Shown here piece by piece: positions 1 through 64,000 of a stretch of 64,000 nucleotides of DNA (positions are counted from its first letter, which is position 1; each line of letters begins with the position of its first letter). The stretch lies in NCBI RefSeq assembly GCF_004005945.1, contig NZ_SACS01000023.1:1-64000 (forward strand), in the 5' to 3' direction. A program made the translations under genes and the position numbers. Below the pieces are notes generated by a model. It worked only from the letters and a program-made list of their open reading frames with translations, searched no databases and was not told where the DNA came from. Source of the stretch: Rheinheimera riviphila. Lineage in GTDB: Bacteria > Pseudomonadota > Gammaproteobacteria > Enterobacterales > Alteromonadaceae.

Positions 1-66
1 CATCAGATCTTCAGGAGATTTGCAGTCAGCTAACAGCTGATCCAGTAATTGGTCTGTAATTGGCAT
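1..66 (-). CDS. IS256-family transposase, N-terminal fragment (cut by window edge)
   Basis: An ATG at 66-64 on the minus strand opens a frame reading MPITDQLLDQLLADCKSPED-L-M to the window edge (22 codons). The pattern LLxxxxxPEDL at the extreme N-terminus is characteristic of IS256-family (mutator-type DDE) transposases. A purine-rich GGAAGGGA ribosome-binding site lies just upstream. Only the start is visible, so intactness and the catalytic DDE residues cannot be judged. Confidence 0.65.
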   Translation of the reverse strand, partial: MPITDQLLDQLLADCKSPEDLM

Positions 67-126
67 TCTTTATCCCTTCCAAGGAGTTAGGTAGAATGCC
101 ACTTACACAGATTTTTTTACAGACTC
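1..126 (-). mobile_element. Edge of an IS256-family insertion sequence
   Basis: The first 66 bases encode the start of an IS256-type transposase on the minus strand. Bases 67-126 are its leader and the likely terminal repeat. Read on the minus strand, the end runs GAGTCTGTAAAAAAATCTG followed by TGTAAGTGGC, the CTGT...TGTGTAA style of terminus common in IS256-family elements. The element therefore seems to end near base 126, about 25 bases past the stop codon of the 153-599 gene. The far end and any target-site duplication lie outside the window, so the exact boundary is inferred. Confidence 0.6.
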
Positions 127-152
127 ATAGATTCATACTATTAACTTTTCAA

Positions 153-599
153 TTACTTGAGTAACTGCCACCAAAAGTTAATAACCTCTCCCTCTACGAT
201 TATATTTTTTTCACAGCCGCTGAGTATACTTTTCACGCAATGCGAAATTTTCGAAATACTCTCTTTGTTTAGCTCAAAAATAATATCATTACCATTAACA
301 TATATTTTTTGACATGTCTCAGAACGAGAAAATTTTACTTTATGAAATGATTTAACTTTACATCCAAAATTTGGAACTTCCAAAATATCATTTGATACAT
401 CAACCAAATCAATGGTTATATTTTTATCCGAGTCACTTTCAGTTATAAAATCTAGCAATGAAGCTAATCTAGCTTTACTTTCTGCACTTACTGAAATGTG
501 CAGGCCTCCGGAACTACGTTTTGGATCTGTGTAACGCCAAATTGCAGTATTTAAGTCTTTTTTCATAGATGAAAAATCAAATTGATTTATCAATTTCAT
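153..599 (-). CDS. Unknown small protein, candidate immunity protein of the RHS system
   Basis: A 148-residue cytoplasmic protein with no signal peptide or membrane segment and no family I recognise. Its ATG lies inside the last codons of the upstream RHS gene (23-base overlap, same strand), so the two are translationally coupled. The sequence is strikingly AT-rich and rich in Asn, Lys and Ile codons, unlike the GC-richer chromosomal genes around it. Small, orphan, AT-rich genes directly after an RHS C-terminal tip usually encode the cognate immunity protein, which is the inference here. An AGGAG sits almost against the start codon; an internal Met at residue 12 is an alternative start. An IS256 element lies just downstream. 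Confidence 0.6.
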   Translation of the reverse strand: MKLINQFDFSSMKKDLNTAIWRYTDPKRSSGGLHISVSAESKARLASLLDFITESDSDKNITIDLVDVSNDILEVPNFGCKVKSFHKVKFSRSETCQKIYVNGNDIIFELNKESISKISHCVKSILSGCEKNIIVEGEVINFWWQLLK

Positions 600-3500
600 C
601 TCCTTTCGTCATTTCATCTGCGAGAGATGTTGGATCTAATGCATTTAAAAGACCCATTGTGCTTGGAAAGTTTTGTTCTATGTTTTGCATGGCCGTCCCA
701 ACTTGCTCAAGTCCTGTACCAATACTTTCAAGTACAGGAGAAACCGCATCTGCAACTCCATTTGCAACGAAGTGGTGACCGTCCTCTCTGACCTCTTTGC
801 CTTCAACTGTATTTTTTGAGTGAATGTGTTTTTCTCCCATTTTGCCATCAGCCAATTTATGGTTCTCTGGTCTAGTTTGTGTGGCACCTGGAAAAGCTGC
901 TCGCTCTATTCGTTGTGCGGCCTTAAGATTTGATGATCTTAGATCTCCACCCTGCTGCCTAATATTAATAGCTTGTTGCTGCGTTACTCTTCCCAGTGAA
1001 ACTAACTGCGTTCCCACAGTTTTGACAGCTTCAGAGACAAACTTTTTGGACTCACCACTAGGATCTGAATATTTATATGGATTATTTGCAACATAAGAGT
1101 AGCGGTTAAATGTATCAGGCTCGCCCGTAAACCCCACCGGATCATTAGAATAAAACCGCCCAATCACCGGGTCATAATACCGCTGCTGCATATAAGTTAA
1201 ACTTAAATCATCATCTTCCAGATGGCCGGTATAGCCTGGTTTGTCTTCAAGGGCGGCGGTGTTGCCGACCCTTGCGATGAGTTGGGAGCCGAGGTAAATA
1301 TAGCGGGTGACGCCCTGGGGGCCGTCGGTCAGCAGCAGTTGGCCGTTTTTGTCGTAGATACTGTAGCTGGTGCTGGTGGCGCTTTTTTTCACCCGACGGT
1401 TGTAACCGTCATACAGATAACTGACGGCGCCGGAAGTTGTCAGCTGATTGGCGCGGTTAAATTGGAAGCTACGGCTGCCGTTGTTGGTGACATTGCCCCG
1501 GTCGTCGTACAAAAAGTTATACCCTCCACTGACCGAGCGCAGTCGTTTTGAGGCGGGGTCGTAGCTGTAACTCAGTCGCTGGCTGCCAAGGTTTTTTGAG
1601 AGTAAATTGCCGGTACTGTCGTAGTTAAAATCGCCTGCCCCCCAGCTGCCACTGGCGGTTTTAAGCCGGTCGGCCTGGTCATACGTCAGCTTGATATTTT
1701 TACTGCTGTTGGTTAAATCAAAAATATCTGACACGTTGTGATTGGCATCATAGCGATAACTTTGTGCCGTTTTGTGCTGACCGCCTTTGCTGCTGAGCAT
1801 CTCCAGCGGCCGCTGCATGGCATCGAGCGTTTGATGAAACGCCACGCCATTGCCGTAGTTAAAAGCACGGACCTGACCTGAAGGATAAAAACTGACATTG
1901 CTGGCATACAGGGTCGAGCCGGTTTGCTGAACAAGCGTTGGCTGACCCAGCGCATTGGGCGCAAACGCAATACTTGCACCGCCATAACTCAGACTACTGA
2001 CATGCCCGAGTGCATCGTACGTGGGGTCAATCACATAGGATTTACCATCTACCGTCAGGGTTTCAGTTTCGCTCTGGTGGGCGGCATTGTAGGTGTAACT
2101 CCAGACGGTACCGCCGGTACTGAGCGTTTTCAGATTGCCCTGCGCGTCCAGCTGATAGCGCTTGTTCGGGCTGGTGCCATCGGCAAAGTTCAGCTGGTGC
2201 AGCTCGCCATGATGGTCGTAGACGTTGCTGACCCAGTTTGCCGCAACGTTGTTGTAATCCTGACAATGGCTGCCATTACCTAACAGACCTTCGGCATAGC
2301 TGCTGACCTGACCGAGCGCATTATATTGCAGCGCCTTGATACCGGTTTCCGGGCGTTTTTGTAGACACAACTGCATTTTATCGTCATAAATCCGAAGCTC
2401 GCTGTAATCGCCCTGGGTAATGGCGGTGACATAGCCTGCAACATTGTAGGTCAGCGTGGTGGTGATATTTTCAGGTTGCTCAATTCGCAGCGGCAGCTCA
2501 TAGCCAGGCTCCCCCAGCGCCAGATAGGTGGTGGTTTTTTGTTGCTGGCGCGCATCAGTCACTCTGATTTCATGACCGGATAAATAGTCATAACTTTCCG
2601 TGCTGCCATCCGGAAAATGCACAGCATCCAGCCGACCCAGGCCATCAAATGACGAGGTGGTACCCGGTGATTGCGCCGTTGCATCGGTCAGCCATTGCGA
2701 CTGAAACACCACCTTATTATGTTCGTTATAGGCGCTAAATTGCTGCTTGCGGGTGGCAGGCTCGTTGGCGGCATCCCATTGGGTGGTGAGGATTGCCCGG
2801 CGCAGGCCATCATAAATGCCCTGCAACCGGTAATTGCCTTTTTCCACCGCTTGCCGGGTCTGGTAACTACCCGACACACCATCCAGCACCTCATAACGAA
2901 TGGTGGTATCGGCCATGGCGGGACTGACCGGGTCAATCAGCGTTAACCGGCCGATAGCGTCGTACTGATAGTGGGTGGTGTTGGCATTGAAGTCGGTGGT
3001 TTGGGTGACATTGCCAAAGGCGTCATAGTCCAGCGTCGCGGCCGACACTTGTGTGGCGTCATAGCGATCCGGGAATTCAAGTCGCTTGGGGGAGCCTAAA
3101 TAGTAATTCTGATACGTCACCCAGCGATTGGCCAGGTGATAGGTTTTGCGGGAGAGATTGCCATCCGCATGATAATCCAGGCTATAGATTTTACGCCGAT
3201 AATCCCAATACTCCATCAACAATGATTTCGCGGGCGCGCTTGCCGGATGATAGGTGTAGGCCTGGGTCTGCAGATAAGTGACATCATTGTCTGAAATCGA
3301 CGTGGTGGCAGGCTGACCAATCACCCAGTGGACGAGGTCATTAAAATAGGTGTTTTTGGTGTAGTGAACCCGGCTTTCATCTGCGGAATAAGCGGCGGTT
3401 TTACCCGGCTGACCAAAGACATCGAACTCACTGAACTGCGTCCGGTATTGCGACGGCTGCTGGTGATGGAACACTTGTTTCAGGTGCTGTGTTGCCGCCA

Positions 3501-5133
3501 CGGCATAACTGGCGACCTGAGCGTTTTCAAAAAATACCCCATCCCAGCCAATGACTCTGGCGTGGCCATAGATTTTTTGTGACGTGGACATCAGGTTGCC
3601 GGCCGGGTCTTTGGTGACCTCAAACAACAACGAGCCTTCAGTCGGGCTGGTAAAGCTGCGGTCATATACCGAGGTCACTTTGCTGCCATCCGGCCTGGTG
3701 ACCGTGGTCGCATTCAGTAACTCTGCACTTAATCCTGCAGGCAAAACCACCCCCTGCACCAGGTGCGAGTCACTCAGCGCCTGCTCGGTCGAAAAACCGG
3801 GGTTGCCCGAATACTGATAATGCCAGGCGTAACTTTGCCCGCTATCGTATTCAAGGGTCTTCTTTTTGATGGAAATCTCGCCATAGCTATACGGCGTGAT
3901 GTATCTTTTACCCTCCAAAGTATCGACTTTAGACGGCACATTGGCCCGGCCAAAATAGGTGCACTGCAGCTCATAACGCACTTTAAACCCAGCCGGATGT
4001 TGAATGCTGGCCTGGCCATAAGTGCCATTGGCACCCGAAAACCGCGGGGTTCTGGCGCACTGATTTCGAGCGCCAGCATCGATATCTCCTTCGGGGTAAT
4101 ATTCGGATAGTTCATGTAACTGATACCGCCAGAACAGATTTTCACCAACCCCAACCTTCGCCAGGGAGCTACGGGTCGCGCCGGCGGGCTTCTCATAGTG
4201 GTAAGACAGTTGCCGACCCGCGTACGTAATATGACTAATCAGCGGCAGTGTTCGATTCAGTGAGGTCGCATCGTATTGAAAATCTACTTTGCGACCATCG
4301 CTGGCCACAATCGAGCGCAGCGTGTTGCCGCTATATTGATAATTAATGGTATTGCCAAAGCGGTCTTCGATTTTGCTGACATACAAGTAGCGGCTATGCA
4401 TATGTAATGGATTCACGCTATCCATCACGCTCATCGGGGCCAGTTTAATCCGGGCCCGGATAGGTTGATTAAAGGTGTACTTCAGCCCCGTCGGCGAATA
4501 ACCGATAAAACCCTCCATCACCTGACCGTCGCTGCTTCGAAACGTCAGGCACTCAAACTTCCAGTTCGATTTGGTGATCCGGGTGACATGAGCGCCGAAT
4601 TTTCCGGAGCTGTCTTCATATAAGTTTTCATTGCCGGATTCATGCGAAAATACAAAATCGCCGTTATGAAACAGATTCGGCGCGATGCTCAGACTCTTCC
4701 CACCTGAGATGTAATGCATGGGTTCCGGTTCGATTGAACCCGAGCAGGCTTTGTTCTTCCCCCAAGGGCCAGATGTTCGCGCCCCCATCACAGTGACGAC
4801 CGTGGTATAGATATGTGGGATATCAAAAGACCAGTCCGCCATATCGACACTGTGATGGTAAGAGTAGTTTTCTCCTTTGTAGGTTCGGGCAATCATGATA
4901 TCCGGCCCATTGCCTTTGATTTGTAAATCAATGGTTTTAAAGGTCAGCGAACCCCGCTGCAACCCAATTTGCTCGCCGATAGCGGCACCATCCAGCGTCT
5001 GCACCCGATAATCGACGGCCATCCGCTTTAAGACATCTTCATTAGCAGTCGTCACCTGAACACCTGCAACTGTGCTACTCAGACATAACCAACATAACGC
5101 CTGCAATATATTGACGATATTTTTGCGATTCAT
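577..5133 (-). CDS. Secreted RHS/YD-repeat protein with variable C-terminal tip
   Basis: 1518 residues. The N-terminus has a Sec-type signal peptide (hydrophobic stretch around residues 8-24). The middle carries many YD/RHS repeats (YDAFGNVTQ, YDAIGRL, YDDRGNVTN and similar), which in the family fold into a beta-barrel cocoon. The RHS core motif YDPVIGRFYSNDPVGF, then NRYSYVANNPYKYSDPSG, ends near residue 1360. The last ~158 residues (bases 577-1053) are the variable tip, with HIHSK and DGHHF motifs and a helical tail; I do not recognise its fold. There is no PAAR domain and no neighbouring vgrG, so it is probably exported by Sec rather than T6SS-loaded. The downstream gene may encode immunity. 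A toxic activity for the tip is inferred, not shown. Confidence 0.8.
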   Translation of the reverse strand: MNRKNIVNILQALCWLCLSSTVAGVQVTTANEDVLKRMAVDYRVQTLDGAAIGEQIGLQRGSLTFKTIDLQIKGNGPDIMIARTYKGENYSYHHSVDMADWSFDIPHIYTTVVTVMGARTSGPWGKNKACSGSIEPEPMHYISGGKSLSIAPNLFHNGDFVFSHESGNENLYEDSSGKFGAHVTRITKSNWKFECLTFRSSDGQVMEGFIGYSPTGLKYTFNQPIRARIKLAPMSVMDSVNPLHMHSRYLYVSKIEDRFGNTINYQYSGNTLRSIVASDGRKVDFQYDATSLNRTLPLISHITYAGRQLSYHYEKPAGATRSSLAKVGVGENLFWRYQLHELSEYYPEGDIDAGARNQCARTPRFSGANGTYGQASIQHPAGFKVRYELQCTYFGRANVPSKVDTLEGKRYITPYSYGEISIKKKTLEYDSGQSYAWHYQYSGNPGFSTEQALSDSHLVQGVVLPAGLSAELLNATTVTRPDGSKVTSVYDRSFTSPTEGSLLFEVTKDPAGNLMSTSQKIYGHARVIGWDGVFFENAQVASYAVAATQHLKQVFHHQQPSQYRTQFSEFDVFGQPGKTAAYSADESRVHYTKNTYFNDLVHWVIGQPATTSISDNDVTYLQTQAYTYHPASAPAKSLLMEYWDYRRKIYSLDYHADGNLSRKTYHLANRWVTYQNYYLGSPKRLEFPDRYDATQVSAATLDYDAFGNVTQTTDFNANTTHYQYDAIGRLTLIDPVSPAMADTTIRYEVLDGVSGSYQTRQAVEKGNYRLQGIYDGLRRAILTTQWDAANEPATRKQQFSAYNEHNKVVFQSQWLTDATAQSPGTTSSFDGLGRLDAVHFPDGSTESYDYLSGHEIRVTDARQQQKTTTYLALGEPGYELPLRIEQPENITTTLTYNVAGYVTAITQGDYSELRIYDDKMQLCLQKRPETGIKALQYNALGQVSSYAEGLLGNGSHCQDYNNVAANWVSNVYDHHGELHQLNFADGTSPNKRYQLDAQGNLKTLSTGGTVWSYTYNAAHQSETETLTVDGKSYVIDPTYDALGHVSSLSYGGASIAFAPNALGQPTLVQQTGSTLYASNVSFYPSGQVRAFNYGNGVAFHQTLDAMQRPLEMLSSKGGQHKTAQSYRYDANHNVSDIFDLTNSSKNIKLTYDQADRLKTASGSWGAGDFNYDSTGNLLSKNLGSQRLSYSYDPASKRLRSVSGGYNFLYDDRGNVTNNGSRSFQFNRANQLTTSGAVSYLYDGYNRRVKKSATSTSYSIYDKNGQLLLTDGPQGVTRYIYLGSQLIARVGNTAALEDKPGYTGHLEDDDLSLTYMQQRYYDPVIGRFYSNDPVGFTGEPDTFNRYSYVANNPYKYSDPSGESKKFVSEAVKTVGTQLVSLGRVTQQQAINIRQQGGDLRSSNLKAAQRIERAAFPGATQTRPENHKLADGKMGEKHIHSKNTVEGKEVREDGHHFVANGVADAVSPVLESIGTGLEQVGTAMQNIEQNFPSTMGLLNALDPTSLADEMTKGDEIDKSI

Positions 5134-5614
5134 CTCTCTTCCTTATTGGATGTAGCCCTTTCTGAGTCTTACCGGCAAACGGCCAGGAATTTCGCCGGCC
5201 CCGCTTTGCTGTAACAGCACCCTCAACCGGGAAACACAGGGCTGCTTTGAGCATCGAAGTTGAAAACTCAGACGGCTGACCGGCTGATCCAAAGGTTAAA
5301 TGGCATTTTCGGAAAATAAACCTGCACCAATAAATATCAAATAATTATCTATTTTTTAACAAAAATACACTACATGCTGTATTCAGAAAGAGAACGCCGG
5401 ACAGGTTCCCCGCACTTTGCGACCTTAGTCAAACACTTGCTGTAAGCAGTTCATTTGCTCACAAAACAGAAATTTGCAATTTTTCATTAACAACCAGCTT
5501 TGTGTGATTATTTTGTGATAAAGTTTCGCGCTTTTTAAATCAAGTTGCAGATACAGGTACTAGGTCGTTCTGCAAAAAATAACTCCAAATGTCTTTAAGC
5601 GCAGGAAAATATCA
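5134..5614. other. Divergent intergenic region, 480 bp
   Basis: AT-rich upstream region between two divergently transcribed genes for secreted proteins. No convincing open frame, tRNA or strong terminator is visible. It must hold both promoters, but I could not single out confident -10/-35 pairs. Confidence 0.5.
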
Positions 5615-8512
5615 ATGAACATAAGGAATGTGGCGGTTTTTGTGCTGCTAACCGCAGTAGTTTATCCGTCGATAGCAAGCGAACATCTGACGCCTCTTTA
5701 CACTTCGGTATTAAGTGCCGAAGAAAGCCAGGTGCAAAGCAAGGAACAATTGGCTCTGACCGAAATCGCTTCGGCAAGTCAATCGAACGAATCCATGAGC
5801 AACCAGTTGGTTGCGCGCAATACGCATGTTGTGATGGTGTCAGAGCGCGGAGTATCTGTACTGGAACGCACTGAACAAGGCTTGATCAAGCGGCATGAAG
5901 AGTTTTTTAATGTTCCCCAGTACAATGGCAGTCAGCAAATATTTGCTTCACCAGATGGCAAAACTTTGGTTTGGCCAGCTGGGAACGGGTTTGTTGAGCT
6001 GAAAATTAATGCAGATTTCAGCGCAAGTCATAAAATGCTCAGTAGTTCGAGTACTTCTGGCTACGCCACTTCAGCAATAGCGTCTGACAGTTTTGTGATC
6101 TATCGTTACAACGAAAGTAGGTACGTTGCATATCAGGTAACCAATCTCGGATTGACACAAGTTGGTGAATTAGCTGCTATTGATGAAATTCGAAACACCA
6201 ATTTGATTTTCAACAGCAAAGACCAAATTCTGATCAGCAGTTCCACTAATAACTGGCCAAACGTCGCGGTTATCATCTTTAAAACCCAAAATGGAATTTT
6301 CAAAGAAACCGCACGTCATACTTTTACGACTGACTATTCATTTAGCGGTACTGTCTATGACACGGATACCGGCCGTTTGGTCATTCAGTCGTACACGAAT
6401 TCCCACCATCTACTGCAGATTAACAGCTCGTCCGGCACCATTGAATCGGTCGGCACAACCCCTCATCGGCTGGTGGAAACGAACTACTATAGTGATTTTA
6501 GCGGTGTAGTTTCAGGCAACTATTTGGTCACCAACAGGTACCAAACCAGCACCTTGCTGTATCGTGACGGCAATACTTTCCGCGAGAGTAAGCGACTAGA
6601 TTCGTATTCTGGCACCATGGCAACCCATTTCAACAGCCAGACGGGTCAGCAGGAGTACTGGAAGAACTCGAAATGGGCACTGCAAATGTTCAGTGTGAAT
6701 CAGGGCGCAACCGAACTGATTCAGGAGCGCACCGCCAAACAACGTGGGTTGCCATTGCTTGATCGCTCCACCATGCTCAGCAGTGATGACAATCGGCTGG
6801 TACTGATACAGGACAATATGCGGGTCGTGCTGTTGGCATTGGATGTCAACAAGCTGCCGGCCGAAGCTTACAGCCACGAGATTTCAGAAACAAATGGCAG
6901 TATTGGCTACAATAGCCAGTTTGTGAAAGTCGGCACCGATAAGTACCTGCTTGCGGAGTCGACCAGCTATCGCGTCGTGAACATCGATGCCGATGGCAAA
7001 GTAACGATGACCGCAGCAAAAGGCTGGCCACAGTCACTGGGCTATCATTTGAGTGATCTGCAACTCAAGGTCAAAGATGGTTATGTTTATCTGACAAGTT
7101 ATGGTTTGGCAGTGTTGCAGCTAAAAAATGACGTGCTGACCCTCATCCGCAAATTTAATGATCCGACATTAACTACGCAGGAGCACCAAAATATCCTGGC
7201 AGTCGTAGATCTCAATGGTGATTTATTTGCTTTAATGCCAGCGTTCGGCAAGATAGCCAAACTAAAATTAACCGATGGTCAGCTGAGTATCGAGAAAGTC
7301 GGTACTATGCCAAACGTGAATGCACCTTTCCGCGAAGGCCGTAACAGAGTTTTTGCAGTGCATTACCCGGAATCTGTGCTGGTACTTGATGCCGATCAAA
7401 ATTTGAAAATTAGCGCCATCAGCAACACCTCGGTAGATGGTGATTACTACCAGAAACGCTTCAAAATTGCCCGCAGCTTCCAAACGCACCAGCCGGTATT
7501 TCTGCTAAATGATGATGTGACGGGCATCTGGCAGAAGCTGACATTAAGCAGTGATTGTTGTGAACCAGGAGCTAGTATGCAAGTCATTGATAGCCACCTG
7601 CTGAGTATTAGCAACGGCAATCGTCAAAGCCTAAAAGTTTTCAAAATTAATTCCGCACCTTACCTACCAACAGTCGTCAGCCCTATTCTGTTAAACCAGG
7701 GCGTCAGTTCAGAAGTCGCTTTGGCGGGTTTCCTGCAAGATGACGAAGCACAACCTTTAAGTTATTCAGGTCTGAGTACCTCTGGTTTTACCATCGCCGA
7801 CGGCAATAAGCTGAAATACGATGGAGTTGTAGCTGGTAAAGGTAATGTGCTGCTGACGGTCAGTGACGGCGAATTGCTGACTGATCTGAAATTACCGTTC
7901 CAAGTTAATGCTGCACCGGCGCTAATCAAAGCACTGCCAACTGTTGTTGCAAACCAGAATGCGCAGTTATTGTTTGATTTAAATGACTACATTGAGGATC
8001 CGGAAGGCAGTGCTATTAGCTTCCAGCCGCAAACGATGCAAGGGATCCAACTGAGTAAATCTGGCTTAGTCTCCGGTACTGCCAGCGGCTTGCAAGCGAT
8101 GACTTTTGCGTTAAAAGTCACCGACAAAGCAGGCGCCGTGTTCGCCACCAATCTGATTGTTCAGGTCAACGCTGCACCGGCATTAACCGGTAGTGCCAGC
8201 CTTAGTGCCAAAGTTGGTCAAAGCTTTGCAATTGATTTAAATACGCTGATCACCGATGCAGAAAAACACAAAATAAGTTTAGCAGCGTCAACTTTGCCCG
8301 CCGGACTGAACATCAGCGGTGCAGTCATCAGTGGCACCCCAACCAGCAGTGGATCGCACAATATCCAGATCACAGCGACCGATGAGCTGGGTGCCCGCAG
8401 CCAGGTGAGTTTGTCACTGAATATCGCTGCCGAAGATAAAAAAAGTGGTGGCTCATTAGGCTGGGCATGGTTAGCTTTATTGCTACTTGCTCGCGCCAGA
8501 CGTCAGCACTAA
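5615..8512 (+). CDS. Secreted GlyGly-CTERM protein with propeller-like body and Ig-like domains
   Basis: 965 residues, ATG preceded by AGGAAA. An N-terminal signal peptide (VAVFVLLTAVVYPSIAS) is followed by about 650 residues of repeated short beta segments resembling a propeller or PQQ/WD-like surface protein. Residues about 690-940 hold three tandem cadherin/putative-Ig units, marked by PTVVANQNAQLLFDLNDYI, GLVSGTASG and GAVISGTPTSSGSHNI. The C-terminus is SGGSLGWAWLALLLLARARR, a GlyGly-CTERM sorting tail: Gly-rich motif, one membrane helix, Arg cluster. In this family the tail is cut by rhombosortase after type II secretion. The specific function is unknown. A strong terminator follows the stop codon. 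Confidence 0.75.
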   Translation: MNIRNVAVFVLLTAVVYPSIASEHLTPLYTSVLSAEESQVQSKEQLALTEIASASQSNESMSNQLVARNTHVVMVSERGVSVLERTEQGLIKRHEEFFNVPQYNGSQQIFASPDGKTLVWPAGNGFVELKINADFSASHKMLSSSSTSGYATSAIASDSFVIYRYNESRYVAYQVTNLGLTQVGELAAIDEIRNTNLIFNSKDQILISSSTNNWPNVAVIIFKTQNGIFKETARHTFTTDYSFSGTVYDTDTGRLVIQSYTNSHHLLQINSSSGTIESVGTTPHRLVETNYYSDFSGVVSGNYLVTNRYQTSTLLYRDGNTFRESKRLDSYSGTMATHFNSQTGQQEYWKNSKWALQMFSVNQGATELIQERTAKQRGLPLLDRSTMLSSDDNRLVLIQDNMRVVLLALDVNKLPAEAYSHEISETNGSIGYNSQFVKVGTDKYLLAESTSYRVVNIDADGKVTMTAAKGWPQSLGYHLSDLQLKVKDGYVYLTSYGLAVLQLKNDVLTLIRKFNDPTLTTQEHQNILAVVDLNGDLFALMPAFGKIAKLKLTDGQLSIEKVGTMPNVNAPFREGRNRVFAVHYPESVLVLDADQNLKISAISNTSVDGDYYQKRFKIARSFQTHQPVFLLNDDVTGIWQKLTLSSDCCEPGASMQVIDSHLLSISNGNRQSLKVFKINSAPYLPTVVSPILLNQGVSSEVALAGFLQDDEAQPLSYSGLSTSGFTIADGNKLKYDGVVAGKGNVLLTVSDGELLTDLKLPFQVNAAPALIKALPTVVANQNAQLLFDLNDYIEDPEGSAISFQPQTMQGIQLSKSGLVSGTASGLQAMTFALKVTDKAGAVFATNLIVQVNAAPALTGSASLSAKVGQSFAIDLNTLITDAEKHKISLAASTLPAGLNISGAVISGTPTSSGSHNIQITATDELGARSQVSLSLNIAAEDKKSGGSLGWAWLALLLLARARRQH

Positions 8513-8537
8513 TACAGCGTATTGCCCATGATTAAAC

Positions 8538-9110
8538 TCAAAACCCTGCTTGCAGGGTTTTGAGGTTTTTTGCTTCAACCATCGCCTTAAACTTCTCACT
8601 TTGCCCAAACACTTGTGCAAACTGTGCCGCCGTCATTTGCGCTTTGTCTGTCACTTCGTCAGTGGCTTTCGCTGAATTTTCTTGATCACAATCAATGTCA
8701 TACAGCGTACGGGCGATGTCCCATTCCGCTTTAATCATCGCGCCCATCAGCGCGGTATGGCCTCGTTTATCACGCAGACAAGCATCGGCGCCGGCATGTA
8801 GCAGGACGTCAACCGCGGTTGCCTGTCCTGCGTAAGCGGCAATCATCAGCGCGGTGTAACTTTGTTCGTTTCGCTCGTTTACCGGATAACCAGCCGTTAG
8901 AAATTCTGTTAAAACAACCAGTTCACCCGTTCTGGCAGCTGCGAAAAAGTATCGCTGTAGTTGCTGAATTTCTTGTTCTGGATGAGTGGCTGTCCTGGAT
9001 TCCGGTTCTGGATTGGTGGCTGTCCTGGCTCCCTCTGCCGCTTGTACCGCCCAATCAGCGGACCCCATCATCAATAGCAGGCTAAGGATAAATACATGGT
9101 ATCGAGTCAT
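8538..9110 (-). CDS. Periplasmic ankyrin-repeat protein next to catalase (AnkB-like)
   Basis: 190 residues from the chosen ATG at 9110, which has a GGGAGA site and opens directly into a signal peptide (YHVFILSLLLMMGSADWAVQA). The frame stays open 45 codons further upstream, but that extension lacks a good start signal. After a Pro/Glu-rich linker with an internal repeat come two or three ankyrin units (SYTALMIAAYAGQATAVDVL, GHTALMGAMIKAEWDIARTL). It lies downstream of a periplasmic catalase on the same strand. In Pseudomonas aeruginosa katB-ankB, the ankyrin protein is needed for full catalase activity, so a similar supporting role is likely here. Confidence 0.8.
   Translation of the reverse strand: MTRYHVFILSLLLMMGSADWAVQAAEGARTATNPEPESRTATHPEQEIQQLQRYFFAAARTGELVVLTEFLTAGYPVNERNEQSYTALMIAAYAGQATAVDVLLHAGADACLRDKRGHTALMGAMIKAEWDIARTLYDIDCDQENSAKATDEVTDKAQMTAAQFAQVFGQSEKFKAMVEAKNLKTLQAGF
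8539..8570 (+). terminator. Rho-independent terminator after the GlyGly-CTERM gene
   Basis: Perfect 11-bp stem CAAAACCCTGC / GCAGGGTTTTG with a 2-base apex, followed by AGGTTTTTT on the plus strand. The hairpin also contains the last codons and stop of the convergent ankyrin gene, so the two genes share this sequence. Confidence 0.75.
8975..9028. repeat. Two-copy 30-bp tandem repeat in the ankyrin gene linker
   Basis: A 24-base unit beginning GTTCTGGAT and ending GTGGCTGTCCTGG occurs at 8975-8998 and 9005-9028, a 30-bp period with two mismatches. It encodes the repeated ATNPEPE / ATHPEQE linker just after the signal peptide. Copy number could vary between strains. Confidence 0.7.
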
Positions 9111-9198
9111 CTTAATTCTCCCGAAGATGCCGCTGTGTTCGTCGAAAATGTCCGGTTTTACCGCGGTAAATTTTCGATCGCTCATCAGCAATAAAATG

Positions 9199-9248
9199 CC
9201 TGTGAAGCCCACCCTGAATTGCAGGACAGAGCATGAGAGCTTCACAGG
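9199..9248 (-). repeat. Inverted repeat between catalase and ankyrin genes
   Basis: Perfect 10-bp arms CCTGTGAAGC (9199-9208) and GCTTCACAGG (9239-9248) enclose 30 bases in the 206-bp gap between the two genes. No T-tract follows on either strand, so it is not a standard terminator. It could form an mRNA stem that sets the relative expression of the two cistrons. Confidence 0.5.
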
Positions 9249-9316
9249 ACTTTAACCGGAATAACACAGCAGCTGGTCCTGTCCGGCTGCCGTGATAAGT
9301 ACTTCCTGCCGAACAG

Positions 9317-10825
9317 TTACAGCCGGGCAGCCAGTTGTTCAACCTGCTTTAATTCACCCTTTACTGCTTTAGTCAGCGCTTTGCCATAATTGGCATCGGC
9401 CTTGTAGAAGTGCGACAACATCACATGTTTGGTCACGCTATCTTTCACCGCGCCTAAATCACCGGCTAGGTTACGGACCAGGTTTTGCTGCGCTTGTTTG
9501 CTCAGGCCACGGTAAAACTCGCCCGCCTGGCTAAAGTTGTCGGTTTTAGCGATGATCTGTTGCTGCACGGTGCCGGAAAGCTCCGTCGATACCGCACGCG
9601 CTACCGGCAACGTCGTTTTTGGCTCGATGCGGCTTGGTTCATAGTTGACGTTGGATTTGTTATTACCAAAATTCATCGCGCCTTGCTGGTTATGGCTGTC
9701 CACATTCACCAAGGGACGGTTAATCGGTAGCTGCTGATGATTGGCGCCTAACCGATACAACTGCGTATCGCTATAGGAGAAAATCCGGCCTTGCAGCAAA
9801 CGGTCTTCCGACGGCTCAATCCCAGGCACTAAGTTAGCCGGTGCAAAGGCGGCTTGTTCGGTCGCTTCAAAGAAGTCATCCGGCATCCGGTTTAGCGTCA
9901 TAGTGCCGACTTTGATTTCAGCAACCTTTGGCCAGATTTTGGTGGCATCCAGCGGGTTAAAACTAAAATCATCCAGCTGATCCGGAGTTAAAATCTGAAT
10001 ATGTAAATCCCACTTCGGATGGTTCCCAGCATTGATTTCTTTATATAAATCGCGGGTTAAGTGGTTAAAGTCCATGCTTTGCACTTTGGCAACCTGCGCT
10101 TGATCCAAAGATCTGATGCCCTGCTGACTGCGCCAGTTAAATTTCACGTAACGCACTTCACCTTTGGCGTTAATGAATTTATAAGCATGCACACCAAAAC
10201 CATCCATTTCGCGGTAGCTCGCTGGTGTGCCTAAATCTGAATACACCTGCGTTAACATATGGGTGGAAGCCGGATCGTTGGACATAAAATCAAACACGCG
10301 GTTAGCGTCTTGCAGATTGTCGATCGGCGATGGTTTTAGCGAATGCACCATATCCGGGAATTTAATCGCATCGCGGATAAAAAATACCGGCAGGTTGTTA
10401 CCGACTAAATCCCAGTTACCTTGATCGGTATAAAACTTGGTGGCAAAACCACGCGGATCACGCAAGGTTTCCGGGCTGTGGTTGCCGTGAATAACGGTAG
10501 AAAAACGCACAAATACCGGCGTTTTTTTACCGGTAGCAGCAAACAGACTGGCTGCGGTCAGATCAGGAATGGCGTTGGTTACCACAAATTCGCCATGGGC
10601 ACCGGTACCACGGGCATGCACCACCCGCTCCGGGATCCGCTCGCGGGCAAAGCGTTGTAATTTCTGGATTAAATGCACGTCCTGTAGCAACACACTGCCA
10701 TTGGGACCTGCGGTGATGGAGTTTTGATTGTCACCAACCGGCGCGCCATTGTCGCGGGTCAGTTGCTCTGCGTTCAGCGTAAAAGTGGTGGTCACTGCTA
10801 ACACGGCGAGTGTGGTTTTTCTCAT
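9317..10825 (-). CDS. katB: Periplasmic monofunctional heme catalase (KatB-type)
   Basis: 502 residues, small-subunit catalase that splits hydrogen peroxide into water and oxygen. A signal peptide (TTLAVLAVTTTFTLNA) indicates export to the periplasm, as for P. aeruginosa KatB. Family landmarks are complete: catalytic His70 in RVVHARGTGAHG, the Asn region in GNWDLVGNNLPVFFIRD, and the proximal heme tyrosine in RIFSYSDTQLYRLG. The KatB assignment rests on the signal peptide plus the downstream ankyrin gene. An OxyR-like palindrome lies about 85-100 bases upstream, consistent with peroxide induction. Confidence 0.93.
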   Translation of the reverse strand: MRKTTLAVLAVTTTFTLNAEQLTRDNGAPVGDNQNSITAGPNGSVLLQDVHLIQKLQRFARERIPERVVHARGTGAHGEFVVTNAIPDLTAASLFAATGKKTPVFVRFSTVIHGNHSPETLRDPRGFATKFYTDQGNWDLVGNNLPVFFIRDAIKFPDMVHSLKPSPIDNLQDANRVFDFMSNDPASTHMLTQVYSDLGTPASYREMDGFGVHAYKFINAKGEVRYVKFNWRSQQGIRSLDQAQVAKVQSMDFNHLTRDLYKEINAGNHPKWDLHIQILTPDQLDDFSFNPLDATKIWPKVAEIKVGTMTLNRMPDDFFEATEQAAFAPANLVPGIEPSEDRLLQGRIFSYSDTQLYRLGANHQQLPINRPLVNVDSHNQQGAMNFGNNKSNVNYEPSRIEPKTTLPVARAVSTELSGTVQQQIIAKTDNFSQAGEFYRGLSKQAQQNLVRNLAGDLGAVKDSVTKHVMLSHFYKADANYGKALTKAVKGELKQVEQLAARL

Positions 10826-10909
10826 TTTTTAAATCCTCTGTCGAAGTCAGCTCTATCCTGCACAGATAGCTTAGGGGCGACAGTGGATTATAAAAAACGA
10901 TTTATATGG

Positions 10910-10924
10910 ATTGATTCAATCTAT
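10910..10924 (-). promoter_or_regulatory. Candidate OxyR-binding half palindrome upstream of katB
   Basis: On the minus strand the sequence is ATAGATTGAATCAAT, which fits the OxyR element ATAGnTnnnAnCTAT with one mismatch. It lies about 85-100 bases upstream of katB. The second element expected 7 bases on is only weakly present, so this is a candidate, not a full tetramer site. Confidence 0.45.
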
Positions 10925-10976
10925 AAAAAGGATGAGGATGGATTTATCTAAACCCATCCCTGGTCGATGCGGGGAT

Positions 10977-11129
10977 TTAAATCTTACAAGCGCCACCGGC
11001 GCAATCGTCTTCATCCGGCAGAGCGGCGGCTGCTGCGGCGGCTTGATCTGCTAATTCCAGTTGCGCGGCGTTGTTGGCGGCGGCAGCATCAAAATCCAGA
11101 TGGTCTAAATCAAAATCAAATTCGTTCAT
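10977..11129 (-). CDS. 50-residue acidic/alanine-rich peptide with C-terminal CxGGxC-like motif
   Basis: A short frame reading MNEFDFDLDHLDFD, a poly-Ala/Gln stretch with a run of seven Ala, then LPDEDDCAGGACKI and stop. The acidic head, low-complexity middle and two-Cys tail look like a genuine coding pattern (clear codon periodicity, GAGG upstream of ATG). There is no signal peptide. It follows ubiK on the same strand with a 67-bp gap. I do not recognise the family; a metal-binding or modified small peptide is possible but unproven. Confidence 0.55.
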   Translation of the reverse strand: MNEFDFDLDHLDFDAAAANNAAQLELADQAAAAAAALPDEDDCAGGACKI

Positions 11130-11196
11130 GACAGGCCTCTTATCTATTTATTCATTAAAATCATGCACTGGCGGTTTTTAACCAGCCAGTCTGTTG

Positions 11197-11457
11197 TTAG
11201 TTCTGGTCATCAGCAGCTTTTGCCGCCAGCAACTGTTGCACCTGTACTTCCAGCGCTTCGAGCTTTTCGCGGGTGCGCAGCAATACCTGGCGCTGGACAT
11301 CAAATTCTTCGCGGGAGACAAAATCCAGCTGGCTTAATTTTGCCTGCAGCACCGCTTTAACTTTCGCTTCAACATCGTCCGCCACTTCACGGAATTTCGG
11401 TGGAATTGCAGCGCCAATCTGACGGGCCATTTCTTCGATTTTTTTCGGATCCAACAT
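11197..11457 (-). CDS. ubiK: Ubiquinone biosynthesis accessory factor UbiK
   Basis: 86 residues beginning MLDPKKIEEMARQIGAAIP, the hallmark of the UbiK/YqiC family, with an amphipathic N-terminal helix and a C-terminal coiled coil (residues ~50-80, LLRTREKLEALEVQVQQLL). In Salmonella and E. coli UbiK works with UbiJ in the soluble ubiquinone-synthesis complex, binding lipids and aiding aerobic CoQ production. AAGGAA precedes the ATG. The gene is transcribed away from rep. Confidence 0.93.
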   Translation of the reverse strand: MLDPKKIEEMARQIGAAIPPKFREVADDVEAKVKAVLQAKLSQLDFVSREEFDVQRQVLLRTREKLEALEVQVQQLLAAKAADDQN

Positions 11458-11667
11458 GATAATTCCTTGAGTTGATGCAGCGGCTGAAACTTTATTCTAC
11501 GAGTGTTGATGGCGTCGCGCGAACACTATTTCAAGCAAATGCGATGGAATTAATCACACTGCGACCGCCAGCCAGAACTGTCGCCACCGAACGCTTTCGG
11601 CTACACTAACGCCCCGTCCACGATGGCGGTTCCAGCCAGATGTAAAGGCAAGTGTCACAGGTAATCA

Positions 11668-13683
11668 ATGAAACTCAATCCGCAGCAGAATGAAGCCGTT
11701 AAATATATCTCTGGTCCTTGCCTGGTGCTGGCTGGTGCTGGATCAGGTAAAACCCGGGTCATTACCAATAAAATTGCTTATCTGATTGAAGAATGTGGCA
11801 TGTCGGCCCGGCATATTGCGGCAGTGACTTTTACCAATAAAGCCGCCCGCGAGATGAAAGAGCGGATTTCCCATCAGCTTGATCGCAGCAAACTGCGTGG
11901 CCTGACGGTTTCTACTTTCCACACCCTTGGCCTTGAAATCATCAAAAAAGAGCACAAAGCCATTGGTTACAAAGCCAATTTCACCCTATTTGATGATCAG
12001 GACAGCATGGCGCTATTAAAAGAGCTGACCGAAAACGATCTCCAGGGCGACAAAGATTTACTGCGGGCGCTGCAAAGTAAAATCTCCAACTGGAAGAATG
12101 ATTTATTACTACCGCCACAAGCGATAGCGCAGGCGATGGACGCGCAAAGTATTAGTTTTGCCAACTTTTACAGCCAGTACGCGCAGCAACTGCGGGCTTA
12201 TAACGCACTGGATTTTGACGATTTAATTATGGTGCCAACGCTGTTATTTACCGCCAACCATGAAGTGCGGCAGCGCTGGCAGCAAAAAATCCAGTATCTG
12301 CTGGTCGATGAATATCAGGATACCAATACTAGCCAGTATGAACTGGTCAAAGCTTTAGTCGGCGAGCGGCAGCGTTTTACCGTGGTTGGCGACGATGACC
12401 AGTCGATTTATTCCTGGCGTGGTGCCAAACCGCAAAATTTAGTGTTGCTGGGTAAAGATTTCCCCAGCTTAAAAGTGATTAAACTGGAGCAAAACTACCG
12501 CTCCTGTGAGCGTATTCTCAAAGCCGCCAACATTCTCATCGCCAACAATCCACACGAATACGATAAAGCACTGTTCAGTACCCTCGGTTATGGCGTACCA
12601 CTCAAAGTACTGCCAACCAAAAGCGAAGAAGATGAAGCGGAAAAAGTGGTGGCGGAAATTATTTCGCACCGCTTTATTAACCGCAGCAACTACAAAGACT
12701 ACGCCATTTTATACCGTGGCAACCATCAGGCGCGGGTGTTTGAAAAAGCGCTGATGACCAACCGTATCCCCTACAAAATTTCCGGTGGCACCTCGTTTTT
12801 CTCCAGACCGGAAATTAAAGATGTGATGGCTTATCTGCGGTTGCTGGTCAATCAGGACGATGATAATGCGCTGCTGCGGATCATCAATACCCCCAAACGC
12901 GAGATTGGCGCGGCAACTTTAGAGCGCATTGGCAGCCTGGCGAATTCGCTGCACATCAGCCTGTTTGACGCTTGCTGCGCACCGGAATTATCGGACGAAT
13001 TATCCGCCAGAAGCCTGGCTTGTGTGCGTGAGTTTTCGCGCTGGATGGTGGAACTCGCTGACAACGCGGTGCGTGCTGAGCCGGCGGAAGCGGTGCGCGA
13101 TCTCATTCGGCAAAGCCGTTATGAAGCTTATTTATTTGAAGTCAGTAATAGCCCAAAAGCGGCAGAAATGGCGCTGAAAAACGTCAACGAGCTTTATCGC
13201 TGGATCACCGAAATGCTTAAAGGTGATGAAGAGCACGAACCGCTGACACTGGCCGAAGTGGTCACCAAACTGACGTTGCGCGATATGATGGAGCGCAACG
13301 AAAAAGACGATGATGCTGATCAGGTGCAGTTATTAACTTTGCACGCATCCAAAGGTCTGGAGTTTCCATATGTGTTTATGGTCGGCATGGAAGAAGGTAT
13401 TCTGCCGCACCAGACCTGTATTGATGAAGACAACGTCGAAGAAGAGCGGCGGCTGGCGTACGTGGGCATTACCCGGGCGCAGCGGGAACTGATTTTCACT
13501 TATGCCCGTGAGCGGCGCCAATATGGCGAAACCATCAAGCCGGTACCAAGTCGGTTTTTAGACGAGTTGCCAAGCGACGATTTGGAATGGGCACAAGCTG
13601 CGCCGGTGAAAACCGAAGAACAGCGCCAGCAAACCGGACTGGCGCATCTGGAGCGATTACGCCAGTTGTTGAAGAAAGACTGA
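11668..13683 (+). CDS. rep: ATP-dependent DNA helicase Rep
   Basis: 671 residues, the usual length of Rep. This superfamily 1A 3'-5' helicase supports replication-fork progress through protein roadblocks. All motifs are visible: Walker A GAGSGKT (residues 23-29), Ia [71 protein letters not shown] and [13 protein letters not shown]. The N-terminus [20 protein letters not shown] is Rep rather than UvrD or PcrA. The final 27 bases overlap the convergent GGDEF gene, and no terminator hairpin separates them. Confidence 0.96.
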
Positions 13684-16251
13684 TTCCTGCTCTGGTTGCA
13701 GCAAGCTTTTAACCAACCGGCCCTGCATATAACAACAGCCTTGCTCAACCAGCAGTTGCCGTAAATCGCCGTCATCTACGCCATCGGCAATCACCCGAAA
13801 CTTATAGCTTTGTGCCAGATTAATTAAAATATCCAGCATCTGTCGTTTTTGCTGATGTTTGGTTAAATGGCGGCAAAATGACGGATCAAGTTTAACGAAA
13901 TCAAAAGGATATTGCGTTGCAATGCCAAGTGGCATGGTATCAGCGCCAAAATGTTCGATGGCAAGCCGCACCCCAAGCCTTTTTAATTGATTGAGATAGT
14001 TCAGGTTCGAACTGTTCAGTTTCACCAAATCATATTCGGCAAACCCCAGCGACAACCGGTGTAGCACCTGCTGATACGGCAATAATACTTTGTGTAAACG
14101 GTCAAATTGCACCGGGTTTAACAAATGCTGATGACTAATTTGCAGACATAACACCGCCGGTTGTGGGTGTTGTTGCAGTTGATCCAGTAACTGCTGAATA
14201 ATTTGCAGTTCAATTTGCGGCAGCACCCCAGCCTGCGCCGCCTGGCGATTAAAATCCTGTTGCAACCCAAGGTTTGGGTGCACCCATTGCATCGTCGCTT
14301 CGTAGCCCAGCACATGGTGTTTTTCGCTACAGACAATCGGCTCGTATTCGACTGAAAACTGCTTGTCGGAAAGTGCCTGATGCAGTGCCTGCTCCATGCT
14401 AAGTTCCTGCAGCAATTGCATCCGCATACTGTCGGTAAAAATCACAAAACGGTTACGCCCCATAGCTTTGGCCTGATACATCGCGGCATCGGCGTCGCGC
14501 AGCAATGCATCGGCACTGCCATAATCCGGTTTATAACTGGCAATCCCAATACTGGCGCCGGAATACACCGATTGCCCTTGTAGCACCATCGGCTCCCGCA
14601 TAATTTCAATGATCCGATCCGCCACATCTTCCGCATCACCGTCATCGGTCAGCTGCGTTAACAGCACCACAAACTCATCACCACCAAGCCTGGCAACTAA
14701 ATCATGCTCGCGGACGGTGCGCTGTAACCGCTGACTGACTTCAATCAGAAAACAATCGCCGACATGGTGACCCATGGTGTCGTTAATCAGTTTAAATCGG
14801 TCTAAATCGATGAATAACAAAGCAAAACGCAAATTAGTTTCACGGCCACGCAAGGTAAATTGTTGCTTCAGCTGCAACATAAACATCTGCCGATTGGCAA
14901 GGCCGGTTAAGGTGTCGTGGTTCGCTTCGTGGAACAGCCGTTCTTCAACTTTTTTGCGCTCTTCCACCTGTAAGCGCAGGAATAAATTGGTCTGGCGCAA
15001 CTCGCGGGTACGCTCGAAAATCTTCCGTTCCAACTCTTCCTGATGCAATTTTTGTTGTTCGGTATTGAGCTTGCGCTGAATGGCCACCGCAATATGCTGC
15101 GATACAAAACGTAAGATATTCAGCTCACTGTCGCTGTACAGATAACCTTCATCATAAGACTGTACCGCAATCACCCCCAGCGCCTGCTGATCGATCAGCA
15201 ACGGCGCACCCAGCCAGCTGGTGGCGAGCGGTACTGTTTGCTCCGATTCCGGCACCAGTCGTAACACTTCACCTTGGTGCACCAATAAATCTGATAACTC
15301 GCGGTTGATTAGCCTCGCTTCGCCAACACGCAACACATATTCGGTAAAACCTTTGCGCAGCGGCCGTTCCTGTGACGGTGGCGAATATTGGTCCACATAA
15401 AATGGGAAACTGAGCTTTTTACCGGTTTCGTCTAACAGTGCAATATAACAGTTATCAACTTGCATCAGCCCGGCGAGAATTTGGTGCACTTCCCGGTAAA
15501 AACCAGTCATATCAGCATTAGTGGCAGTAAGTTCCGATATTTTATAAAGCGCTGCCTGCAGCTGTTGGGCATTGGTGCGTTCACGAATTTCACGCTGTAG
15601 TGAATGGTTGGTATTTTGCAGCTGCCGGGTGCGCTCACGCACAGTTTGCTCCAGCAGCTCACGGCTTTTTACCCGATCAATGGCTGTCACAGTATGACCC
15701 GCAATGGCGGTCAGTAAGTCGACATCACGTTGTTGATAGTGATAGGAATTATCGTAAATCTGCACCACCATCACGCCGATCAGCTGCCGACCACGGTTCA
15801 GTGGAATGCCCAACCAATGATGGCAAGGCGTGCCTTGAGAGCGAATGTCCCCTTGTTGCAGTAATTGCTGAAAACGCTGTTCATCACACAACAGCATTTT
15901 TTTGGTGCGGACCACATAGCCAGTCAGGCCATTAACGAAGTCCGCTGCGCTTAAATCATTGATATCAAGCTGGTCTTTTTCGTCGGCAAAATATTCAAGG
16001 CTAAAGACGCCGGTCTCATGGTCGACCAGCACCACATAAAAATTATCGGCCCGTAGATGTTGATTCAACAGTTGGTGGATGGCCGGATAAAATTCCGACA
16101 TATCAGAAAGCGTGCTGGCTAGTTCCGATAAGTTCAGTAAGGCTTTTTGCACCGCATAAGCCAGTCTGTATCGTTCAAGCAGAGATTTCAACCGGCGGTC
16201 TGGCGCTAAACTGGCGCTTTGCCTGGCTGCGGATTGCGTTAATTCCTTCAA
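13657..16251 (-). CDS. GAF-GAF-GGDEF protein with degenerate EAL domain
   Basis: 864 residues, no signal peptide, cytoplasmic. Order: GAF (~45-200), coiled coil with [17 protein letters not shown] (~195-230), second GAF (~235-395), second coiled coil, GGDEF (~440-600), EAL-like (~615-860). The cyclase site [12 protein letters not shown] is intact, with an RxxD inhibitory site (REHD) five residues before it. The EAL part is degenerate: GYEATMQW replaces GxEALxRW, IEHFG replaces DDFG, and ADGVDD replaces AEGVET. It is therefore probably a c-di-GMP synthase with a non-catalytic EAL-fold sensor. The start is a TTG with a weak site, so the start is uncertain. The 3' end overlaps rep. Confidence 0.85.
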
Positions 16252-16600
16252 CTGTCGCTCTTTATATTTTGTGAGTGATCCTGTGGTCGGATCTTATTGA
16301 GAACAGGTCCTATTATGCACAAAGATTAAGCAGATGAAAGGGTTTATCCGGATTGTGGTGGATTGTTTTTATACGATTTTGTTCTTGGTGTTGTGACAAT
16401 GCCCATAACCAGGACAAAACGATGCGCTGAACAGAAATACCTAAATCGGACGGATGCTACGAAAGACTGTGCGAAGGGCTGTGCAACGAACCACACGACA
16501 AACAGGTTTCGGGCAGAAACAGGCGGTGCCGTGCAGAGCATCTGCGGATTTTAGCTATAAAAAAGGCCACCATCTGGCAGCCTGATCTTCGATGAGGTGT
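16252..16600. other. Gene-free interval, 349 bp
   Basis: It contains the promoter region of the minus-strand GGDEF gene and, at its right end, the terminator of the cytochrome c5 gene. Two short overlapping open frames on opposite strands here have no start signals or recognisable product and look like noise. Confidence 0.5.
16559..16582 (-). terminator. Terminator of the cytochrome c5 gene
   Basis: On the minus strand, GGCTGCC AGAT GGTGGCC (two G-U pairs) runs straight into six T, about 20-40 bases past the stop codon. Confidence 0.6.
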
Positions 16601-16996
16601 TTACACCCCTTCGGTCATAAATTTAATCGCATCAACAATTTCTTCATCCGAACAATCAGCACAGGTACCGCGAGGTGGCATCGAGCGGATCCCTTCGATA
16701 GCGTGCTTTTTCAGAACGTCCATACCTTGTGCAATACGCGGTTTCCAGGCTGCATCACCTTTTTTCGGTGCATCTAACGCACCCGTGCCGTGACAGGCAA
16801 AACAAGCGCCTTGATACACTTGCTCGCCGGTACGTGGGCCTGTTGGTTTCACGACCACCGGCTCAGCGCCCGCTAAATACACCTGACCAACCGGTGCAAT
16901 CCGCGCTTTTAATTCATCTTGAGATTTATCATCAGTACTGGCCTGAGCAACCAGGGCACAACCTAACAAAGCAAGAACGAAGGTAATTTTTTTCAT
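16601..16996 (-). CDS. Cytochrome c5-family monoheme protein
   Basis: 131 residues from the ATG at 16996, chosen because a signal peptide begins there (KKITFVLALLGCALVAQAS) and GGGGAT precedes it; the frame extends upstream without support. The heme site is CFACH (Cys65, Cys68, His69), and the distal Met lies in GIRSMPPRGTC. A second pair of cysteines (CADC) near the C-terminus matches the disulfide typical of cytochrome c5. Periplasmic electron carrier, probably feeding terminal oxidases or reductases. Confidence 0.88.
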   Translation of the reverse strand: MKKITFVLALLGCALVAQASTDDKSQDELKARIAPVGQVYLAGAEPVVVKPTGPRTGEQVYQGACFACHGTGALDAPKKGDAAWKPRIAQGMDVLKKHAIEGIRSMPPRGTCADCSDEEIVDAIKFMTEGV

Positions 16997-17543
16997 TGAT
17001 CGGGATCCCCGGAAATTAAGCCGCACAAATTCTAAGGCATTATAGCGCTGCCGGAGCAAAGAGTGAAAGCCCTAGTAAAGCGTCTGCATTGCTTTCAACG
17101 AAACGCAAACTGCTGATCCAACGTCACTAAATGAATTCAATATCGACCTTAGCTAATATTCATCGAAATGTCCGGTTAAAACATGGTCAATTCAACAAAT
17201 TTTTTTTCGTTTTTCTGCTTTGCAAAAGGAACCGTTGTGGTAGTCTAGTTACCCATTCGTCAGGCCAGATCGCTTCTTTTGATCATTGCTGGCGGTGCGG
17301 AAAAAACATTTTCCACAACAGGATGTAAAGAATAATAACAAGGGTCTGTGCTGTCTTCCCCTTCGTTTTTTGTTTTATTCTCAACAACTTAACTCCTTTT
17401 TTGATGCTCAGGAATTTCGAGCTCGCTGGCTATTGCCTGAATTTTCTACACAAACATACTCACAACTTATCCACAGCTTGCCGCTTCTGGCCGAAGCCCG
17501 CAAACTGTGGCATCCTTGGTTAAAAATCTTCGGAGCTTCGCTC
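16997..17543. other. cytochrome c5 - polA intergenic region with DnaA-box-like sites
   Basis: 547 bp holding both divergent promoters. A perfect DnaA consensus TTATCCACA lies at 17467-17475, and a one-mismatch copy TTTTCCACA at 17309-17317. A frame in phase with polA stays open from 17286, but the polA family start is clearly 17544. No RNA gene was recognised. Confidence 0.5.
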
Positions 17544-20363
17544 ATGGTGCAAATCCCTGCTGATCCACTGATCCTGGTGGATGGTTCTTCTTATTTATTC
17601 CGTGCTTATCATTCGCCACCACATTTAACCAATTCCAAAGGTGAAGCCACCGGTGCTATTTATGGTGTGGTGAACATGCTGAAAAGTCTGTTACGCCAAT
17701 ATAACCCCAGTCAGATGGTGGTGATATTTGATGCCAAAGGCCCGACCTTTCGCAATACCATGTATGCCGACTACAAAGCACATCGTCCGCCAATGCCGGA
17801 CGATTTACGCACGCAAATTGAGCCACTGCATCAGATTATTCATGCGCTCGGCCTGCCGTTGTTGTGTATCAGCGGCGTGGAAGCGGACGACGTGATTGGC
17901 ACGCTGGCTGTACAGGCGAGTGCCGCTGGCCGCCATGTGCTGATTTCAACCGGCGATAAGGATATGGCGCAGCTGGTTGATCAGCATGTCACGCTGATTA
18001 ATACCATGACCGACACCATCCTTGATCCTGCAGGCGTGCGCGAAAAATTTGGCGTGGGGCCAGAGCTAATCATCGACTTTTTGGCGTTGATGGGTGACAA
18101 AGCCGACAATATTCCTGGTTTGCCGGGGGTTGGCGAAAAAACTGCCCAAGCCTTGTTGCAAGGCCTTGGTTCGATTCAGACTTTATACCAACGGCTAGAC
18201 GATATTGCCGCCCTTGGCTTTCGTGGCAGTAAAACCATCGCCGACAAAATGCGTGAGTTTCAGCCGCAGTTGGAACTGTCGTATCAGCTGGCCACCATCA
18301 AAACTGATGTTGAATTGCCGATGCAATTTAATGAATTACACCTGAAAACACCGGACTACGGCAAGTTAGCGGAGCTGTATCAGCTTTGCGAATTTAAACG
18401 CTGGTTGTCGGAAGTGCAAAGTGCCGAAAAAATTAATGCCGCGAGGCCACTGGTTTCTGCAACAGAAACACCAACGAGTCCATCCGATGGCTCGAATGTC
18501 ACTGTGACAACAACGCCTGCCGAGCCAGCAAGTAACTCAGCGCAGCTTGATCGCAGCAACTATCAGACGGTACTGACCAGCGAGCAGTTACAGCAATTAA
18601 TCACCCTGCTTAATCAAACCGAGTTGGTCGCTTTTGATACCGAAACCACCAGCCTCAATTACATGCAGGCTGAACTGGTCGGCATCTCTGTCGCCACAGC
18701 ACCGGGACTGGCTTGGTATATTCCGGTTGGCCATGATTACATTGGCGCGCCGGAGCAACTTGCTCGTGATTTGGTGCTGGCCGCTTTAAAGCCATGGCTT
18801 GAAGATGACAGCAAAGCCAAAGTCGGTCAAAACCTGAAATATGACATGAGTATCCTGGCGCGTTACCAGATTGAGCTGCGCGGCATCAAGTTCGACACCA
18901 TGCTCGAGTCGTATGTGCTGAACAGCGTTGGCAGTCGTCATGATATGGATAGTCTGGCGTTGAAATACTTGGGTCATCAAACCATCAGCTTTGAAGAACT
19001 GGCCGGCAAAGGGGCGAAACAACTGACCTTTAACCAGATTGAACTGGAAAAAGCCGCCGAGTATGCTGCTGAAGACGCCGATGTCACTTTGCAATTACAC
19101 CTTGCTTTGTGGCCGCAACTGGCTGAAAACCCTGGCCTGGTGAAGGTGTTACAAGACATCGAAATGCCGCTACTGCCGGTATTATCACGGATGGAGCGTG
19201 GTGGCGTGTTGATTGATGCCGCCCTGCTGCAAAAGCAAAGTGAGTTTCTGAGCACGCGGATTGGCGAACTGGAATTGCAGGCGCATGAATTGGCCGGCAA
19301 ACCATTTAATTTGTCATCGCCAAAACAGTTACAGGAAATTTTGTTCACCGAGCAAGGTTTACCGGTCCTGAAAAAAACGCCGACCGGCATTCCGTCAACT
19401 GCCGAAGAGGTACTCACCGAACTGGCGCACGATTATCCGCTGCCCAAAGTGATTATCGAGCATCGCACTCTGGCCAAGCTGAAATCAACTTACACCGACA
19501 AGCTGCCGCAAAGTATCGATCCGGACACTGGCCGGGTGCATACCTCGTATCATCAAGCCGTTGCCGCAACGGGTCGGCTCAGTTCGACCGAGCCCAATTT
19601 ACAGAATATTCCGATCCGCACCGAAGAAGGCCGCCGCATTCGGCAGGCGTTTATTGCGCCTGAGGGGAAACGGATCCTGGCGGTGGATTATTCGCAGATT
19701 GAACTGCGGATCATGGCGCATTTGTCGCAAGATCAGGCGCTCTTGGATGCTTTTGCCAAAGGCCTGGATATTCACCGGGCAACCGCTGCTGAAGTATTTG
19801 GAGTCGAGCTTTCTGAAGTGACAACCGAGCAACGGCGCCGCGCTAAAGCGGTGAATTTTGGTTTAATTTATGGCATGTCCGCTTTTGGCCTGGCGCGGCA
19901 ACTCGATATTAGCCGTGGTGAAGCCCAGCATTATGTCGATACTTATTTTGCCCGTTTCCCCGGCGTGCTGGATTATATGGAGCGCACCCGCCAGCAAGCG
20001 CATGAGCAAGGCTATGTAGAAACTTTGTTTGGTCGCCGTTTATACCTGCTGGAAATTCATAGCAAAAACGTTGGTCGCAAAAAAGGCGCCGAACGGGCTG
20101 CTATCAATGCGCCGATGCAGGGCACTGCAGCAGACATTATCAAAATTGCCATGCTGGCTGTTGATCAATGGTTGCAGCAGCAAGATCCAGCCAAGATCAA
20201 GATGATTATGCAGGTCCACGATGAATTAGTGTTTGAAGTCGACGCCACCATGCTGCCGGAGTTTCAACAGCAAATAGTCGGTTTGATGCAACAAGCGGCG
20301 GCACTTGATGTACCGCTGCTGGCTGAAGCTGGTTCTGGCATGAATTGGGATGAAGCACATTAA
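17544..20363 (+). CDS. polA: DNA polymerase I
   Basis: 939 residues from the ATG at 17544 (GGAG upstream), where the family homology ([20 protein letters not shown]) begins; the 86-codon upstream extension is rejected. Domains: 5'-3' exonuclease (~1-300, with GDKDMAQLV and [18 protein letters not shown]), 3'-5' proofreading exonuclease (~340-530, [11 protein letters not shown] with the Asp/Glu metal ligands intact), and polymerase A (~560-939, motif [17 protein letters not shown]-helix [13 protein letters not shown], motif [11 protein letters not shown]). It processes Okazaki fragments and fills repair gaps. The order polA - spf - engB matches enteric bacteria. Confidence 0.97.
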
Positions 20364-20455
20364 TTTTGAAAATAAATCAGAAACTGTTGGAACTTGTTGA
20401 GCACAGCAGCGTCTGATTGACTGTGAACATCCACATTCCTGGTAATTCCCTTTTA

Positions 20456-20484
20456 GCCTCTGACTTTGCAGAGGCTTTTTCTTT
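20456..20484 (+). terminator. polA terminator
   Basis: Stem GCCTCTG / CAGAGGC with a 6-base loop, followed by TTTTTCTTTT, about 95 bases past the polA stop and before the Spot 42 promoter. Confidence 0.75.
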
Positions 20485-20588
20485 TCTGCCCGTCGCATTG
20501 CTGCCACCACAAATCCGGTAATTTAATTACGATTCTTCGTAAAATTTCAGCTGAAAGTAATTTTATGTTGTTTTATTACATAATGCGC

Positions 20589-20616
20589 TTGCTTTTTGAA
20601 CGCACCTGAGTAGAAT
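20589..20616 (+). promoter_or_regulatory. Promoter of Spot 42 RNA
   Basis: -35 TTGCTT (20589-20594), 16-bp spacer, -10 TAGAAT (20611-20616). This places the start at 20624, the conserved first base of the RNA. In E. coli this promoter is repressed by CRP-cAMP; I did not find a clean CRP palindrome here. Confidence 0.6.
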
Positions 20617-20623
20617 CAAATCT

Positions 20624-20739
20624 GTAGGGTACAGAGGTAAGATGTTCTATCTTTCAACAGAAACAAGCTTTACCGCTTGATTTTGAATAGAAAGTAGGCT
20701 TATTTAGCCGCCCCACTGCTTGCAGTGGGGCGTTTTTTT
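20624..20739 (+). ncRNA. spf: Spot 42 small regulatory RNA
   Basis: The first 33 bases, starting GTAGGGTACAGAGGTAAGAT and ending GTTCTATCTTTCA, are the same as the E. coli Spot 42 5' end as I remember it, including its target-pairing regions. The middle differs. The 3' end TTTAGCCGCCCC ... GGGGCGTTTTTTTT keeps the Spot 42 terminator design (11-bp stem at 20709-20732 and eight T). Position directly after polA is also conserved. In enterics and vibrios Spot 42 is an Hfq-dependent RNA that represses use of secondary carbon sources as part of catabolite control. Length about 116 nt. Confidence 0.92.
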
Positions 20740-20782
20740 TATTCAAAATCTGAAAATTTATTAGATTTTTTAGAGTAAATAC

Positions 20783-20810
20783 TTCAAACATTCATAAATC
20801 TATGTATAAT
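20783..20810 (+). promoter_or_regulatory. Promoter of candidate sRNA downstream of spf
   Basis: Perfect -10 TATAAT at 20805-20810, with a weak -35 TTCAAA at 20783-20788 and a 16-bp spacer. No coding frame follows, only a hairpin-rich stretch and a terminator. Confidence 0.5.
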
Positions 20811-20816
20811 GGCGAC

Positions 20817-20911
20817 GTCTTGCTAGCAAGACACCCTGTTGATTTGAAATTATTGATAGCTTCTCCCCGTTTGCTATGCCGGCTTCTCTCTGAGACGCCG
20901 GTTTTTCTTTT
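20817..20911 (+). ncRNA. Candidate small RNA between spf and engB
   Basis: About 95 nt bounded by a perfect TATAAT box and a strong terminator. Hairpins: CTTG-CTAG-CAAG near the 5' end, ATAGC / GCTAT around a C-rich loop (TTCTCCCCGTTT), and the terminator CCGGCnTCTC-TCT-GAGAnGCCGG followed by TTTTTCTTTTTT. The loop sequence CUCCCC could pair with Shine-Dalgarno sequences. No family recognised. It lacks GGA repeats, so it is not CsrC-like, although csrC occupies this interval in E. coli. Confidence 0.55.
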
Positions 20912-20994
20912 TTGGGGGATCGTAAATTGGATTTTGGCTAAAAACGGCAAGGATAATTGAACTGGCGGTTGGTTGAAACGTTCAGAAAGGCAGT

Positions 20995-21024
20995 GGGTAG
21001 CCGATTAGCTTACATCGGTTACCC
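20995..21024 (-). repeat. Inverted repeat downstream of engB
   Basis: Arms GGGTAGCCGAT and ATCGGTTACCC (one G-U pair) with an 8-base loop, 31 bases past the engB stop. No T-tract follows, so it is more likely an mRNA 3'-end stabilising stem than a classical terminator. Confidence 0.45.
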
Positions 21025-21054
21025 CAAAATGATGATTCTGGCTATAAGACGCTA

Positions 21055-21687
21055 TTACTCTGCAGCAGGCGCATCGTCCGCATCACGGCCGTACCAATCA
21101 TCTAATACTTGCTCTAATTCAGTTAAACCTTGTTTACTGAGCGAGCTAAACGTATGCACTGTGACATCACCCATAAAGGCCAATGATGCTTCACGCACTT
21201 CCAGCAGGGTTTTCTTGCGTGGGCCTGGGCTTAATTTATCAGCTTTGGTCAACAGCAATAATACCGACAGCTGACTTTCAACTGCCCAGTGGATCAATTG
21301 CTGATCTAAATCTTTCAGCGGATGGCGGATATCCATTAATACCACCAACCCTTTTAGACTTTGCCGTTTCATCAGGTATTCACCCAATGACTTTTGCCAT
21401 TTTTCTTTCACCGCTAACGGCACTTTGGCAAAACCATAACCGGGTAAATCGATCAGACGTTTTTCATCGGCTAAACGAAACGTATTAATCAGTTGCGTCC
21501 GACCCGGCGTTTTACTGGTTCTGGCCAGACCGTTTTGCCGGGTAAGCGTATTCAAAGCACTGGATTTACCCGCATTGGACCGCCCAGCAAACGCCACTTC
21601 AATGCCGGTATCAGGTGGCAACGCGGTAATATCCGGGGCACTGGTTAAGAAACTGGTCTGCTGATAATTAAATTTTGCTTTGTACAC
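21055..21687 (-). CDS. engB: Ribosome biogenesis GTPase EngB (YihA/YsxC)
   Basis: 210 residues, an essential TRAFAC-class GTPase for large-subunit assembly. Motifs: G1 GRSNAGKS (35-42), G3 [12 protein letters not shown]4 LTKADKL, and the family strand EVAFAGRSN. The start is GTG, preceded by GGAGTGAGTT. The neighbours polA and yihI are also conserved around engB in enterics. Divergent from cytochrome c4. Confidence 0.95.
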
Positions 21688-21866
21688 AACTCACTCCGAC
21701 GTCAAATTTGGCTATAGTGTAGCGGATCTAGTTGATCTGAAGAAGCATTAGCCGCTTGAATGGGATTTTATCTGGCTAAGTTTCGTGTAAAATAGCCATA
21801 ATTCTTAGGGTTATTATCTTTTATACCTGCTTTTTGCAGGTTCACGCTGAACAGAGACGGATAAAC

Positions 21867-22493
21867 ATGAAAAAATTCGCACTTCCAGTCATGCTTTTTT
21901 TAGGGTTAGTTGGCCAGGTCTTTGCGGTTGAAGGCAATGCAGAAGCAGGTAAAGCAAAATCAGCCACTTGTGCTGCATGCCATGGCCCTGATGGCAACAG
22001 CCCAACCGATATGTATCCGAAAATTGCTGGCCAACACGCTGGCTACATTTACAAACAACTGAAAGAATTTAAAGCCGGTATGACTTCTGGCGGCAAAGAA
22101 GGTCGTAACAACGCGGTGATGGGCGGCATGGTTGCAGCTTTATCCGATCAGGATATGAAAGATTTGGCGGTGTTTTACGCCAGCCAGACGATGAAATCAG
22201 GTTCAACGCCGGAAGATGTGGTCGCCCGCGGTCAGCAATTATTCCGCGCTGGTGATATGGATCGTGGCATTGCAGCTTGTATTGCTTGTCACGGCCCACG
22301 TGGTGTTGGCCACAGCCTGGCGAACTTTCCAAAAATCTCTTTCCAGCACCCTGCATACATTAAAGCGCAGCTGGAATCTTTCCGCAGCGGCACCCGCGCC
22401 AATGACATGAATGGCATGATGCGCGACATTGCGAAAAAGCTGACCGACGAAGATATCGAAGTACTGTCAAAATATCTGGGCGGCCTGCATTAA
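21867..22493 (+). CDS. Cytochrome c4 (diheme)
   Basis: 208 residues from the ATG at 21867, where a signal peptide begins (KKFALPVMLFLGLVGQVFA); the 11-codon upstream extension is rejected. Two class I cytochrome domains with heme sites CAACH (Cys35-His39) and CIACH (about residue 135) and matching distal Met regions. Periplasmic electron donor to terminal oxidases, for example the cbb3 type. The engB-cytochrome c4 pairing is common in aerobic gammaproteobacteria. Confidence 0.93.
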   Translation: MKKFALPVMLFLGLVGQVFAVEGNAEAGKAKSATCAACHGPDGNSPTDMYPKIAGQHAGYIYKQLKEFKAGMTSGGKEGRNNAVMGGMVAALSDQDMKDLAVFYASQTMKSGSTPEDVVARGQQLFRAGDMDRGIAACIACHGPRGVGHSLANFPKISFQHPAYIKAQLESFRSGTRANDMNGMMRDIAKKLTDEDIEVLSKYLGGLH

Positions 22494-22510
22494 TTGTTAG
22501 TTTTTGCAGC

Positions 22511-22548
22511 AAAAATAAGGCCTGACTCGCATCAGGCCTTTATTTTTT
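22511..22548 (+). terminator. Bidirectional terminator between cytochrome c4 and hmp
   Basis: Stem AAGGCCTGA / TCAGGCCTT with loop CTCGCA, flanked by A-rich and T-rich tracts, so it can stop transcription from both converging genes. Confidence 0.85.
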
Positions 22549-22594
22549 ACAAATGGCTTCCACTATAAATCTTGATGTCTAAAAACCCCTGCGA

Positions 22595-23812
22595 TTAAAA
22601 ATCTGCATGCGGACCAAATACTTCATAGTGGATCTGCGCCGATCCAACACCCAATGCTAACAGCTGCTCCTTCACGGCCTTCATAAAACCAGTAGGACCA
22701 CAGAGGTAAAAGTTGGCACTTTGCAGCGGCATTACGCTAGCAACGGCTGCAATATCCATCAAGCCAGTAAACTGATTTGATTCAATCATTTGCGGCGCGT
22801 TGCGATACCAGCAAAAATGCTGCAACAACGGATAATCCTGCGCCAACTGCTGCACACGGCCGGCAAAGGAATGCTGCGCTTGATCTTCACAAGCATGCAG
22901 AAAATACACTGGTGTCTGTTGTTTTAACGCCACAATACTCTCCAACATCGACATCATCGGTGTTAGACCCACACCTGCCGAAATCAGCACAGTGGGGAGA
23001 TGAGCCGATTGCAGAAAAAAATCACCGGCTGGCGGTAAAATATCCAGCTCGTCGCCTTCCTGAATATGGTCATGTAAGTAATTTGACACTAATCCAACAA
23101 CGGGGCCGGCGACCTCACCAGTTTCACGTTTGACGCTGATGCGGTAACTATGGCCATTAGCTTTGTCCGAAAGCGAATATTGACGGATCTCAAAATAGTC
23201 GCAATTCGCTGGTTTAACTTTCACCCCCAAATATTGCCCAGGCTGGAAATCCACCACCGCTTCGCCATCCTGCGGTACTAACACAAAACTTGTGACCAGC
23301 GCCGACTCCGGAACTTTTTGTTGCACCTTAAACCGCCGCGGGCCATACCAGCCGCCTTGCTGTTGTTCGGTCTGCTGATATAACTGGCGCTCCCGACCGG
23401 TAAAAATATTGGCGAGCACGCCATAAGCTTCAGTCCAGGCTTGTTCAACATCTGCGGTAAAGGCGTCCGGAGCCAGCTCGCGCAAGGTCTCAATTAAGTG
23501 ATGGCCAACAATGTCATAGTGCGCTGGCTGAATAAAAAAGCTGGTGTGTTTATGCGCCACCCGCTCAACCGTTTCGGTCAGCACCGACAGGTTATCAATA
23601 TTTTTGGCATAAGCAGCAATGGCACTAAACAGCGCAAATTGCTGCCGACCACTCTGCTGATTGGTCATATTAAAAATATCTTTCAGCTCAGGATTCAACC
23701 GAAACATCCGTTGATAAAAATGGTTGGTGATCGCGACTCCAGCATTTTCCAAAAGTGGGACTGTGCTTTTGACGATAGCGATAGTTTTTGCAGACAACTG
23801 GGCGGAACACAT
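22595..23812 (-). CDS. hmp: Flavohemoprotein, nitric oxide dioxygenase Hmp
   Basis: 405 residues from the ATG at 23812, preferred over an ATG five codons upstream because GAGG lies 9 bases before it. Converts NO and O2 to nitrate with NAD(P)H. Globin domain (1-140): proximal heme His in HKHTSF and NPELKDIFNMTNQ. FAD domain: RQYSLSD. NAD domain: GVGLTPMMSMLES and YLCGPTGFM. The last gene of a three-gene NO-response unit with nnrS 41 bp upstream; an inverted repeat AACTT-N7-AAGTT (23839-23855) spans the gap. Confidence 0.95.
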   Translation of the reverse strand: MCSAQLSAKTIAIVKSTVPLLENAGVAITNHFYQRMFRLNPELKDIFNMTNQQSGRQQFALFSAIAAYAKNIDNLSVLTETVERVAHKHTSFFIQPAHYDIVGHHLIETLRELAPDAFTADVEQAWTEAYGVLANIFTGRERQLYQQTEQQQGGWYGPRRFKVQQKVPESALVTSFVLVPQDGEAVVDFQPGQYLGVKVKPANCDYFEIRQYSLSDKANGHSYRISVKRETGEVAGPVVGLVSNYLHDHIQEGDELDILPPAGDFFLQSAHLPTVLISAGVGLTPMMSMLESIVALKQQTPVYFLHACEDQAQHSFAGRVQQLAQDYPLLQHFCWYRNAPQMIESNQFTGLMDIAAVASVMPLQSANFYLCGPTGFMKAVKEQLLALGVGSAQIHYEVFGPHADF

Positions 23813-23853
23813 AGAGTAAAACCTCATCTAATTTAAACAACTTACAGTACAAG

Positions 23854-25089
23854 TTAACCCGGTCTGCCATCAGCGCGTGGCTGGGTCAGGATGGGCCAAT
23901 AAAACCAGAGGAAAATGGCAAAGGCGCAAAGCCAGAGCAGAGCGCTCACTTGCCAGAACAACAGCGGAAAACCGGATAAAGTCGCAAACATACGTAGTGG
24001 CCCGGCCAGCAATAACAAGCCAAAAGCCAGGCTTAACATTTTTCCGACCTGCAACGCGCGGCCGGTATGGCCTAAGGACACCCGCGCCATCATGGCCAGG
24101 ATCATGCCCGCCATCGCACCGATGCTGAGTAAATGCAGCACATCTTTAAATGGGATCAGCTGGGTTAAATCGCTCAGCCCTAACAGCAACAAACCCAAGG
24201 CGAGCGCCAGATAAGCCAGCTGTAACGACCAGAGCAACGGCACTTGCCAGATTTTCCCTGGCGTCCAATAAATCAGCCGTAATAGATGCAAAACCCCAAG
24301 CAGCAACATGATCCAACCGGCTCGAAGTGGCAGTTCGACAAAAAAACCAAGCAGAAACATCGCAGTGCCAAGCACCGATAGCGGTAATAAGATTTTATCC
24401 AACAGCGGGGTTTTCTGTTGCTCCAGACCAAGCGCTCTGGCGGTAAAAAACGGGATCACCCGGCCACCGACAATGCCCATCAACATGCAAAACAGCAGGA
24501 TCACGCTATGACTCAGGTGGGCTGCAAGGGCAAATTGTTGGATGGAGACTGCAAAAACAAAACCGGTATTGAGTAGCGCCATCACCGATAACAGTGGAAT
24601 AAACAGGTAGTTATTCCGACTTTTCGCCCGGATCAGTAAACTGGCTAAGCTATAAATCGCGCCACACCACCACAACAATTGCGTCAGCATAAATAGCCAT
24701 AACAGCGGCGGAAATGCCGAAAATAACAGACTCAATCGGGCGGTTAACCAGAGCAGACTGAGCAGAAATAGCGGCTTGCCGGACAGGCTGGGCAGTCCGG
24801 TCCAGTTTTGGGCGGCGGTGAGTAAAAAGCCGACGGCGACAACCGCACCAAAGCCAAATAACATCTCATGGGCGTGCCAAAGCGAAGGAGGAAACGCCAG
24901 CTGCCATGTCAGCAAGCCACTGAACCATAAAGCCCACATCGCTATTGCGATCAAAGCCCAGCTGGCGCCTGCCAGAAAAAATGGCCGGAATGCCAACGCG
25001 AAAAGTGCCGCAGATGACCAGGGTTTGGCATATCCGTCGGAAGTTTCCGGCCAATGGATATTGTGTAAAGTTGGATCTTTGCGCGCCAT
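23854..25089 (-). CDS. nnrS: NnrS-family heme/copper membrane protein
   Basis: 411 residues, about 12 membrane helices. NnrS hallmarks: LAFRPFFLAGASWA, SLWHAHEMLFGFGAVV and GFLLTAAQNWTG. NnrS proteins help bacteria withstand nitrosative stress by keeping iron from being trapped in nitrosyl complexes. The ATG directly abuts the stop of the upstream small membrane gene, and hmp follows, so the three are co-transcribed. Confidence 0.92.
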   Translation of the reverse strand: MARKDPTLHNIHWPETSDGYAKPWSSAALFALAFRPFFLAGASWALIAIAMWALWFSGLLTWQLAFPPSLWHAHEMLFGFGAVVAVGFLLTAAQNWTGLPSLSGKPLFLLSLLWLTARLSLLFSAFPPLLWLFMLTQLLWWCGAIYSLASLLIRAKSRNNYLFIPLLSVMALLNTGFVFAVSIQQFALAAHLSHSVILLFCMLMGIVGGRVIPFFTARALGLEQQKTPLLDKILLPLSVLGTAMFLLGFFVELPLRAGWIMLLLGVLHLLRLIYWTPGKIWQVPLLWSLQLAYLALALGLLLLGLSDLTQLIPFKDVLHLLSIGAMAGMILAMMARVSLGHTGRALQVGKMLSLAFGLLLLAGPLRMFATLSGFPLLFWQVSALLWLCAFAIFLWFYWPILTQPRADGRPG

Positions 25090-25359
25090 TTAACGCACTT
25101 CCTGATGCAGCTCATATTGCGCAATACAGCGGCAGATATAAGCTATTTTCAGTAAGGTCGCGCTGAAAATTAACGTGACGTGGCTAGCCAGTTGCAGTTC
25201 AAATGAAAACAGCGCAGCGAGCGGATAACACACCAGAATGGTCGCTAGCAGCAGACAAAAAGATAAGGCTAAAACCGTGTTGGCGACCAATAACAGAGTT
25301 TCAAACTGATCGCTGGCAGACAGCTGTTGATGGTGGAAAACTTGGGCTAAATGCAACAT
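25090..25359 (-). CDS. Small membrane protein of the NO-response operon
   Basis: 89 residues from the ATG at 25359, which has AGGAG seven bases upstream; the 22-codon extension has no such signal and would span the sigma-54 promoter. Two hydrophobic helices (TLLLVANTVLALSFCLLLAT and HVTLIFSATLLKIAYICRCI), with short charged ends. No family recognised with certainty; small two-helix proteins of this kind accompany nnrS in several gammaproteobacteria. First gene of the operon, immediately followed by nnrS, so probably a partner or assembly protein for it. Confidence 0.75.
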   Translation of the reverse strand: MLHLAQVFHHQQLSASDQFETLLLVANTVLALSFCLLLATILVCYPLAALFSFELQLASHVTLIFSATLLKIAYICRCIAQYELHQEVR

Positions 25360-25408
25360 AACAGGCTCCTTGGGAGTCCCCTGACTCCGCTGTGGTTCAC
25401 TGAGATAT

Positions 25409-25424
25409 TGCAGTTCTGATGCCA
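25409..25424 (-). promoter_or_regulatory. Sigma-54 (-24/-12) promoter of the nnrS-hmp operon
   Basis: On the minus strand TGGCATCAGAACTGCA matches the RpoN consensus TGGCAY-N-TTGCW with the required GG-N10-GC spacing. It lies 50 bases upstream of the first gene, and NorR-type sites sit beyond it. Confidence 0.8.
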
Positions 25425-25450
25425 CTTATTTATTTGTTATATTTCATTTA

Positions 25451-25513
25451 GTTACAAAATAACCTCAATCAAACGGAGTCATAATGACTCCGTTAATAAT
25501 GAGTCAAAATGAC
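25451..25513. promoter_or_regulatory. NorR enhancer sites
   Basis: Two perfect GT-N7-AC elements: GTCATAATGAC (25478-25488, inside the 19-bp palindrome CGGAGTCATAATGACTCCG) and GTCAAAATGAC (25503-25513). A weaker GTTACAAAATAAC lies at 25451-25463. Their centres are about 25 bp apart, echoing the three NorR sites upstream of E. coli norVW. They lie roughly 60-110 bp upstream of the sigma-54 start site and just before norR itself. Confidence 0.78.
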
Positions 25514-25568
25514 AAATTAGATTTGTTATGACACAATTTACGAAACTCCTTTTGCCACCGGAACCGCT

Positions 25569-27185
25569 ATGGCCGAATTAAATTCAACTTTGTTGCTGGA
25601 AGTGGCACTGGATTTAGCCAATAGCATTACCAGCAGCGATCGGTTTGATCGGTTGCTGAGCTCAATCCGCAAGGCCATCAACTGCGACGCCGTGGTGTTA
25701 TTGTCCTATCAGGGCGAGCTGTTGCAGCCGCTGGCTATTCAGGGGCTGACCGCTGACACTTTAGGCCGCCGCTTTTGGCTGAAAGACCACCCGCGCCTTT
25801 TGATCATTTGCCAAAGCACTGATCCGGTGCGTTTTGCGTCCAACACCACCCTGGCCGACCCATATGACGGTTTATTGCTGGCGCAGGCCGGCGATTTGCC
25901 GGTGCATTCCTGTATGGGGTTGCCTTTGTACTCCGACGGCCAACTGATGGGCGTGGTGACATTGGATAGCCTGAAACCCGATGCTTTTTCTGCGATTGCC
26001 GAACGGACGCTGCAGCTGATTGCGGCGATGTCGGCGGCCACTTTAAAAACTGCGGTGCAGCTGAAAAAGCTCGAGCAAAGTGCCCGGCAGGCGCAAGATT
26101 TGGTGGAAGAACTGACCCACGAAGCGCTGACCCGGGAAGGCGGCGAATTAATTGGTCAAAGCAGCAGCATGCTGGCGCTTAAAAGTGATATTCAACTGGT
26201 GGCCGCTTCCGACTACACCGTGCTCATTCAGGGCGAAACCGGCGTCGGGAAAGAGCTGGTTGCCCGTACTGTGCATCTGTTATCCAGGCGGGTAAAACAA
26301 CAGCTGGTGCATTTAAACTGCGCCTCATTGCCGGAAACATTGGCGGAAAGTGAGTTGTTCGGTCATGCCAAAGGCGCTTTTACCGGCGCCGATCGCGATC
26401 GTCCGGGCAAATTTTTGCTCGCTGATGGCGGCACTATTTTTCTCGATGAAGTGGGTGAATTGCCACTTGCGGTGCAAAGTAAATTATTACGGGTGCTGCA
26501 AAGTGGTGAAATTCAGCCGGTTGGCAAAGACGATGTAAAAACCGTTAATGTGCGGGTGATTGCGGCCACCAACCGCGATTTAGCTGCTGAAGTGGCTGCT
26601 GGCCGGTTTCGGGCCGATTTATATCACCGGCTGTCGGTCTACCCTATAACGGTCCCTGCGCTCAAAGACCGGCAGCAGGATGTGCTGCTGCTGGCCGGAT
26701 ATTTTCTGGAACTGACAGCGCGAAAACTGGGCTTACGCCAATTAAAGCTGAGTCCGGCGGCGCAATTGCAACTGTTGCAATACAACTGGCCTGGTAATGT
26801 GCGGGAACTGGAGCATGTGATCAGCCGCGCGGCGCTTAAAGCCAGTAAAGACTCGACTGCCGGGGACATTATTGCCTTAATGCCAGCACATCTGGAGCTT
26901 CATACCAATACGCCATTCACCGCGCCCCCAACCATTGTATCCAGCGCCGACCTACAGTTACCAAGGGAAGTCGTCACCGGCACAAGTTTAAAAACCGCAA
27001 CCGACGAATTTCAAAAACAACAAATTTTGCAAATGTTACAAAGCACATCCGGCAATTGGAGCCAAGCGGCAAAGCTGCTGGAGCTGGATCGGGCGAATCT
27101 GTCCCGCCTGGCCAAAAGATTGGGCATCAGCGTCGAAAAAACGGTTCATGGCGGCCATAGTCCGACAAGGTCTACACTGCCATAA
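25569..27185 (+). CDS. norR: NO-responsive sigma-54 activator NorR
   Basis: 538 residues. N-terminal GAF domain (~20-175), which in NorR binds NO at a non-heme iron. Central AAA+ domain with Walker A GETGVGKE, the sigma-54 contact loop GAFTGA and Walker [15 protein letters not shown]-terminal Fis-type helix-turn-helix ([24 protein letters not shown]). Divergent from the nnrS-hmp operon, whose sigma-54 promoter and enhancer sites it should use. No norVW follows, so the NorR targets here are hmp and nnrS. Confidence 0.93.
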
Positions 27186-27216
27186 CCAAACGGTGTGGCA
27201 AAAAAAGGAGCCAAAA

Positions 27217-27492
27217 ATGAACCCGGTAATTATTGCCTGCGATATCCATGATCATGTTGAAATTATCTGTATGCGGCGCTACGAGGTGGTGCTCCATCTG
27301 CTGAATGGATCTCTGGTACAAGGTCTGGCCAAGAATACCCGCAGTAGCGCAGCAGAAGAATTTCTGCTGCTGGAGCAACAGGGTGAACAGCTGGAAGTGC
27401 CGCTGTTACAGATCCAGTATATCGAGGTATTAACTGCTGGAGCACCACTGGCGCAGATCTGGTTGCACCCAGCAGGCAGCTGCGCTATGTAG
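27217..27492 (+). CDS. rof: Rho-binding antiterminator (Rof-like)
   Basis: 91 residues from the ATG at 27217, preceded by AAGGAG. The pattern IACDIHDHVEIICMRRYEVV ... LLNG ... VPLLQIQYIEVL fits the Rof/YaeO family, a small SH3-like barrel that binds the RNA site of Rho and lowers termination. It begins 31 bases after norR on the same strand, probably its operon partner. The family call is made from pattern only. Confidence 0.75.
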   Translation: MNPVIIACDIHDHVEIICMRRYEVVLHLLNGSLVQGLAKNTRSSAAEEFLLLEQQGEQLEVPLLQIQYIEVLTAGAPLAQIWLHPAGSCAM

Positions 27493-27550
27493 CCGGCCGT
27501 GTAGCCGCCACTTCGAAAATTCACAATCTTTGTGCCGAAAACGCTTTATG

Positions 27551-27572
27551 TTGCGACCAAATTGCGACCAAA
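27551..27572. repeat. 11-bp tandem direct repeat
   Basis: TTGCGACCAAA occurs twice back to back, followed by a third partial start TTGATC, just upstream of the UvrY-type palindrome. Confidence 0.5.
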
Positions 27573-27604
27573 TTGATCTAAAAACCAACCCGCACCTGCC
27601 ATCC

Positions 27605-27622
27605 TGTGAGATATATCTCACA
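27605..27622 (+). promoter_or_regulatory. UvrY/GacA-type upstream activating palindrome
   Basis: TGTGAGATATATCTCACA, an 18-bp perfect palindrome that closely matches the UvrY site at E. coli csrB (TGTGAGAGATCTCTTACA as I recall it) and the GacA box TGTAAG-N6-CTTACA. It sits about 185 bp upstream of the proposed RNA start, a distance typical of these sites. A second palindrome CGTAAGATTTACG follows at 27628-27640. Confidence 0.7.
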
Positions 27623-27755
27623 CGCAGCGTAAGATTTACGCCCGAAAAATTACAGTAATACATCAACCTCAGCTGATAATTCATGCTAACTAGCTGATTT
27701 AATTTGACACTCTGAAATGGTTCAATTTTTTTGTGGTTTTTTTTTGTGCACAGTC

Positions 27756-27783
27756 TTGTCATTCTGCGCAATAGGTGTAAATT
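27756..27783 (+). promoter_or_regulatory. Promoter of the CsrC-like RNA
   Basis: -35 TTGTCA (27756-27761), 16-bp spacer, -10 TAAATT (27778-27783). It predicts a start near 27790. Long T-tracts lie just upstream. Confidence 0.45.
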
Positions 27784-27789
27784 AAACCC

Positions 27790-28088
27790 CGTTACAGATT
27801 GTAACATCTCAACAAAATGGAATTTTTAAGCACGGAAAGCATAAGTGCTTCGGTACATTCATCAAGACATCGTCACTGATGTCAGCGTTTTTAACGCGAG
27901 CAAGGAAGATTAAAAAAGTATTAGGACGATCGCGAATAATGATTTGTATAGGGAAATGACCTAACAATATATGGAAACTGACCAGACAGGGTGTCTCACG
28001 TAAGTCAGGATGATCTCAAAAAATTCAGCACCTTTCGGTGCAAACCTTCGAACGGCGGCAAGTTTCACTTCCCGCCGTTTTGTTTTAT
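27790..28088 (+). ncRNA. CsrC/RsmY-type CsrA-sequestering RNA (candidate)
   Basis: About 300 nt without a coding frame, holding seven GGA motifs (27819, 27834, 27904, 27924, 27952, 27973, 28008). At least two lie in hairpin loops: AAGCAC-[GGA...]-GTGCTT (27828-27850) and TCA-GGA-TGA (28006-28013). Further stems: GTTACA/TGTAAC, GACATC/GATGTC, GCGTT/AACGC, AGACA/TGTCT, GCACC/GGTGC. The end is a terminator AACGGCGG/CCGCCGTT (28051-28079) plus a T-rich tail. It lies directly upstream of yihI, exactly where E. coli has csrC, and a UvrY-type palindrome precedes it. In that family the RNA titrates CsrA/RsmA. Confidence 0.68.
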
Positions 28089-28270
28089 CTGCGATTTGGT
28101 TTTTATCACCATGGCTTGCCGTCAGTAGCCGTTTTATCGCCAGCACACGCTACCCCAGGCTGCAGACTTGTCTAAGCTGTAAATGCAGTATTATTCGGAT
28201 CCACGCGAAATACATAGGCAGCGTGGTGAAAACTGGTTAAAATACGCGCCCTTTTCTACAGGTAGACATT

Positions 28271-28828
28271 ATGACTCGCAAAAAGAAAGCACGTACCTCC
28301 GGCCAGCTTGGTATTCGGCATAAACCCACTGCAGAAGCCCGCCAGGAACGTGAACGCCCTGTAGAATCCAAGAAAAAAGGTGCAGGCTTAAAATCCGGTA
28401 GCCGCAATGCGGTGCATGCGGATAAAACCACCGATAGCAGCAACAAAAACAAAGATCCCCGCCATGGCAGCAAAACGCCAATTCCACTGGTCGTGACCGT
28501 GGCCGAGAAGAAGCTGCTCGCACCACAAACCACACCAAAAGCTTTACTTGCCAAAGCCAAGCCAGTTGAAATTCCACCGCAGGTTGAATTAGAGCAACTG
28601 GAACAGGATGAAAAACTGCAAGAATTGCTGGAGCGGATGGAACAAGGCGAAACGCTGACCGGCAAAGATGCCAAGTACTTCAACGCCAAAACTGCCCGTC
28701 ATTCTGAACTGCTGACGTTGCTGGGTCTGGATGTTGCAGATGACGAAGAAGACGAGCAAGAAGAAGAATTAGACGAGCTGAGTAAACTGCAGCAGGTTGA
28801 CTGGCGTAAAGACTTGCTGGGTGAATAA
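28271..28828 (+). CDS. yihI: Der GTPase-activating protein YihI
   Basis: 185 residues. A highly basic N-terminal half (TRKKKARTSGQLGIRHKPTA) and an acidic C-terminus (DVADDEEDEQEEELDELSKL) are typical of YihI. In E. coli YihI stimulates GTP hydrolysis by the ribosome-assembly GTPase Der and so tunes 50S maturation. Followed 15 bp later by the DUF2489 gene, then hemN further on, as in enterics. Confidence 0.93.
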   Translation: MTRKKKARTSGQLGIRHKPTAEARQERERPVESKKKGAGLKSGSRNAVHADKTTDSSNKNKDPRHGSKTPIPLVVTVAEKKLLAPQTTPKALLAKAKPVEIPPQVELEQLEQDEKLQELLERMEQGETLTGKDAKYFNAKTARHSELLTLLGLDVADDEEDEQEEELDELSKLQQVDWRKDLLGE

Positions 28829-28843
28829 CGGACGGATCATTTG

Positions 28844-29308
28844 ATGTGGTATGTGTTGTTTGGACTTGGTGTGTTGGTTGTCGCAGGTCTGGCGTTTTAT
28901 CTGGGACAAATATTGTTTCAACTGCGTGCGCAACAACGACGGCAGCAGCAGGCATTGCTGGTACACCTGCAAAAACAGGCTGAACATCAACAGTATTTGC
29001 TCGACAGCATTCTGCTTATCGGTAAAGCCACGCTGGAACAACAGTGTGAATTATCCGAAGCGGCACTGCGGATTTGGGTGTTGCTGGAAAACCTGCAACC
29101 TGACTTAGCCCAATCCAGCCGCTGGCCGGGATTGTTTGCGATGTACGATTGTGTCAAAGCAATGCCGACCCACGAAGCACGCAAAGAGCTGGATAAAAAG
29201 GAATTACGCCGTCAGGATCATCTGCGTCAGCAAACTGAAATTCAGTTAAAAGAGTCGATCGAAACGGATATTCGCGGCTTGCTGGAGTTGTTACAGCAAC
29301 GGCATTAA
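28844..29308 (+). CDS. DUF2489 membrane-anchored protein
   Basis: 154 residues from the ATG at 28844; a TTG one codon earlier is less likely. One N-terminal membrane helix (YVLFGLGVLVVAGLAFYLGQI), then a long Gln-rich helical region facing the cytoplasm. It matches the DUF2489 family, commonly encoded between yihI and hemN. Function unknown. Confidence 0.8.
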   Translation: MWYVLFGLGVLVVAGLAFYLGQILFQLRAQQRRQQQALLVHLQKQAEHQQYLLDSILLIGKATLEQQCELSEAALRIWVLLENLQPDLAQSSRWPGLFAMYDCVKAMPTHEARKELDKKELRRQDHLRQQTEIQLKESIETDIRGLLELLQQRH

Positions 29309-29331
29309 CGATCTGCTCCACCACGAATACC

Positions 29332-29364
29332 AAAAACCGGGCTGATGCCCGGTTTTGCTTTTTT
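29332..29364. terminator. Bidirectional terminator after DUF2489
   Basis: Stem ACCGGGC / GCCCGGT with loop TGAT, flanked by AAAA and TTTTGCTTTTTT. Serves both the plus-strand DUF2489 gene and the convergent amidohydrolase gene. Confidence 0.85.
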
Positions 29365-29379
29365 GACAAAGTCGTTTAT

Positions 29380-30660
29380 TTAGTCTTTATAAACCACACC
29401 AGCTTTCATCACAAAATTCACTTTACCCATCACACTGATATCCGCCAGCGGATCGCCTGGCACCGCGATAATATCGGCAATTTTACCGGTTTTGATGCTA
29501 CCCAGCGTTTCCGCCATGCCCAATAACTTGGCGCCTTCGATGGTAGCGCTGTGCAGTGCGGCCAATGGCGGCATCCCGGCTTCGGTCATAAACACAAATT
29601 CTTGCCAGTTATCGCCATGCATGCCGACCCCGGCGTCAGTACCAAAGGCGATTTTAACCCCGGCTTTGTAGGCACGGGCGAAGGTTTGCTGAATGAGTGG
29701 CCCTATTGCCGCCGCTTTCAGTCGCACCATTTCAGGGAAGAAGCCCGGCACTTTGGCTTTTTCGGCCACGTACTTACCGGCACTGATAGTCGGGACATAA
29801 TAAGTACCGTATTGCTTCATCAGCGCCATGGTTTTATCGTCCATAAAAGTGCCGTGCTCAATCGAGCTGACGCCGGCTTTAATCGCCCGCTCCATACCCT
29901 CTTTGCCATGCGCATGCACCGCCACGGTAAAACCATAATCTTTGGCGGTATCGACAATCGACTTTATTTCTTCGTCTTTAAACTGCGCATTCATGCCACT
30001 TTTCGCGACACTGAGTACACCGCCGGTGGCGGTAATTTTAATCAAATCAGCGCCTTCTTTGTAACGCTGCCGTACTGCTTTGCGCGCATCTTCCACGCTA
30101 TTGACCACGCCGTCCGCCGGAGTGGGGTCGCCCATCCGCTCATACGACACGCCATTGGTTGGGTCCGCATGGCCACCGGTGGTGGCAATTGAACGACCGG
30201 CCGTGAAAATCCGCGGCCCTTCGGTATAACCAGCAGTAATGGCTTTGCGCAGCGCAGTGCTAATGTGATGGCTGTCGCCCAGTTCCCGCACTGTGGTAAA
30301 ACCGGCCAGCAGGGTCTTTTTCGCGTACACCGCGCCGCGTAAGGCAACGTCAGCTTCATTCATGGTGAAGCCTTCGGTATAAGACGTTGGGCTACTCTGA
30401 TATGAAAAGTGGGTGTGCATATCCATTAAACCCGGCAGCACGGTGTGTTTACTCAAATCAATCAGCGTATCGCCGCTAGCAGGCTGGCGATAACCACTTT
30501 CAATAGCGCTGATTTTGTCGCCATCAATCACCAGTGTGTGTTGACGTAAAACCTGTGAGCCTTCGGCGGTAATCACGGTGCCAGCGTGAATGAGGGTGGC
30601 GGCTGGTGCTAACAATGGCAATAACGCACCGCTGCACAAGATAATTTTGATTGGTTTCAT
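29380..30660 (-). CDS. Exported metal-dependent amidohydrolase
   Basis: 426 residues from the ATG at 30660, where a signal peptide begins ([20 protein letters not shown]). TIM-barrel amidohydrolase of the imidazolonepropionase/Xaa-Pro dipeptidase-like group. Metal ligands: HTH in MDMHTHFSY, the bridging Lys in LIKITATGG, His in AVHAHGKEG and IEHGTFMD, and the Asp in [12 protein letters not shown]. The exported members often cleave dipeptides or prolidase-like substrates; the actual substrate cannot be told. Divergent from hemN. Confidence 0.85.
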
Positions 30661-30726
30661 GTTGGTTCCCGGGTGTTGAGGCAACGACATTGGCTGCGCT
30701 CTGGTTTGTTATACGGAGATCTAACT

Positions 30727-30740
30727 TTGTTTTGGATCAA
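30727..30740 (+). promoter_or_regulatory. FNR/Anr box of hemN
   Basis: TTGTT-TTGG-ATCAA matches TTGAT-N4-ATCAA with one mismatch. A -10-like TTATAC lies at 30761-30766, which puts the start near 30774 and the box centre near -41, the position for a class II FNR-activated promoter. Confidence 0.65.
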
Positions 30741-30796
30741 AGCCTAATAAATCACAGTGCTTATACTGCCACCAGTCAAGAATAGGCGAATGCGAT

Positions 30797-32155
30797 ATGA
30801 ACACCATGATCTGGGACGAAGCACTGGTCCGCAAGTACAACACCAAAGGTCCACGTTACACCTCTTACCCGACAGCACTGTTATTACGCAGTGGCTATGG
30901 CGCAGCAAACGCTTTGCAGGCGCTGGCACAAAGTGGCCCAGAATTAAGTTTGTATCTGCATCTGCCATTTTGCCGTGAACTTTGTTATTACTGCGGCTGC
31001 AACAAAGTGATTAGCCGTGATCAGACTAAAGCCGACCGTTACATTCAGGCGCTAGCGCGGGAAATACAGTTTTACCAGCGGGTGACTGCCAACAAGCAGG
31101 TCAGCCAGCTACATTTGGGTGGCGGCACACCAACCTTCCTAGATCAGCAACAATTAACGCAGCTGATGCTGTTATTAAGGCAGCAATTCAACTTTGCCGC
31201 TGATGCGGTACTGAGCATCGAAATTGACCCACGCAGTTGTGATGTCCCAAAACTGCGGCTGCTACGTGAACTTGGTTTTAGCCGGGTCAGCTTTGGGGTG
31301 CAGGATTTTGACGAAAAAGTGCAGTTAGCGATTCATCGCCAGCAAAGTTATCAACTGGTAGAAACATTAGTGCTGGCCGCCAGACAGCTAGGATTTAGCT
31401 CAGTAAACCTGGATCTAGTCTACGGTTTACCTTTTCAACATCCGGACAGCTTCACCGCAACTTTGCAGCAAGTGAGGCAGCTGGATCCGGATCGTATATC
31501 GTTATTCAGTTATGCCCATTTACCAGAGCGTTTTGCCGCCCAGCGTAAAATTCCCAGTGAAGCGCTACCCAATGCCCAACAAAAACTTGAGTTGTTGGCA
31601 TTATCTGTCAAAAAGCTCGGGCAGGCCGGTTATCAGGCGATTGGCATGGACCATTTTGCCAAAGCGCATGACAGCCTGGCGATTGCACAGCGCGAAGGTA
31701 AATTGCAACGCAACTTTCAGGGTTATACCACCGATAACTGTCCGGCGATGTTGGGACTTGGTGTATCGGCCATCAGTCAGGTCGGCAATCAAATCTGGCA
31801 GCAGCAGAAAGATTTAAATCTCTATTACCGGCAGCAACTTGAGTTGGGCCACAGCATTGATAAAGGCATGGCGTTAAGTCTGGATGACCAAATCCGCGCT
31901 GATCTGATTGCGGAATTGATGTGTAATTTTCGGCTTGATACTGAAAAGTTTGCCGAAAAATGGCAACTTGATTTTGCCAGCTATTTTTCCAGCAGTCTGG
32001 CGCAACTAACCCGGTGTCAGCAAGATGGTTTGGTAGAACTCACATCGCAGCAACTCAAAGTCACCACGCTGGGCCGCCCCTGGGTACGGGTGCTGGCTGC
32101 TTGTTTTGATGCTTATTTATTGCCGCAAAGTCAGCAATATTCACAAGTGATTTAA
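30797..32155 (+). CDS. hemN: Oxygen-independent coproporphyrinogen III oxidase HemN
   Basis: 452 residues. Radical-SAM enzyme that decarboxylates coproporphyrinogen III to protoporphyrinogen IX when oxygen is scarce. The cluster and second-SAM motif is CRELCYYCGC (Cys59, 63, 66, 68), followed by LHLGGGTPTFL and SIEIDPR. The N-terminal trip-wire YNTKGPRYTSYPTA is specific to true HemN rather than HemW. An FNR box precedes it. Confidence 0.96.
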   Translation: MNTMIWDEALVRKYNTKGPRYTSYPTALLLRSGYGAANALQALAQSGPELSLYLHLPFCRELCYYCGCNKVISRDQTKADRYIQALAREIQFYQRVTANKQVSQLHLGGGTPTFLDQQQLTQLMLLLRQQFNFAADAVLSIEIDPRSCDVPKLRLLRELGFSRVSFGVQDFDEKVQLAIHRQQSYQLVETLVLAARQLGFSSVNLDLVYGLPFQHPDSFTATLQQVRQLDPDRISLFSYAHLPERFAAQRKIPSEALPNAQQKLELLALSVKKLGQAGYQAIGMDHFAKAHDSLAIAQREGKLQRNFQGYTTDNCPAMLGLGVSAISQVGNQIWQQQKDLNLYYRQQLELGHSIDKGMALSLDDQIRADLIAELMCNFRLDTEKFAEKWQLDFASYFSSSLAQLTRCQQDGLVELTSQQLKVTTLGRPWVRVLAACFDAYLLPQSQQYSQVI

Positions 32156-32166
32156 GCCACCCTGTG

Positions 32167-32745
32167 TTAGGCGCTTTCCTCCGCCAAGCCCAAACTAAAT
32201 TGATAACCACCACTTTGCAGCACAAAGTGGTTTTCCCCGGCTATGACCTGCAAAGTCGCCTGTTCCGCCAGCTGATAAAACAGCGCGCGGCTGAATTTCG
32301 CTGTTAATCCACGTGGCAATTGCAAATAAGGCAACAATAAACCAGAGCGTAAACCAGAGCCCGAACCAGAACCCGGTTCAGCCTGCAGCTGGACCGGATA
32401 TTCAGCCGAAATTAAGTATTCCGTCCCTAAATTAGTCGTCATTTGCAGCAAAGGGCCAAGGTCGCTGTCCTGCCATTGCCAGTTCACAAGCAAAAACGGT
32501 GCGTCATCAACTTGAATTGCCACTTCTTCCACTGGCGTGGTCAGCACATAACGGTCATTTTTATACTGTAATACCGAGCTGAACAGTTTCACCAGTTCAA
32601 TGCGGCCAATCGGGCTTTGTTGGTAAAACCACTGGCCTTCGCGGTCAATCCGAATTGGGATCTCACCACAAAATGGCGGATGCCAGGATTCCAGCGGCGC
32701 GCTGCGGCCTTGCTTCAGTTGTTGTTGTAACAGGGAGAGATCCAT
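32167..32745 (-). CDS. DUF1285 protein
   Basis: 192 residues, cytoplasmic. N-terminal pattern PLESWHPPFCGEIPIRID and GQWFYQQSPIGR identify the DUF1285 family, small two-domain beta proteins of unknown role. An unusual EPGSGSGSGLRSG insert near residue 127 is encoded by a short degenerate repeat (about 32340-32380). Convergent with hemN (11-bp gap) and divergent from mscS. Confidence 0.85.
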   Translation of the reverse strand: MDLSLLQQQLKQGRSAPLESWHPPFCGEIPIRIDREGQWFYQQSPIGRIELVKLFSSVLQYKNDRYVLTTPVEEVAIQVDDAPFLLVNWQWQDSDLGPLLQMTTNLGTEYLISAEYPVQLQAEPGSGSGSGLRSGLLLPYLQLPRGLTAKFSRALFYQLAEQATLQVIAGENHFVLQSGGYQFSLGLAEESA

Positions 32746-32955
32746 ATGGTGATTCCGTACTTTGCTGACATAAGGTTAATGTTGCCGCTGACACTGTCTG
32801 CAGCATAGGCCTAACTGGCTGTTGTTGTGAGCTTTAATCAAAGGTCAAAACGCACAATATCGATGTTTCACGTTATGATAATAAAACCAGAACAAAGCAG
32901 CGAACCAGCAGATGCCGCTGTTCAACCTTAACCAATATCAAAAGGAGCCTTGGTT

Positions 32956-33783
32956 TTGCTGAGTCAAACTTTAGAATATATCGAAAAAAATCAAGATATT
33001 ATCATTTCCACTGCGATGAATCTGACTGTCGCTATCATTATCTTTTATATCGGCCGCACTCTGGCACGTGGCGTGTCCACACTGATTGGCAAAGCCTTAC
33101 TGCACCGCAAAGTTGACCGCGCTGTGGTGTCATTTTTAAGCAGCATTGTTTACGCTGCTATCTTAATTGCCGTTGCGCTGATTGCGCTGTCCCATCTTGG
33201 TATTCAAACCGCTTCGTTTATCGCTATCTTAGGCGCTGCTGGTCTTGCCGTGGCGCTGGCATTGCAGGGTTCGTTGTCGAACTTTGCATCTGGTGTATTG
33301 ATCATCGTATTCCGGCCGTTTAAAGCCGGTGACTTTGTCGACGTGGCCGGGATCAGCGGCGTGGTTGAGCGCATCGACATTTTTCAGACCGTTTTTAAAA
33401 CCGGCGACAATAAAAAGATTTTTGTGCCGAACTCACAAATTACCGGCGGCGCCATTGTGAATTACTCGGCCGAGCCACAACGGCGGGTCGATCTGACGAT
33501 TGGCATCAGCTATGACTCCGATCTGCGTAAAGCCAAGCAGTTATTGGAGGAGATCGTGGCAGCCGATCCACGTATTTTAAAAGATCCGGCAGCGGTGATT
33601 GCCGTGAACGCACTGGCGGATTCAGCCGTGCAGCTGATTGTGCGCTCCTGGGTACAATCCACTGACTATTGGCAGGTTTATTGGGACACGTTGGAACAAG
33701 TGAAACTGACATTTGACCAGGAAGGTATCGAAATCCCTTACCCGCAAATGTCCTTGCATCTGAGAAAAGAGGAAAAGGAATGA
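32956..33783 (+). CDS. mscS: Small-conductance mechanosensitive channel MscS
   Basis: 275 residues. Start set at the TTG at 32956, eight bases after AGGAG; a TTG two codons earlier is too close to that site. Three N-terminal helices, with the pore helix GAAGLAVALALQGSLSNFASG intact, then the beta domain (RPFKAGDFVDVAGISGVVERI) and the C-terminal vestibule. Opens under osmotic downshock to release solutes. Overlaps the next gene by four bases (ATGA). Confidence 0.93.
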   Translation: MLSQTLEYIEKNQDIIISTAMNLTVAIIIFYIGRTLARGVSTLIGKALLHRKVDRAVVSFLSSIVYAAILIAVALIALSHLGIQTASFIAILGAAGLAVALALQGSLSNFASGVLIIVFRPFKAGDFVDVAGISGVVERIDIFQTVFKTGDNKKIFVPNSQITGGAIVNYSAEPQRRVDLTIGISYDSDLRKAKQLLEEIVAADPRILKDPAAVIAVNALADSAVQLIVRSWVQSTDYWQVYWDTLEQVKLTFDQEGIEIPYPQMSLHLRKEEKE

Positions 33784-34523
33784 AACTGAATAAACCATTA
33801 CTGTTGTCGACACTATTGTTATGCAGCGTCGGCAGCCAGGCTGAAGAAGCCGTCAAACCATGGTCAACCTCGGCTGAATTAGGCGCGATTGCCACTTCGG
33901 GTAATACCAAAGGCACCTCAATCACCGGCAAAATTGACAGTAAACAAGAACTGGAAAAATGGAGCAATGAATACGCTTTCGCTGCATTTTACAAAGAAGA
34001 TGAACTGACCAACGCCGCCGGTGACAAAGTCACTGAAAAATCGGCCGAGCGGTTTTTTGTCTCAGGGAAAGGTGGTTACAAACTCGATGCCGACCACGCC
34101 AAACTGTACGTGTTTGGTTCTTACACTGATGACACCTTTGGCGCCTACACCAAATATGCTTTAGTGTCAGTTGGTTACGGCGACCGATTATATGAAGATG
34201 ACAGCAAAACGCTGGAAGCGGAAATCGGTCCTGGTTATTACACCGGTCGCACTTCTGATGACATCACCGAAAACGGCGCTATGGTGCGGGGTGCGGCGAC
34301 TTTGAACTGGAAACTCTCTGACACCGCTGATTTTAAGCAAACCTTGAGTGTCGAGATGGGTGAAAACAACACCCGAACCGGCGCCGAGTCATCGGTCAGC
34401 GCCAGAATTAACGGCAAAATGCAGATGAAAGCAGCCTTCCTGGTGATGAACGATAGTGATGTACCGCTGGGCAAGAAAAAAACCGACACCCAGACGTCAC
34501 TGACACTGGTTTATTCGTTTTAA
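33780..34523 (+). CDS. DUF481 outer-membrane beta-barrel protein (YdiY-like)
   Basis: 247 residues. Signal peptide (KLNKPLLLSTLLLCSVGSQA), then alternating beta strands (WSTSAELGAIATSGNTKGTS ... SLTLVYSF) ending in Phe, as in outer-membrane barrels. The DUF481 family includes E. coli YdiY. The ATGA overlap shows translational coupling to mscS, suggesting a joint role in envelope or osmotic stress. A terminator follows. Confidence 0.85.
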   Translation: MKLNKPLLLSTLLLCSVGSQAEEAVKPWSTSAELGAIATSGNTKGTSITGKIDSKQELEKWSNEYAFAAFYKEDELTNAAGDKVTEKSAERFFVSGKGGYKLDADHAKLYVFGSYTDDTFGAYTKYALVSVGYGDRLYEDDSKTLEAEIGPGYYTGRTSDDITENGAMVRGAATLNWKLSDTADFKQTLSVEMGENNTRTGAESSVSARINGKMQMKAAFLVMNDSDVPLGKKKTDTQTSLTLVYSF

Positions 34524-34531
34524 TTGCTCTG

Positions 34532-34562
34532 AAAATCCGGTCCATTGCGGCCGGATTTTTGT
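34532..34562 (+). terminator. Terminator of the mscS-DUF481 operon
   Basis: Stem AAATCCGG / CCGGATTT with a 10-base loop, followed by T-rich sequence. Confidence 0.75.
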
Positions 34563-34766
34563 CATCTCAGCAGCACAGTTCAGCGGCTGCACCTCGCCAC
34601 TCAACGGAAATTTGTGGCCTTTCCAACGACTTGAGCTAAGCTTAATTTAGCAAATTCCAGTGTACAAAACCCCATATCAGAAACAACTGACGCTGACAAT
34701 CTGAAGTTGGTATCGTCTGCAATCGGGGTGACAACACTGCAGCGACCGACCTTACAAAGGAAGCCA

Positions 34767-37700
34767 ATGACAATGGCGGAAGAAGGAACAGCAGACTCAA
34801 CGAAGTCGTCGTCGACTGACCTGCATTCACTACTCGCCGCAGTATTGTTTGCCGTGCTGGCTTGTTGTTGGCTGACCGAATTTGATCTGTATCTGACCTC
34901 ACAACTGATGCCCGCTGAGCAGGCACAGCAGCTGCACCTTTACAATGGCTGGGTATTACTGGGCGTGTCACTGTGGCTGATGAGCTGGTTTTATTTGCAG
35001 CGCCGTGACTATCAGCAACAAGCGATGGTAGCCCATCAGCGTTTTGACAGTACCTTTGGCCAGTCAGCGGTCGGCATGGCGCATGTCAGCATCGAAGGGC
35101 AGTTTTTGCGCGTGAATCAGCGCTTTTCGCAGATGTTGCAATATGACGCTGACGCCCTGATTGGCCGTAGCTTTCACGATGTCACCCACCCCGATGATTT
35201 AGCTGACGATTTACTAAAAGTCGAAGCGCTTAGCCAGGGCAACATTGAACATTACGATATGGAAAAACGCTATCGACGCCGCGACGGCAGCTATTTCTGG
35301 GCTAATTTGTCGGTATCGATGCAGCAGGAAACCACAACCGAACCAGCGTATTTTATTGCCGTCATCGAAGATATCGACGCCAAAAAACAAGCCACTCTGG
35401 CGCAGGAATCCAGTGTGGCCCAAGTCAAATTGCTGCTGGATGCCACCGGTGACGCCATTATCGGCATCGCCGCCAATACCGACATTACTTTTGTGAATCA
35501 GGCGGCGTTGCAGCAGCTTGGGTATACCAGCATTTCACAGGTGCTCGGATTACCCATGCTGACGCTGATCGCCAAACAAAAAACAGCGCTGGCGGCTTGG
35601 CGGGATATTGCCGCCCTGATTGAAAAACCCGCGCCATTACAGGGTGAAACCGATTTGCTGGTTGACCGTCATGGCGATATGCTGCCTTGCGCCTACCGGG
35701 TGATGCCGGTGCCACGATCCGACAATGGCACTGTGTTGGTGCTGTGTTTCCAGAATATTCGCGAGCGGCGGCAACAGCTGCTGAAACAACATGCCCAAAC
35801 TCATTTATTGCATCGGCTTTTGGACAATGCCCCGGTCGAAGAACTATTAACCGAGCTGGTGAATTTTGTCGAACAGCAACTACCTTCACTTAAGTGCTCT
35901 ATTTTGCTGGCGGATTTACCTAAACAGCAGCTGCGAGTCGCGGCTGGCCCAAGTTTACCCGATGAATACAACCAACTGGTCGATGGCCTGCCGATCCGCT
36001 ACGGCAATGGTTCTTGTGGTACGGCCGCTGCGACCGGTAAACCGGTGATCGTCAGTAATGTATCCACCGATTTGTTGTGGCAGGATTTTCAGGCATTGAT
36101 CCAACCCTTTGACTGGTTACAAGCCTGCTGGTCAACGCCGTTTTTCAGCAGCCAGAAAACGTTGTTAGGTACTTTTGCGATTTATTCGGCGCAGGCACGG
36201 GAGCCTAATCCCGAAGAGCAGGATCTCATTCAATTTACCATCAGTCTGGCGGCGTTTTTGGTGGAACGCAGCGATGCCAAAGCGCGTTTTGATTTATTGT
36301 CAAAAGCGGTGGAACAAAGCCCGATCGCGATCATTATTTGCGACGCCGCGGCAAAAATTTCTTATGTAAATCATCAATTTGATCGCCTAACCGGCTTACA
36401 GGCCGACACGATTATCGGGCAGCAGCTCACCAGTATTTACCCGGCTGAGTTACAACCGGTGATCGCTGAAGCCATGTTACAGGTGATCACCGGGATGGAT
36501 CTGGCGCAAGGGCAGTTAGAAGTGGTGCGCACCGACGGTCAGGTGTACTGGCAAAAATATTGTCTGCGCGCCATTGTGACGCAAAAACAGCAAAGTCACT
36601 TATTACTGGAAATTGAAGACATCACGGTGCAAAAACGCGCCGAACAACAGTGGATGGAAAGTGAGTTACGTTTTCGCACCTTGCTGGACAATACGCCGGA
36701 AATTTCGGTGCAGGGTTATGAAGCCGACGGCACCACTTTTTATTGGAATAAAGCCAGCGAAAAAGTCTATGGCTACAGCAAAGAAGAAGCGATTGGCAGC
36801 AATTTACTGGATTTAATTATTCCGGATTTTATGCGCGAAGGCGTCAGACAAGCCATCACCAGCATGGCTGAAACCGGCACGACGATCCCGTCCGAAGAAT
36901 TACTACTCAAGCGCAAAGACGGTACGCTGGTGCCGGTGTATTCCGGCCACGCTGTGGTGAAGTTAAAAGACCGGCCGGCACAAATTTTCTGTATGGATTT
37001 GGATTTAACCGAGCGCAAAAAACAGGACGAAGCGTTGCGGTTGTCGTCAGCGGTTTTTAACAGCAGTCGGGAAGGCATTATTATCACCGACACCGAGCGG
37101 CGGATTATTTCTATCAATCCGGCGATGGCACAACTGTTTGGTTACTCTGAAGCCGAGTTGATTGGGCAAACGCCATCCATACTGCGCTCTGGTCGGCACA
37201 GCCCGGAATTTTATCAGCAGATGTGGAACATGCTGGAACAGCAACACTACTGGCAAGGTGAGGTGGTCAACCGGCGCAAAGATGGCGAAACCTTACCGCT
37301 GCAACTCAGCATCAGCGCGGTGTTTGATGAGCAACAACGGGTAAGCCATTACGCCGCAATCTTTACCGATTTATCGCAGATCCGCGCCACCGAAGCTGAA
37401 ATGGCGTTTTTGTCCGAGCACGACGAATTAACCCATCTGCCAAACCGGCATTTATTTCTGCAATTAGTCGAACAAGCACTGAAAATTGCCCGCCGCGACA
37501 GTACAGGTTGTGCCGTATTGGTGCTTGATTTAGATCATTTTAAAGACGTTAACGACAGTTATGGCCAGCTGCTGGGGGACGAATTACTGCTGCAGGTTTC
37601 CAGAAAATTAAAACAGCTTTGTCGCAATGTTGATGTCCTGGCCAGACTGGGTGGCGATGAGTTCGCTATTTTGGTCACGCCGTTGCAATCGCCGGAAGAC

Positions 37701-38756
37701 GCCGCCCGGGTCGCGGTGAAAATGATTGCCGAATTCTGCCAGCCCTGGTTATTGGCTGATCAATACGAAGTCACCCTCGGTGTCAGCATTGGCATCAGCG
37801 TGTACCCGCAACATGCCAACACCACCCTCAATTTACTGCAAGGCGCCGATGCCGCGCTGTACAAAGCCAAGGCCGCCGGTCGCAATACCTATACTTTTTT
37901 CTCCGATGAATTTACCCAGGGCGCGCGGGAACGGCTGACCATGGAAGCGAATTTGCGCAAAGCGCTGCGACTTGGCCAGCTGCGGGTGTTTTATCAGCCG
38001 CAAGTGGAAATCAACAGTGGCCGGATCATTGGCGCCGAAGCGTTGGTGCGCTGGTTTGACCCGGAACAGGGCATGATTTCACCAGCGCGCTTTATTCCGG
38101 TGGCGGAAGCTTGTGGCCTGATCAACGACATCGGCCACTTTGTGCTGCAGGAAACCTGTCGTCAGGGTCAACAATGGCTGGCACAAGGTCTGCCCAAATT
38201 AACGCTGGCGGTGAATGTGTCGCCCATTCAGTTTAAACGGTTTGATATGCATGCACTGGTGACCGAAACCCTTGCTGAAACCGGCTTTCCGCCGCATTCG
38301 TTGGAGCTGGAACTGACCGAAAGTGCCTTGATGGAAAACGAAGAAGCGGTCATTGCCACGCTGAATCAGCTGCGTAGTCTCGGGATCCGGCTGGCGATTG
38401 ACGATTTTGGCACGGGCTATTCGTCTTTAGCTTACCTGAAGCGCTTTCCGCTTGATGTTTTGAAAATTGATAAAAAGTTTATCGACGACATTCCGGGCAG
38501 CAATGACGATATGGAAATTGCCATTGCCATTATCGGCATCGCCCATACCCTGGGCTTTAAAGTACTGGCGGAAGGCGTGGAAACGGCCACCCAGCTGGAG
38601 TTCTTGCGCGAGCAACACTGCGACCATTATCAGGGTTACTACTGCAGCCCGCCGGTGCCCGCCGAAAAATTCGAATTGCTGCTGCAACAACAGCTACCGC
38701 AGCCTATCCATCTCGCACCATCGCCGCTGGCGACGATTCCAACACAACAAGCCTAA
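34767..38756 (+). CDS. Membrane-bound multi-PAS/GAF GGDEF-EAL protein
   Basis: 1329 residues from the ATG at 34767 (AAGGA five bases upstream); the 20-codon extension lacks a signal. Two membrane helices (~17-36 and ~58-77), then five PAS domains and one GAF domain: PAS (~95-215), PAS (~220-340), GAF (~365-515), PAS (~520-640), PAS (~645-770), PAS (~775-895). GGDEF (~900-1065) has [13 protein letters not shown] with an RNVD inhibitory site; EAL (~1070-1320) keeps GAEALVRW, DDFGTGYSSL, LKIDKKF and AEGVET. Both c-di-GMP catalytic sites look intact. The end overlaps the convergent carboxypeptidase by 63 bases. Confidence 0.93.
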   Translation: MTMAEEGTADSTKSSSTDLHSLLAAVLFAVLACCWLTEFDLYLTSQLMPAEQAQQLHLYNGWVLLGVSLWLMSWFYLQRRDYQQQAMVAHQRFDSTFGQSAVGMAHVSIEGQFLRVNQRFSQMLQYDADALIGRSFHDVTHPDDLADDLLKVEALSQGNIEHYDMEKRYRRRDGSYFWANLSVSMQQETTTEPAYFIAVIEDIDAKKQATLAQESSVAQVKLLLDATGDAIIGIAANTDITFVNQAALQQLGYTSISQVLGLPMLTLIAKQKTALAAWRDIAALIEKPAPLQGETDLLVDRHGDMLPCAYRVMPVPRSDNGTVLVLCFQNIRERRQQLLKQHAQTHLLHRLLDNAPVEELLTELVNFVEQQLPSLKCSILLADLPKQQLRVAAGPSLPDEYNQLVDGLPIRYGNGSCGTAAATGKPVIVSNVSTDLLWQDFQALIQPFDWLQACWSTPFFSSQKTLLGTFAIYSAQAREPNPEEQDLIQFTISLAAFLVERSDAKARFDLLSKAVEQSPIAIIICDAAAKISYVNHQFDRLTGLQADTIIGQQLTSIYPAELQPVIAEAMLQVITGMDLAQGQLEVVRTDGQVYWQKYCLRAIVTQKQQSHLLLEIEDITVQKRAEQQWMESELRFRTLLDNTPEISVQGYEADGTTFYWNKASEKVYGYSKEEAIGSNLLDLIIPDFMREGVRQAITSMAETGTTIPSEELLLKRKDGTLVPVYSGHAVVKLKDRPAQIFCMDLDLTERKKQDEALRLSSAVFNSSREGIIITDTERRIISINPAMAQLFGYSEAELIGQTPSILRSGRHSPEFYQQMWNMLEQQHYWQGEVVNRRKDGETLPLQLSISAVFDEQQRVSHYAAIFTDLSQIRATEAEMAFLSEHDELTHLPNRHLFLQLVEQALKIARRDSTGCAVLVLDLDHFKDVNDSYGQLLGDELLLQVSRKLKQLCRNVDVLARLGGDEFAILVTPLQSPEDAARVAVKMIAEFCQPWLLADQYEVTLGVSIGISVYPQHANTTLNLLQGADAALYKAKAAGRNTYTFFSDEFTQGARERLTMEANLRKALRLGQLRVFYQPQVEINSGRIIGAEALVRWFDPEQGMISPARFIPVAEACGLINDIGHFVLQETCRQGQQWLAQGLPKLTLAVNVSPIQFKRFDMHALVTETLAETGFPPHSLELELTESALMENEEAVIATLNQLRSLGIRLAIDDFGTGYSSLAYLKRFPLDVLKIDKKFIDDIPGSNDDMEIAIAIIGIAHTLGFKVLAEGVETATQLEFLREQHCDHYQGYYCSPPVPAEKFELLLQQQLPQPIHLAPSPLATIPTQQA

Positions 38757-41000
38757 ACTCAGACTCAACACCCAAGGCCAGCTGCCGCCCGATGATTTTT
38801 CAGCGGTGACTGCAGGTGGCGGCGGGGGTGGCGCGGTGACTGTCAACGTCTGGCTGCTGCTGGCCTGTTGTCCGGCGGCGTCCTGCACGGTTAACGTCAC
38901 CGGATAACTGCCAGCGCCGCTAAAAGTAAAACGTAGTGGATTACCACTAGCGACCGCGCTGCCCAGTTGCCAGTTATATTGAGTGATAGCGCCATTACCG
39001 CTGCTGGCACTGGCGGTGAGGTCACAAACTAAGTTGCTACAACTGCTGCTAAAACTGACCTGGGGTTCGGAAAATACCGTCACGGTCTTGGTCACCAGCC
39101 GCGGCTGCCCTAAACTGACGGTACTTAGGCTCACCGGATAACTTCCGGCAGCGCTAAACACAAATTGCGTCGCACTCGCCTGACTGCTTTGTCCTGCACC
39201 AAACTGCCAGCTAAATGCGAGGTTGCTGCCCGTTGCGACCTGGCTGAGGTTTTGGAAAGTACAACGTAAAAACTGGCACTGCACACTAAAATCCAATGAA
39301 ATCAGCGGATCTTCCTGCGCGGGAGTCACTTCGACGTAACTTGCGTATACCGGGCCAGCCTGCCCGGAAGCGTCAGTTCCCCGCAGATAAAGCCGGTGTT
39401 TGCCAAGCGGCAAGCCGCTTAAAGTGCCGCTGATAAGCTCCACAGCACTATCAAAAGCACCATCCTTGGCACTTAACACGACATCAGCAGCCACGGCGCC
39501 AGTTGGGAATTGATTGATAAAAAGCTCAGCTTTAGTGATGGGCTGGTTTGGTTCAACGCCATTTTGCTGATTGGTTTGACGGTCCGTCAGGGTAAATTGC
39601 AGGGTTAAACTTTGATCCTGCCGCACTTTGCCATCAACGGTATTCAGCGTTAGCGCCTGCACTTCCGGCCCGGCAGGCAGTAAATAAGGCGCTGCCGAGA
39701 CGCGTGCGGCGTACCACAAGGCTTTTAAATTGTCAGGCAAAATCTGGTTCTGATAAACCGCACAGGATTGAAAAAACGCTGTGCCAATTTCAAAGGTGTA
39801 AGCAGCGACACCGAGTTCACCATAACTAACGCCATCGGTGGTACCGTCAGTTGGATACAAACCTACCGCTTGCGTTGGCAGATAATCATTAAACCAAGCG
39901 AGCTTTCGACCCAACGTTTGCAATGCCGCACCGTTGGGTGCCGGGGTGGCGTTTTCACCCCAGGGCCATAACACCAGCTCGCTGAAACTATGAATATCCA
40001 GATGAATACCCGGCGTCGTTGCTGGCGCAGCATCGGTGCGCAGCGGACCCCGGTTATCTTGAAACACCGCACGCGCATATTGTTGCAAGGCTTGCGTTTC
40101 CGGTTCAGAGCCGGCACTGACTCCACGATAGGTTAAGTCACAGCTATCGCCGCTGCTGCCACCGGGTACGCTGTTCCAACCAAAACTAAAATTACGATTT
40201 AAATCAACACCATAATTACCGGCACTGCAGCTGAGATCATTGATGTTTTTGCGCCACAACAAGCCGCCTTCCGCGATTTTCCGCCCCTCAGGGTTGCTCT
40301 GTAGCAGCAGGTGAATTTCCTGCCGCTCCAATATCCAATCGGCATCAGCGTTGGTGCCAATCCCTTGCAGCACCGATTTGGCAAAGGCCAGCATCAAAGG
40401 CGCGGTGGCGTATTCGCGGGCGTGAATGGCGCTGTTGATCAGCAGCACCGGCTTGTTTGGCATACCATTATTTTTGCCAAGTTTCAGCACATACAAGTCG
40501 TAACCGGGGCGGCCGTTGCTTTTTGCCCAGGCAGGTCCGATAGGTTGCCAGCTGGCATAGTCCGGATAATCCCGCACCAATTGTTCAGCAATGGCATAAC
40601 TTTCTTCGACGGTTTCGTAACAAGGAAAACCGCTGATCCCGGCTTGGGCTTGGTTTGCTTCACTCCTTTCACTAGGGTTGTGCAATTGACTGAAGGCTGC
40701 AGCTTGCGCGGTTTGCCACTGTGTGGCGGACTCCATACTGATAACGAACGGCGCCAGTTGCGACTTTGCCTTGCTATCGAGCTGTAAAATAAGAACTTTG
40801 TCTTTCCAATGCCCGGCAAGCAACCGATCGTGATGACTGATAGCGGCTGCCCGCGCCAATTCTGCGGTCGCAAACCGCACTTCGGTTGCCTGTTGTAGTT
40901 GTTGTTGCTGAAAATCCTGCAGACGCGGATCATCCGGGAATGGCGCCACATAAAGCGGATAGCCAATCAGCAAACTCGTTAACCAAGACAATTTATACAT
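38694..41000 (-). CDS. Secreted M14 zinc carboxypeptidase with PKD domains and GlyGly-CTERM-like tail
   Basis: 768 residues. Short signal peptide, then an M14 catalytic domain: zinc ligands His193 and Glu196 in INSAIHAREYATAP, third His in IHLDIHSFSELVLWPWG, and the catalytic Glu in AYTFEIGTAFF. A beta domain follows, then two PKD repeats (SLDFSVQCQF..., VSFSSSC...). The C-terminus SSGGSWPWVLSLSLGLLCWN followed by an RRQRR cluster is a GlyGly-CTERM sorting tail. Extracellular peptide degradation is likely. GGAG precedes the ATG. The last 63 bases overlap the convergent GGDEF-EAL gene. Confidence 0.88.
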   Translation of the reverse strand: MYKLSWLTSLLIGYPLYVAPFPDDPRLQDFQQQQLQQATEVRFATAELARAAAISHHDRLLAGHWKDKVLILQLDSKAKSQLAPFVISMESATQWQTAQAAAFSQLHNPSERSEANQAQAGISGFPCYETVEESYAIAEQLVRDYPDYASWQPIGPAWAKSNGRPGYDLYVLKLGKNNGMPNKPVLLINSAIHAREYATAPLMLAFAKSVLQGIGTNADADWILERQEIHLLLQSNPEGRKIAEGGLLWRKNINDLSCSAGNYGVDLNRNFSFGWNSVPGGSSGDSCDLTYRGVSAGSEPETQALQQYARAVFQDNRGPLRTDAAPATTPGIHLDIHSFSELVLWPWGENATPAPNGAALQTLGRKLAWFNDYLPTQAVGLYPTDGTTDGVSYGELGVAAYTFEIGTAFFQSCAVYQNQILPDNLKALWYAARVSAAPYLLPAGPEVQALTLNTVDGKVRQDQSLTLQFTLTDRQTNQQNGVEPNQPITKAELFINQFPTGAVAADVVLSAKDGAFDSAVELISGTLSGLPLGKHRLYLRGTDASGQAGPVYASYVEVTPAQEDPLISLDFSVQCQFLRCTFQNLSQVATGSNLAFSWQFGAGQSSQASATQFVFSAAGSYPVSLSTVSLGQPRLVTKTVTVFSEPQVSFSSSCSNLVCDLTASASSGNGAITQYNWQLGSAVASGNPLRFTFSGAGSYPVTLTVQDAAGQQASSSQTLTVTAPPPPPPAVTAEKSSGGSWPWVLSLSLGLLCWNRRQRRWCEMDRLR

Positions 41001-41215
41001 AACCGGCTCCTACGGATGAGTTGTTGCGGCCTAAACCTTGGCTGAAGAACGAAAACGCGCTTTGCATGATTTTATTGCCGGGACAGTGGTGGACCTAACC
41101 ATGCTGACAGGCGCCAAGTCGCCGGATGACGATGCTTGGGTCGTCGCGAGCTAAAATTTGTTCCAATCGTCGACTGCGGATAGATTTTTTTCAGAGCGAC
41201 CCGCGACAATGCAGT

Positions 41216-41653
41216 TCAGCTTCGGGATATTGCAGTCGTGGGCCTAAGCCGAAAACCCAGCCACACCGCCAGCCAGGCCATTGGCAGATAAGCTAGTAAT
41301 AAATCCAGGGCCATAAACCAAGCCGGCGCTGGGATCATAAAACAGGCTGCCAGTCCGCCGCAGAAGTAAAAAGCGCCGATGCCAAACGCCAGCTGTTTAT
41401 GGTGCGATACCGCCAGCAGATAAGCCACTAGCGCCCCCGCAAAGGTGCCCAGCGCATGGGCTAAAAACGGCATGATAAAATGCTGCGGTTGAAATAAATG
41501 GATGGATTGCTGCAGGCTTTCGGCATTGCTGACATCAACCCCTGTCGGCGGTGGGATCAGTATTGGACTTAAAGTGATCAGCGCCATATTGACGCAACCA
41601 CCGATGATAATACCAACCACGACTGCAAAGATTTGACGGACGAGCTTTGGCAT
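41216..41653 (-). CDS. Unknown four-helix membrane protein
   Basis: 145 residues from the ATG at 41653, preceded by AAGGAATT; the 25-codon upstream extension is rejected. Four membrane helices, starting with FAVVVGIIIGGCVNMALITL. The pattern resembles small uncharacterised inner-membrane proteins. The 117-residue gene lies 75 bp upstream on the same strand. No function can be assigned. Confidence 0.65.
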   Translation of the reverse strand: MPKLVRQIFAVVVGIIIGGCVNMALITLSPILIPPPTGVDVSNAESLQQSIHLFQPQHFIMPFLAHALGTFAGALVAYLLAVSHHKQLAFGIGAFYFCGGLAACFMIPAPAWFMALDLLLAYLPMAWLAVWLGFRLRPTTAISRS

Positions 41654-41728
41654 TATGCAATTCCTTAGAGTGAATACTGGAAAAAGTATATACCCAAAAT
41701 CATTGAAAATTCGGGTATAGCGGGTCAA

Positions 41729-42082
41729 TCACTCACCATACAGGATCTGCTGCCGCTCCTGCTCAGTCAGAATGCCAACAAAGGGCGTGCGACGGCGATA
41801 TTTGCAGATGCGTGGTTCCAGACTGAGCACGCCTTCGCTGAACTGTTGGTGCCGGTGCACCTCCAGCAACAAACAACTCCAGTACAAGTATTCACCATGC
41901 CGGACTTGCCCGGCAGCTAATCGCTGTTCCAGACATTGCTGAACCTGGGCACACAAGCTCGGATCCTGCGCAATTTTCTCGACAATTTTCTGGTGCAAAC
42001 GCCAGATTTGTAAATCCTGCACCTGTTGTGACTGGCCTCTGGGCTTGGAATGCAGACGGTTTTTGGGAGTTGTGTACGTCAT
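41729..42082 (-). CDS. Unknown 117-residue soluble protein
   Basis: Basic N-terminus, central helical part (VQDLQIWRLHQKIVEKIAQD) and a C-terminal RICKYRRRTPFVGILTEQER. No signal peptide or recognised domain. The pattern suggests a small regulatory or nucleic-acid-binding protein, but that is guesswork. It lies 105 bp downstream of the response regulator on the same strand. Confidence 0.55.
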   Translation of the reverse strand: MTYTTPKNRLHSKPRGQSQQVQDLQIWRLHQKIVEKIAQDPSLCAQVQQCLEQRLAAGQVRHGEYLYWSCLLLEVHRHQQFSEGVLSLEPRICKYRRRTPFVGILTEQERQQILYGE

Positions 42083-42187
42083 CGCTGGCTTGAGTTGAAA
42101 TTTAAGTCGGAATTGAATGATGTGACATACGCGAGATCAGCACAAATCGCCCAAATCTTGTTAGCGCTGATTTCATTCCCAAAAACC

Positions 42188-42784
42188 CTACAACCACCCC
42201 TTCTGCTGCGCAATCCGCGCTGCGTCAATCCGATTGGCAGCATTGAGTTTGGCCATGGCTTCGGATAAATAATTACGCACTGTGCCTTCGGCGATAAATA
42301 AAATACCGGCGATTTCAGCGGTAGATTTGCCCTCTCCGGCCAGACGCAAGGCGCGGCGTTCTTTGTCGTTCAGTGGATCGGTTTCGCCCAGCGCCAATAA
42401 CGCCAGTTCGCTGTCGATCACACGTTTGCCGGCCATCACTTTATCCAGCGCCGACAGTAAATCGCTGACCGGCGCGTCTTTCAGTAAAAAACCGCTGACG
42501 CCACAATCGAGTGCACGTTTGATATAACCACTGCGGCCAAAGGTGGTGATCACCACCACTTTGGTCGGGCTTTTTTGCTGCTGTAACCAGGCGGCCAGTT
42601 CCAATCCGCTGCGACCGGGCATTTCAATATCGGTCAGCAATAAATCAAAGCTGTCGGTTTTTAATAGTTTCAGCGCGGCATCGCCATCGGCGGCTTCAAT
42701 AATCTGATGGGGGCTGCTTAACGTAATTAACGATGCCAGTGCGCCGCGCACCATCGCCTGATCTTCAGCCAGTAAAATTCGCAT
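42188..42784 (-). CDS. NarL/DesR-family response regulator
   Basis: 198 residues. Receiver domain with acidic pocket E7-D8, phosphoacceptor Asp52 in LLLTDIEMPG and conserved Lys in GFLLKDAPV. C-terminal LuxR-type helix-turn-helix (EGKSTAEIAGILFIAEGTVR). One-base overlap with the upstream histidine kinase shows an operon pair. Confidence 0.93.
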   Translation of the reverse strand: MRILLAEDQAMVRGALASLITLSSPHQIIEAADGDAALKLLKTDSFDLLLTDIEMPGRSGLELAAWLQQQKSPTKVVVITTFGRSGYIKRALDCGVSGFLLKDAPVSDLLSALDKVMAGKRVIDSELALLALGETDPLNDKERRALRLAGEGKSTAEIAGILFIAEGTVRNYLSEAMAKLNAANRIDAARIAQQKGWL

Positions 42785-43851
42785 TATGCTTTTCCTTTAG
42801 GCAACCAAATCTGCAACTGACAGCCTTGGTCTAGCTTGTACTCAAGTCTTGCCTGCAGTGCATCCAGCCGTTCGCGCACGCCGGTCAGGCCATTGCCAAA
42901 ACCCAGTTGCTGCACAACGCCATTGTCAGTGATCTGGCAATTCCAACCCACGGCATCTTCGCTAAAGGTGATGCTACAGCTGTCGCCTTTGCTGTGCCGC
43001 AAAATATTGGTGACAAGTTCTGTCAGCACCAAAATGAGTGCCGATTCTTCCCGTACAGCGAGTTTGGGCACTTCGCCGCTAAGCTGCACCGCAAAACCAT
43101 GTTCGCGTAAACGCTGCGCCAACCCCGACACTTCGGCTAACAAACCTTTATGTTTGTAACCTGAAACGGTCTGCCGTACTTGTGATAACGAATCACGGGC
43201 GATTTGCGCCAGTTCGGTCAGATGTTGCTGTGCCTGTTCCGGCCGCTGCGCTTTGAGCAGCGCATTGGCGAGATCCGCTTTGAGGATAATCGACGATAAA
43301 CTGTGGCCCATAATATCGTGTAAATCGCGGGCAATCCGTTCCCGCTCGACCATTTGCGCCAGTTGGGTGATTTCTTCCTGACTTTGCTGCTTTTGCCGGA
43401 TATTGACCTGACGCAACCGTTCCAGATAGCCAAACAGCGTGATGCCCAGCAACAGAACCGAGCCATAGGCTAGAAAATAGGGTCCATCAAACTGCAGCCA
43501 GTATTGTAACAACGCCAGTAATGCGAGTACCGAACCAACGGCAATTGCGGCCATCGCCGGCCGGTAACTGAACCCGATAAAAAAACCGCAATAAGCAAAC
43601 ATCGCAATTGAGCCAGGATTCCAGGGTGTCACCGCTGTGGCGATCAGCACCATTGCCAGCACCGGTCGCCACATTTGCGGCGATGGCGTGTAATAACCCC
43701 AATAATAACAACCAATAAACAGCGCCATCGCCAGCAACATCAGGCCGATTTGCGCTGTGCTGTAGTTGCCATAAAACAGCGGCAATAGGAAAAAAACCAG
43801 ATTGATCAGATAGACCCAGGCCCAGCGCCGTTCAAGTTTGATGTGATCCAT
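42784..43851 (-). CDS. DesK-family sensor histidine kinase
   Basis: 355 residues. Four to five membrane helices (residues ~12-145) without a periplasmic domain, as in DesK-type membrane-state sensors. A coiled-coil linker leads to the HisKA_3 H-box (ERIARDLHDIMGHSLSSI, His178). The ATPase has TELVTNILRHSKG and GFGNGLTGVRERLDAL. The stimulus is unknown; membrane fluidity or cell-envelope stress is usual for the family. No ABC transporter or desaturase gene is adjacent. Confidence 0.9.
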   Translation of the reverse strand: MDHIKLERRWAWVYLINLVFFLLPLFYGNYSTAQIGLMLLAMALFIGCYYWGYYTPSPQMWRPVLAMVLIATAVTPWNPGSIAMFAYCGFFIGFSYRPAMAAIAVGSVLALLALLQYWLQFDGPYFLAYGSVLLLGITLFGYLERLRQVNIRQKQQSQEEITQLAQMVERERIARDLHDIMGHSLSSIILKADLANALLKAQRPEQAQQHLTELAQIARDSLSQVRQTVSGYKHKGLLAEVSGLAQRLREHGFAVQLSGEVPKLAVREESALILVLTELVTNILRHSKGDSCSITFSEDAVGWNCQITDNGVVQQLGFGNGLTGVRERLDALQARLEYKLDQGCQLQIWLPKGKA

Positions 43852-43949
43852 AGCTCGCCTCTGCGAAATTGTTCGAAAGCTCGAAATTGACTACCGCAGC
43901 TTAATTTCAAAGCAGCGCCTCGACCAGCCTGCACTGTCAGCAAAAAAGC

Positions 43950-43963
43950 ATGACAAATGTCAT
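43950..43963. promoter_or_regulatory. Palindrome ATGACAAATGTCAT upstream of the two-component operon
   Basis: A perfect 14-bp palindrome (ATGACA-AA-TGTCAT) about 100 bp upstream of the kinase start and 14 bp past the sbcC stop. Similar palindromes serve as operators for NarL/DesR-type regulators, so autoregulation is plausible. Confidence 0.4.
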
Positions 43964-43976
43964 CTTTGTCCGCGCC

Positions 43977-46900
43977 TTAAAACTGTGGCAATACCAGCTG
44001 ACTCCAGCCCGATCCCGCTTGTTTTTGCACTTTAATCTGCACAGGAATACGTTCTTTCAGCGCTTCAACATGGCTGATAATCCCAATCATCTTGCCGCTG
44101 CTTTGCAGTGAATCGAGCGCCGCCAACGCTGTTTCCAGTGTGTCCGGGTCCAGGGTGCCAAAACCTTCATCCAGGAACAACGAGTCGATGCGGGTTTTAT
44201 GGCTGACTAAATCGGAGAGCGCCAACGCGAGCGCCAGACTGACCAGAAAACTCTCACCACCAGACAAAGTTTTGGTATCGCGAACCGCATCGGCCTGCCA
44301 GCTGTCGAGCACCCAGAGTTCTAATTCGCTGTCGGCTTTGCGCGCCAGCTGATAACGGCTGTGCAGTTTATCGAGTTGCCGGTTGGCCAGCACTATCAGT
44401 TGTTGCAGCGTCAGCCCTTGGGCAAACCGGCGGTATTTATCACCATTGGCCGAGCCAATCAGCGTATTGAGTTTTTGCCAATCCTGATACAGCGCTTGTT
44501 GATCTTGCAACTGCTGATAAAGCCCGGCTTGCGTGCTCGCCAATTCCTGCTGTTGCTTCAGTTGCTGCCGGATTTGCCCGAGCTGCTCACTCAGCTGTTG
44601 CAGCTGTTGCTGAATATCGGCACGTTGTTGTTCCAGCACGTTTTTAGCGGGCCATTCTTCGGCTGTTTCCGCCAACGCCGTTTTGCGACTGGCAAGTTCC
44701 AACAGTTGCTGTTCAGCCTGTTGTAGCAAGGCTTGTGCAGCAGTCTGTGCGTCCTGCAATTGTTGTTTTTGTTGCTGTAATTGCTGCAGTTGTTGTTCGG
44801 TCAAAATGGCGGTAATAAAAGCCACGTCGCTGGCAAATGGACTGGCTTTCAGCGCTTGTTGCCATTGTTGTTGGAGTTGTTCCAGCGCGCTGGACTGTTG
44901 TTGCTGACGCTGTTGCAGGCTTTGTTGTTCGCCCTGCAAAGTGGCTAGTTGCTGCTGTTGCTGTTGCCAGTCACTGCTGTGCGTTGCGAGCTGTTGCGCC
45001 AACATTGCCACATCGTCTGGCAACGCGGCTTGCACTGCAACTGTTGGTGCGGCCATCGCCAGCTGCGACTGCCACTGCTGTAATTCATGCGCGGCCTGCT
45101 GGGCTTGCGGATTCAATTGTTGCAGCTTTTGGGCGAACAACGTCAGCTGCTGCTCTTGCTGTTGCCACTGCTGTAACTGTTGTTGTCGCTGTTGTAGCTG
45201 CTTCGTCAGCGCATTGAGATCAGCGATTGTCGGATCAGTTGCCAGAGCCGGATCACGAAGCTGTTGCTGTAGCACACTGCACTGGCGCTGCATGTCTTGT
45301 TGCAACTCCGTTAGCTGCTGCTGCAAAGCTTGCTGATCTTTTTGCCACTGCTGATATTGCTGCCGTTCCAGTGCCAATTCCTGCGCCAATTGTTGGAGCT
45401 GGGTCTGTGCTAATTGAAGCTGTTGCTGGGATTCCAGTAACGCTTGTTGTTGCTGCTGAAACAGCGCCACTTGCTGCTGAACGACGCTCAGCTGGTGTTG
45501 TAACTGTGCCAATAATTGTTGCAGCTGGCTGTCATCCTGCTGCTGAAACGCCAACGTCGCAGCAAGGCGAAGTTCTGCTGACAAAGGCGCGCCGTCCAAC
45601 TGCGTCTGCAACTGGAATAGCTGTTGCGACAGTTCGGCCAACTGCGCCTGAGCTCCACTTTGCTGAGTTTGCAGACGGGCGATTTGTTGTTGTAACTGTT
45701 CGCCTTGCAGCCGCAATGCATCTTGCTGCTGTTTCGCCAGCAGCAGTGCTTGCTCGGCTTCGCTTGGGTCCAGTGTTTGGTAATGTTCAATCGCCGGATG
45801 TTCAGTGCTACCGCACAGCGGACAGGCATCGCCTGGCTGCAAAGTTGCCCGCAGCGCCGTCAACTCGGTGATTTTTTGCTGCTGGCGCAGGATCAGTTCT
45901 TTGTCTTTGACCTTGTCGGTTTGTTCTTTGTAGAGCTGCCGTAACTGCAACAGTTGCTGCTGCAATTGCTGCTCTGTTAATTGCTGTTGCTGACTATCTT
46001 GCTGCAACTGCTGTTGTTTGCTGTGCTGTTGCCAGAGCTGGCGTGCGATGCGAATAAAATCGCTCAGCGCGTGCTGATCTTGCTGCATTAAAACCAGTTG
46101 CTGCTGCAGGAGCGGAGCATCTAATTGTTGCTGACTTTGCTGCAACTGCGTAAGTTTTTGTCCGGCTTGCTGCTGAGCGCTTTGTAGTTGTTGTTCATGC
46201 AGTTTTTTCTGCTGGCCGCTGCCAAGTTGTTGCTGCAGTTGCGCACTGAGGCCGACGACCTGCGTTGCCAGTTTTTCCGCTTGCTGCTGTTGTTGTTGCA
46301 GTTGCTGTAATTGTGGCCGGCAGGCAGCAAGTATTTCCGCGAGCTCTGCAGCTGAGCTGCGCCGGGCTACTTGCTGTTGTAACTGCTGATGTTGCTGCTG
46401 CAGCTGCTGCTGTTGCGCTGTGAAGACCGCCAATCGCTGTTGCTGCAGTTGCCAAATCTGCTGACTGCTGTGCTGCGCCGCCTGGCTTAATGGGGCGAAT
46501 TTCTGCTGCCATAGTTGCTGTTGCTGCGCTAAATCATCGCGTTGCTGGCGCGCGTCCACCAATTGCTGATACAGCGGCTGCAGTTTTTGCACCTGCGGAT
46601 AACTGTCGAGTTTCGCCAAACCTACCTTGGCCTGATCCAGCGCCTGCTCAGCTTGTTGTAACTGCTGTTTTGCCTGTTGTTGTTGGGCTGTGGCTGCTTC
46701 AAACTGCGTCCACCAGTCCAGTTTTGGTTGCAGTTGTTGCTGCTTATTGAGTTGCAGTTGCTGGGCGGCCAGCAATTGTTGTTCGGTGCTGCCAAGTTCA
46801 GCCAGTTGCTCGGCGCTTAATAGCTGCAAACCGCTTAATTTCGCCTGGGTAATTTGTTGTTGTTGCTCCAGCTCACGACAATTCTGAAATACCTGCATCG

Positions 46901-47453
46901 AAATCTGACTGTAAATTTCGGTGCCGGTCAGCTCTTCCAAAAGCTCCGCCCGTTCGTTGGCGCTGGCATTTAAAAAAGCGGCAAAGTTGCCCTGCGATAA
47001 CAACATCGAACGGGTAAAACGGGCAAAATCGAGGCCGGTGAGTTGCTCGGTTAGTTTGAGCTTTTCGGTGGTTTTGTCAGTCAGAATAGTGCCGTCCAGC
47101 GTTGCCAGCTCCACTTTGGCCGCCTGCAGATTGCCATCAATGGCGCCGCGCGAACGGCGTTGACTCCAAAACGCGCGGTAACTTTGCTCGCGCACCGAAA
47201 ATTCCACTTCCGCCAAACATTCAGCGGTGTGGCGACTCATCAGCTCGTTGCTGCTTTGGCTGAGGTTTTTCAGTCTTGGAGTTTGGTGATACAGCGCCAG
47301 ACAAATCGCATCAAGCAAGGTACTTTTACCAGCGCCGGTTGGCCCGGTGATGGCAAATAAATTACTTTGGGCAAAGGCTTCGTCACGAAAATCGATTTTC
47401 CATTCACCGCGTAGTGAATTGAGGTTTTGCAGTCGCACCGACAGAATTTTCAT
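43977..47453 (-). CDS. sbcC: Exonuclease subunit SbcC with glutamine-rich coiled coil
   Basis: 1158 residues. Rad50-like ATPase of the SbcCD nuclease, which cleaves hairpins and DNA ends during repair. N-terminal Walker A GPTGAGKSTLLDAICLALYH, the zinc hook CPLC at residues 544-547 almost at mid-length, C-terminal signature LSGGESFLVSLALALALS and Walker B DSLFLDEGFGTLD. The two coiled-coil arms (~200-530 and ~560-1000) are dominated by Gln, with many QQQQ runs and CAG/CAA codons. This composition also keeps the opposite strand open in several frames. Overlaps sbcD by four bases. Confidence 0.95.
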   Translation of the reverse strand: MKILSVRLQNLNSLRGEWKIDFRDEAFAQSNLFAITGPTGAGKSTLLDAICLALYHQTPRLKNLSQSSNELMSRHTAECLAEVEFSVREQSYRAFWSQRRSRGAIDGNLQAAKVELATLDGTILTDKTTEKLKLTEQLTGLDFARFTRSMLLSQGNFAAFLNASANERAELLEELTGTEIYSQISMQVFQNCRELEQQQQITQAKLSGLQLLSAEQLAELGSTEQQLLAAQQLQLNKQQQLQPKLDWWTQFEAATAQQQQAKQQLQQAEQALDQAKVGLAKLDSYPQVQKLQPLYQQLVDARQQRDDLAQQQQLWQQKFAPLSQAAQHSSQQIWQLQQQRLAVFTAQQQQLQQQHQQLQQQVARRSSAAELAEILAACRPQLQQLQQQQQQAEKLATQVVGLSAQLQQQLGSGQQKKLHEQQLQSAQQQAGQKLTQLQQSQQQLDAPLLQQQLVLMQQDQHALSDFIRIARQLWQQHSKQQQLQQDSQQQQLTEQQLQQQLLQLRQLYKEQTDKVKDKELILRQQQKITELTALRATLQPGDACPLCGSTEHPAIEHYQTLDPSEAEQALLLAKQQQDALRLQGEQLQQQIARLQTQQSGAQAQLAELSQQLFQLQTQLDGAPLSAELRLAATLAFQQQDDSQLQQLLAQLQHQLSVVQQQVALFQQQQQALLESQQQLQLAQTQLQQLAQELALERQQYQQWQKDQQALQQQLTELQQDMQRQCSVLQQQLRDPALATDPTIADLNALTKQLQQRQQQLQQWQQQEQQLTLFAQKLQQLNPQAQQAAHELQQWQSQLAMAAPTVAVQAALPDDVAMLAQQLATHSSDWQQQQQQLATLQGEQQSLQQRQQQQSSALEQLQQQWQQALKASPFASDVAFITAILTEQQLQQLQQQKQQLQDAQTAAQALLQQAEQQLLELASRKTALAETAEEWPAKNVLEQQRADIQQQLQQLSEQLGQIRQQLKQQQELASTQAGLYQQLQDQQALYQDWQKLNTLIGSANGDKYRRFAQGLTLQQLIVLANRQLDKLHSRYQLARKADSELELWVLDSWQADAVRDTKTLSGGESFLVSLALALALSDLVSHKTRIDSLFLDEGFGTLDPDTLETALAALDSLQSSGKMIGIISHVEALKERIPVQIKVQKQAGSGWSQLVLPQF

Positions 47454-48745
47454 GCCTCAGCCTCCGACGCTGCAGGCTCAGACTGCAACACTGTATCCAA
47501 TGCTTGTTGGTGCAGCTGAGTCAAACGGCTGCTGAGTTCGTCGGTTAAGCTTTCATGCGACAAGCGGCTTTGTAGCACGTCGGCGGGGGTTAATTCTAAT
47601 AATGAAGGTTCAAAGGCAGCGGCTTCACCGGCGCGCGTGGCGACCCGTTCGCGGCGTAGTTTCAGTAGTTCTACCGGCAAATCGGCGAGCTGTTCCTGCA
47701 ATTGTAGCTGTAAATCAGATAACAATGCCGTTTCGCCACTGACCACGAGTTCCAGCCACAGTTGTTCACCGTCGGCGAGTTTGGCCAATGCTGGTTGTAG
47801 CTGTTGCTTGAGACTGGCGAGATCAGATTTCAGGCTCAGTAATGGCTGAAAACAGGGGATATCGATGCTGCTGACTGTGGGGTTTGTCAGCTCGGTACTG
47901 GCCGGGTCTTGCTGAAAATCGACCAAGAGTAGCTGTTTTTGCTGGCTGGCTTCATCAAAACTGAGCGCAATCGGCGAGCCGCTATAACGGATAAAATCCG
48001 AACCTGCGACTTTTTGCGCCTGATGAATATGGCCCAGCGCAATATAGGAAAATGGCGGCAAACAGCTGGCGGGCAAGGCTTCCAGCGTTCCGATATAAAT
48101 CTCGCGCACCGATTCAGTCGAACTGGCGCCGACTGTGGTGAGATGGCCGGTGGCGATTAAGGGTAATGGTGCCGTTTGGCCTTGTTGCGTTTGTAAGGTT
48201 GCCGCAAGGTCGGCTGCAGCTTGATACAGTTCCTGATACACCTGACTGATTTGGCTTTGCAGCTGGGTCGATTTTTCCGCAGCGGTTTGTCCTGGCTGGC
48301 TTTTGCCATCGTCGCGCTGTGATAAATCTCGTGGCCTCAGAAAAGGCACCGCCGCCAGTACCGCGCCAATGTCGCCATTTTTGTGGCTGAGCGGAATTAA
48401 ATGCGTATTCAGATCGGTCTGATAACCCGGCACCACCGTGGTGTGCAGGCATTTTAATAAGGTGGCGCTTTCCTGAAGCACCGCCACCGAGTCGTGATTA
48501 CCACCCAACAACACCAGCTGCACGCCGGTTGGCTGCAAATCGACAATCAGTTGATGGTAAAGCTCGCGGGCATAACTGGGTGGAGTGGCCGTATCAAAAA
48601 TATCGCCAGCCACCAACAAGACATCAGCGTTTAGGGTGATGATTTGTTGTTTCAACCAGCGAAAAAATGCCTGATGTTCCGCAGCGCGGCTTTTACCAAT
48701 AAAGTGCTGGCCAAGGTGCCAGTCAGAAGTGTGTAAAATCCGCAT
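47450..48745 (-). CDS. sbcD: Exonuclease subunit SbcD
   Basis: 431 residues from the ATG at 48745 (MRILHTSDWHLGQHF); a TTG three codons upstream is rejected. Mre11-like metallophosphoesterase with motifs DWHLG, VAGDIFD, GGNHDS, ATGHLT and ALGHIHQ. The C-terminal cap domain is rich in Leu and Gln. Partner nuclease of SbcC, translationally coupled to it through the ATGA overlap. Confidence 0.95.
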   Translation of the reverse strand: MRILHTSDWHLGQHFIGKSRAAEHQAFFRWLKQQIITLNADVLLVAGDIFDTATPPSYARELYHQLIVDLQPTGVQLVLLGGNHDSVAVLQESATLLKCLHTTVVPGYQTDLNTHLIPLSHKNGDIGAVLAAVPFLRPRDLSQRDDGKSQPGQTAAEKSTQLQSQISQVYQELYQAAADLAATLQTQQGQTAPLPLIATGHLTTVGASSTESVREIYIGTLEALPASCLPPFSYIALGHIHQAQKVAGSDFIRYSGSPIALSFDEASQQKQLLLVDFQQDPASTELTNPTVSSIDIPCFQPLLSLKSDLASLKQQLQPALAKLADGEQLWLELVVSGETALLSDLQLQLQEQLADLPVELLKLRRERVATRAGEAAAFEPSLLELTPADVLQSRLSHESLTDELSSRLTQLHQQALDTVLQSEPAASEAEA

Positions 48746-48809
48746 ATTTATCAAAGCCCTGGATACTGATCGTTAACGATTCAACTGCAGGGCTTATCAT
48801 ATCATCAGC

Positions 48810-49421
48810 CTAAGCAGTTAAAGCAGCATCTTTTGCTTTGGCTGCAGCCACTGAAGGCCGCTCTGAAAACCGCTCTAAATAAGCCGCAATTTCCGGCGTT
48901 TTTTCCAGTAAACCAAACTGGGTGATCCAGCTTAATGATGCGCCCCACAACACATCGGCGGCAGTAAATTGTTCGCCCAGCCACCAGGGTCCTTGCGCTA
49001 ATCGTGCCCGCACAATCGCTTCGACGGCTTCAATGCTGCCATAAGGGCTCATCCCGGCTGAACCGCTATCGCGCTTCAGGGCTTTGTCGATCATCGCCGG
49101 TTCAAAGCTGCTGCCATAAAACGCCAGCGCCCGTAAGTAAGGGCCACGCAACGGATCGCCAACGGCCGGGCTTAAACCTTTCTCTGGCGCCAATTCCGCC
49201 AAAAACTGAAAAATCGCCACTTGTTCAGTGATCACAGCACCATCGGCAACTAAAGTTGGCACTTTGCCGAGCGGATTTACCGCCAACAGCGCGGCAGGCT
49301 TATCTTTAAAATCAACCAGTTGAATCTCGCAAGGTAAAGCAAGTTCTTCCAGCAGAATACACACACCGGCCGAGCGGCTTTGTGGGTTATGAAATAGAGT
49401 AATTTTTGGGCAAGCAATCAT
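48810..49421 (-). CDS. Glutathione S-transferase family protein
   Basis: 203 residues. Thioredoxin-like N-terminal domain with the catalytic-site region NPQSRSAGVCILLEEL and the glutathione-contact loop GKVPTLVADGAVITEQVAI, then an all-helical C-terminal domain (residues ~85-200). Likely detoxification or redox role; the substrate cannot be told. Confidence 0.88.
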   Translation of the reverse strand: MIACPKITLFHNPQSRSAGVCILLEELALPCEIQLVDFKDKPAALLAVNPLGKVPTLVADGAVITEQVAIFQFLAELAPEKGLSPAVGDPLRGPYLRALAFYGSSFEPAMIDKALKRDSGSAGMSPYGSIEAVEAIVRARLAQGPWWLGEQFTAADVLWGASLSWITQFGLLEKTPEIAAYLERFSERPSVAAAKAKDAALTA

Positions 49422-49630
49422 GGCGCTATCCTTTGGCTTTTTTTCGGCGAATGTTGGTATGGGCGAATGTTGGACTTACCTACGAACAGAAAAGCGTAAG
49501 TTTCAGATATTTACCTTAACCATATTTCAGCAATGCTGCCAGCGTGAAAATTGCCAGAATGCCCAACAAAACTGGCAGTTCTCACCCGTCGATGATGGGT
49601 GTCCCGCCGCAAACTATAATGTCCGCACTT

Positions 49631-50029
49631 TCAATTCGAGGTGAGTGACAACAGCGGTCTTTTCGCTTGCGGCAGGCTTTTCACCACCAGTGCATAAGAG
49701 GTTTCAATCATCCGTTTGATTTCATTTTCAGGTACCGAAGCATCGAGCAGCACAGTGTTCCAGTGCTGTTTATTCATATGATATCCAGGCGTCACCGCCG
49801 GAAAAATCTGCCGTAGCATCAGCGCTTCAGTGGGGTCACATTTTAAATTGATGCTGGCGATGCGACTTGGCTGATCGCCTGGTACTGTGCTCGGTTCCGT
49901 GCGTTGTTCGGACAAAATAGCGAAAATTTTGCCCACCACTTTATAGACATAAACATCTGGCCCAAAAGGAAAATCCTCGATGCTTTGCAGTTGCATCAGG
50001 CAGTGATCACGACAGGATTGAAAGTCCAT
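49631..50029 (-). CDS. MmcQ/YjbR-family DNA-binding-like protein
   Basis: 132 residues. The CyaY-like YjbR fold is recognised from EDFPFGPDVYVYKVVGKIFA, NLKCDPTEALMLRQ, GYHMNKQHWNTV and the C-terminal SYALVVKSLP. YjbR proteins have been proposed to bind double-stranded DNA, but the physiological role is unclear. Confidence 0.88.
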   Translation of the reverse strand: MDFQSCRDHCLMQLQSIEDFPFGPDVYVYKVVGKIFAILSEQRTEPSTVPGDQPSRIASINLKCDPTEALMLRQIFPAVTPGYHMNKQHWNTVLLDASVPENEIKRMIETSYALVVKSLPQAKRPLLSLTSN

Positions 50030-50412
50030 GGCTGTCCTTGAATTGACTCGTGAATTGAGAGCTAAGTGTTGGTGCCAGGCACAACCTCAGGCATCGCCCC
50101 AATTTATCCCGTTCCGTGACGAAGTTCCAGCGGACAAAACCAACCGGTATTTATTGCAGGTAAGTTAGGTGTCTGAAAGCCCTTTCACGGAAAATCCCAC
50201 CAAATAAACTATTTTGCAACTTTTGAAACAAAATATTTGACCTTTGACTATAAAGTTGGTTATATTTCCAGCGCAAAAGGCCATCTGGCAGTCCAGTTAT
50301 AGCCGAAACATCTGATTTTACTGAATTACCCTTGGGTAATTTATTTTTTGCTAAAAATGACAACGCTGTCAAACGTTAAATAATTTAAAATAACCGCTGT
50401 TGTGAGGTTTTT
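50030..50412. other. Upstream region of the minor-pilin operon, 383 bp
   Basis: No coding frame. It carries a TGAAAG-CC-CTTTCA palindrome (50174-50187) and a good promoter at 50237-50265, leaving a 5' leader of about 140 nt before pilE. Confidence 0.5.
50237..50265 (+). promoter_or_regulatory. Promoter of the minor-pilin operon
   Basis: -35 TTGACC (50237-50242), 17-bp spacer, -10 TTATAT (50260-50265). Confidence 0.45.
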
Positions 50413-50778
50413 GTGAAAAATTATGGATTTACTTTGATTGAACTGATGGTGGTTGTCGCCATCGTTGCCATTCTGGCCAGTTTGGTTTATCCAAGCTACG
50501 ACAGTTACCTTAAATCGGGCCGCCGCACCGATGCACAACGCCTGATGCTGGAGCAAACCAACCTGTTGGAACGCAGCTACAGCCGCAACGGCACGTACCC
50601 GGCGCAACACGAACTTACCGCAACCGACTATTACAGTTTCAGTTACGAGCGCAGCGCAGCAGATCAATTCACCTTCACCGCCACCCCAGTGGATGACCCG
50701 TTATGTGGCGCACTCAGCCTCAATCAGCAGGGCATGAGAACTGCTGCAACCGGTGACGACAGCTGCTGGGTGCAATAA
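50413..50778 (+). CDS. PilE-like type IV minor pilin
   Basis: 121 residues, GTG start after GTGAGG. Prepilin cleavage site YG|FTLIELMVVVAIVAILAS with Glu5 present and a very short leader. The C-terminal pair of cysteines (LCGALS ... SCWVQ) forms the D-loop typical of PilE. First gene of a five-gene operon (spacing: overlap, 8 bp, overlap, 2 bp). Confidence 0.9.
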   Translation: MKNYGFTLIELMVVVAIVAILASLVYPSYDSYLKSGRRTDAQRLMLEQTNLLERSYSRNGTYPAQHELTATDYYSFSYERSAADQFTFTATPVDDPLCGALSLNQQGMRTAATGDDSCWVQ

Positions 50779-51242
50779 TGAAACACCATCATCACATACA
50801 ACAAGGCTTCACCCTATTCGAACTGCTGGTAGTTCTGGGCATTGCCGCCATTCTGGTGTCATTGGCGCTGCCGGCGTACTTGCAATTGATCCAGCAAGAA
50901 CGCCATACCCAGGCGGTGAATCAATTACAAGCGATGTACAAATTTGCCCGCAGCGAAGCGATTAAACGCAATAAGCAGGTCAATATAGTTGCCGGCGCCG
51001 GCGGTAACTGGCAGGTGGAGTTACCCGATCAACAGGATCGCAGCATCCGCAGTTTTCAGCTCAAAGATGCCGCCATTGCGGTCACCGGACTGGATTTAGT
51101 GAATGTCAGCCAGGCTGGCTTCGCGACTCCGGCTTCAGTCTCGATCAGCCATAGCCAACACACCGACGCCGCCAAATGGTTGTGCATTTTCCCCAGTGGC
51201 CAGCTGACGATCCAAAGTCAGGCTTGCACTCATTTAGGCTGA
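50778..51242 (+). CDS. GspH/FimT-family pseudopilin
   Basis: 154 residues, start overlapping the pilE stop (TAATG). The leader is unusually His-rich (KHHHHIQQ) before the cleavage site G|FTLFELLVVLGIAAILVS. Two cysteines near the C-terminus (WLCIF, QACTHLG). Comparable to FimU/FimT, part of the priming tip complex of type IV pili. Confidence 0.88.
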   Translation: MKHHHHIQQGFTLFELLVVLGIAAILVSLALPAYLQLIQQERHTQAVNQLQAMYKFARSEAIKRNKQVNIVAGAGGNWQVELPDQQDRSIRSFQLKDAAIAVTGLDLVNVSQAGFATPASVSISHSQHTDAAKWLCIFPSGQLTIQSQACTHLG

Positions 51243-51250
51243 CTCTGGTG

Positions 51251-51748
51251 ATGCGAACCCACATTCAAACCCAAATTCAATGCCAGGGCCGGTCCCAAGG
51301 CTTTAGTCTGATTGAAGCGCTGGTGGCCATGTTGCTGGCGAGCCTTGGCTTGCTTGGCCTTGCCAGTGCACAGATTAAAGCGCTGCAATATGCAGGCAGC
51401 AGCCTGAGTTATACCGTAGCCACCATTCAGGCGCATAACGCTGTGGAGCGGATTTGGCCGCAACTTTGTGCACTGCAACAAGGTGGCGTGTTGTTTGATG
51501 CGGCTTTTATCAACACCTTACAACCGCAGACAGATCTGGACCCGGCTGGTTATCAAATTGATTTTGAAGCCTTTGCCTTTAACGTTTCACCTTATCAACC
51601 AGCACCGGCAGCCCCTTTGCCTTTGACGATGCTGGAACTGGCCGTCAGTTGGAACGATGTCAGGTTAGACGATGGCGAAGCCAATATCATGGACATTCAA
51701 AGCAGCTTTCCGTGGCTGCGCAACGGCAACCCAACAGGATGTATCTGA
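51251..51748 (+). CDS. PilV-family minor pilin
   Basis: 165 residues from the ATG at 51251; an upstream extension inside the preceding gene is rejected. Prepilin site QG|FSLIEALVAMLLASLGLLG, then AHNAVERIWPQL as in PilV. Its TGA overlaps the next start. Confidence 0.88.
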   Translation: MRTHIQTQIQCQGRSQGFSLIEALVAMLLASLGLLGLASAQIKALQYAGSSLSYTVATIQAHNAVERIWPQLCALQQGGVLFDAAFINTLQPQTDLDPAGYQIDFEAFAFNVSPYQPAPAAPLPLTMLELAVSWNDVRLDDGEANIMDIQSSFPWLRNGNPTGCI

Positions 51749-52296
51749 TGCAACAGTTTCGTGCCACCCAGGGTTTTACCCTGGTTGAACTGATGGTCAC
51801 CTTGCTGTTGTCCAGCCTGATCATGGTCGGCATGGGCGGCGCGATGATCGCCATCAAACATACCGTCAATGAAGTGAATGCGCTGGAAAATGCCCAGGAA
51901 GTGCTCAGAAGCAGCCGCGATATGCTCAATAACAGTGTTCGCAAAGGCGCAGTGGTCAGCCTGACAGCCAACCTACTACGCGTTGAACAGCTCAATAGCA
52001 GTAACAATCAATCGGATTGCAGCGGCACGGTCCAGGCAGTCGCCTTTGTCGAAGAATTCCGCTTTGACGGTAGCGAACTGCAATGTCGCATTAATGGCGG
52101 TCTCTGGATCAGTTTGGTTACCGGCCTGATTGCACTCGATTTTTCCATCAATGGTGATCTGCTGACCACCCGGCTCGCACCACGTGGTTTACCGCTGAAT
52201 TACCCGCAAGCCGATCTGAATGGTGACGCCAGTAACGAGCCCTATGTGCGGCTGCAAATTGCGTTGAAATCGGTCATTCTGGCACGGGAAACCTAA
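51748..52296 (+). CDS. PilW-family minor pilin
   Basis: 182 residues, start at the TGATG overlap with pilV (AGGAT seven bases upstream). Prepilin site QG|FTLVELMVTLLLSSLIMVG. The body is shorter than most PilW proteins (usually above 250 residues), with two cysteines (SDCSG, LQCRING). Confidence 0.85.
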   Translation: MQQFRATQGFTLVELMVTLLLSSLIMVGMGGAMIAIKHTVNEVNALENAQEVLRSSRDMLNNSVRKGAVVSLTANLLRVEQLNSSNNQSDCSGTVQAVAFVEEFRFDGSELQCRINGGLWISLVTGLIALDFSINGDLLTTRLAPRGLPLNYPQADLNGDASNEPYVRLQIALKSVILARET

Positions 52297-52298
52297 AC

Positions 52299-54068
52299 AT
52301 GCGCCACCAGTTGCACTTCGCCGCACGTCAACAACAGGGCATGTCCTTGCTGTTTGTGCTGATGCTCACCACCATCGCCAGTTTACTGGTATTCACGGCG
52401 TTGAATAGCTCAGTGTCGCAGGAGCGGATGAGCGGTAATTTCCAGAAAAAGCTCAATGCCGAACTGCTGGCAGACAAAGCGGTATTTGAAAGTTTTCATC
52501 AGCTCAACGCCTTTGCCAAAGATCCGGCCAATGCCAGTGCCAGCGATGCTGAACTGGCGGCTGTGGCTGCAGTGACCACAGCGAGTGCATCGGGTGGCCG
52601 AACATATCAGGCCGGCGCGGCCGAACTGAACGCACAGGGATTTGCGGTCAGCGCTGATGGCGCCCGGTACGACGACAGTGCCGCCACGCGCAAAGTCATG
52701 TTTAAACGGATCAGCGGCAGCGGCGTCAGCCTGTTTCCGTTTGCGCATGCCGTCACCGGTTGTAATGCCGTTGACCTCACGGCCAGCGGCGGTATTACCA
52801 GCTATGATTCGTCAAACCCACTCGCGGCCGACACCAACGTGGTGGTACGGACCGTCACCGATGGCGGCAGCGTCACGTTAGTCGGCGATTCACCGGTGAT
52901 CGGCGATGTGCTTTCAACCGGCAATATCACTTTAACCGGCTCCTCGGTGATCAGCGGCAAACTACACGCCAACGGTAATATTCTGCTGAATAACGCCAGT
53001 GCCGTGATTAAAAAACAGGTGTGGGCGGTCGGCACCATTGATGTCAACAATACGGTGGTGGTCGAAGGCGAAGTGAAAGCCAATAGCCATATCAACGTGA
53101 AAAACGTCGCCAAGTTGCAAGGCGGTTTACGTACCCAGGGCAATTTGACCGTCACCAACAATGCCAAAATCAATGGCGCGGTTGAAGTCTACGGCGATGT
53201 GAAGTTAGCAGGCTACAGCGGCAGTATTTTGCAGCCCGCTTTATTGCGGTACCGCGGCAGTGTCAATCCGGCAGGGCTTGGCCAGCAGCAAACCGATTTG
53301 AGCTTTGCTTCGGTGCCGTTACTGCCGGTCGATAACGACGACGAAGCCAGTGAAAGTTTTAACCCGTTATGCGATCCGCTACGGATCAGCGAAGCCGTCG
53401 ATGCCGTGGAGCAACCAGCCACACTGCCGCCGCTCAATGTGCGTCAAGCCTGGGATCGTAAGATCTACACTTTAACTACGCTTGAAGGCAAACATACCGA
53501 TGTCGCAAATTTACCCGCGAGCCTTACTCCAGCCAACGGCCTGTTTTTGAAAAAAAGCCAGCCGATGTATTTTGTCAGCAACGTCAATGGCGGCAGCGAA
53601 GGCAAACTGATTATTAATGGCCATATCACCTTGTTTATTGCTGGCGATATGGTGTTTGGCGGCGATTCGGCATTGCAGATTAACCACGGCAGTTCGCTGA
53701 CCATTATCACCAGTGGCCGGATTGAATTTACCGCCGGCGCTAAAGTGATTAATGATCAATTCCCGGTCGGCGAGCCACAAGGCATTGTTGATGGCCGACC
53801 GGTGATGGCAATTTATTCCTCTTATAGTGGCAAAGATGGCATCAAACTCAATGGCGGGATTAAATCCATTTACGCTGCTATTTATGCCCCGCGCACCGAT
53901 ATCAAAATGGACAGTTTAGCCGGAGTGTTCTCGGGCTCAGCAGTCGGAAAAACCGTCAGCGTCGGCGGTGCCGGCAAAATCCGTTACGACCAGGCGCTGG
54001 GTAAAGTAGAAGCTGGCGGGTCAACTGGCAGCGTCAACCCGCGCATTGTGTTTCATGGCTGGAACTAA
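52299..54068 (+). CDS. PilX-like protein with large beta-helix (DUF7305-like) domain
   Basis: 589 residues, three times the length of PilX. The N-terminus is PilX: QG|MSLLFVLMLTTIASLLV without Glu5, then SQERMSGNFQKKLNAELLAD. From about residue 150, short repeats (GNITLTGSSVISGKLHANGN, VVEGEVKANSHINVKNVAKL, GNLTVTNNAKINGAVEVYGD) form a right-handed beta-helix similar to polymer-forming proteins. It ends with the pattern AAIYAPRTDIKMDSLAGVFS ... KIRYDQAL of DUF7305. Last gene of the operon; no pilY1 follows, so this protein may itself act as pilus-tip adhesin. Confidence 0.82.
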   Translation: MRHQLHFAARQQQGMSLLFVLMLTTIASLLVFTALNSSVSQERMSGNFQKKLNAELLADKAVFESFHQLNAFAKDPANASASDAELAAVAAVTTASASGGRTYQAGAAELNAQGFAVSADGARYDDSAATRKVMFKRISGSGVSLFPFAHAVTGCNAVDLTASGGITSYDSSNPLAADTNVVVRTVTDGGSVTLVGDSPVIGDVLSTGNITLTGSSVISGKLHANGNILLNNASAVIKKQVWAVGTIDVNNTVVVEGEVKANSHINVKNVAKLQGGLRTQGNLTVTNNAKINGAVEVYGDVKLAGYSGSILQPALLRYRGSVNPAGLGQQQTDLSFASVPLLPVDNDDEASESFNPLCDPLRISEAVDAVEQPATLPPLNVRQAWDRKIYTLTTLEGKHTDVANLPASLTPANGLFLKKSQPMYFVSNVNGGSEGKLIINGHITLFIAGDMVFGGDSALQINHGSSLTIITSGRIEFTAGAKVINDQFPVGEPQGIVDGRPVMAIYSSYSGKDGIKLNGGIKSIYAAIYAPRTDIKMDSLAGVFSGSAVGKTVSVGGAGKIRYDQALGKVEAGGSTGSVNPRIVFHGWN

Positions 54069-54071
54069 CGC

Positions 54072-54725
54072 TTAATACGCCACACTAAAACGTCGGTTTT
54101 GCTGCTGTGGCTGTTGCAGTTCATCCAGCAGCGCCGCCGCATAATCACCGGTCGAAATGCGACTTTTGCCGTTGGCGTCGGTCAGTAACTGATCGCCACC
54201 AATCCGGAACTGTCCGGTTTTAGCGCCAGGGAAAATTTCCGCTGCCGGTGATAAATAACTCCACTGCAACGATGCCTCAGTTTTTAATAGTTGCAGTGCG
54301 GCATAAGCACCTTCGGCCGTGGCGCGATACTCTGCCGGAAAGTTTGGGTGATCGAGCAGCTTGGTGCCATCGGGCAACTGCAATGACGCCGCGCCACCAA
54401 CCAACAGCAGTCGCGGGGCAATACTTTGGGCTTTAACGGCGGCCAAAATCGAAGCAAAGCCTGATAAATAATAACCTGCGACATCCGTTTGCGCATGGCC
54501 GCTAAAGGCACTCAGCACCACATCGACACCGGCAAGGGCGGCGGCTAAGGCGTCGGTATTCATCACATCCACACCAACGACCTCTAAATTGGCTGCTGCG
54601 TCGATACGTTCCGGCCGACTGACCAGCGCCCGGACCTGTAAACCCCGCGCCAGGGCTTCTTTGGTTAAAGCAGCGCCAATAAAACCCGAGGCGCCGATAA
54701 TGGCAATTTTGTTGAACTTGTTCAT
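54072..54725 (-). CDS. NAD(P)H-binding SDR-like oxidoreductase
   Basis: 217 residues. N-terminal Rossmann site IAIIGASGFIGAALTKEAL, then GVDVVLSAFSGH and LLLVGGAASL. It matches atypical short-chain dehydrogenases of the NAD(P)-binding_10 type (YwnB-like). Divergent from a LysR regulator that probably controls it. Substrate unknown. Confidence 0.85.
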   Translation of the reverse strand: MNKFNKIAIIGASGFIGAALTKEALARGLQVRALVSRPERIDAAANLEVVGVDVMNTDALAAALAGVDVVLSAFSGHAQTDVAGYYLSGFASILAAVKAQSIAPRLLLVGGAASLQLPDGTKLLDHPNFPAEYRATAEGAYAALQLLKTEASLQWSYLSPAAEIFPGAKTGQFRIGGDQLLTDANGKSRISTGDYAAALLDELQQPQQQNRRFSVAY

Positions 54726-54879
54726 AGCTGTTGTCCTTTCATCAGGGATGGAGAGTGATCTGCGCCAGACCAGGCTGACTACAACAGTAGCTCCGGCAAT
54801 GGCGCTATTATCGACGGTCGATTACTAAAGAAAAATCAGCTAATCTACAATTCACTGTTTCGTAAATTTAAACAATCTA

Positions 54880-55785
54880 ATGAAAAACGATTTGGATTTA
54901 AATAGCTTATTATTGGTACAGGCGCTGGCAGCCAGTGGTAGTTTTACCGCTGCTGCGGAACGACTTGGCAGCAGCAAAACCAAAATCAGTCTGCAAATCA
55001 AAGCACTGGAGCAACAACTTGGCGTGGCGTTGTTCCGGCGTACCACCAGGCAAGTCAGCTTAACCGCCGAAGGCGCCTTGTTGGTGGAACGGTGTTTGCC
55101 GCTGCTGGATGAACTGCGTGATGAATTACAGCAGCTACAACTACGGACGCAAACTGCGGTTGAACTCAGTGGCACTTTGGTGATCAGCGCACCGGAAGAT
55201 TACAGCAACCGGGTGTTAGTGCCGTTGCTGCTGCAGTTTCAGCGTTTACATCCAAAGCTGCAGCTGGACCTTCGCAGCAGCGATCAGGTGCAAGACCTGA
55301 TCAAACAAGGCATTGATTTGTCGATACGGATTGGCTGGTTGCAGGATTCCAGTCTCAAAGCGCAGCGGCTGGGTGATTTTGCGCAGTGGTTATTGGCGGC
55401 GCCGGCTTATCTGGAGAAATTTGCACCGCCACAGCAGCCGGATGACTTAAAAACCATGAACTTAATCGCTTTTACGCTGCTGCCAACTCCACAGCAGTGG
55501 CGGTTTACCCAAGGCAATCAGCTGATGGATCTAAGGCTACCGAGCAACATTAAAACCAGTTCTACCCAAACAGTGACCTCGCTGCTCCTACATGGCGCCG
55601 GCCTTGGCGTGCTGCCCGACTACAGTGCCAAAACCATGCTGCAACAAGGTTTATTGCAACGGGTATTACCCGAATGGCAACTGCCGGGCGGAGGTATTTA
55701 CGCAGTCTACCCGCCAGGGCCACACCGCCCAGCCAAAGTGCGACAGTTTGTGGCGTTTTTACAGCAGTATCTGGCTGCGGTATAA
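54880..55785 (+). CDS. LysR-family transcriptional regulator
   Basis: 301 residues. Helix-turn-helix at residues ~15-60 (ALAASGSFTAAAERLGSSKT, FRRTTRQVSLT), then a periplasmic-binding-like effector domain (residues ~90-295). Likely regulates the divergent NAD(P)-binding gene across the 154-bp gap. Confidence 0.9.
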   Translation: MKNDLDLNSLLLVQALAASGSFTAAAERLGSSKTKISLQIKALEQQLGVALFRRTTRQVSLTAEGALLVERCLPLLDELRDELQQLQLRTQTAVELSGTLVISAPEDYSNRVLVPLLLQFQRLHPKLQLDLRSSDQVQDLIKQGIDLSIRIGWLQDSSLKAQRLGDFAQWLLAAPAYLEKFAPPQQPDDLKTMNLIAFTLLPTPQQWRFTQGNQLMDLRLPSNIKTSSTQTVTSLLLHGAGLGVLPDYSAKTMLQQGLLQRVLPEWQLPGGGIYAVYPPGPHRPAKVRQFVAFLQQYLAAV

Positions 55786-55863
55786 CGCGCAGCCCTCACA
55801 ACTGTCACTTGAGCCCGGCACCAGACAGCGTTAATCTGCAACTCCATTCGCAAGGAGGTGTTT

Positions 55864-56544
55864 ATGTATCAGCTTTTTATCGCCAATAAAAATTATTCGT
55901 CCTGGTCGCTGCGGCCCTGGTTATTACTGACGCAGCTGGATATTCCGTTTACCGAACAACTGCAGCAATTTGCCGCGAATAACTATCACAATTTCCGCAG
56001 CTTTTCGCCAACCGGCAAAGTGCCTTGTCTGCATGACGGTGATGTCGTGGTGTGGGAATCGCTGGCGATTGTCGAATATCTGGCCGAGCGCCACCCTGGC
56101 GTTTGGCCACAAGATGCGGTAGCCCGTAATTTCGCCCGCAGCGCTTGTAGTGAAATGCACGCCGGTTTTGGTACTTTGCGCAGTGTTTGCACCATGAATT
56201 GTGGTGTCCGAGTAGCGCTGCAAGACCCGCCAGCGGCACTCGCCAAAGAATTACAACGATTAGATGAGTTGTGGCAACAAGGCTTGCAGCAATTTGGCGG
56301 GCCATTTCTAGCCGGAACTGATTTTAGTGCAGTCGATGCGTTTTTTGCGCCCGTGGCATTTCGCATTCAAAGTTATGGGCTGCAATTAAGCGCACCAGCT
56401 ATGGCCTACGTGCAACAGTTGCTGCAACTGCCGGCGATGCAACGATGGTATGAAGCAGCTTTAGACGAAAGCTGGCGCGAAGTCAGCCACGAAGCAGAAA
56501 TTGGTAATTATGGTCGGGTGGTGGCGGACTATCGTCGACTGTAA
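55864..56544 (+). CDS. Glutathione S-transferase family protein
   Basis: 226 residues from the ATG at 55864 (AGGAGG upstream); a GTG inside the Shine-Dalgarno is rejected. N-terminal pattern YQLFIANKNYSSWSLRPWLL with Ser in the active-site loop, GKVPCLHDGDVVVWESLAI, helical C-terminal half. Member of the GST clade close to maleylacetoacetate isomerase/YfcF types. Confidence 0.88.
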   Translation: MYQLFIANKNYSSWSLRPWLLLTQLDIPFTEQLQQFAANNYHNFRSFSPTGKVPCLHDGDVVVWESLAIVEYLAERHPGVWPQDAVARNFARSACSEMHAGFGTLRSVCTMNCGVRVALQDPPAALAKELQRLDELWQQGLQQFGGPFLAGTDFSAVDAFFAPVAFRIQSYGLQLSAPAMAYVQQLLQLPAMQRWYEAALDESWREVSHEAEIGNYGRVVADYRRL

Positions 56545-56554
56545 AACAAATACA

Positions 56555-56610
56555 GGGTCGAAGCTGATTATTGATAATTAATTGCCAATTAGCTTCGACC
56601 CATTTTTTAT
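56555..56610. terminator. Long-stem bidirectional terminator
   Basis: Arms GGGTCGAAGCT (56555-56565) and AGCTTCGACCC (56591-56601) with a 25-base AT-rich loop, followed by TTTTTT on the plus strand. It separates the convergent GST and carotenoid-oxygenase genes. Confidence 0.7.
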
Positions 56611-56614
56611 TTAC

Positions 56615-58114
56615 TCATGCATCCAACCAACAGCCGTGAAACCCCAGCGGTAACATCCGGTCCATCCTCGCCTGCGCGACCGGGCCTGCGTTTAAATCGT
56701 GACTGTTAAACAAACTTAAACCACTTTGATTCTTGCGATAATCCAGCCAGCTGATTAAAACCTGCCGACCGCCGCTGACTAATAACGGCTCTTCGGCGAC
56801 CACGCCCGGCGCAAATTGATACTTTTGTTGCCTGCCAGAGGCATCAATCCGCACCAAACTATCACTCAAACCGGCTTCGCTACGATCGCTGCCGCTGACG
56901 CCAAACAAAGGCGCAACTTCAGGTTTGCCCGACGCGGCAGATCCAGTGCTTTGAAAACCAGCAACAAACTGTGGAAACTCCATCACCAGACCACTGCGCT
57001 CGATTTTGGCAGCGGCTGACTTGTTCGACAGCGGCACGCGAATAGTCACCAGCTCCGCTTCACTGCTTTGTTTACGGCCATCACCGGTTAGCAAATAACT
57101 CATGCCTTCCAGCATCACGCCTGAGTCCGGATATAAACAGGCTTGCAAATGCAGCTTGCCGCCTTGCTGCCAGGCCTGCCCACAATGGAAGGCAAAACCG
57201 GCTGGCAATTCCACCCACTGCTGCTGCGTAAAGTCGGTTTTATCAATGATCAGCAGCTGCGAACCGAGCTCTGGCCGCCATTTAAATGCATCAATAAAAG
57301 TCTGGCCTTGCTCGTAGACGCAAGCACCTAAGAAAAACACCAATTTTTCTGCGGTCTGACTAAAGGCATGCAGGTAACTGGCTTGCGGCAGCGTTATTTG
57401 CTGCATCCGCTGCATTTCGGACTTTGCGCCGATATGGTACAGCAACATCAACGGCTGGCCGCTGACATACCAGGTGCCAAAATTCCACATCCCGCCCTGA
57501 CCATCCGGCAGCGGATGCGCCGAGAATGGCAGTTGCTTGTACTGCTCGCCGAAATCTTTTACACCCAGTGTACTGAGGCTTTGTGGATCAACCCGGTGCG
57601 CCGAGCCACCTTCCCACAACGCCAGCACTTCACCTTGCCAGGGGATCAGCGCGGTATTGGCGGTATTTAAATCATCGTTATTGCGCGCCGGTAATGGGTT
57701 TTTCACCAAAGTACCGGCGGTGTGGTAACGGAAAGCGCCCGCCATTTCTTCCACCAGATATTTTTTGGTCTGAATAAATTTGCCCTGGTGCTGTACTTTG
57801 CCGTTGGCGAAAGTAAATTGTTGCACCATGCCATCGCCATCAAACCAGTGCTGATATCGCTCACCCGCCCGCTCCAGCCGTGCCGGACCGTTACGCAGCA
57901 ACATGCCGTTAAAATCGGCTGGCCATTGGCCTTCGGTTTGCAGCTGCCGCGGCGAAAAATCGGCACGCACCCCGGCAAATGCTTTACGCCATGGCGCTGT
58001 GCTTGCCGCCATCACTGGCGAACGGCTTGCTGTCAGCAGTTTGTCGGCGTTGCTGGCCAGCGCACTGTAGCTGGCACAAGCGATGGCGGCAGTTAAAAAG
58101 CGGCGACGATCCAT
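56615..58114 (-). CDS. Tat-exported carotenoid cleavage oxygenase
   Basis: 499 residues from the ATG at 58114 (GGAGG upstream). N-terminus MDRRRFLTAAIACASYSALA is a twin-arginine signal, unusual for this mostly cytoplasmic family. RPE65/carotenoid-oxygenase fold with the four iron-binding histidines visible: FSAHPLPDGQGG, SYLHAFSQTAEK, AFHCGQAWQQGG and GFHGCWLD. Also LLRNGPAR and HWFDGDGMV, conserved in the family. It cleaves carotenoid-like or stilbene-like double bonds. The downstream DUF2141 gene shares the signal for export and the operon. Confidence 0.92.
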   Translation of the reverse strand: MDRRRFLTAAIACASYSALASNADKLLTASRSPVMAASTAPWRKAFAGVRADFSPRQLQTEGQWPADFNGMLLRNGPARLERAGERYQHWFDGDGMVQQFTFANGKVQHQGKFIQTKKYLVEEMAGAFRYHTAGTLVKNPLPARNNDDLNTANTALIPWQGEVLALWEGGSAHRVDPQSLSTLGVKDFGEQYKQLPFSAHPLPDGQGGMWNFGTWYVSGQPLMLLYHIGAKSEMQRMQQITLPQASYLHAFSQTAEKLVFFLGACVYEQGQTFIDAFKWRPELGSQLLIIDKTDFTQQQWVELPAGFAFHCGQAWQQGGKLHLQACLYPDSGVMLEGMSYLLTGDGRKQSSEAELVTIRVPLSNKSAAAKIERSGLVMEFPQFVAGFQSTGSAASGKPEVAPLFGVSGSDRSEAGLSDSLVRIDASGRQQKYQFAPGVVAEEPLLVSGGRQVLISWLDYRKNQSGLSLFNSHDLNAGPVAQARMDRMLPLGFHGCWLDA

Positions 58115-58165
58115 GGTATACCTCCGGCAAATAACGTTAATCAATCTAACAGCGCAACATTCGTC

Positions 58166-58588
58166 TTAACGGATATGAATGGTCAGGCTGGTATCCGCAG
58201 CCACCGCAAAAGCAGCGTCTTCAAAACTGGCCGGGCCAAACTGACCGGCGTTGTTGCTAAAGCCATAACCTTCACTTGGGATGCCCATGATGTTGCGGTC
58301 CAGCTCGCCGTTGTCATTGGCATCGTGCATGATTTTAATCGCGTATTGGCCATCTGCTAAATCCGGAAATACCAGTTGCTGGGAATCACCTTTGACCGTT
58401 TTCACCACCGCCGCCACCGCATCTTTACCTTGTTGATAAGACTGCTCGCTGCGATACAGCGCCACATGCAATTTGCCCGTTTGCTCTTGGATCTGATCAA
58501 TATTGACCGTCAGGGTATGGGCTTGTGCAGAAAAAGCTGAAGTCAGTAATACCGCCAGTAATGAGGTCGCTACAGATAATTTTTTCAT
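58166..58588 (-). CDS. Periplasmic DUF2141 protein
   Basis: 140 residues with a signal peptide (KKLSVATSLLAVLLTSAFSA). DUF2141 hallmarks: KLHVALYRSEQSY, DGQYAIKIMHDANDNGELDR and GIPSEGYGFSNNA. Secreted beta-sandwich of unknown role. Same strand and 51 bp upstream of the carotenoid oxygenase, so probably co-transcribed. Confidence 0.9.
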   Translation of the reverse strand: MKKLSVATSLLAVLLTSAFSAQAHTLTVNIDQIQEQTGKLHVALYRSEQSYQQGKDAVAAVVKTVKGDSQQLVFPDLADGQYAIKIMHDANDNGELDRNIMGIPSEGYGFSNNAGQFGPASFEDAAFAVAADTSLTIHIR

Positions 58589-58883
58589 GATGAAGTTCCT
58601 TGGAGTAGTGAGTCAGTCCCGCTGACTGATGACACCACTTTAAGGCTTCGCTGGCGCTGGCATAACTGCTGGAAGTCACGATTTTTTGGGGTATAAAAAG
58701 TGACTTTTGGGCTATTGGTGGGTTTTGTCGCGAGTGGCGCTTGTGAACACTTGTGTTGCCAAACAATCGATGAGTGCCCGTATTTATGACTCGAAGCTAC
58801 GTTAGGTAACTGGCCAAATCTCTTCACGCCATTCATCTACTATGCTGTAATACATTGTAGTCAATGAAGCAGAGGTTCCCGAT
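58589..58883. other. Divergent intergenic region, 295 bp
   Basis: Holds the promoters of the DUF2141-oxygenase operon and of the toxin-antitoxin pair. Includes an inverted repeat AGTCAG-TCCCG-CTGACT (58611-58627) about 25 bp upstream of the DUF2141 start. Confidence 0.5.
58846..58860. promoter_or_regulatory. Candidate antitoxin operator
   Basis: TGTAATACA (palindrome TGTA-A-TACA) followed by TTGTAG, 24 bases upstream of the antitoxin start. Such short repeats are typical sites for ribbon-helix-helix autoregulators. Confidence 0.4.
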
Positions 58884-59156
58884 ATGCGAGTTACGACCGT
58901 TCGTCTTCAGGTTGATGTTGAACAACAGTTGGACGCAATAGCTGGCAGGCTCAACCGGAGTAAAGGTTGGGTGATCAATCAGGCGTTGGCTGAATACATC
59001 GAAAAGCAGCAACTGGAGCTGGATCGTTGGCAGCAAACACTTGCCGCAATGGAGTCGGCGGCACAAGGCAAGGTCGTTGCTGCCAGCGAGGTGCACAGTT
59101 GGCTACAGAGCTGGGGCACCGAAGATGAGCAAGACGCGCCGGAGCCTGGCAAGTGA
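58884..59156 (+). CDS. Ribbon-helix-helix antitoxin (CopG/ParD-like)
   Basis: 90 residues. N-terminal RHH DNA-binding domain (TTVRLQVDVEQQLDAIAGRL, SKGWVINQALAEYI), then an acidic, flexible toxin-binding tail. Overlaps the toxin gene by four bases, as in type II modules. Expected to repress its own operon together with the toxin. Confidence 0.88.
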   Translation: MRVTTVRLQVDVEQQLDAIAGRLNRSKGWVINQALAEYIEKQQLELDRWQQTLAAMESAAQGKVVAASEVHSWLQSWGTEDEQDAPEPGK

Positions 59157-59434
59157 AACTGGTTTACACTGCGGATGCTATTACAGATTTAAAACGCCTG
59201 CGTCAGTTTATCGCTCAGCACAACCCCACGGCTGCCAACAAAATCGCGGCAGCGTTGATTGAAAAAATCGGTTTGTTGCCAGAATTCCCTCACATCGGCA
59301 TGGCGGTCGAGTTGGCACCGGTGCCTGACTCGGTCCGTGACATGATTTTCGGCAACTACGTGGTGCGGTATTCAGTGCATGCCACGGTCATTATTATCCT
59401 TCGGGTCTGGCATAGTTTGGAAGCTGAACGCTAA
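59153..59434 (+). CDS. ParE/RelE-family toxin
   Basis: 93 residues, GTG start overlapping the antitoxin TGA. Family pattern KLVYTADAITDLKRLRQFIA, ALIEKIGLLPEFPHIG, NYVVRYSVHATVIIILRVWH. ParE-type toxins poison gyrase; RelE-type ones cut mRNA. The lack of a clear RelE catalytic triad favours the ParE type. The stop lies 11 bases from the convergent transporter gene. Confidence 0.88.
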   Translation: MKLVYTADAITDLKRLRQFIAQHNPTAANKIAAALIEKIGLLPEFPHIGMAVELAPVPDSVRDMIFGNYVVRYSVHATVIIILRVWHSLEAER

Positions 59435-59445
59435 CGACATACCCA

Positions 59446-60309
59446 TCACCGCCTTTCCTGCCAAATCAAATACAAACCACTGGCCATAATGACTGATGCA
59501 CCCAGCAGCAGGCTACTATCCGGCCACACTTGCCACAACACAATGTCAAAACCCAAACCCCAGACCAGGGCGGAATATTCGAAGGGGGCGATCACCGAAG
59601 GCGGGGCCAGCCGGAAGGCTTCGGTGATAAAGACCTGGCCGATGGCGCCGGTAATGCCGATGGCTAAAAAGTATGGCCAATGAATGAGGTGCAGTGGTTG
59701 CCAGTCAGGCAGTGCCAATAAACCTGCGCCGATGCCGATCATCGTCATCAGCCAGAACACCATATTGCCGCTGGGTTCGGTTTTGGCCAGGATGCGCACC
59801 GTGATGCCTGACACCGCGTAACAAAAGGCCGATAACAACGCGGCCAGCGCGCCGAGGCTTAATAGCTGATCGCCTTCCGGTTTGAGCATATACAGCACGG
59901 CCGCCATGCCAACTAAAATGGCAACCCATTGGCGCGGCGCGACATAATCTTTGAGCCACCACACCGACAACATGGTGATCAGGAGCGGCGCCGCGAAGAA
60001 AATGGCGTAAGCGTCAGCCAGCGACAAGGTTTTAAGCGCATAGATAAAAGCGGAGAGCATCACGATGCCAAGGGCGGCGCGAAATAGATGCAACGACCAA
60101 CGCGCTTGCAGCAGATGTTGCAACCGGTTGCCATGCCATAACCACAGCACAATAAAAGGCCAGGCGCAGGCGGCGCGTAAGCAGGTAATTTGCAGCGGAC
60201 TGTAGTGCTCAGTCAGCGCTTTCATGCTGGCGTCCATGCCGGAAAACATAAAAACCGCCAGCAGCATGGCCAAAATGCCATAAAGCGGTCTGTCATTGCT
60301 GTGATGCAT
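59446..60309 (-). CDS. DMT-superfamily (EamA) transporter
   Basis: 287 residues, ten membrane helices as two EamA repeats (~8-140 and ~150-285). Typical motifs: MLAVFMFSGMDASMKALTEH, GAIGQVFITEAFRLAPPSVI and APFEYSALVWGLGFDIVLW. Metabolite exporter of the drug/metabolite transporter group; substrate unknown. The 144 bp upstream of its start hold its promoter. Confidence 0.9.
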   Translation of the reverse strand: MHHSNDRPLYGILAMLLAVFMFSGMDASMKALTEHYSPLQITCLRAACAWPFIVLWLWHGNRLQHLLQARWSLHLFRAALGIVMLSAFIYALKTLSLADAYAIFFAAPLLITMLSVWWLKDYVAPRQWVAILVGMAAVLYMLKPEGDQLLSLGALAALLSAFCYAVSGITVRILAKTEPSGNMVFWLMTMIGIGAGLLALPDWQPLHLIHWPYFLAIGITGAIGQVFITEAFRLAPPSVIAPFEYSALVWGLGFDIVLWQVWPDSSLLLGASVIMASGLYLIWQERR

Positions 60310-60453
60310 CTATCCGATCCTGTCAGCGGGCCTTGTCACCAAGACCCCAAAATTAGAACAATATGCTACCACAGCCAGCAGGATGCTTCTGATGGTTCCG
60401 CCTGCTGCCAGCCGCAGCAACAGGCGATTTAACCGATAAGTTGTAGGAGAACA

Positions 60454-63198
60454 TCAGCCGCGACGACGCCACAGCACAAATATCAGTAAACTCAGACTCC
60501 ACCAGCCCAGACTGCCGCCTGAACCACCCGACGACGGTGTCACCGGTGTGGTGGTGACGGCGGCTTTTACCTGCAGGCTGGCGTTGGCGGTCGAGATGCC
60601 GCCCCGGCTGTCAGTAACCGTCAATTGAAAACCTAGCGTACTGCTTTGCGCAGGTGCGACAAAACTCAGTTTGTTGGTCGTGGCATTTTGCAAGGTGACG
60701 GCGGTGCCTGTGGTTTGTTGCCACTGATAACTTAAGGTATCACCATCGGCATCGGTGGCAGTCGTCTCGATGGTGGTGGTGGCACCGCCATTCACTTCCG
60801 CCGGAAATATCAGCGTGCCAATCACCGGCAACTTATTCACTTCGTTATCTTTGATTTGCACTGTGAGTTGCGACTTGTCTGGCGCCAAAGAACCGCTAAT
60901 CACTTGCAACCGGACCAGAAATTCTTCGTTACCTTCCAGCAGTTGATCGTCGGTCAGCGTAACCACAACGGTTTTATCCGCGGCATCACCATCGGCCCAC
61001 TGCAACTCACCACTTTGCGCGACAAAATCCACGCCTGCTTTGGCACTGCCGTCTACCAGTTGATAACTGATTTGCATCGACCCGGCGTTGCCACCAAATC
61101 GCCCCACCGCCACATTGGCTGTCGGCTGATTTTCGTCAACGCTGAGCAGTGGTGCGACAAACCCCACGGCCCCGCTGGCAGAGCCTGCACTGCCAATTCT
61201 CACCGTATGATAGGAAGGGCTTCCCAGCGTTAAGCCGTTGCGCGGGTCAAACAATCGTACAAACAACATTTTGGGTGCTACATCGGCGGTTGGCGCGGTG
61301 ATTTGAATCACTTTATCCGCCAGATCCGAAGCCCCCCAGTTCAGTTCACCACTGGCATAGGGTCCATCACTAACCAATCCAAAACCATTCAGCGTTTCAT
61401 AACGCACTTTGACCGCGCCGCTGCCCGCAGGCCGTTGCACCGTCACCTGCACCGGTACACCAGCGGCAAACTGCGAACTGGCAGATTTAAAAGAGACCTG
61501 ACCGGCAGTGCTGGTTTTGGTCTGATCCCGCAGCACATATAAACCGCTGTTGATGTCAGCCGAAATAATCAGCCCGGAAGGTAAATAAGGGTAAGTACCC
61601 CACACCCCATTAAAAGCCGCGCTGTCGGACGATGGAAAGGAGTCAAAAAAGCCAGCTTCAGTCGGATTGGTTGGATCGGTAATATCCAGAATGGTGGTAC
61701 CACGCTGATAATTGGAAATGTAATAACGATTGCCCCGGGTATAACCGTTGTGGTCGATAGCGGCAGTCGGGCCGCTCCACACTTTGGCCAACAGCGGATT
61801 ACGCAGGTCGTCAACGTTCAGCACCCGCACCGTGGTATTTAAACCGGCGTTGCGTTCATCCAGTTCATCATGCACAAACACAAACCGCTGATCTTCACTC
61901 CACCAGCCGGAATGCACATAGCTGGCATTTTGATAAGTGATATCCGATAAGGCTTTGGCGCCACTTAGCTGGCTGATATCCCACAACCGCACTGACTGCT
62001 CATTAAAATCCATTAACACGGTACAACGTGAATTCTGACAACTTTGATTGGCCCGCGCATCCCGCACCACCATGGAGGCCGCGTCGTGGGTATAGTCGCT
62101 GCGCACCGCCTGACTGTTGGGGAAATATGAAGCCAGTTGTTCCGGCGTTTTTAAGCCATAAGTGGTAAAAGACCCACCAACGGCTTTCTGCCCGACAATA
62201 TGCAACGTCGGCTCCAGCCCATCCAGCGCGGTGTTGGTGGTGTAATCGACATGACTGATATAGACATTGTGCGCTGAAGTGACGGCAGTATCGGCGCTGA
62301 CCAGCCGGATGCTCGTCGGCAACTGGCTTAAATCAACAATCTGCAGATTATCAGTCCCTTCAGAACTGATATAGGCATACGCCTTCCAGCGTGATAAAGC
62401 GGCGTCGTAATACTGCAACACTTTAATATCACGCCAGGACGTAGAGCTACCAGGGATAGTACCGATTTCTTTGGGTGCGGCAGGATCAGCCAGACTGACC
62501 ACAGCAGTGCCGTTATACAAACCAATAATGGCGTATTCAGTACCGGTGTTCAGATCAACATGGCCCCAGATATCACTGGCCGCTGTGGGGCTGGATGAAA
62601 AATCCCCGAGTGCCAGATGGCTGACTAAGTCAATGTTTTTACAACTATAAATGCCTGCTTTGCCATTTACGCAGGCCGCTGCTGGCTGGCTTTGTTGTAA
62701 TTGCGCCTGCGTTGCTGCTAATTGCTGATAATCCCTGGGGACACTGGCAAAACCGTCGTTGACGACGACAAAACCTTGTTGCTGTAACTGCTCGACAAAA
62801 GGCTGCGGTACGCCGGTCAAAATGGTGGCGTTGAGCTGCGGCGCCTGGCTCTGGAAATGGTCAAACTTGTTGTAACCGCCAAGCACTGGCACCAGTGCAC
62901 TGGTTAAAAAGAATAAATCTTCACCATTATCAATGGCGTACCGACCAGAAGCGACCAGCACTTTATCGCCTTTATTGGCTTGTTTTACTGCAAAGGCAAT
63001 ACTGCGGCAGGCACGGACCGGGCTGTCACAACGACCAGCATCAGAACCGGTTGCCGAGACAAAACGGGCACGGTCATGCTCGGCATGTGCGAATACGGAT
63101 GGGCTCACGCCGTACAGCCCTATGACTAGAACTAATGCTAGTGCTAACAACAACCGGGAATTCAGATTCGGCGGTAAAAGTTTCATCAACAGGTCCAT
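60454..63198 (-). CDS. Choice-of-anchor-B secreted protein with Calx-beta domains and GlyGly-CTERM
   Basis: 914 residues; the ATG at 63186 (four codons in) is an equally good start. Signal helix (~13-38), a short DUF1565-like head (GDKVLVASGRYAIDNGEDL), then LVIVD-type propeller repeats of the choice-of-anchor-B family (AIIGLYNGTAVVSLADPAAP, DILDITDPTNP-like segments, ~190-560). Two Calx-beta domains follow (~570-790), a PKD/cadherin-like domain (~800-880) and a C-terminal SSGGSGGSLGWWSLSLLIFV plus LWRRRG, a textbook GlyGly-CTERM. Expected on the cell surface or released. Divergent from an MbnP-family gene, a recurrent association for this family as I recall it. Confidence 0.88.
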   Translation of the reverse strand: MDLLMKLLPPNLNSRLLLALALVLVIGLYGVSPSVFAHAEHDRARFVSATGSDAGRCDSPVRACRSIAFAVKQANKGDKVLVASGRYAIDNGEDLFFLTSALVPVLGGYNKFDHFQSQAPQLNATILTGVPQPFVEQLQQQGFVVVNDGFASVPRDYQQLAATQAQLQQSQPAAACVNGKAGIYSCKNIDLVSHLALGDFSSSPTAASDIWGHVDLNTGTEYAIIGLYNGTAVVSLADPAAPKEIGTIPGSSTSWRDIKVLQYYDAALSRWKAYAYISSEGTDNLQIVDLSQLPTSIRLVSADTAVTSAHNVYISHVDYTTNTALDGLEPTLHIVGQKAVGGSFTTYGLKTPEQLASYFPNSQAVRSDYTHDAASMVVRDARANQSCQNSRCTVLMDFNEQSVRLWDISQLSGAKALSDITYQNASYVHSGWWSEDQRFVFVHDELDERNAGLNTTVRVLNVDDLRNPLLAKVWSGPTAAIDHNGYTRGNRYYISNYQRGTTILDITDPTNPTEAGFFDSFPSSDSAAFNGVWGTYPYLPSGLIISADINSGLYVLRDQTKTSTAGQVSFKSASSQFAAGVPVQVTVQRPAGSGAVKVRYETLNGFGLVSDGPYASGELNWGASDLADKVIQITAPTADVAPKMLFVRLFDPRNGLTLGSPSYHTVRIGSAGSASGAVGFVAPLLSVDENQPTANVAVGRFGGNAGSMQISYQLVDGSAKAGVDFVAQSGELQWADGDAADKTVVVTLTDDQLLEGNEEFLVRLQVISGSLAPDKSQLTVQIKDNEVNKLPVIGTLIFPAEVNGGATTTIETTATDADGDTLSYQWQQTTGTAVTLQNATTNKLSFVAPAQSSTLGFQLTVTDSRGGISTANASLQVKAAVTTTPVTPSSGGSGGSLGWWSLSLLIFVLWRRRG

Positions 63199-63280
63199 CC
63201 ATTAGTCAGATAAAAAATTTTTGGGTTTAAGCTGGCATCTTGGTATTGTTAGCAAAATTTCGCGAGACACGCTGCAACAA

Positions 63281-64000
63281 ATGAACAATTGTAAAAATTT
63301 AATTAACTGCTGGTGTGTTTTGCTCCTGATGCTGCTGAGCGCCTGCCAGCCAAAATCCAATTCGACATTGCTGGTACAACTGCTATGGCAAGGTCAGCCC
63401 ATCGACTGCAACAGTAAGCTGCTGCTGGGTGGCCAGCCATGGCAGTTACAACAACTGCAGTTTTATCTGTCGAACTTTTCACAGCAACAACAACCTTTAT
63501 TACTGCAACCCAACGACTATCAAAGCACGGAACTGGCGTTGCTCGGCAGCGACTGTCAGTCACCAGGCCAGTGGCAACTGCAATTTGCCGCGCCTTTGCT
63601 GCATGCACCTTTAGAGTTCGAACTTGGCGTGCCGTTTTTGCTGAATCATCAGAATCCATTAACCGCTGGCGTTCCGCTACAACAAATGGATATGCACTGG
63701 GCCTGGCAAAGCGGCTACAAATTTTTCCGGCTCGACCTGAATGGCCCACAGCACGACTGGTCTTTGCATCTGGGTTCCAGCGGTTGCAGTTCGGCCAGTG
63801 TAATGCGCGCACCAACCACACCTTGTACCGCACCTAACCGGGTGCAGGTACAACTACCTTATCAGGACCAGTCCACCTTAACTTTAGACTTAGCTGCACT
63901 GTTCGGTGACTTTATTCCGGCTGCTGATAACAGCTGTATGGCTGATCCGGCCAGTCTGAGTTGTCAGCAGTTGCTGCCAGCGCTCGGGATCGGGATCGGT
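63281..64000 (+). CDS. MbnP-family (metallo-mystery pair four-Cys) lipoprotein, 3' cut by window end
   Basis: 240 codons visible, no stop. Lipoprotein signal with lipobox LLSAC. Family landmarks: WQGQPIDCNS, LQQLQFYLSNF, LLNHQNPLTAGVPLQQMDMH, WAWQSGYKFFRLDL, WSFHLGSSGC and CTAPNRVQVQL. The four-Cys pattern and Trp/His-rich core define TIGR04052-type proteins, which bind copper and pair with a diheme peroxidase-like MbnH. The mbnH gene would be expected just past the window. The start ATG has only a weak ribosome site. Confidence 0.85.
   Translation, partial: MNNCKNLINCWCVLLLMLLSACQPKSNSTLLVQLLWQGQPIDCNSKLLLGGQPWQLQQLQFYLSNFSQQQQPLLLQPNDYQSTELALLGSDCQSPGQWQLQFAAPLLHAPLEFELGVPFLLNHQNPLTAGVPLQQMDMHWAWQSGYKFFRLDLNGPQHDWSLHLGSSGCSSASVMRAPTTPCTAPNRVQVQLPYQDQSTLTLDLAALFGDFIPAADNSCMADPASLSCQQLLPALGIGIG

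Follow-up and report, generated by a model that had tools for sequence, protein, structure and literature searches.

Our comparative analysis indicates with high probability that Rheinheimera riviphila carries an unannotated small RNA gene of the csrC type, ~295 nt in length and predicted to sequester CsrA, on the forward strand at positions 27791..28085 of the window (the 64,000-nt stretch of contig NZ_SACS01000023.1 analyzed here). The gene is conserved in 22/22 congeners, its core recurs 5′ of yihI in other genera, and its start at 27791 is placed from a predicted promoter and a 5′ hairpin. The first-pass annotation had proposed a “CsrC/RsmY-type” RNA at this place; a UvrY-type box, the csrC position, conservation and covariation all support the csrC-type reading. 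The RsmY part of the label calls for a refinement: CsrC is, judged from model matches and gene order, the better label than RsmY, because the candidate has no RsmY or RsmZ match in Rfam and shares its gene order with E. coli csrC.

The case rests on comparison, single-sequence tools alone being insufficient: the promoter scan returned promoter-like sites at chance level (2 vs. 1.9 in shuffles); a simple terminator scan did not flag the terminator at 28051-28085; the number of GGA motifs is unremarkable against dinucleotide shuffles (mean 4.5, p ~0.10; the same test on two relatives gave 0.004 and 0.03); and Rfam returned nothing. The fold of the whole RNA has a z score of −2.4. A 506-base query, by comparison, matched 22/22 genus genomes and 0/18 other genomes in the same search; a secondary match at C37 was dropped, as it sits inside an ORF.

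The elements of the predicted transcription unit all lie on the forward strand. A double T tract at 27720..27746, a putative UP element or segment of curved DNA, is seen in the upstream sequences of 21/22 congeners, and a predicted σ70-type promoter, TTGTCA-16-TAAATT, follows at 27756..27783. The promoter claimed in the first-pass annotation is thus located, and its conservation in the 21 congeners with upstream sequence is, for a sequence-based prediction, better evidence than the promoter scan. The RNA would begin with a 5′ hairpin GUUAC-N5-GUAAC (27791..27805), the stem letters of which are invariant in 22/22 congeners; the loop varies across the 22 genomes and the stem never does, and this segment could be a protein site at the transcription start as well as an RNA hairpin. 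Further predicted hairpins are GCAC/GUGC at 27830..27848, with the GGA at 27834 in its loop; GACAUC/GAUGUC at 27866..27883 and GCACC/GGUGC at 28028..28041; and GCGUU/AACGC at 27885..27897, which in the inspected sequences of the other clade is GUGUA/UACAC (8/22 sequences examined). The RNA is predicted to end at a Rho-independent terminator (28051..28085), of which the hairpin spans 28051-28079 (−17.4 kcal/mol, z −3.9) and is followed by a T run; these values bear out the “strong terminator” that had been claimed, the miss by the simple scan notwithstanding. A G+C-rich stem end with a T run lies 277-303 nt past the 5′ hairpin in 22/22 congeners.

All seven GGA motifs that had been counted are present in the RNA (27819, 27834, 27904, 27924, 27952, 27973 and 28008), the count alone being not significant. 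Their conservation is more informative: six of the seven are invariant in the 22-row alignment, compared with 46/295 trinucleotides overall, and the RNAs of the 22 congeners carry 7 to 9 GGA each. Two further motifs are presented by putative CsrA-type hairpins, AUU-AGGAC-GAU at 27920..27930 and GUC-AGGAU-GAU at 28004..28014. The claim that two GGA lie in clear stem-loops holds in part: the hairpin with GGA 27834 has some energetic support (−6.4 kcal/mol, z −1.7) and both AGGA stems covary, but these stems are only 3 bp long and marginal by energy in the window sequence. Three of the seven GGA are, in all, in hairpins backed by energy or covariation.

Covariation was assessed in an alignment, A3, of 7 genus and 13 other-genus cores, leaving out 15 of the 22 genus cores as well as L093 (near-identical to L092), L101, L102 and L104. 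In A3 the hairpin at 27920..27930 is paired in 100% of cells, with double changes at 2/3 pairs, and that at 28004..28014 in 89.8% of cells, with double changes at 3/3 pairs. Together, the two AGGA-loop hairpins, which were picked by eye on this same alignment, show pairing in 95% of cells, changes on both sides in 20 cells and a covariation of 0.612, compared with 0.298 in shuffles, none of which (0/500) scored as high on pairing, double-change cells or covariation. Double changes occurred in 5 pairs, a number that 39/500 shuffles also reached; the number of further pair types (13) was reached by 1/500. When the pairing partner was slid, covariation was at most 0.221; the −3 slide still left 80.8% of cells paired (covariation 0.221). 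The rows had been found with R1, a model of a 99-nt core that was based on 17 of the 22 congeners and in which the hairpin at 28004-28014 is paired and that at 27920-27930 is unpaired; the latter is the cleaner covariation evidence because R1 did not favour it. Long-range pairs given by RNAalifold on the 22-genome alignment, in which one hairpin, offset by two columns from one clade to the other, is misaligned, were not relied on.

These data also bear on the function of the RNA. A structured RNA under UvrY control with some other role, e.g. an antisense or Hfq-dependent sRNA, would agree with the GGA count (p ~0.10) and with the presence of only three of the seven GGA in supported hairpins; we regard it as very unlikely, since GGA accounts for more of the invariant trinucleotides than any other (6 of 46), compensatory changes keep the AGGA loops closed, and E. 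coli csrC has the same gene order.

The csrC-type reading is further supported by a predicted UvrY/SirA/GacA-type box at 27605..27622, the perfect 18-bp palindrome TGTGAGATATATCTCACA, the centre of which is 177 bp upstream of the start of the predicted 5′ hairpin, close to the ~185 bp first noted. The genome (4.75 Mb) contains the exact palindrome just twice, the second copy being at csrB; the relaxed pattern TGTRAGN6CTYACA returns the same two places, and its reversed control none. Likeness to the UvrY site of csrB, as had been claimed, is confirmed both by this second copy and by the fit to the inverted repeat of E. coli csrB, TGTGAGAGATCTCTTACA, which is centred at −183/−182 (PMC4682653). 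According to the same source, csrB and csrC are the strongest UvrY targets in E. coli.

A strict box is found upstream of the candidate RNA in 19/22 congeners; two loci (L005 and L017) have a near match only, and one (L013) is cut by a contig end. Of the 12 genomes in one clade, five carry a pair of strict boxes at a spacing of 22 bp, and others have a strict and a near box at the same spacing. Sites of the TGTRAGN6CTYACA type number 1 to 5 per congener (22 genomes), compared with reversed-control counts of 0 in 17, 1 in 4 and 2 in 1; some congeners, e.g. G004, G006, G007, G010 and G012, have additional imperfect sites. It is highly improbable that the palindrome is instead a site for CRP or another regulator and its link to UvrY spurious. 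The resemblance of TGTGA...TCACA to CRP half-sites speaks for such a reading; against it, the palindrome fits the E. coli csrB UvrY repeat and is confined in this genome to csrB and the candidate, and its half-sites are 8 bp apart. The CRP consensus spaces its half-sites by 6 bp, and on this spacing the CRP reading was rejected.

The csrC-type RNA and its box share one intergenic stretch, from the end of rof at 27492 to yihI at 28271. The gene immediately downstream, as claimed, is yihI (Der GTPase activator; 28271..28828, forward strand), confirmed by the Pfam YihI family (PF04220, 115.4 bits). Upstream, assigned by Pfam and gene order, are engB/yihA (21055..21687, reverse strand) and cytochrome c4 (21864..22493, forward strand), the usual 5′ neighbour of the RNA. 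The RNA occupies the csrC position proposed for it, between engB/yihA and yihI, as in the E. coli order yihA-csrC-yihI. The order engB-cytochrome c4-RNA-yihI was read in 19/22 congeners, 12 of which have a methyltransferase-like gene after the RNA and before yihI; one of the 22 (G018) has a contig end at the locus. A block of hmp, nnrS, a 111-aa ORF, a norR-like σ54 activator and rof (22595..27492) separates cytochrome c4 from the RNA in only two of the 22 congeners, R. riviphila itself and G013, the full order in the latter being engB-c4-hmp-nnrS-norR-rof. Of the displacement from engB that the first-pass annotation had described, the hmp-nnrS-norR-rof insertion is confirmed; the inclusion of cytochrome c4 is not, since c4 adjoins the RNA in 19/22 congeners. 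Within the block, the 111-aa ORF between nnrS and norR (25090-25425, reverse strand) has no Pfam match, and it is odd to find rof, which encodes a Rho inhibitor, in the company of nitric-oxide genes. That the RNA might be a leader or attenuator of yihI, directly upstream of which it lies on the same strand, is extremely improbable in view of its terminator at 28051-28085, a separate promoter-like site at 28215-28243 and the methyltransferase-like gene that intervenes in 12/22 congeners.

The prediction that homology searches may miss this csrC-type RNA proved accurate. The covariance-model search suggested as a check, with the CsrB, CsrC, RsmY and RsmZ families of Rfam, gave no match at the candidate at gathering cut-offs or up to E 10, and blastn of the candidate against E. 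coli genomes gave none. The candidate is not filed under RF00084 or RF00018, because neither model matches it. A match to a yeast snoRNA family at E 7.8 was taken as noise.

Models built from the RNA itself reach beyond the genus. With R1, run on 147 family genomes, 22 genomes match at E 1 or better, five of them genus members, and 125 have no match at E 1 (stricter filters). Fourteen of the 17 non-genus matches have yihI downstream, either next in line or after a methyltransferase-like gene; a UvrY-type box is present at 10 of these 14 loci by a looser pattern and at three by the strict one. At L094 and L098 the upstream box starts TGTAAGACAT; the full box of L094, TGTAAGACATTGACCATT, is one letter off the inverted repeat of Salmonella csrC, TGTGAGACATTGACCATT (PMC4682653). 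Among the matches away from yihI, L102 is CsrB-like by Rfam (41.3 bits, below the cut-off): at position 1249 (reverse-complemented), the csrC core model caught a CsrB-like RNA of another genus with a UvrY box. L101 and L104 (R1/R2 matches off yihI) have no recognisable csr features and were counted as noise.

A second model, R2, was built from A3 and run on 29 yihI loci outside A3, E. coli csrC and the csrB locus of R. riviphila. Six of the 29 held-out loci match at E ≤0.013 and two more at E 0.18-0.19, all eight 5′ of yihI and on the yihI strand; the other 21 have no such match. One locus (L050) has a second match at 116-198, away from the RNA, and matches at L047 and L056 (E 2.8 and 4.6) were not used. 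R2 also matches E. coli csrC weakly, inside the annotated gene and on the right strand (15.9 bits, E 0.21); as a sequence match not significant alone, it is suggestive only. Across the order, 15/119 genomes match R2 at E 0.1 and 104 have no match at that threshold (stricter filters). The matches outside the genus fall at 14 places: ten yihI-linked, of which three (L111, L119 and L122) come from the same genomes as L045, L050 and L062; two CsrB or CsrB-like, L117 being CsrB by Rfam and L124 resembling it; and two (L118 and L123) with no recognisable csr features, counted as noise.

Rfam CsrC models give weak or partial matches 5′ of yihI in L037, L044, L050 and L062. The terminator of L062, GGCGACAGAGCAATCTGTCGCC, is near-identical to that of E. 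coli csrC, and the Rfam match covers just that part. Cytochrome c4 lies near yihI in 19 of the 29 loci from elsewhere in the order. We lean towards the view that a csrC locus next to yihI is ancestral to the GTDB order as a whole, being represented in E. coli, in the family of Rheinheimera and in no fewer than two other families (f6 and f21), that it often escapes Rfam because the RNA drifts fast, and that in Rheinheimera UvrY may directly control just csrB and csrC. If this order-wide reading is true, it becomes possible to test how old csrC is and how doubled Csr RNAs arose.

The second copy of the palindrome, at C28:15873, adjoins a divergent array matched by the Rfam CsrB model (58.7 bits, E 2.7e-14, below the gathering score of 71). 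This csrB (L003 1788-2156) is a near-regular 50-nt tandem array of 7.4 copies with GGA hairpins, and the 900 nt that flank the box on the csrB side contain 33 GGA. A Dyp-type peroxidase gene is divergent from it, and the UvrY-type box therefore sits between the two. Nearby (L003 1500-1586), the octamer TTGGTGAA is repeated 10.9 times without mismatch. Among the 22 congeners, 21 have a perfect palindrome apart from the candidate site, in every case with one GGA-rich, csrB-like flank (21-43 GGA vs. 5-14 on the other, up to 900 nt each); G003 has no second perfect palindrome away from the candidate site. Rfam CsrB matches, all under the gathering score, were obtained at 11 of the 13 congener second-box loci scanned (13 of the 20 besides that of R. 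riviphila), at 38.7-59.8 bits, and none at E 0.01 at the other two (L131 and L146).

The genome also encodes CsrA, UvrY (354.8 bits, cut-off 280; gene beside uvrC) and BarA (1068.7 bits, cut-off 890). It is established for the Csr RNA family that phosphorylated UvrY activates transcription and that the RNA titrates CsrA. By analogy, UvrY phosphorylated by its kinase BarA would bind the palindrome ~177 bp upstream and activate the promoter at 27756-27783; the terminated ~295-nt RNA would present its seven GGA, three of them in supported hairpin loops; and it would titrate the CsrA dimer off mRNAs jointly with the GGA-richer csrB. The BarA-UvrY-CsrA-CsrB-CsrC circuit of Rheinheimera is thereby complete on paper. 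The locus also suggests a search recipe for csrC genes missed by Rfam: the gap preceding yihI (or preceding a methyltransferase-like gene in front of it) together with a UvrY box.

By chromosomal position, the candidate looks like the counterpart, and putative ortholog, of E. coli csrC. Like CsrC (RF00084), it combines a place between yihA/engB and yihI with GGA motifs and a terminator; a UvrY inverted repeat lies upstream at a similar distance (PMC4682653); and the two have in common, within the weak R2 alignment, the stretch ACAGGGUGU. Unlike E. coli CsrC, it has neither an Rfam match nor a blastn match in E. coli genomes, its box is a perfect palindrome whereas that of E. coli csrC is degenerate (PMC4682653), and its usual neighbour is cytochrome c4, plus an NO-related block in the window genome. 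With CsrB/RsmB (RF00018), including the csrB of the same genome, it shares the 18-bp box and AGGA-loop hairpins; that csrB, however, is a GGA-richer array of 50-nt repeats, whereas the candidate has seven scattered GGA.

Other Csr sRNAs invite comparison. Pseudoalteromonas fuliginea has Pf1, Pf2 and Pf3 (PMC11882849; Pf1 also PMC9927453), of which Pf2 and Pf3 were both bound by CsrA in EMSA and possess functional promoters, and Pf3 has 9 GGA; their gene neighbours are given as locus tags in the available text (PMC11882849). The Alteromonas RNAs Aln1a-c are likewise CsrB-C-like, with A(N)GGA motifs and very high expression, but come as three RNAs from one 404-bp intergenic region (PMC5864184). 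Further known relatives are the csr RNAs of Vibrio (PMC6550530, PMC6262261), where csrB synteny groups are given by cluster letters in the text at hand (PMC6262261), and CsrB1/CsrB2 of Shewanella (PMC3171408); VSsrna24, beside spf, is a different RNA of ~60 nt (PMC3295665) and was set aside. A csrC predicted at mutM in Shewanella is transcribed but not UvrY-dependent (PMC3171408), which cautions against taking a sequence prediction of csrC as proof. Our literature search found no paper naming csrC in Rheinheimera; it did find papers on the genus that name csrA in passing. Within the genus, the RNA core of G016 (L022) contains a 21-nt tandem duplication that adds one GGA unit and may, as read from the sequence, offer a glimpse of how such RNAs grow.
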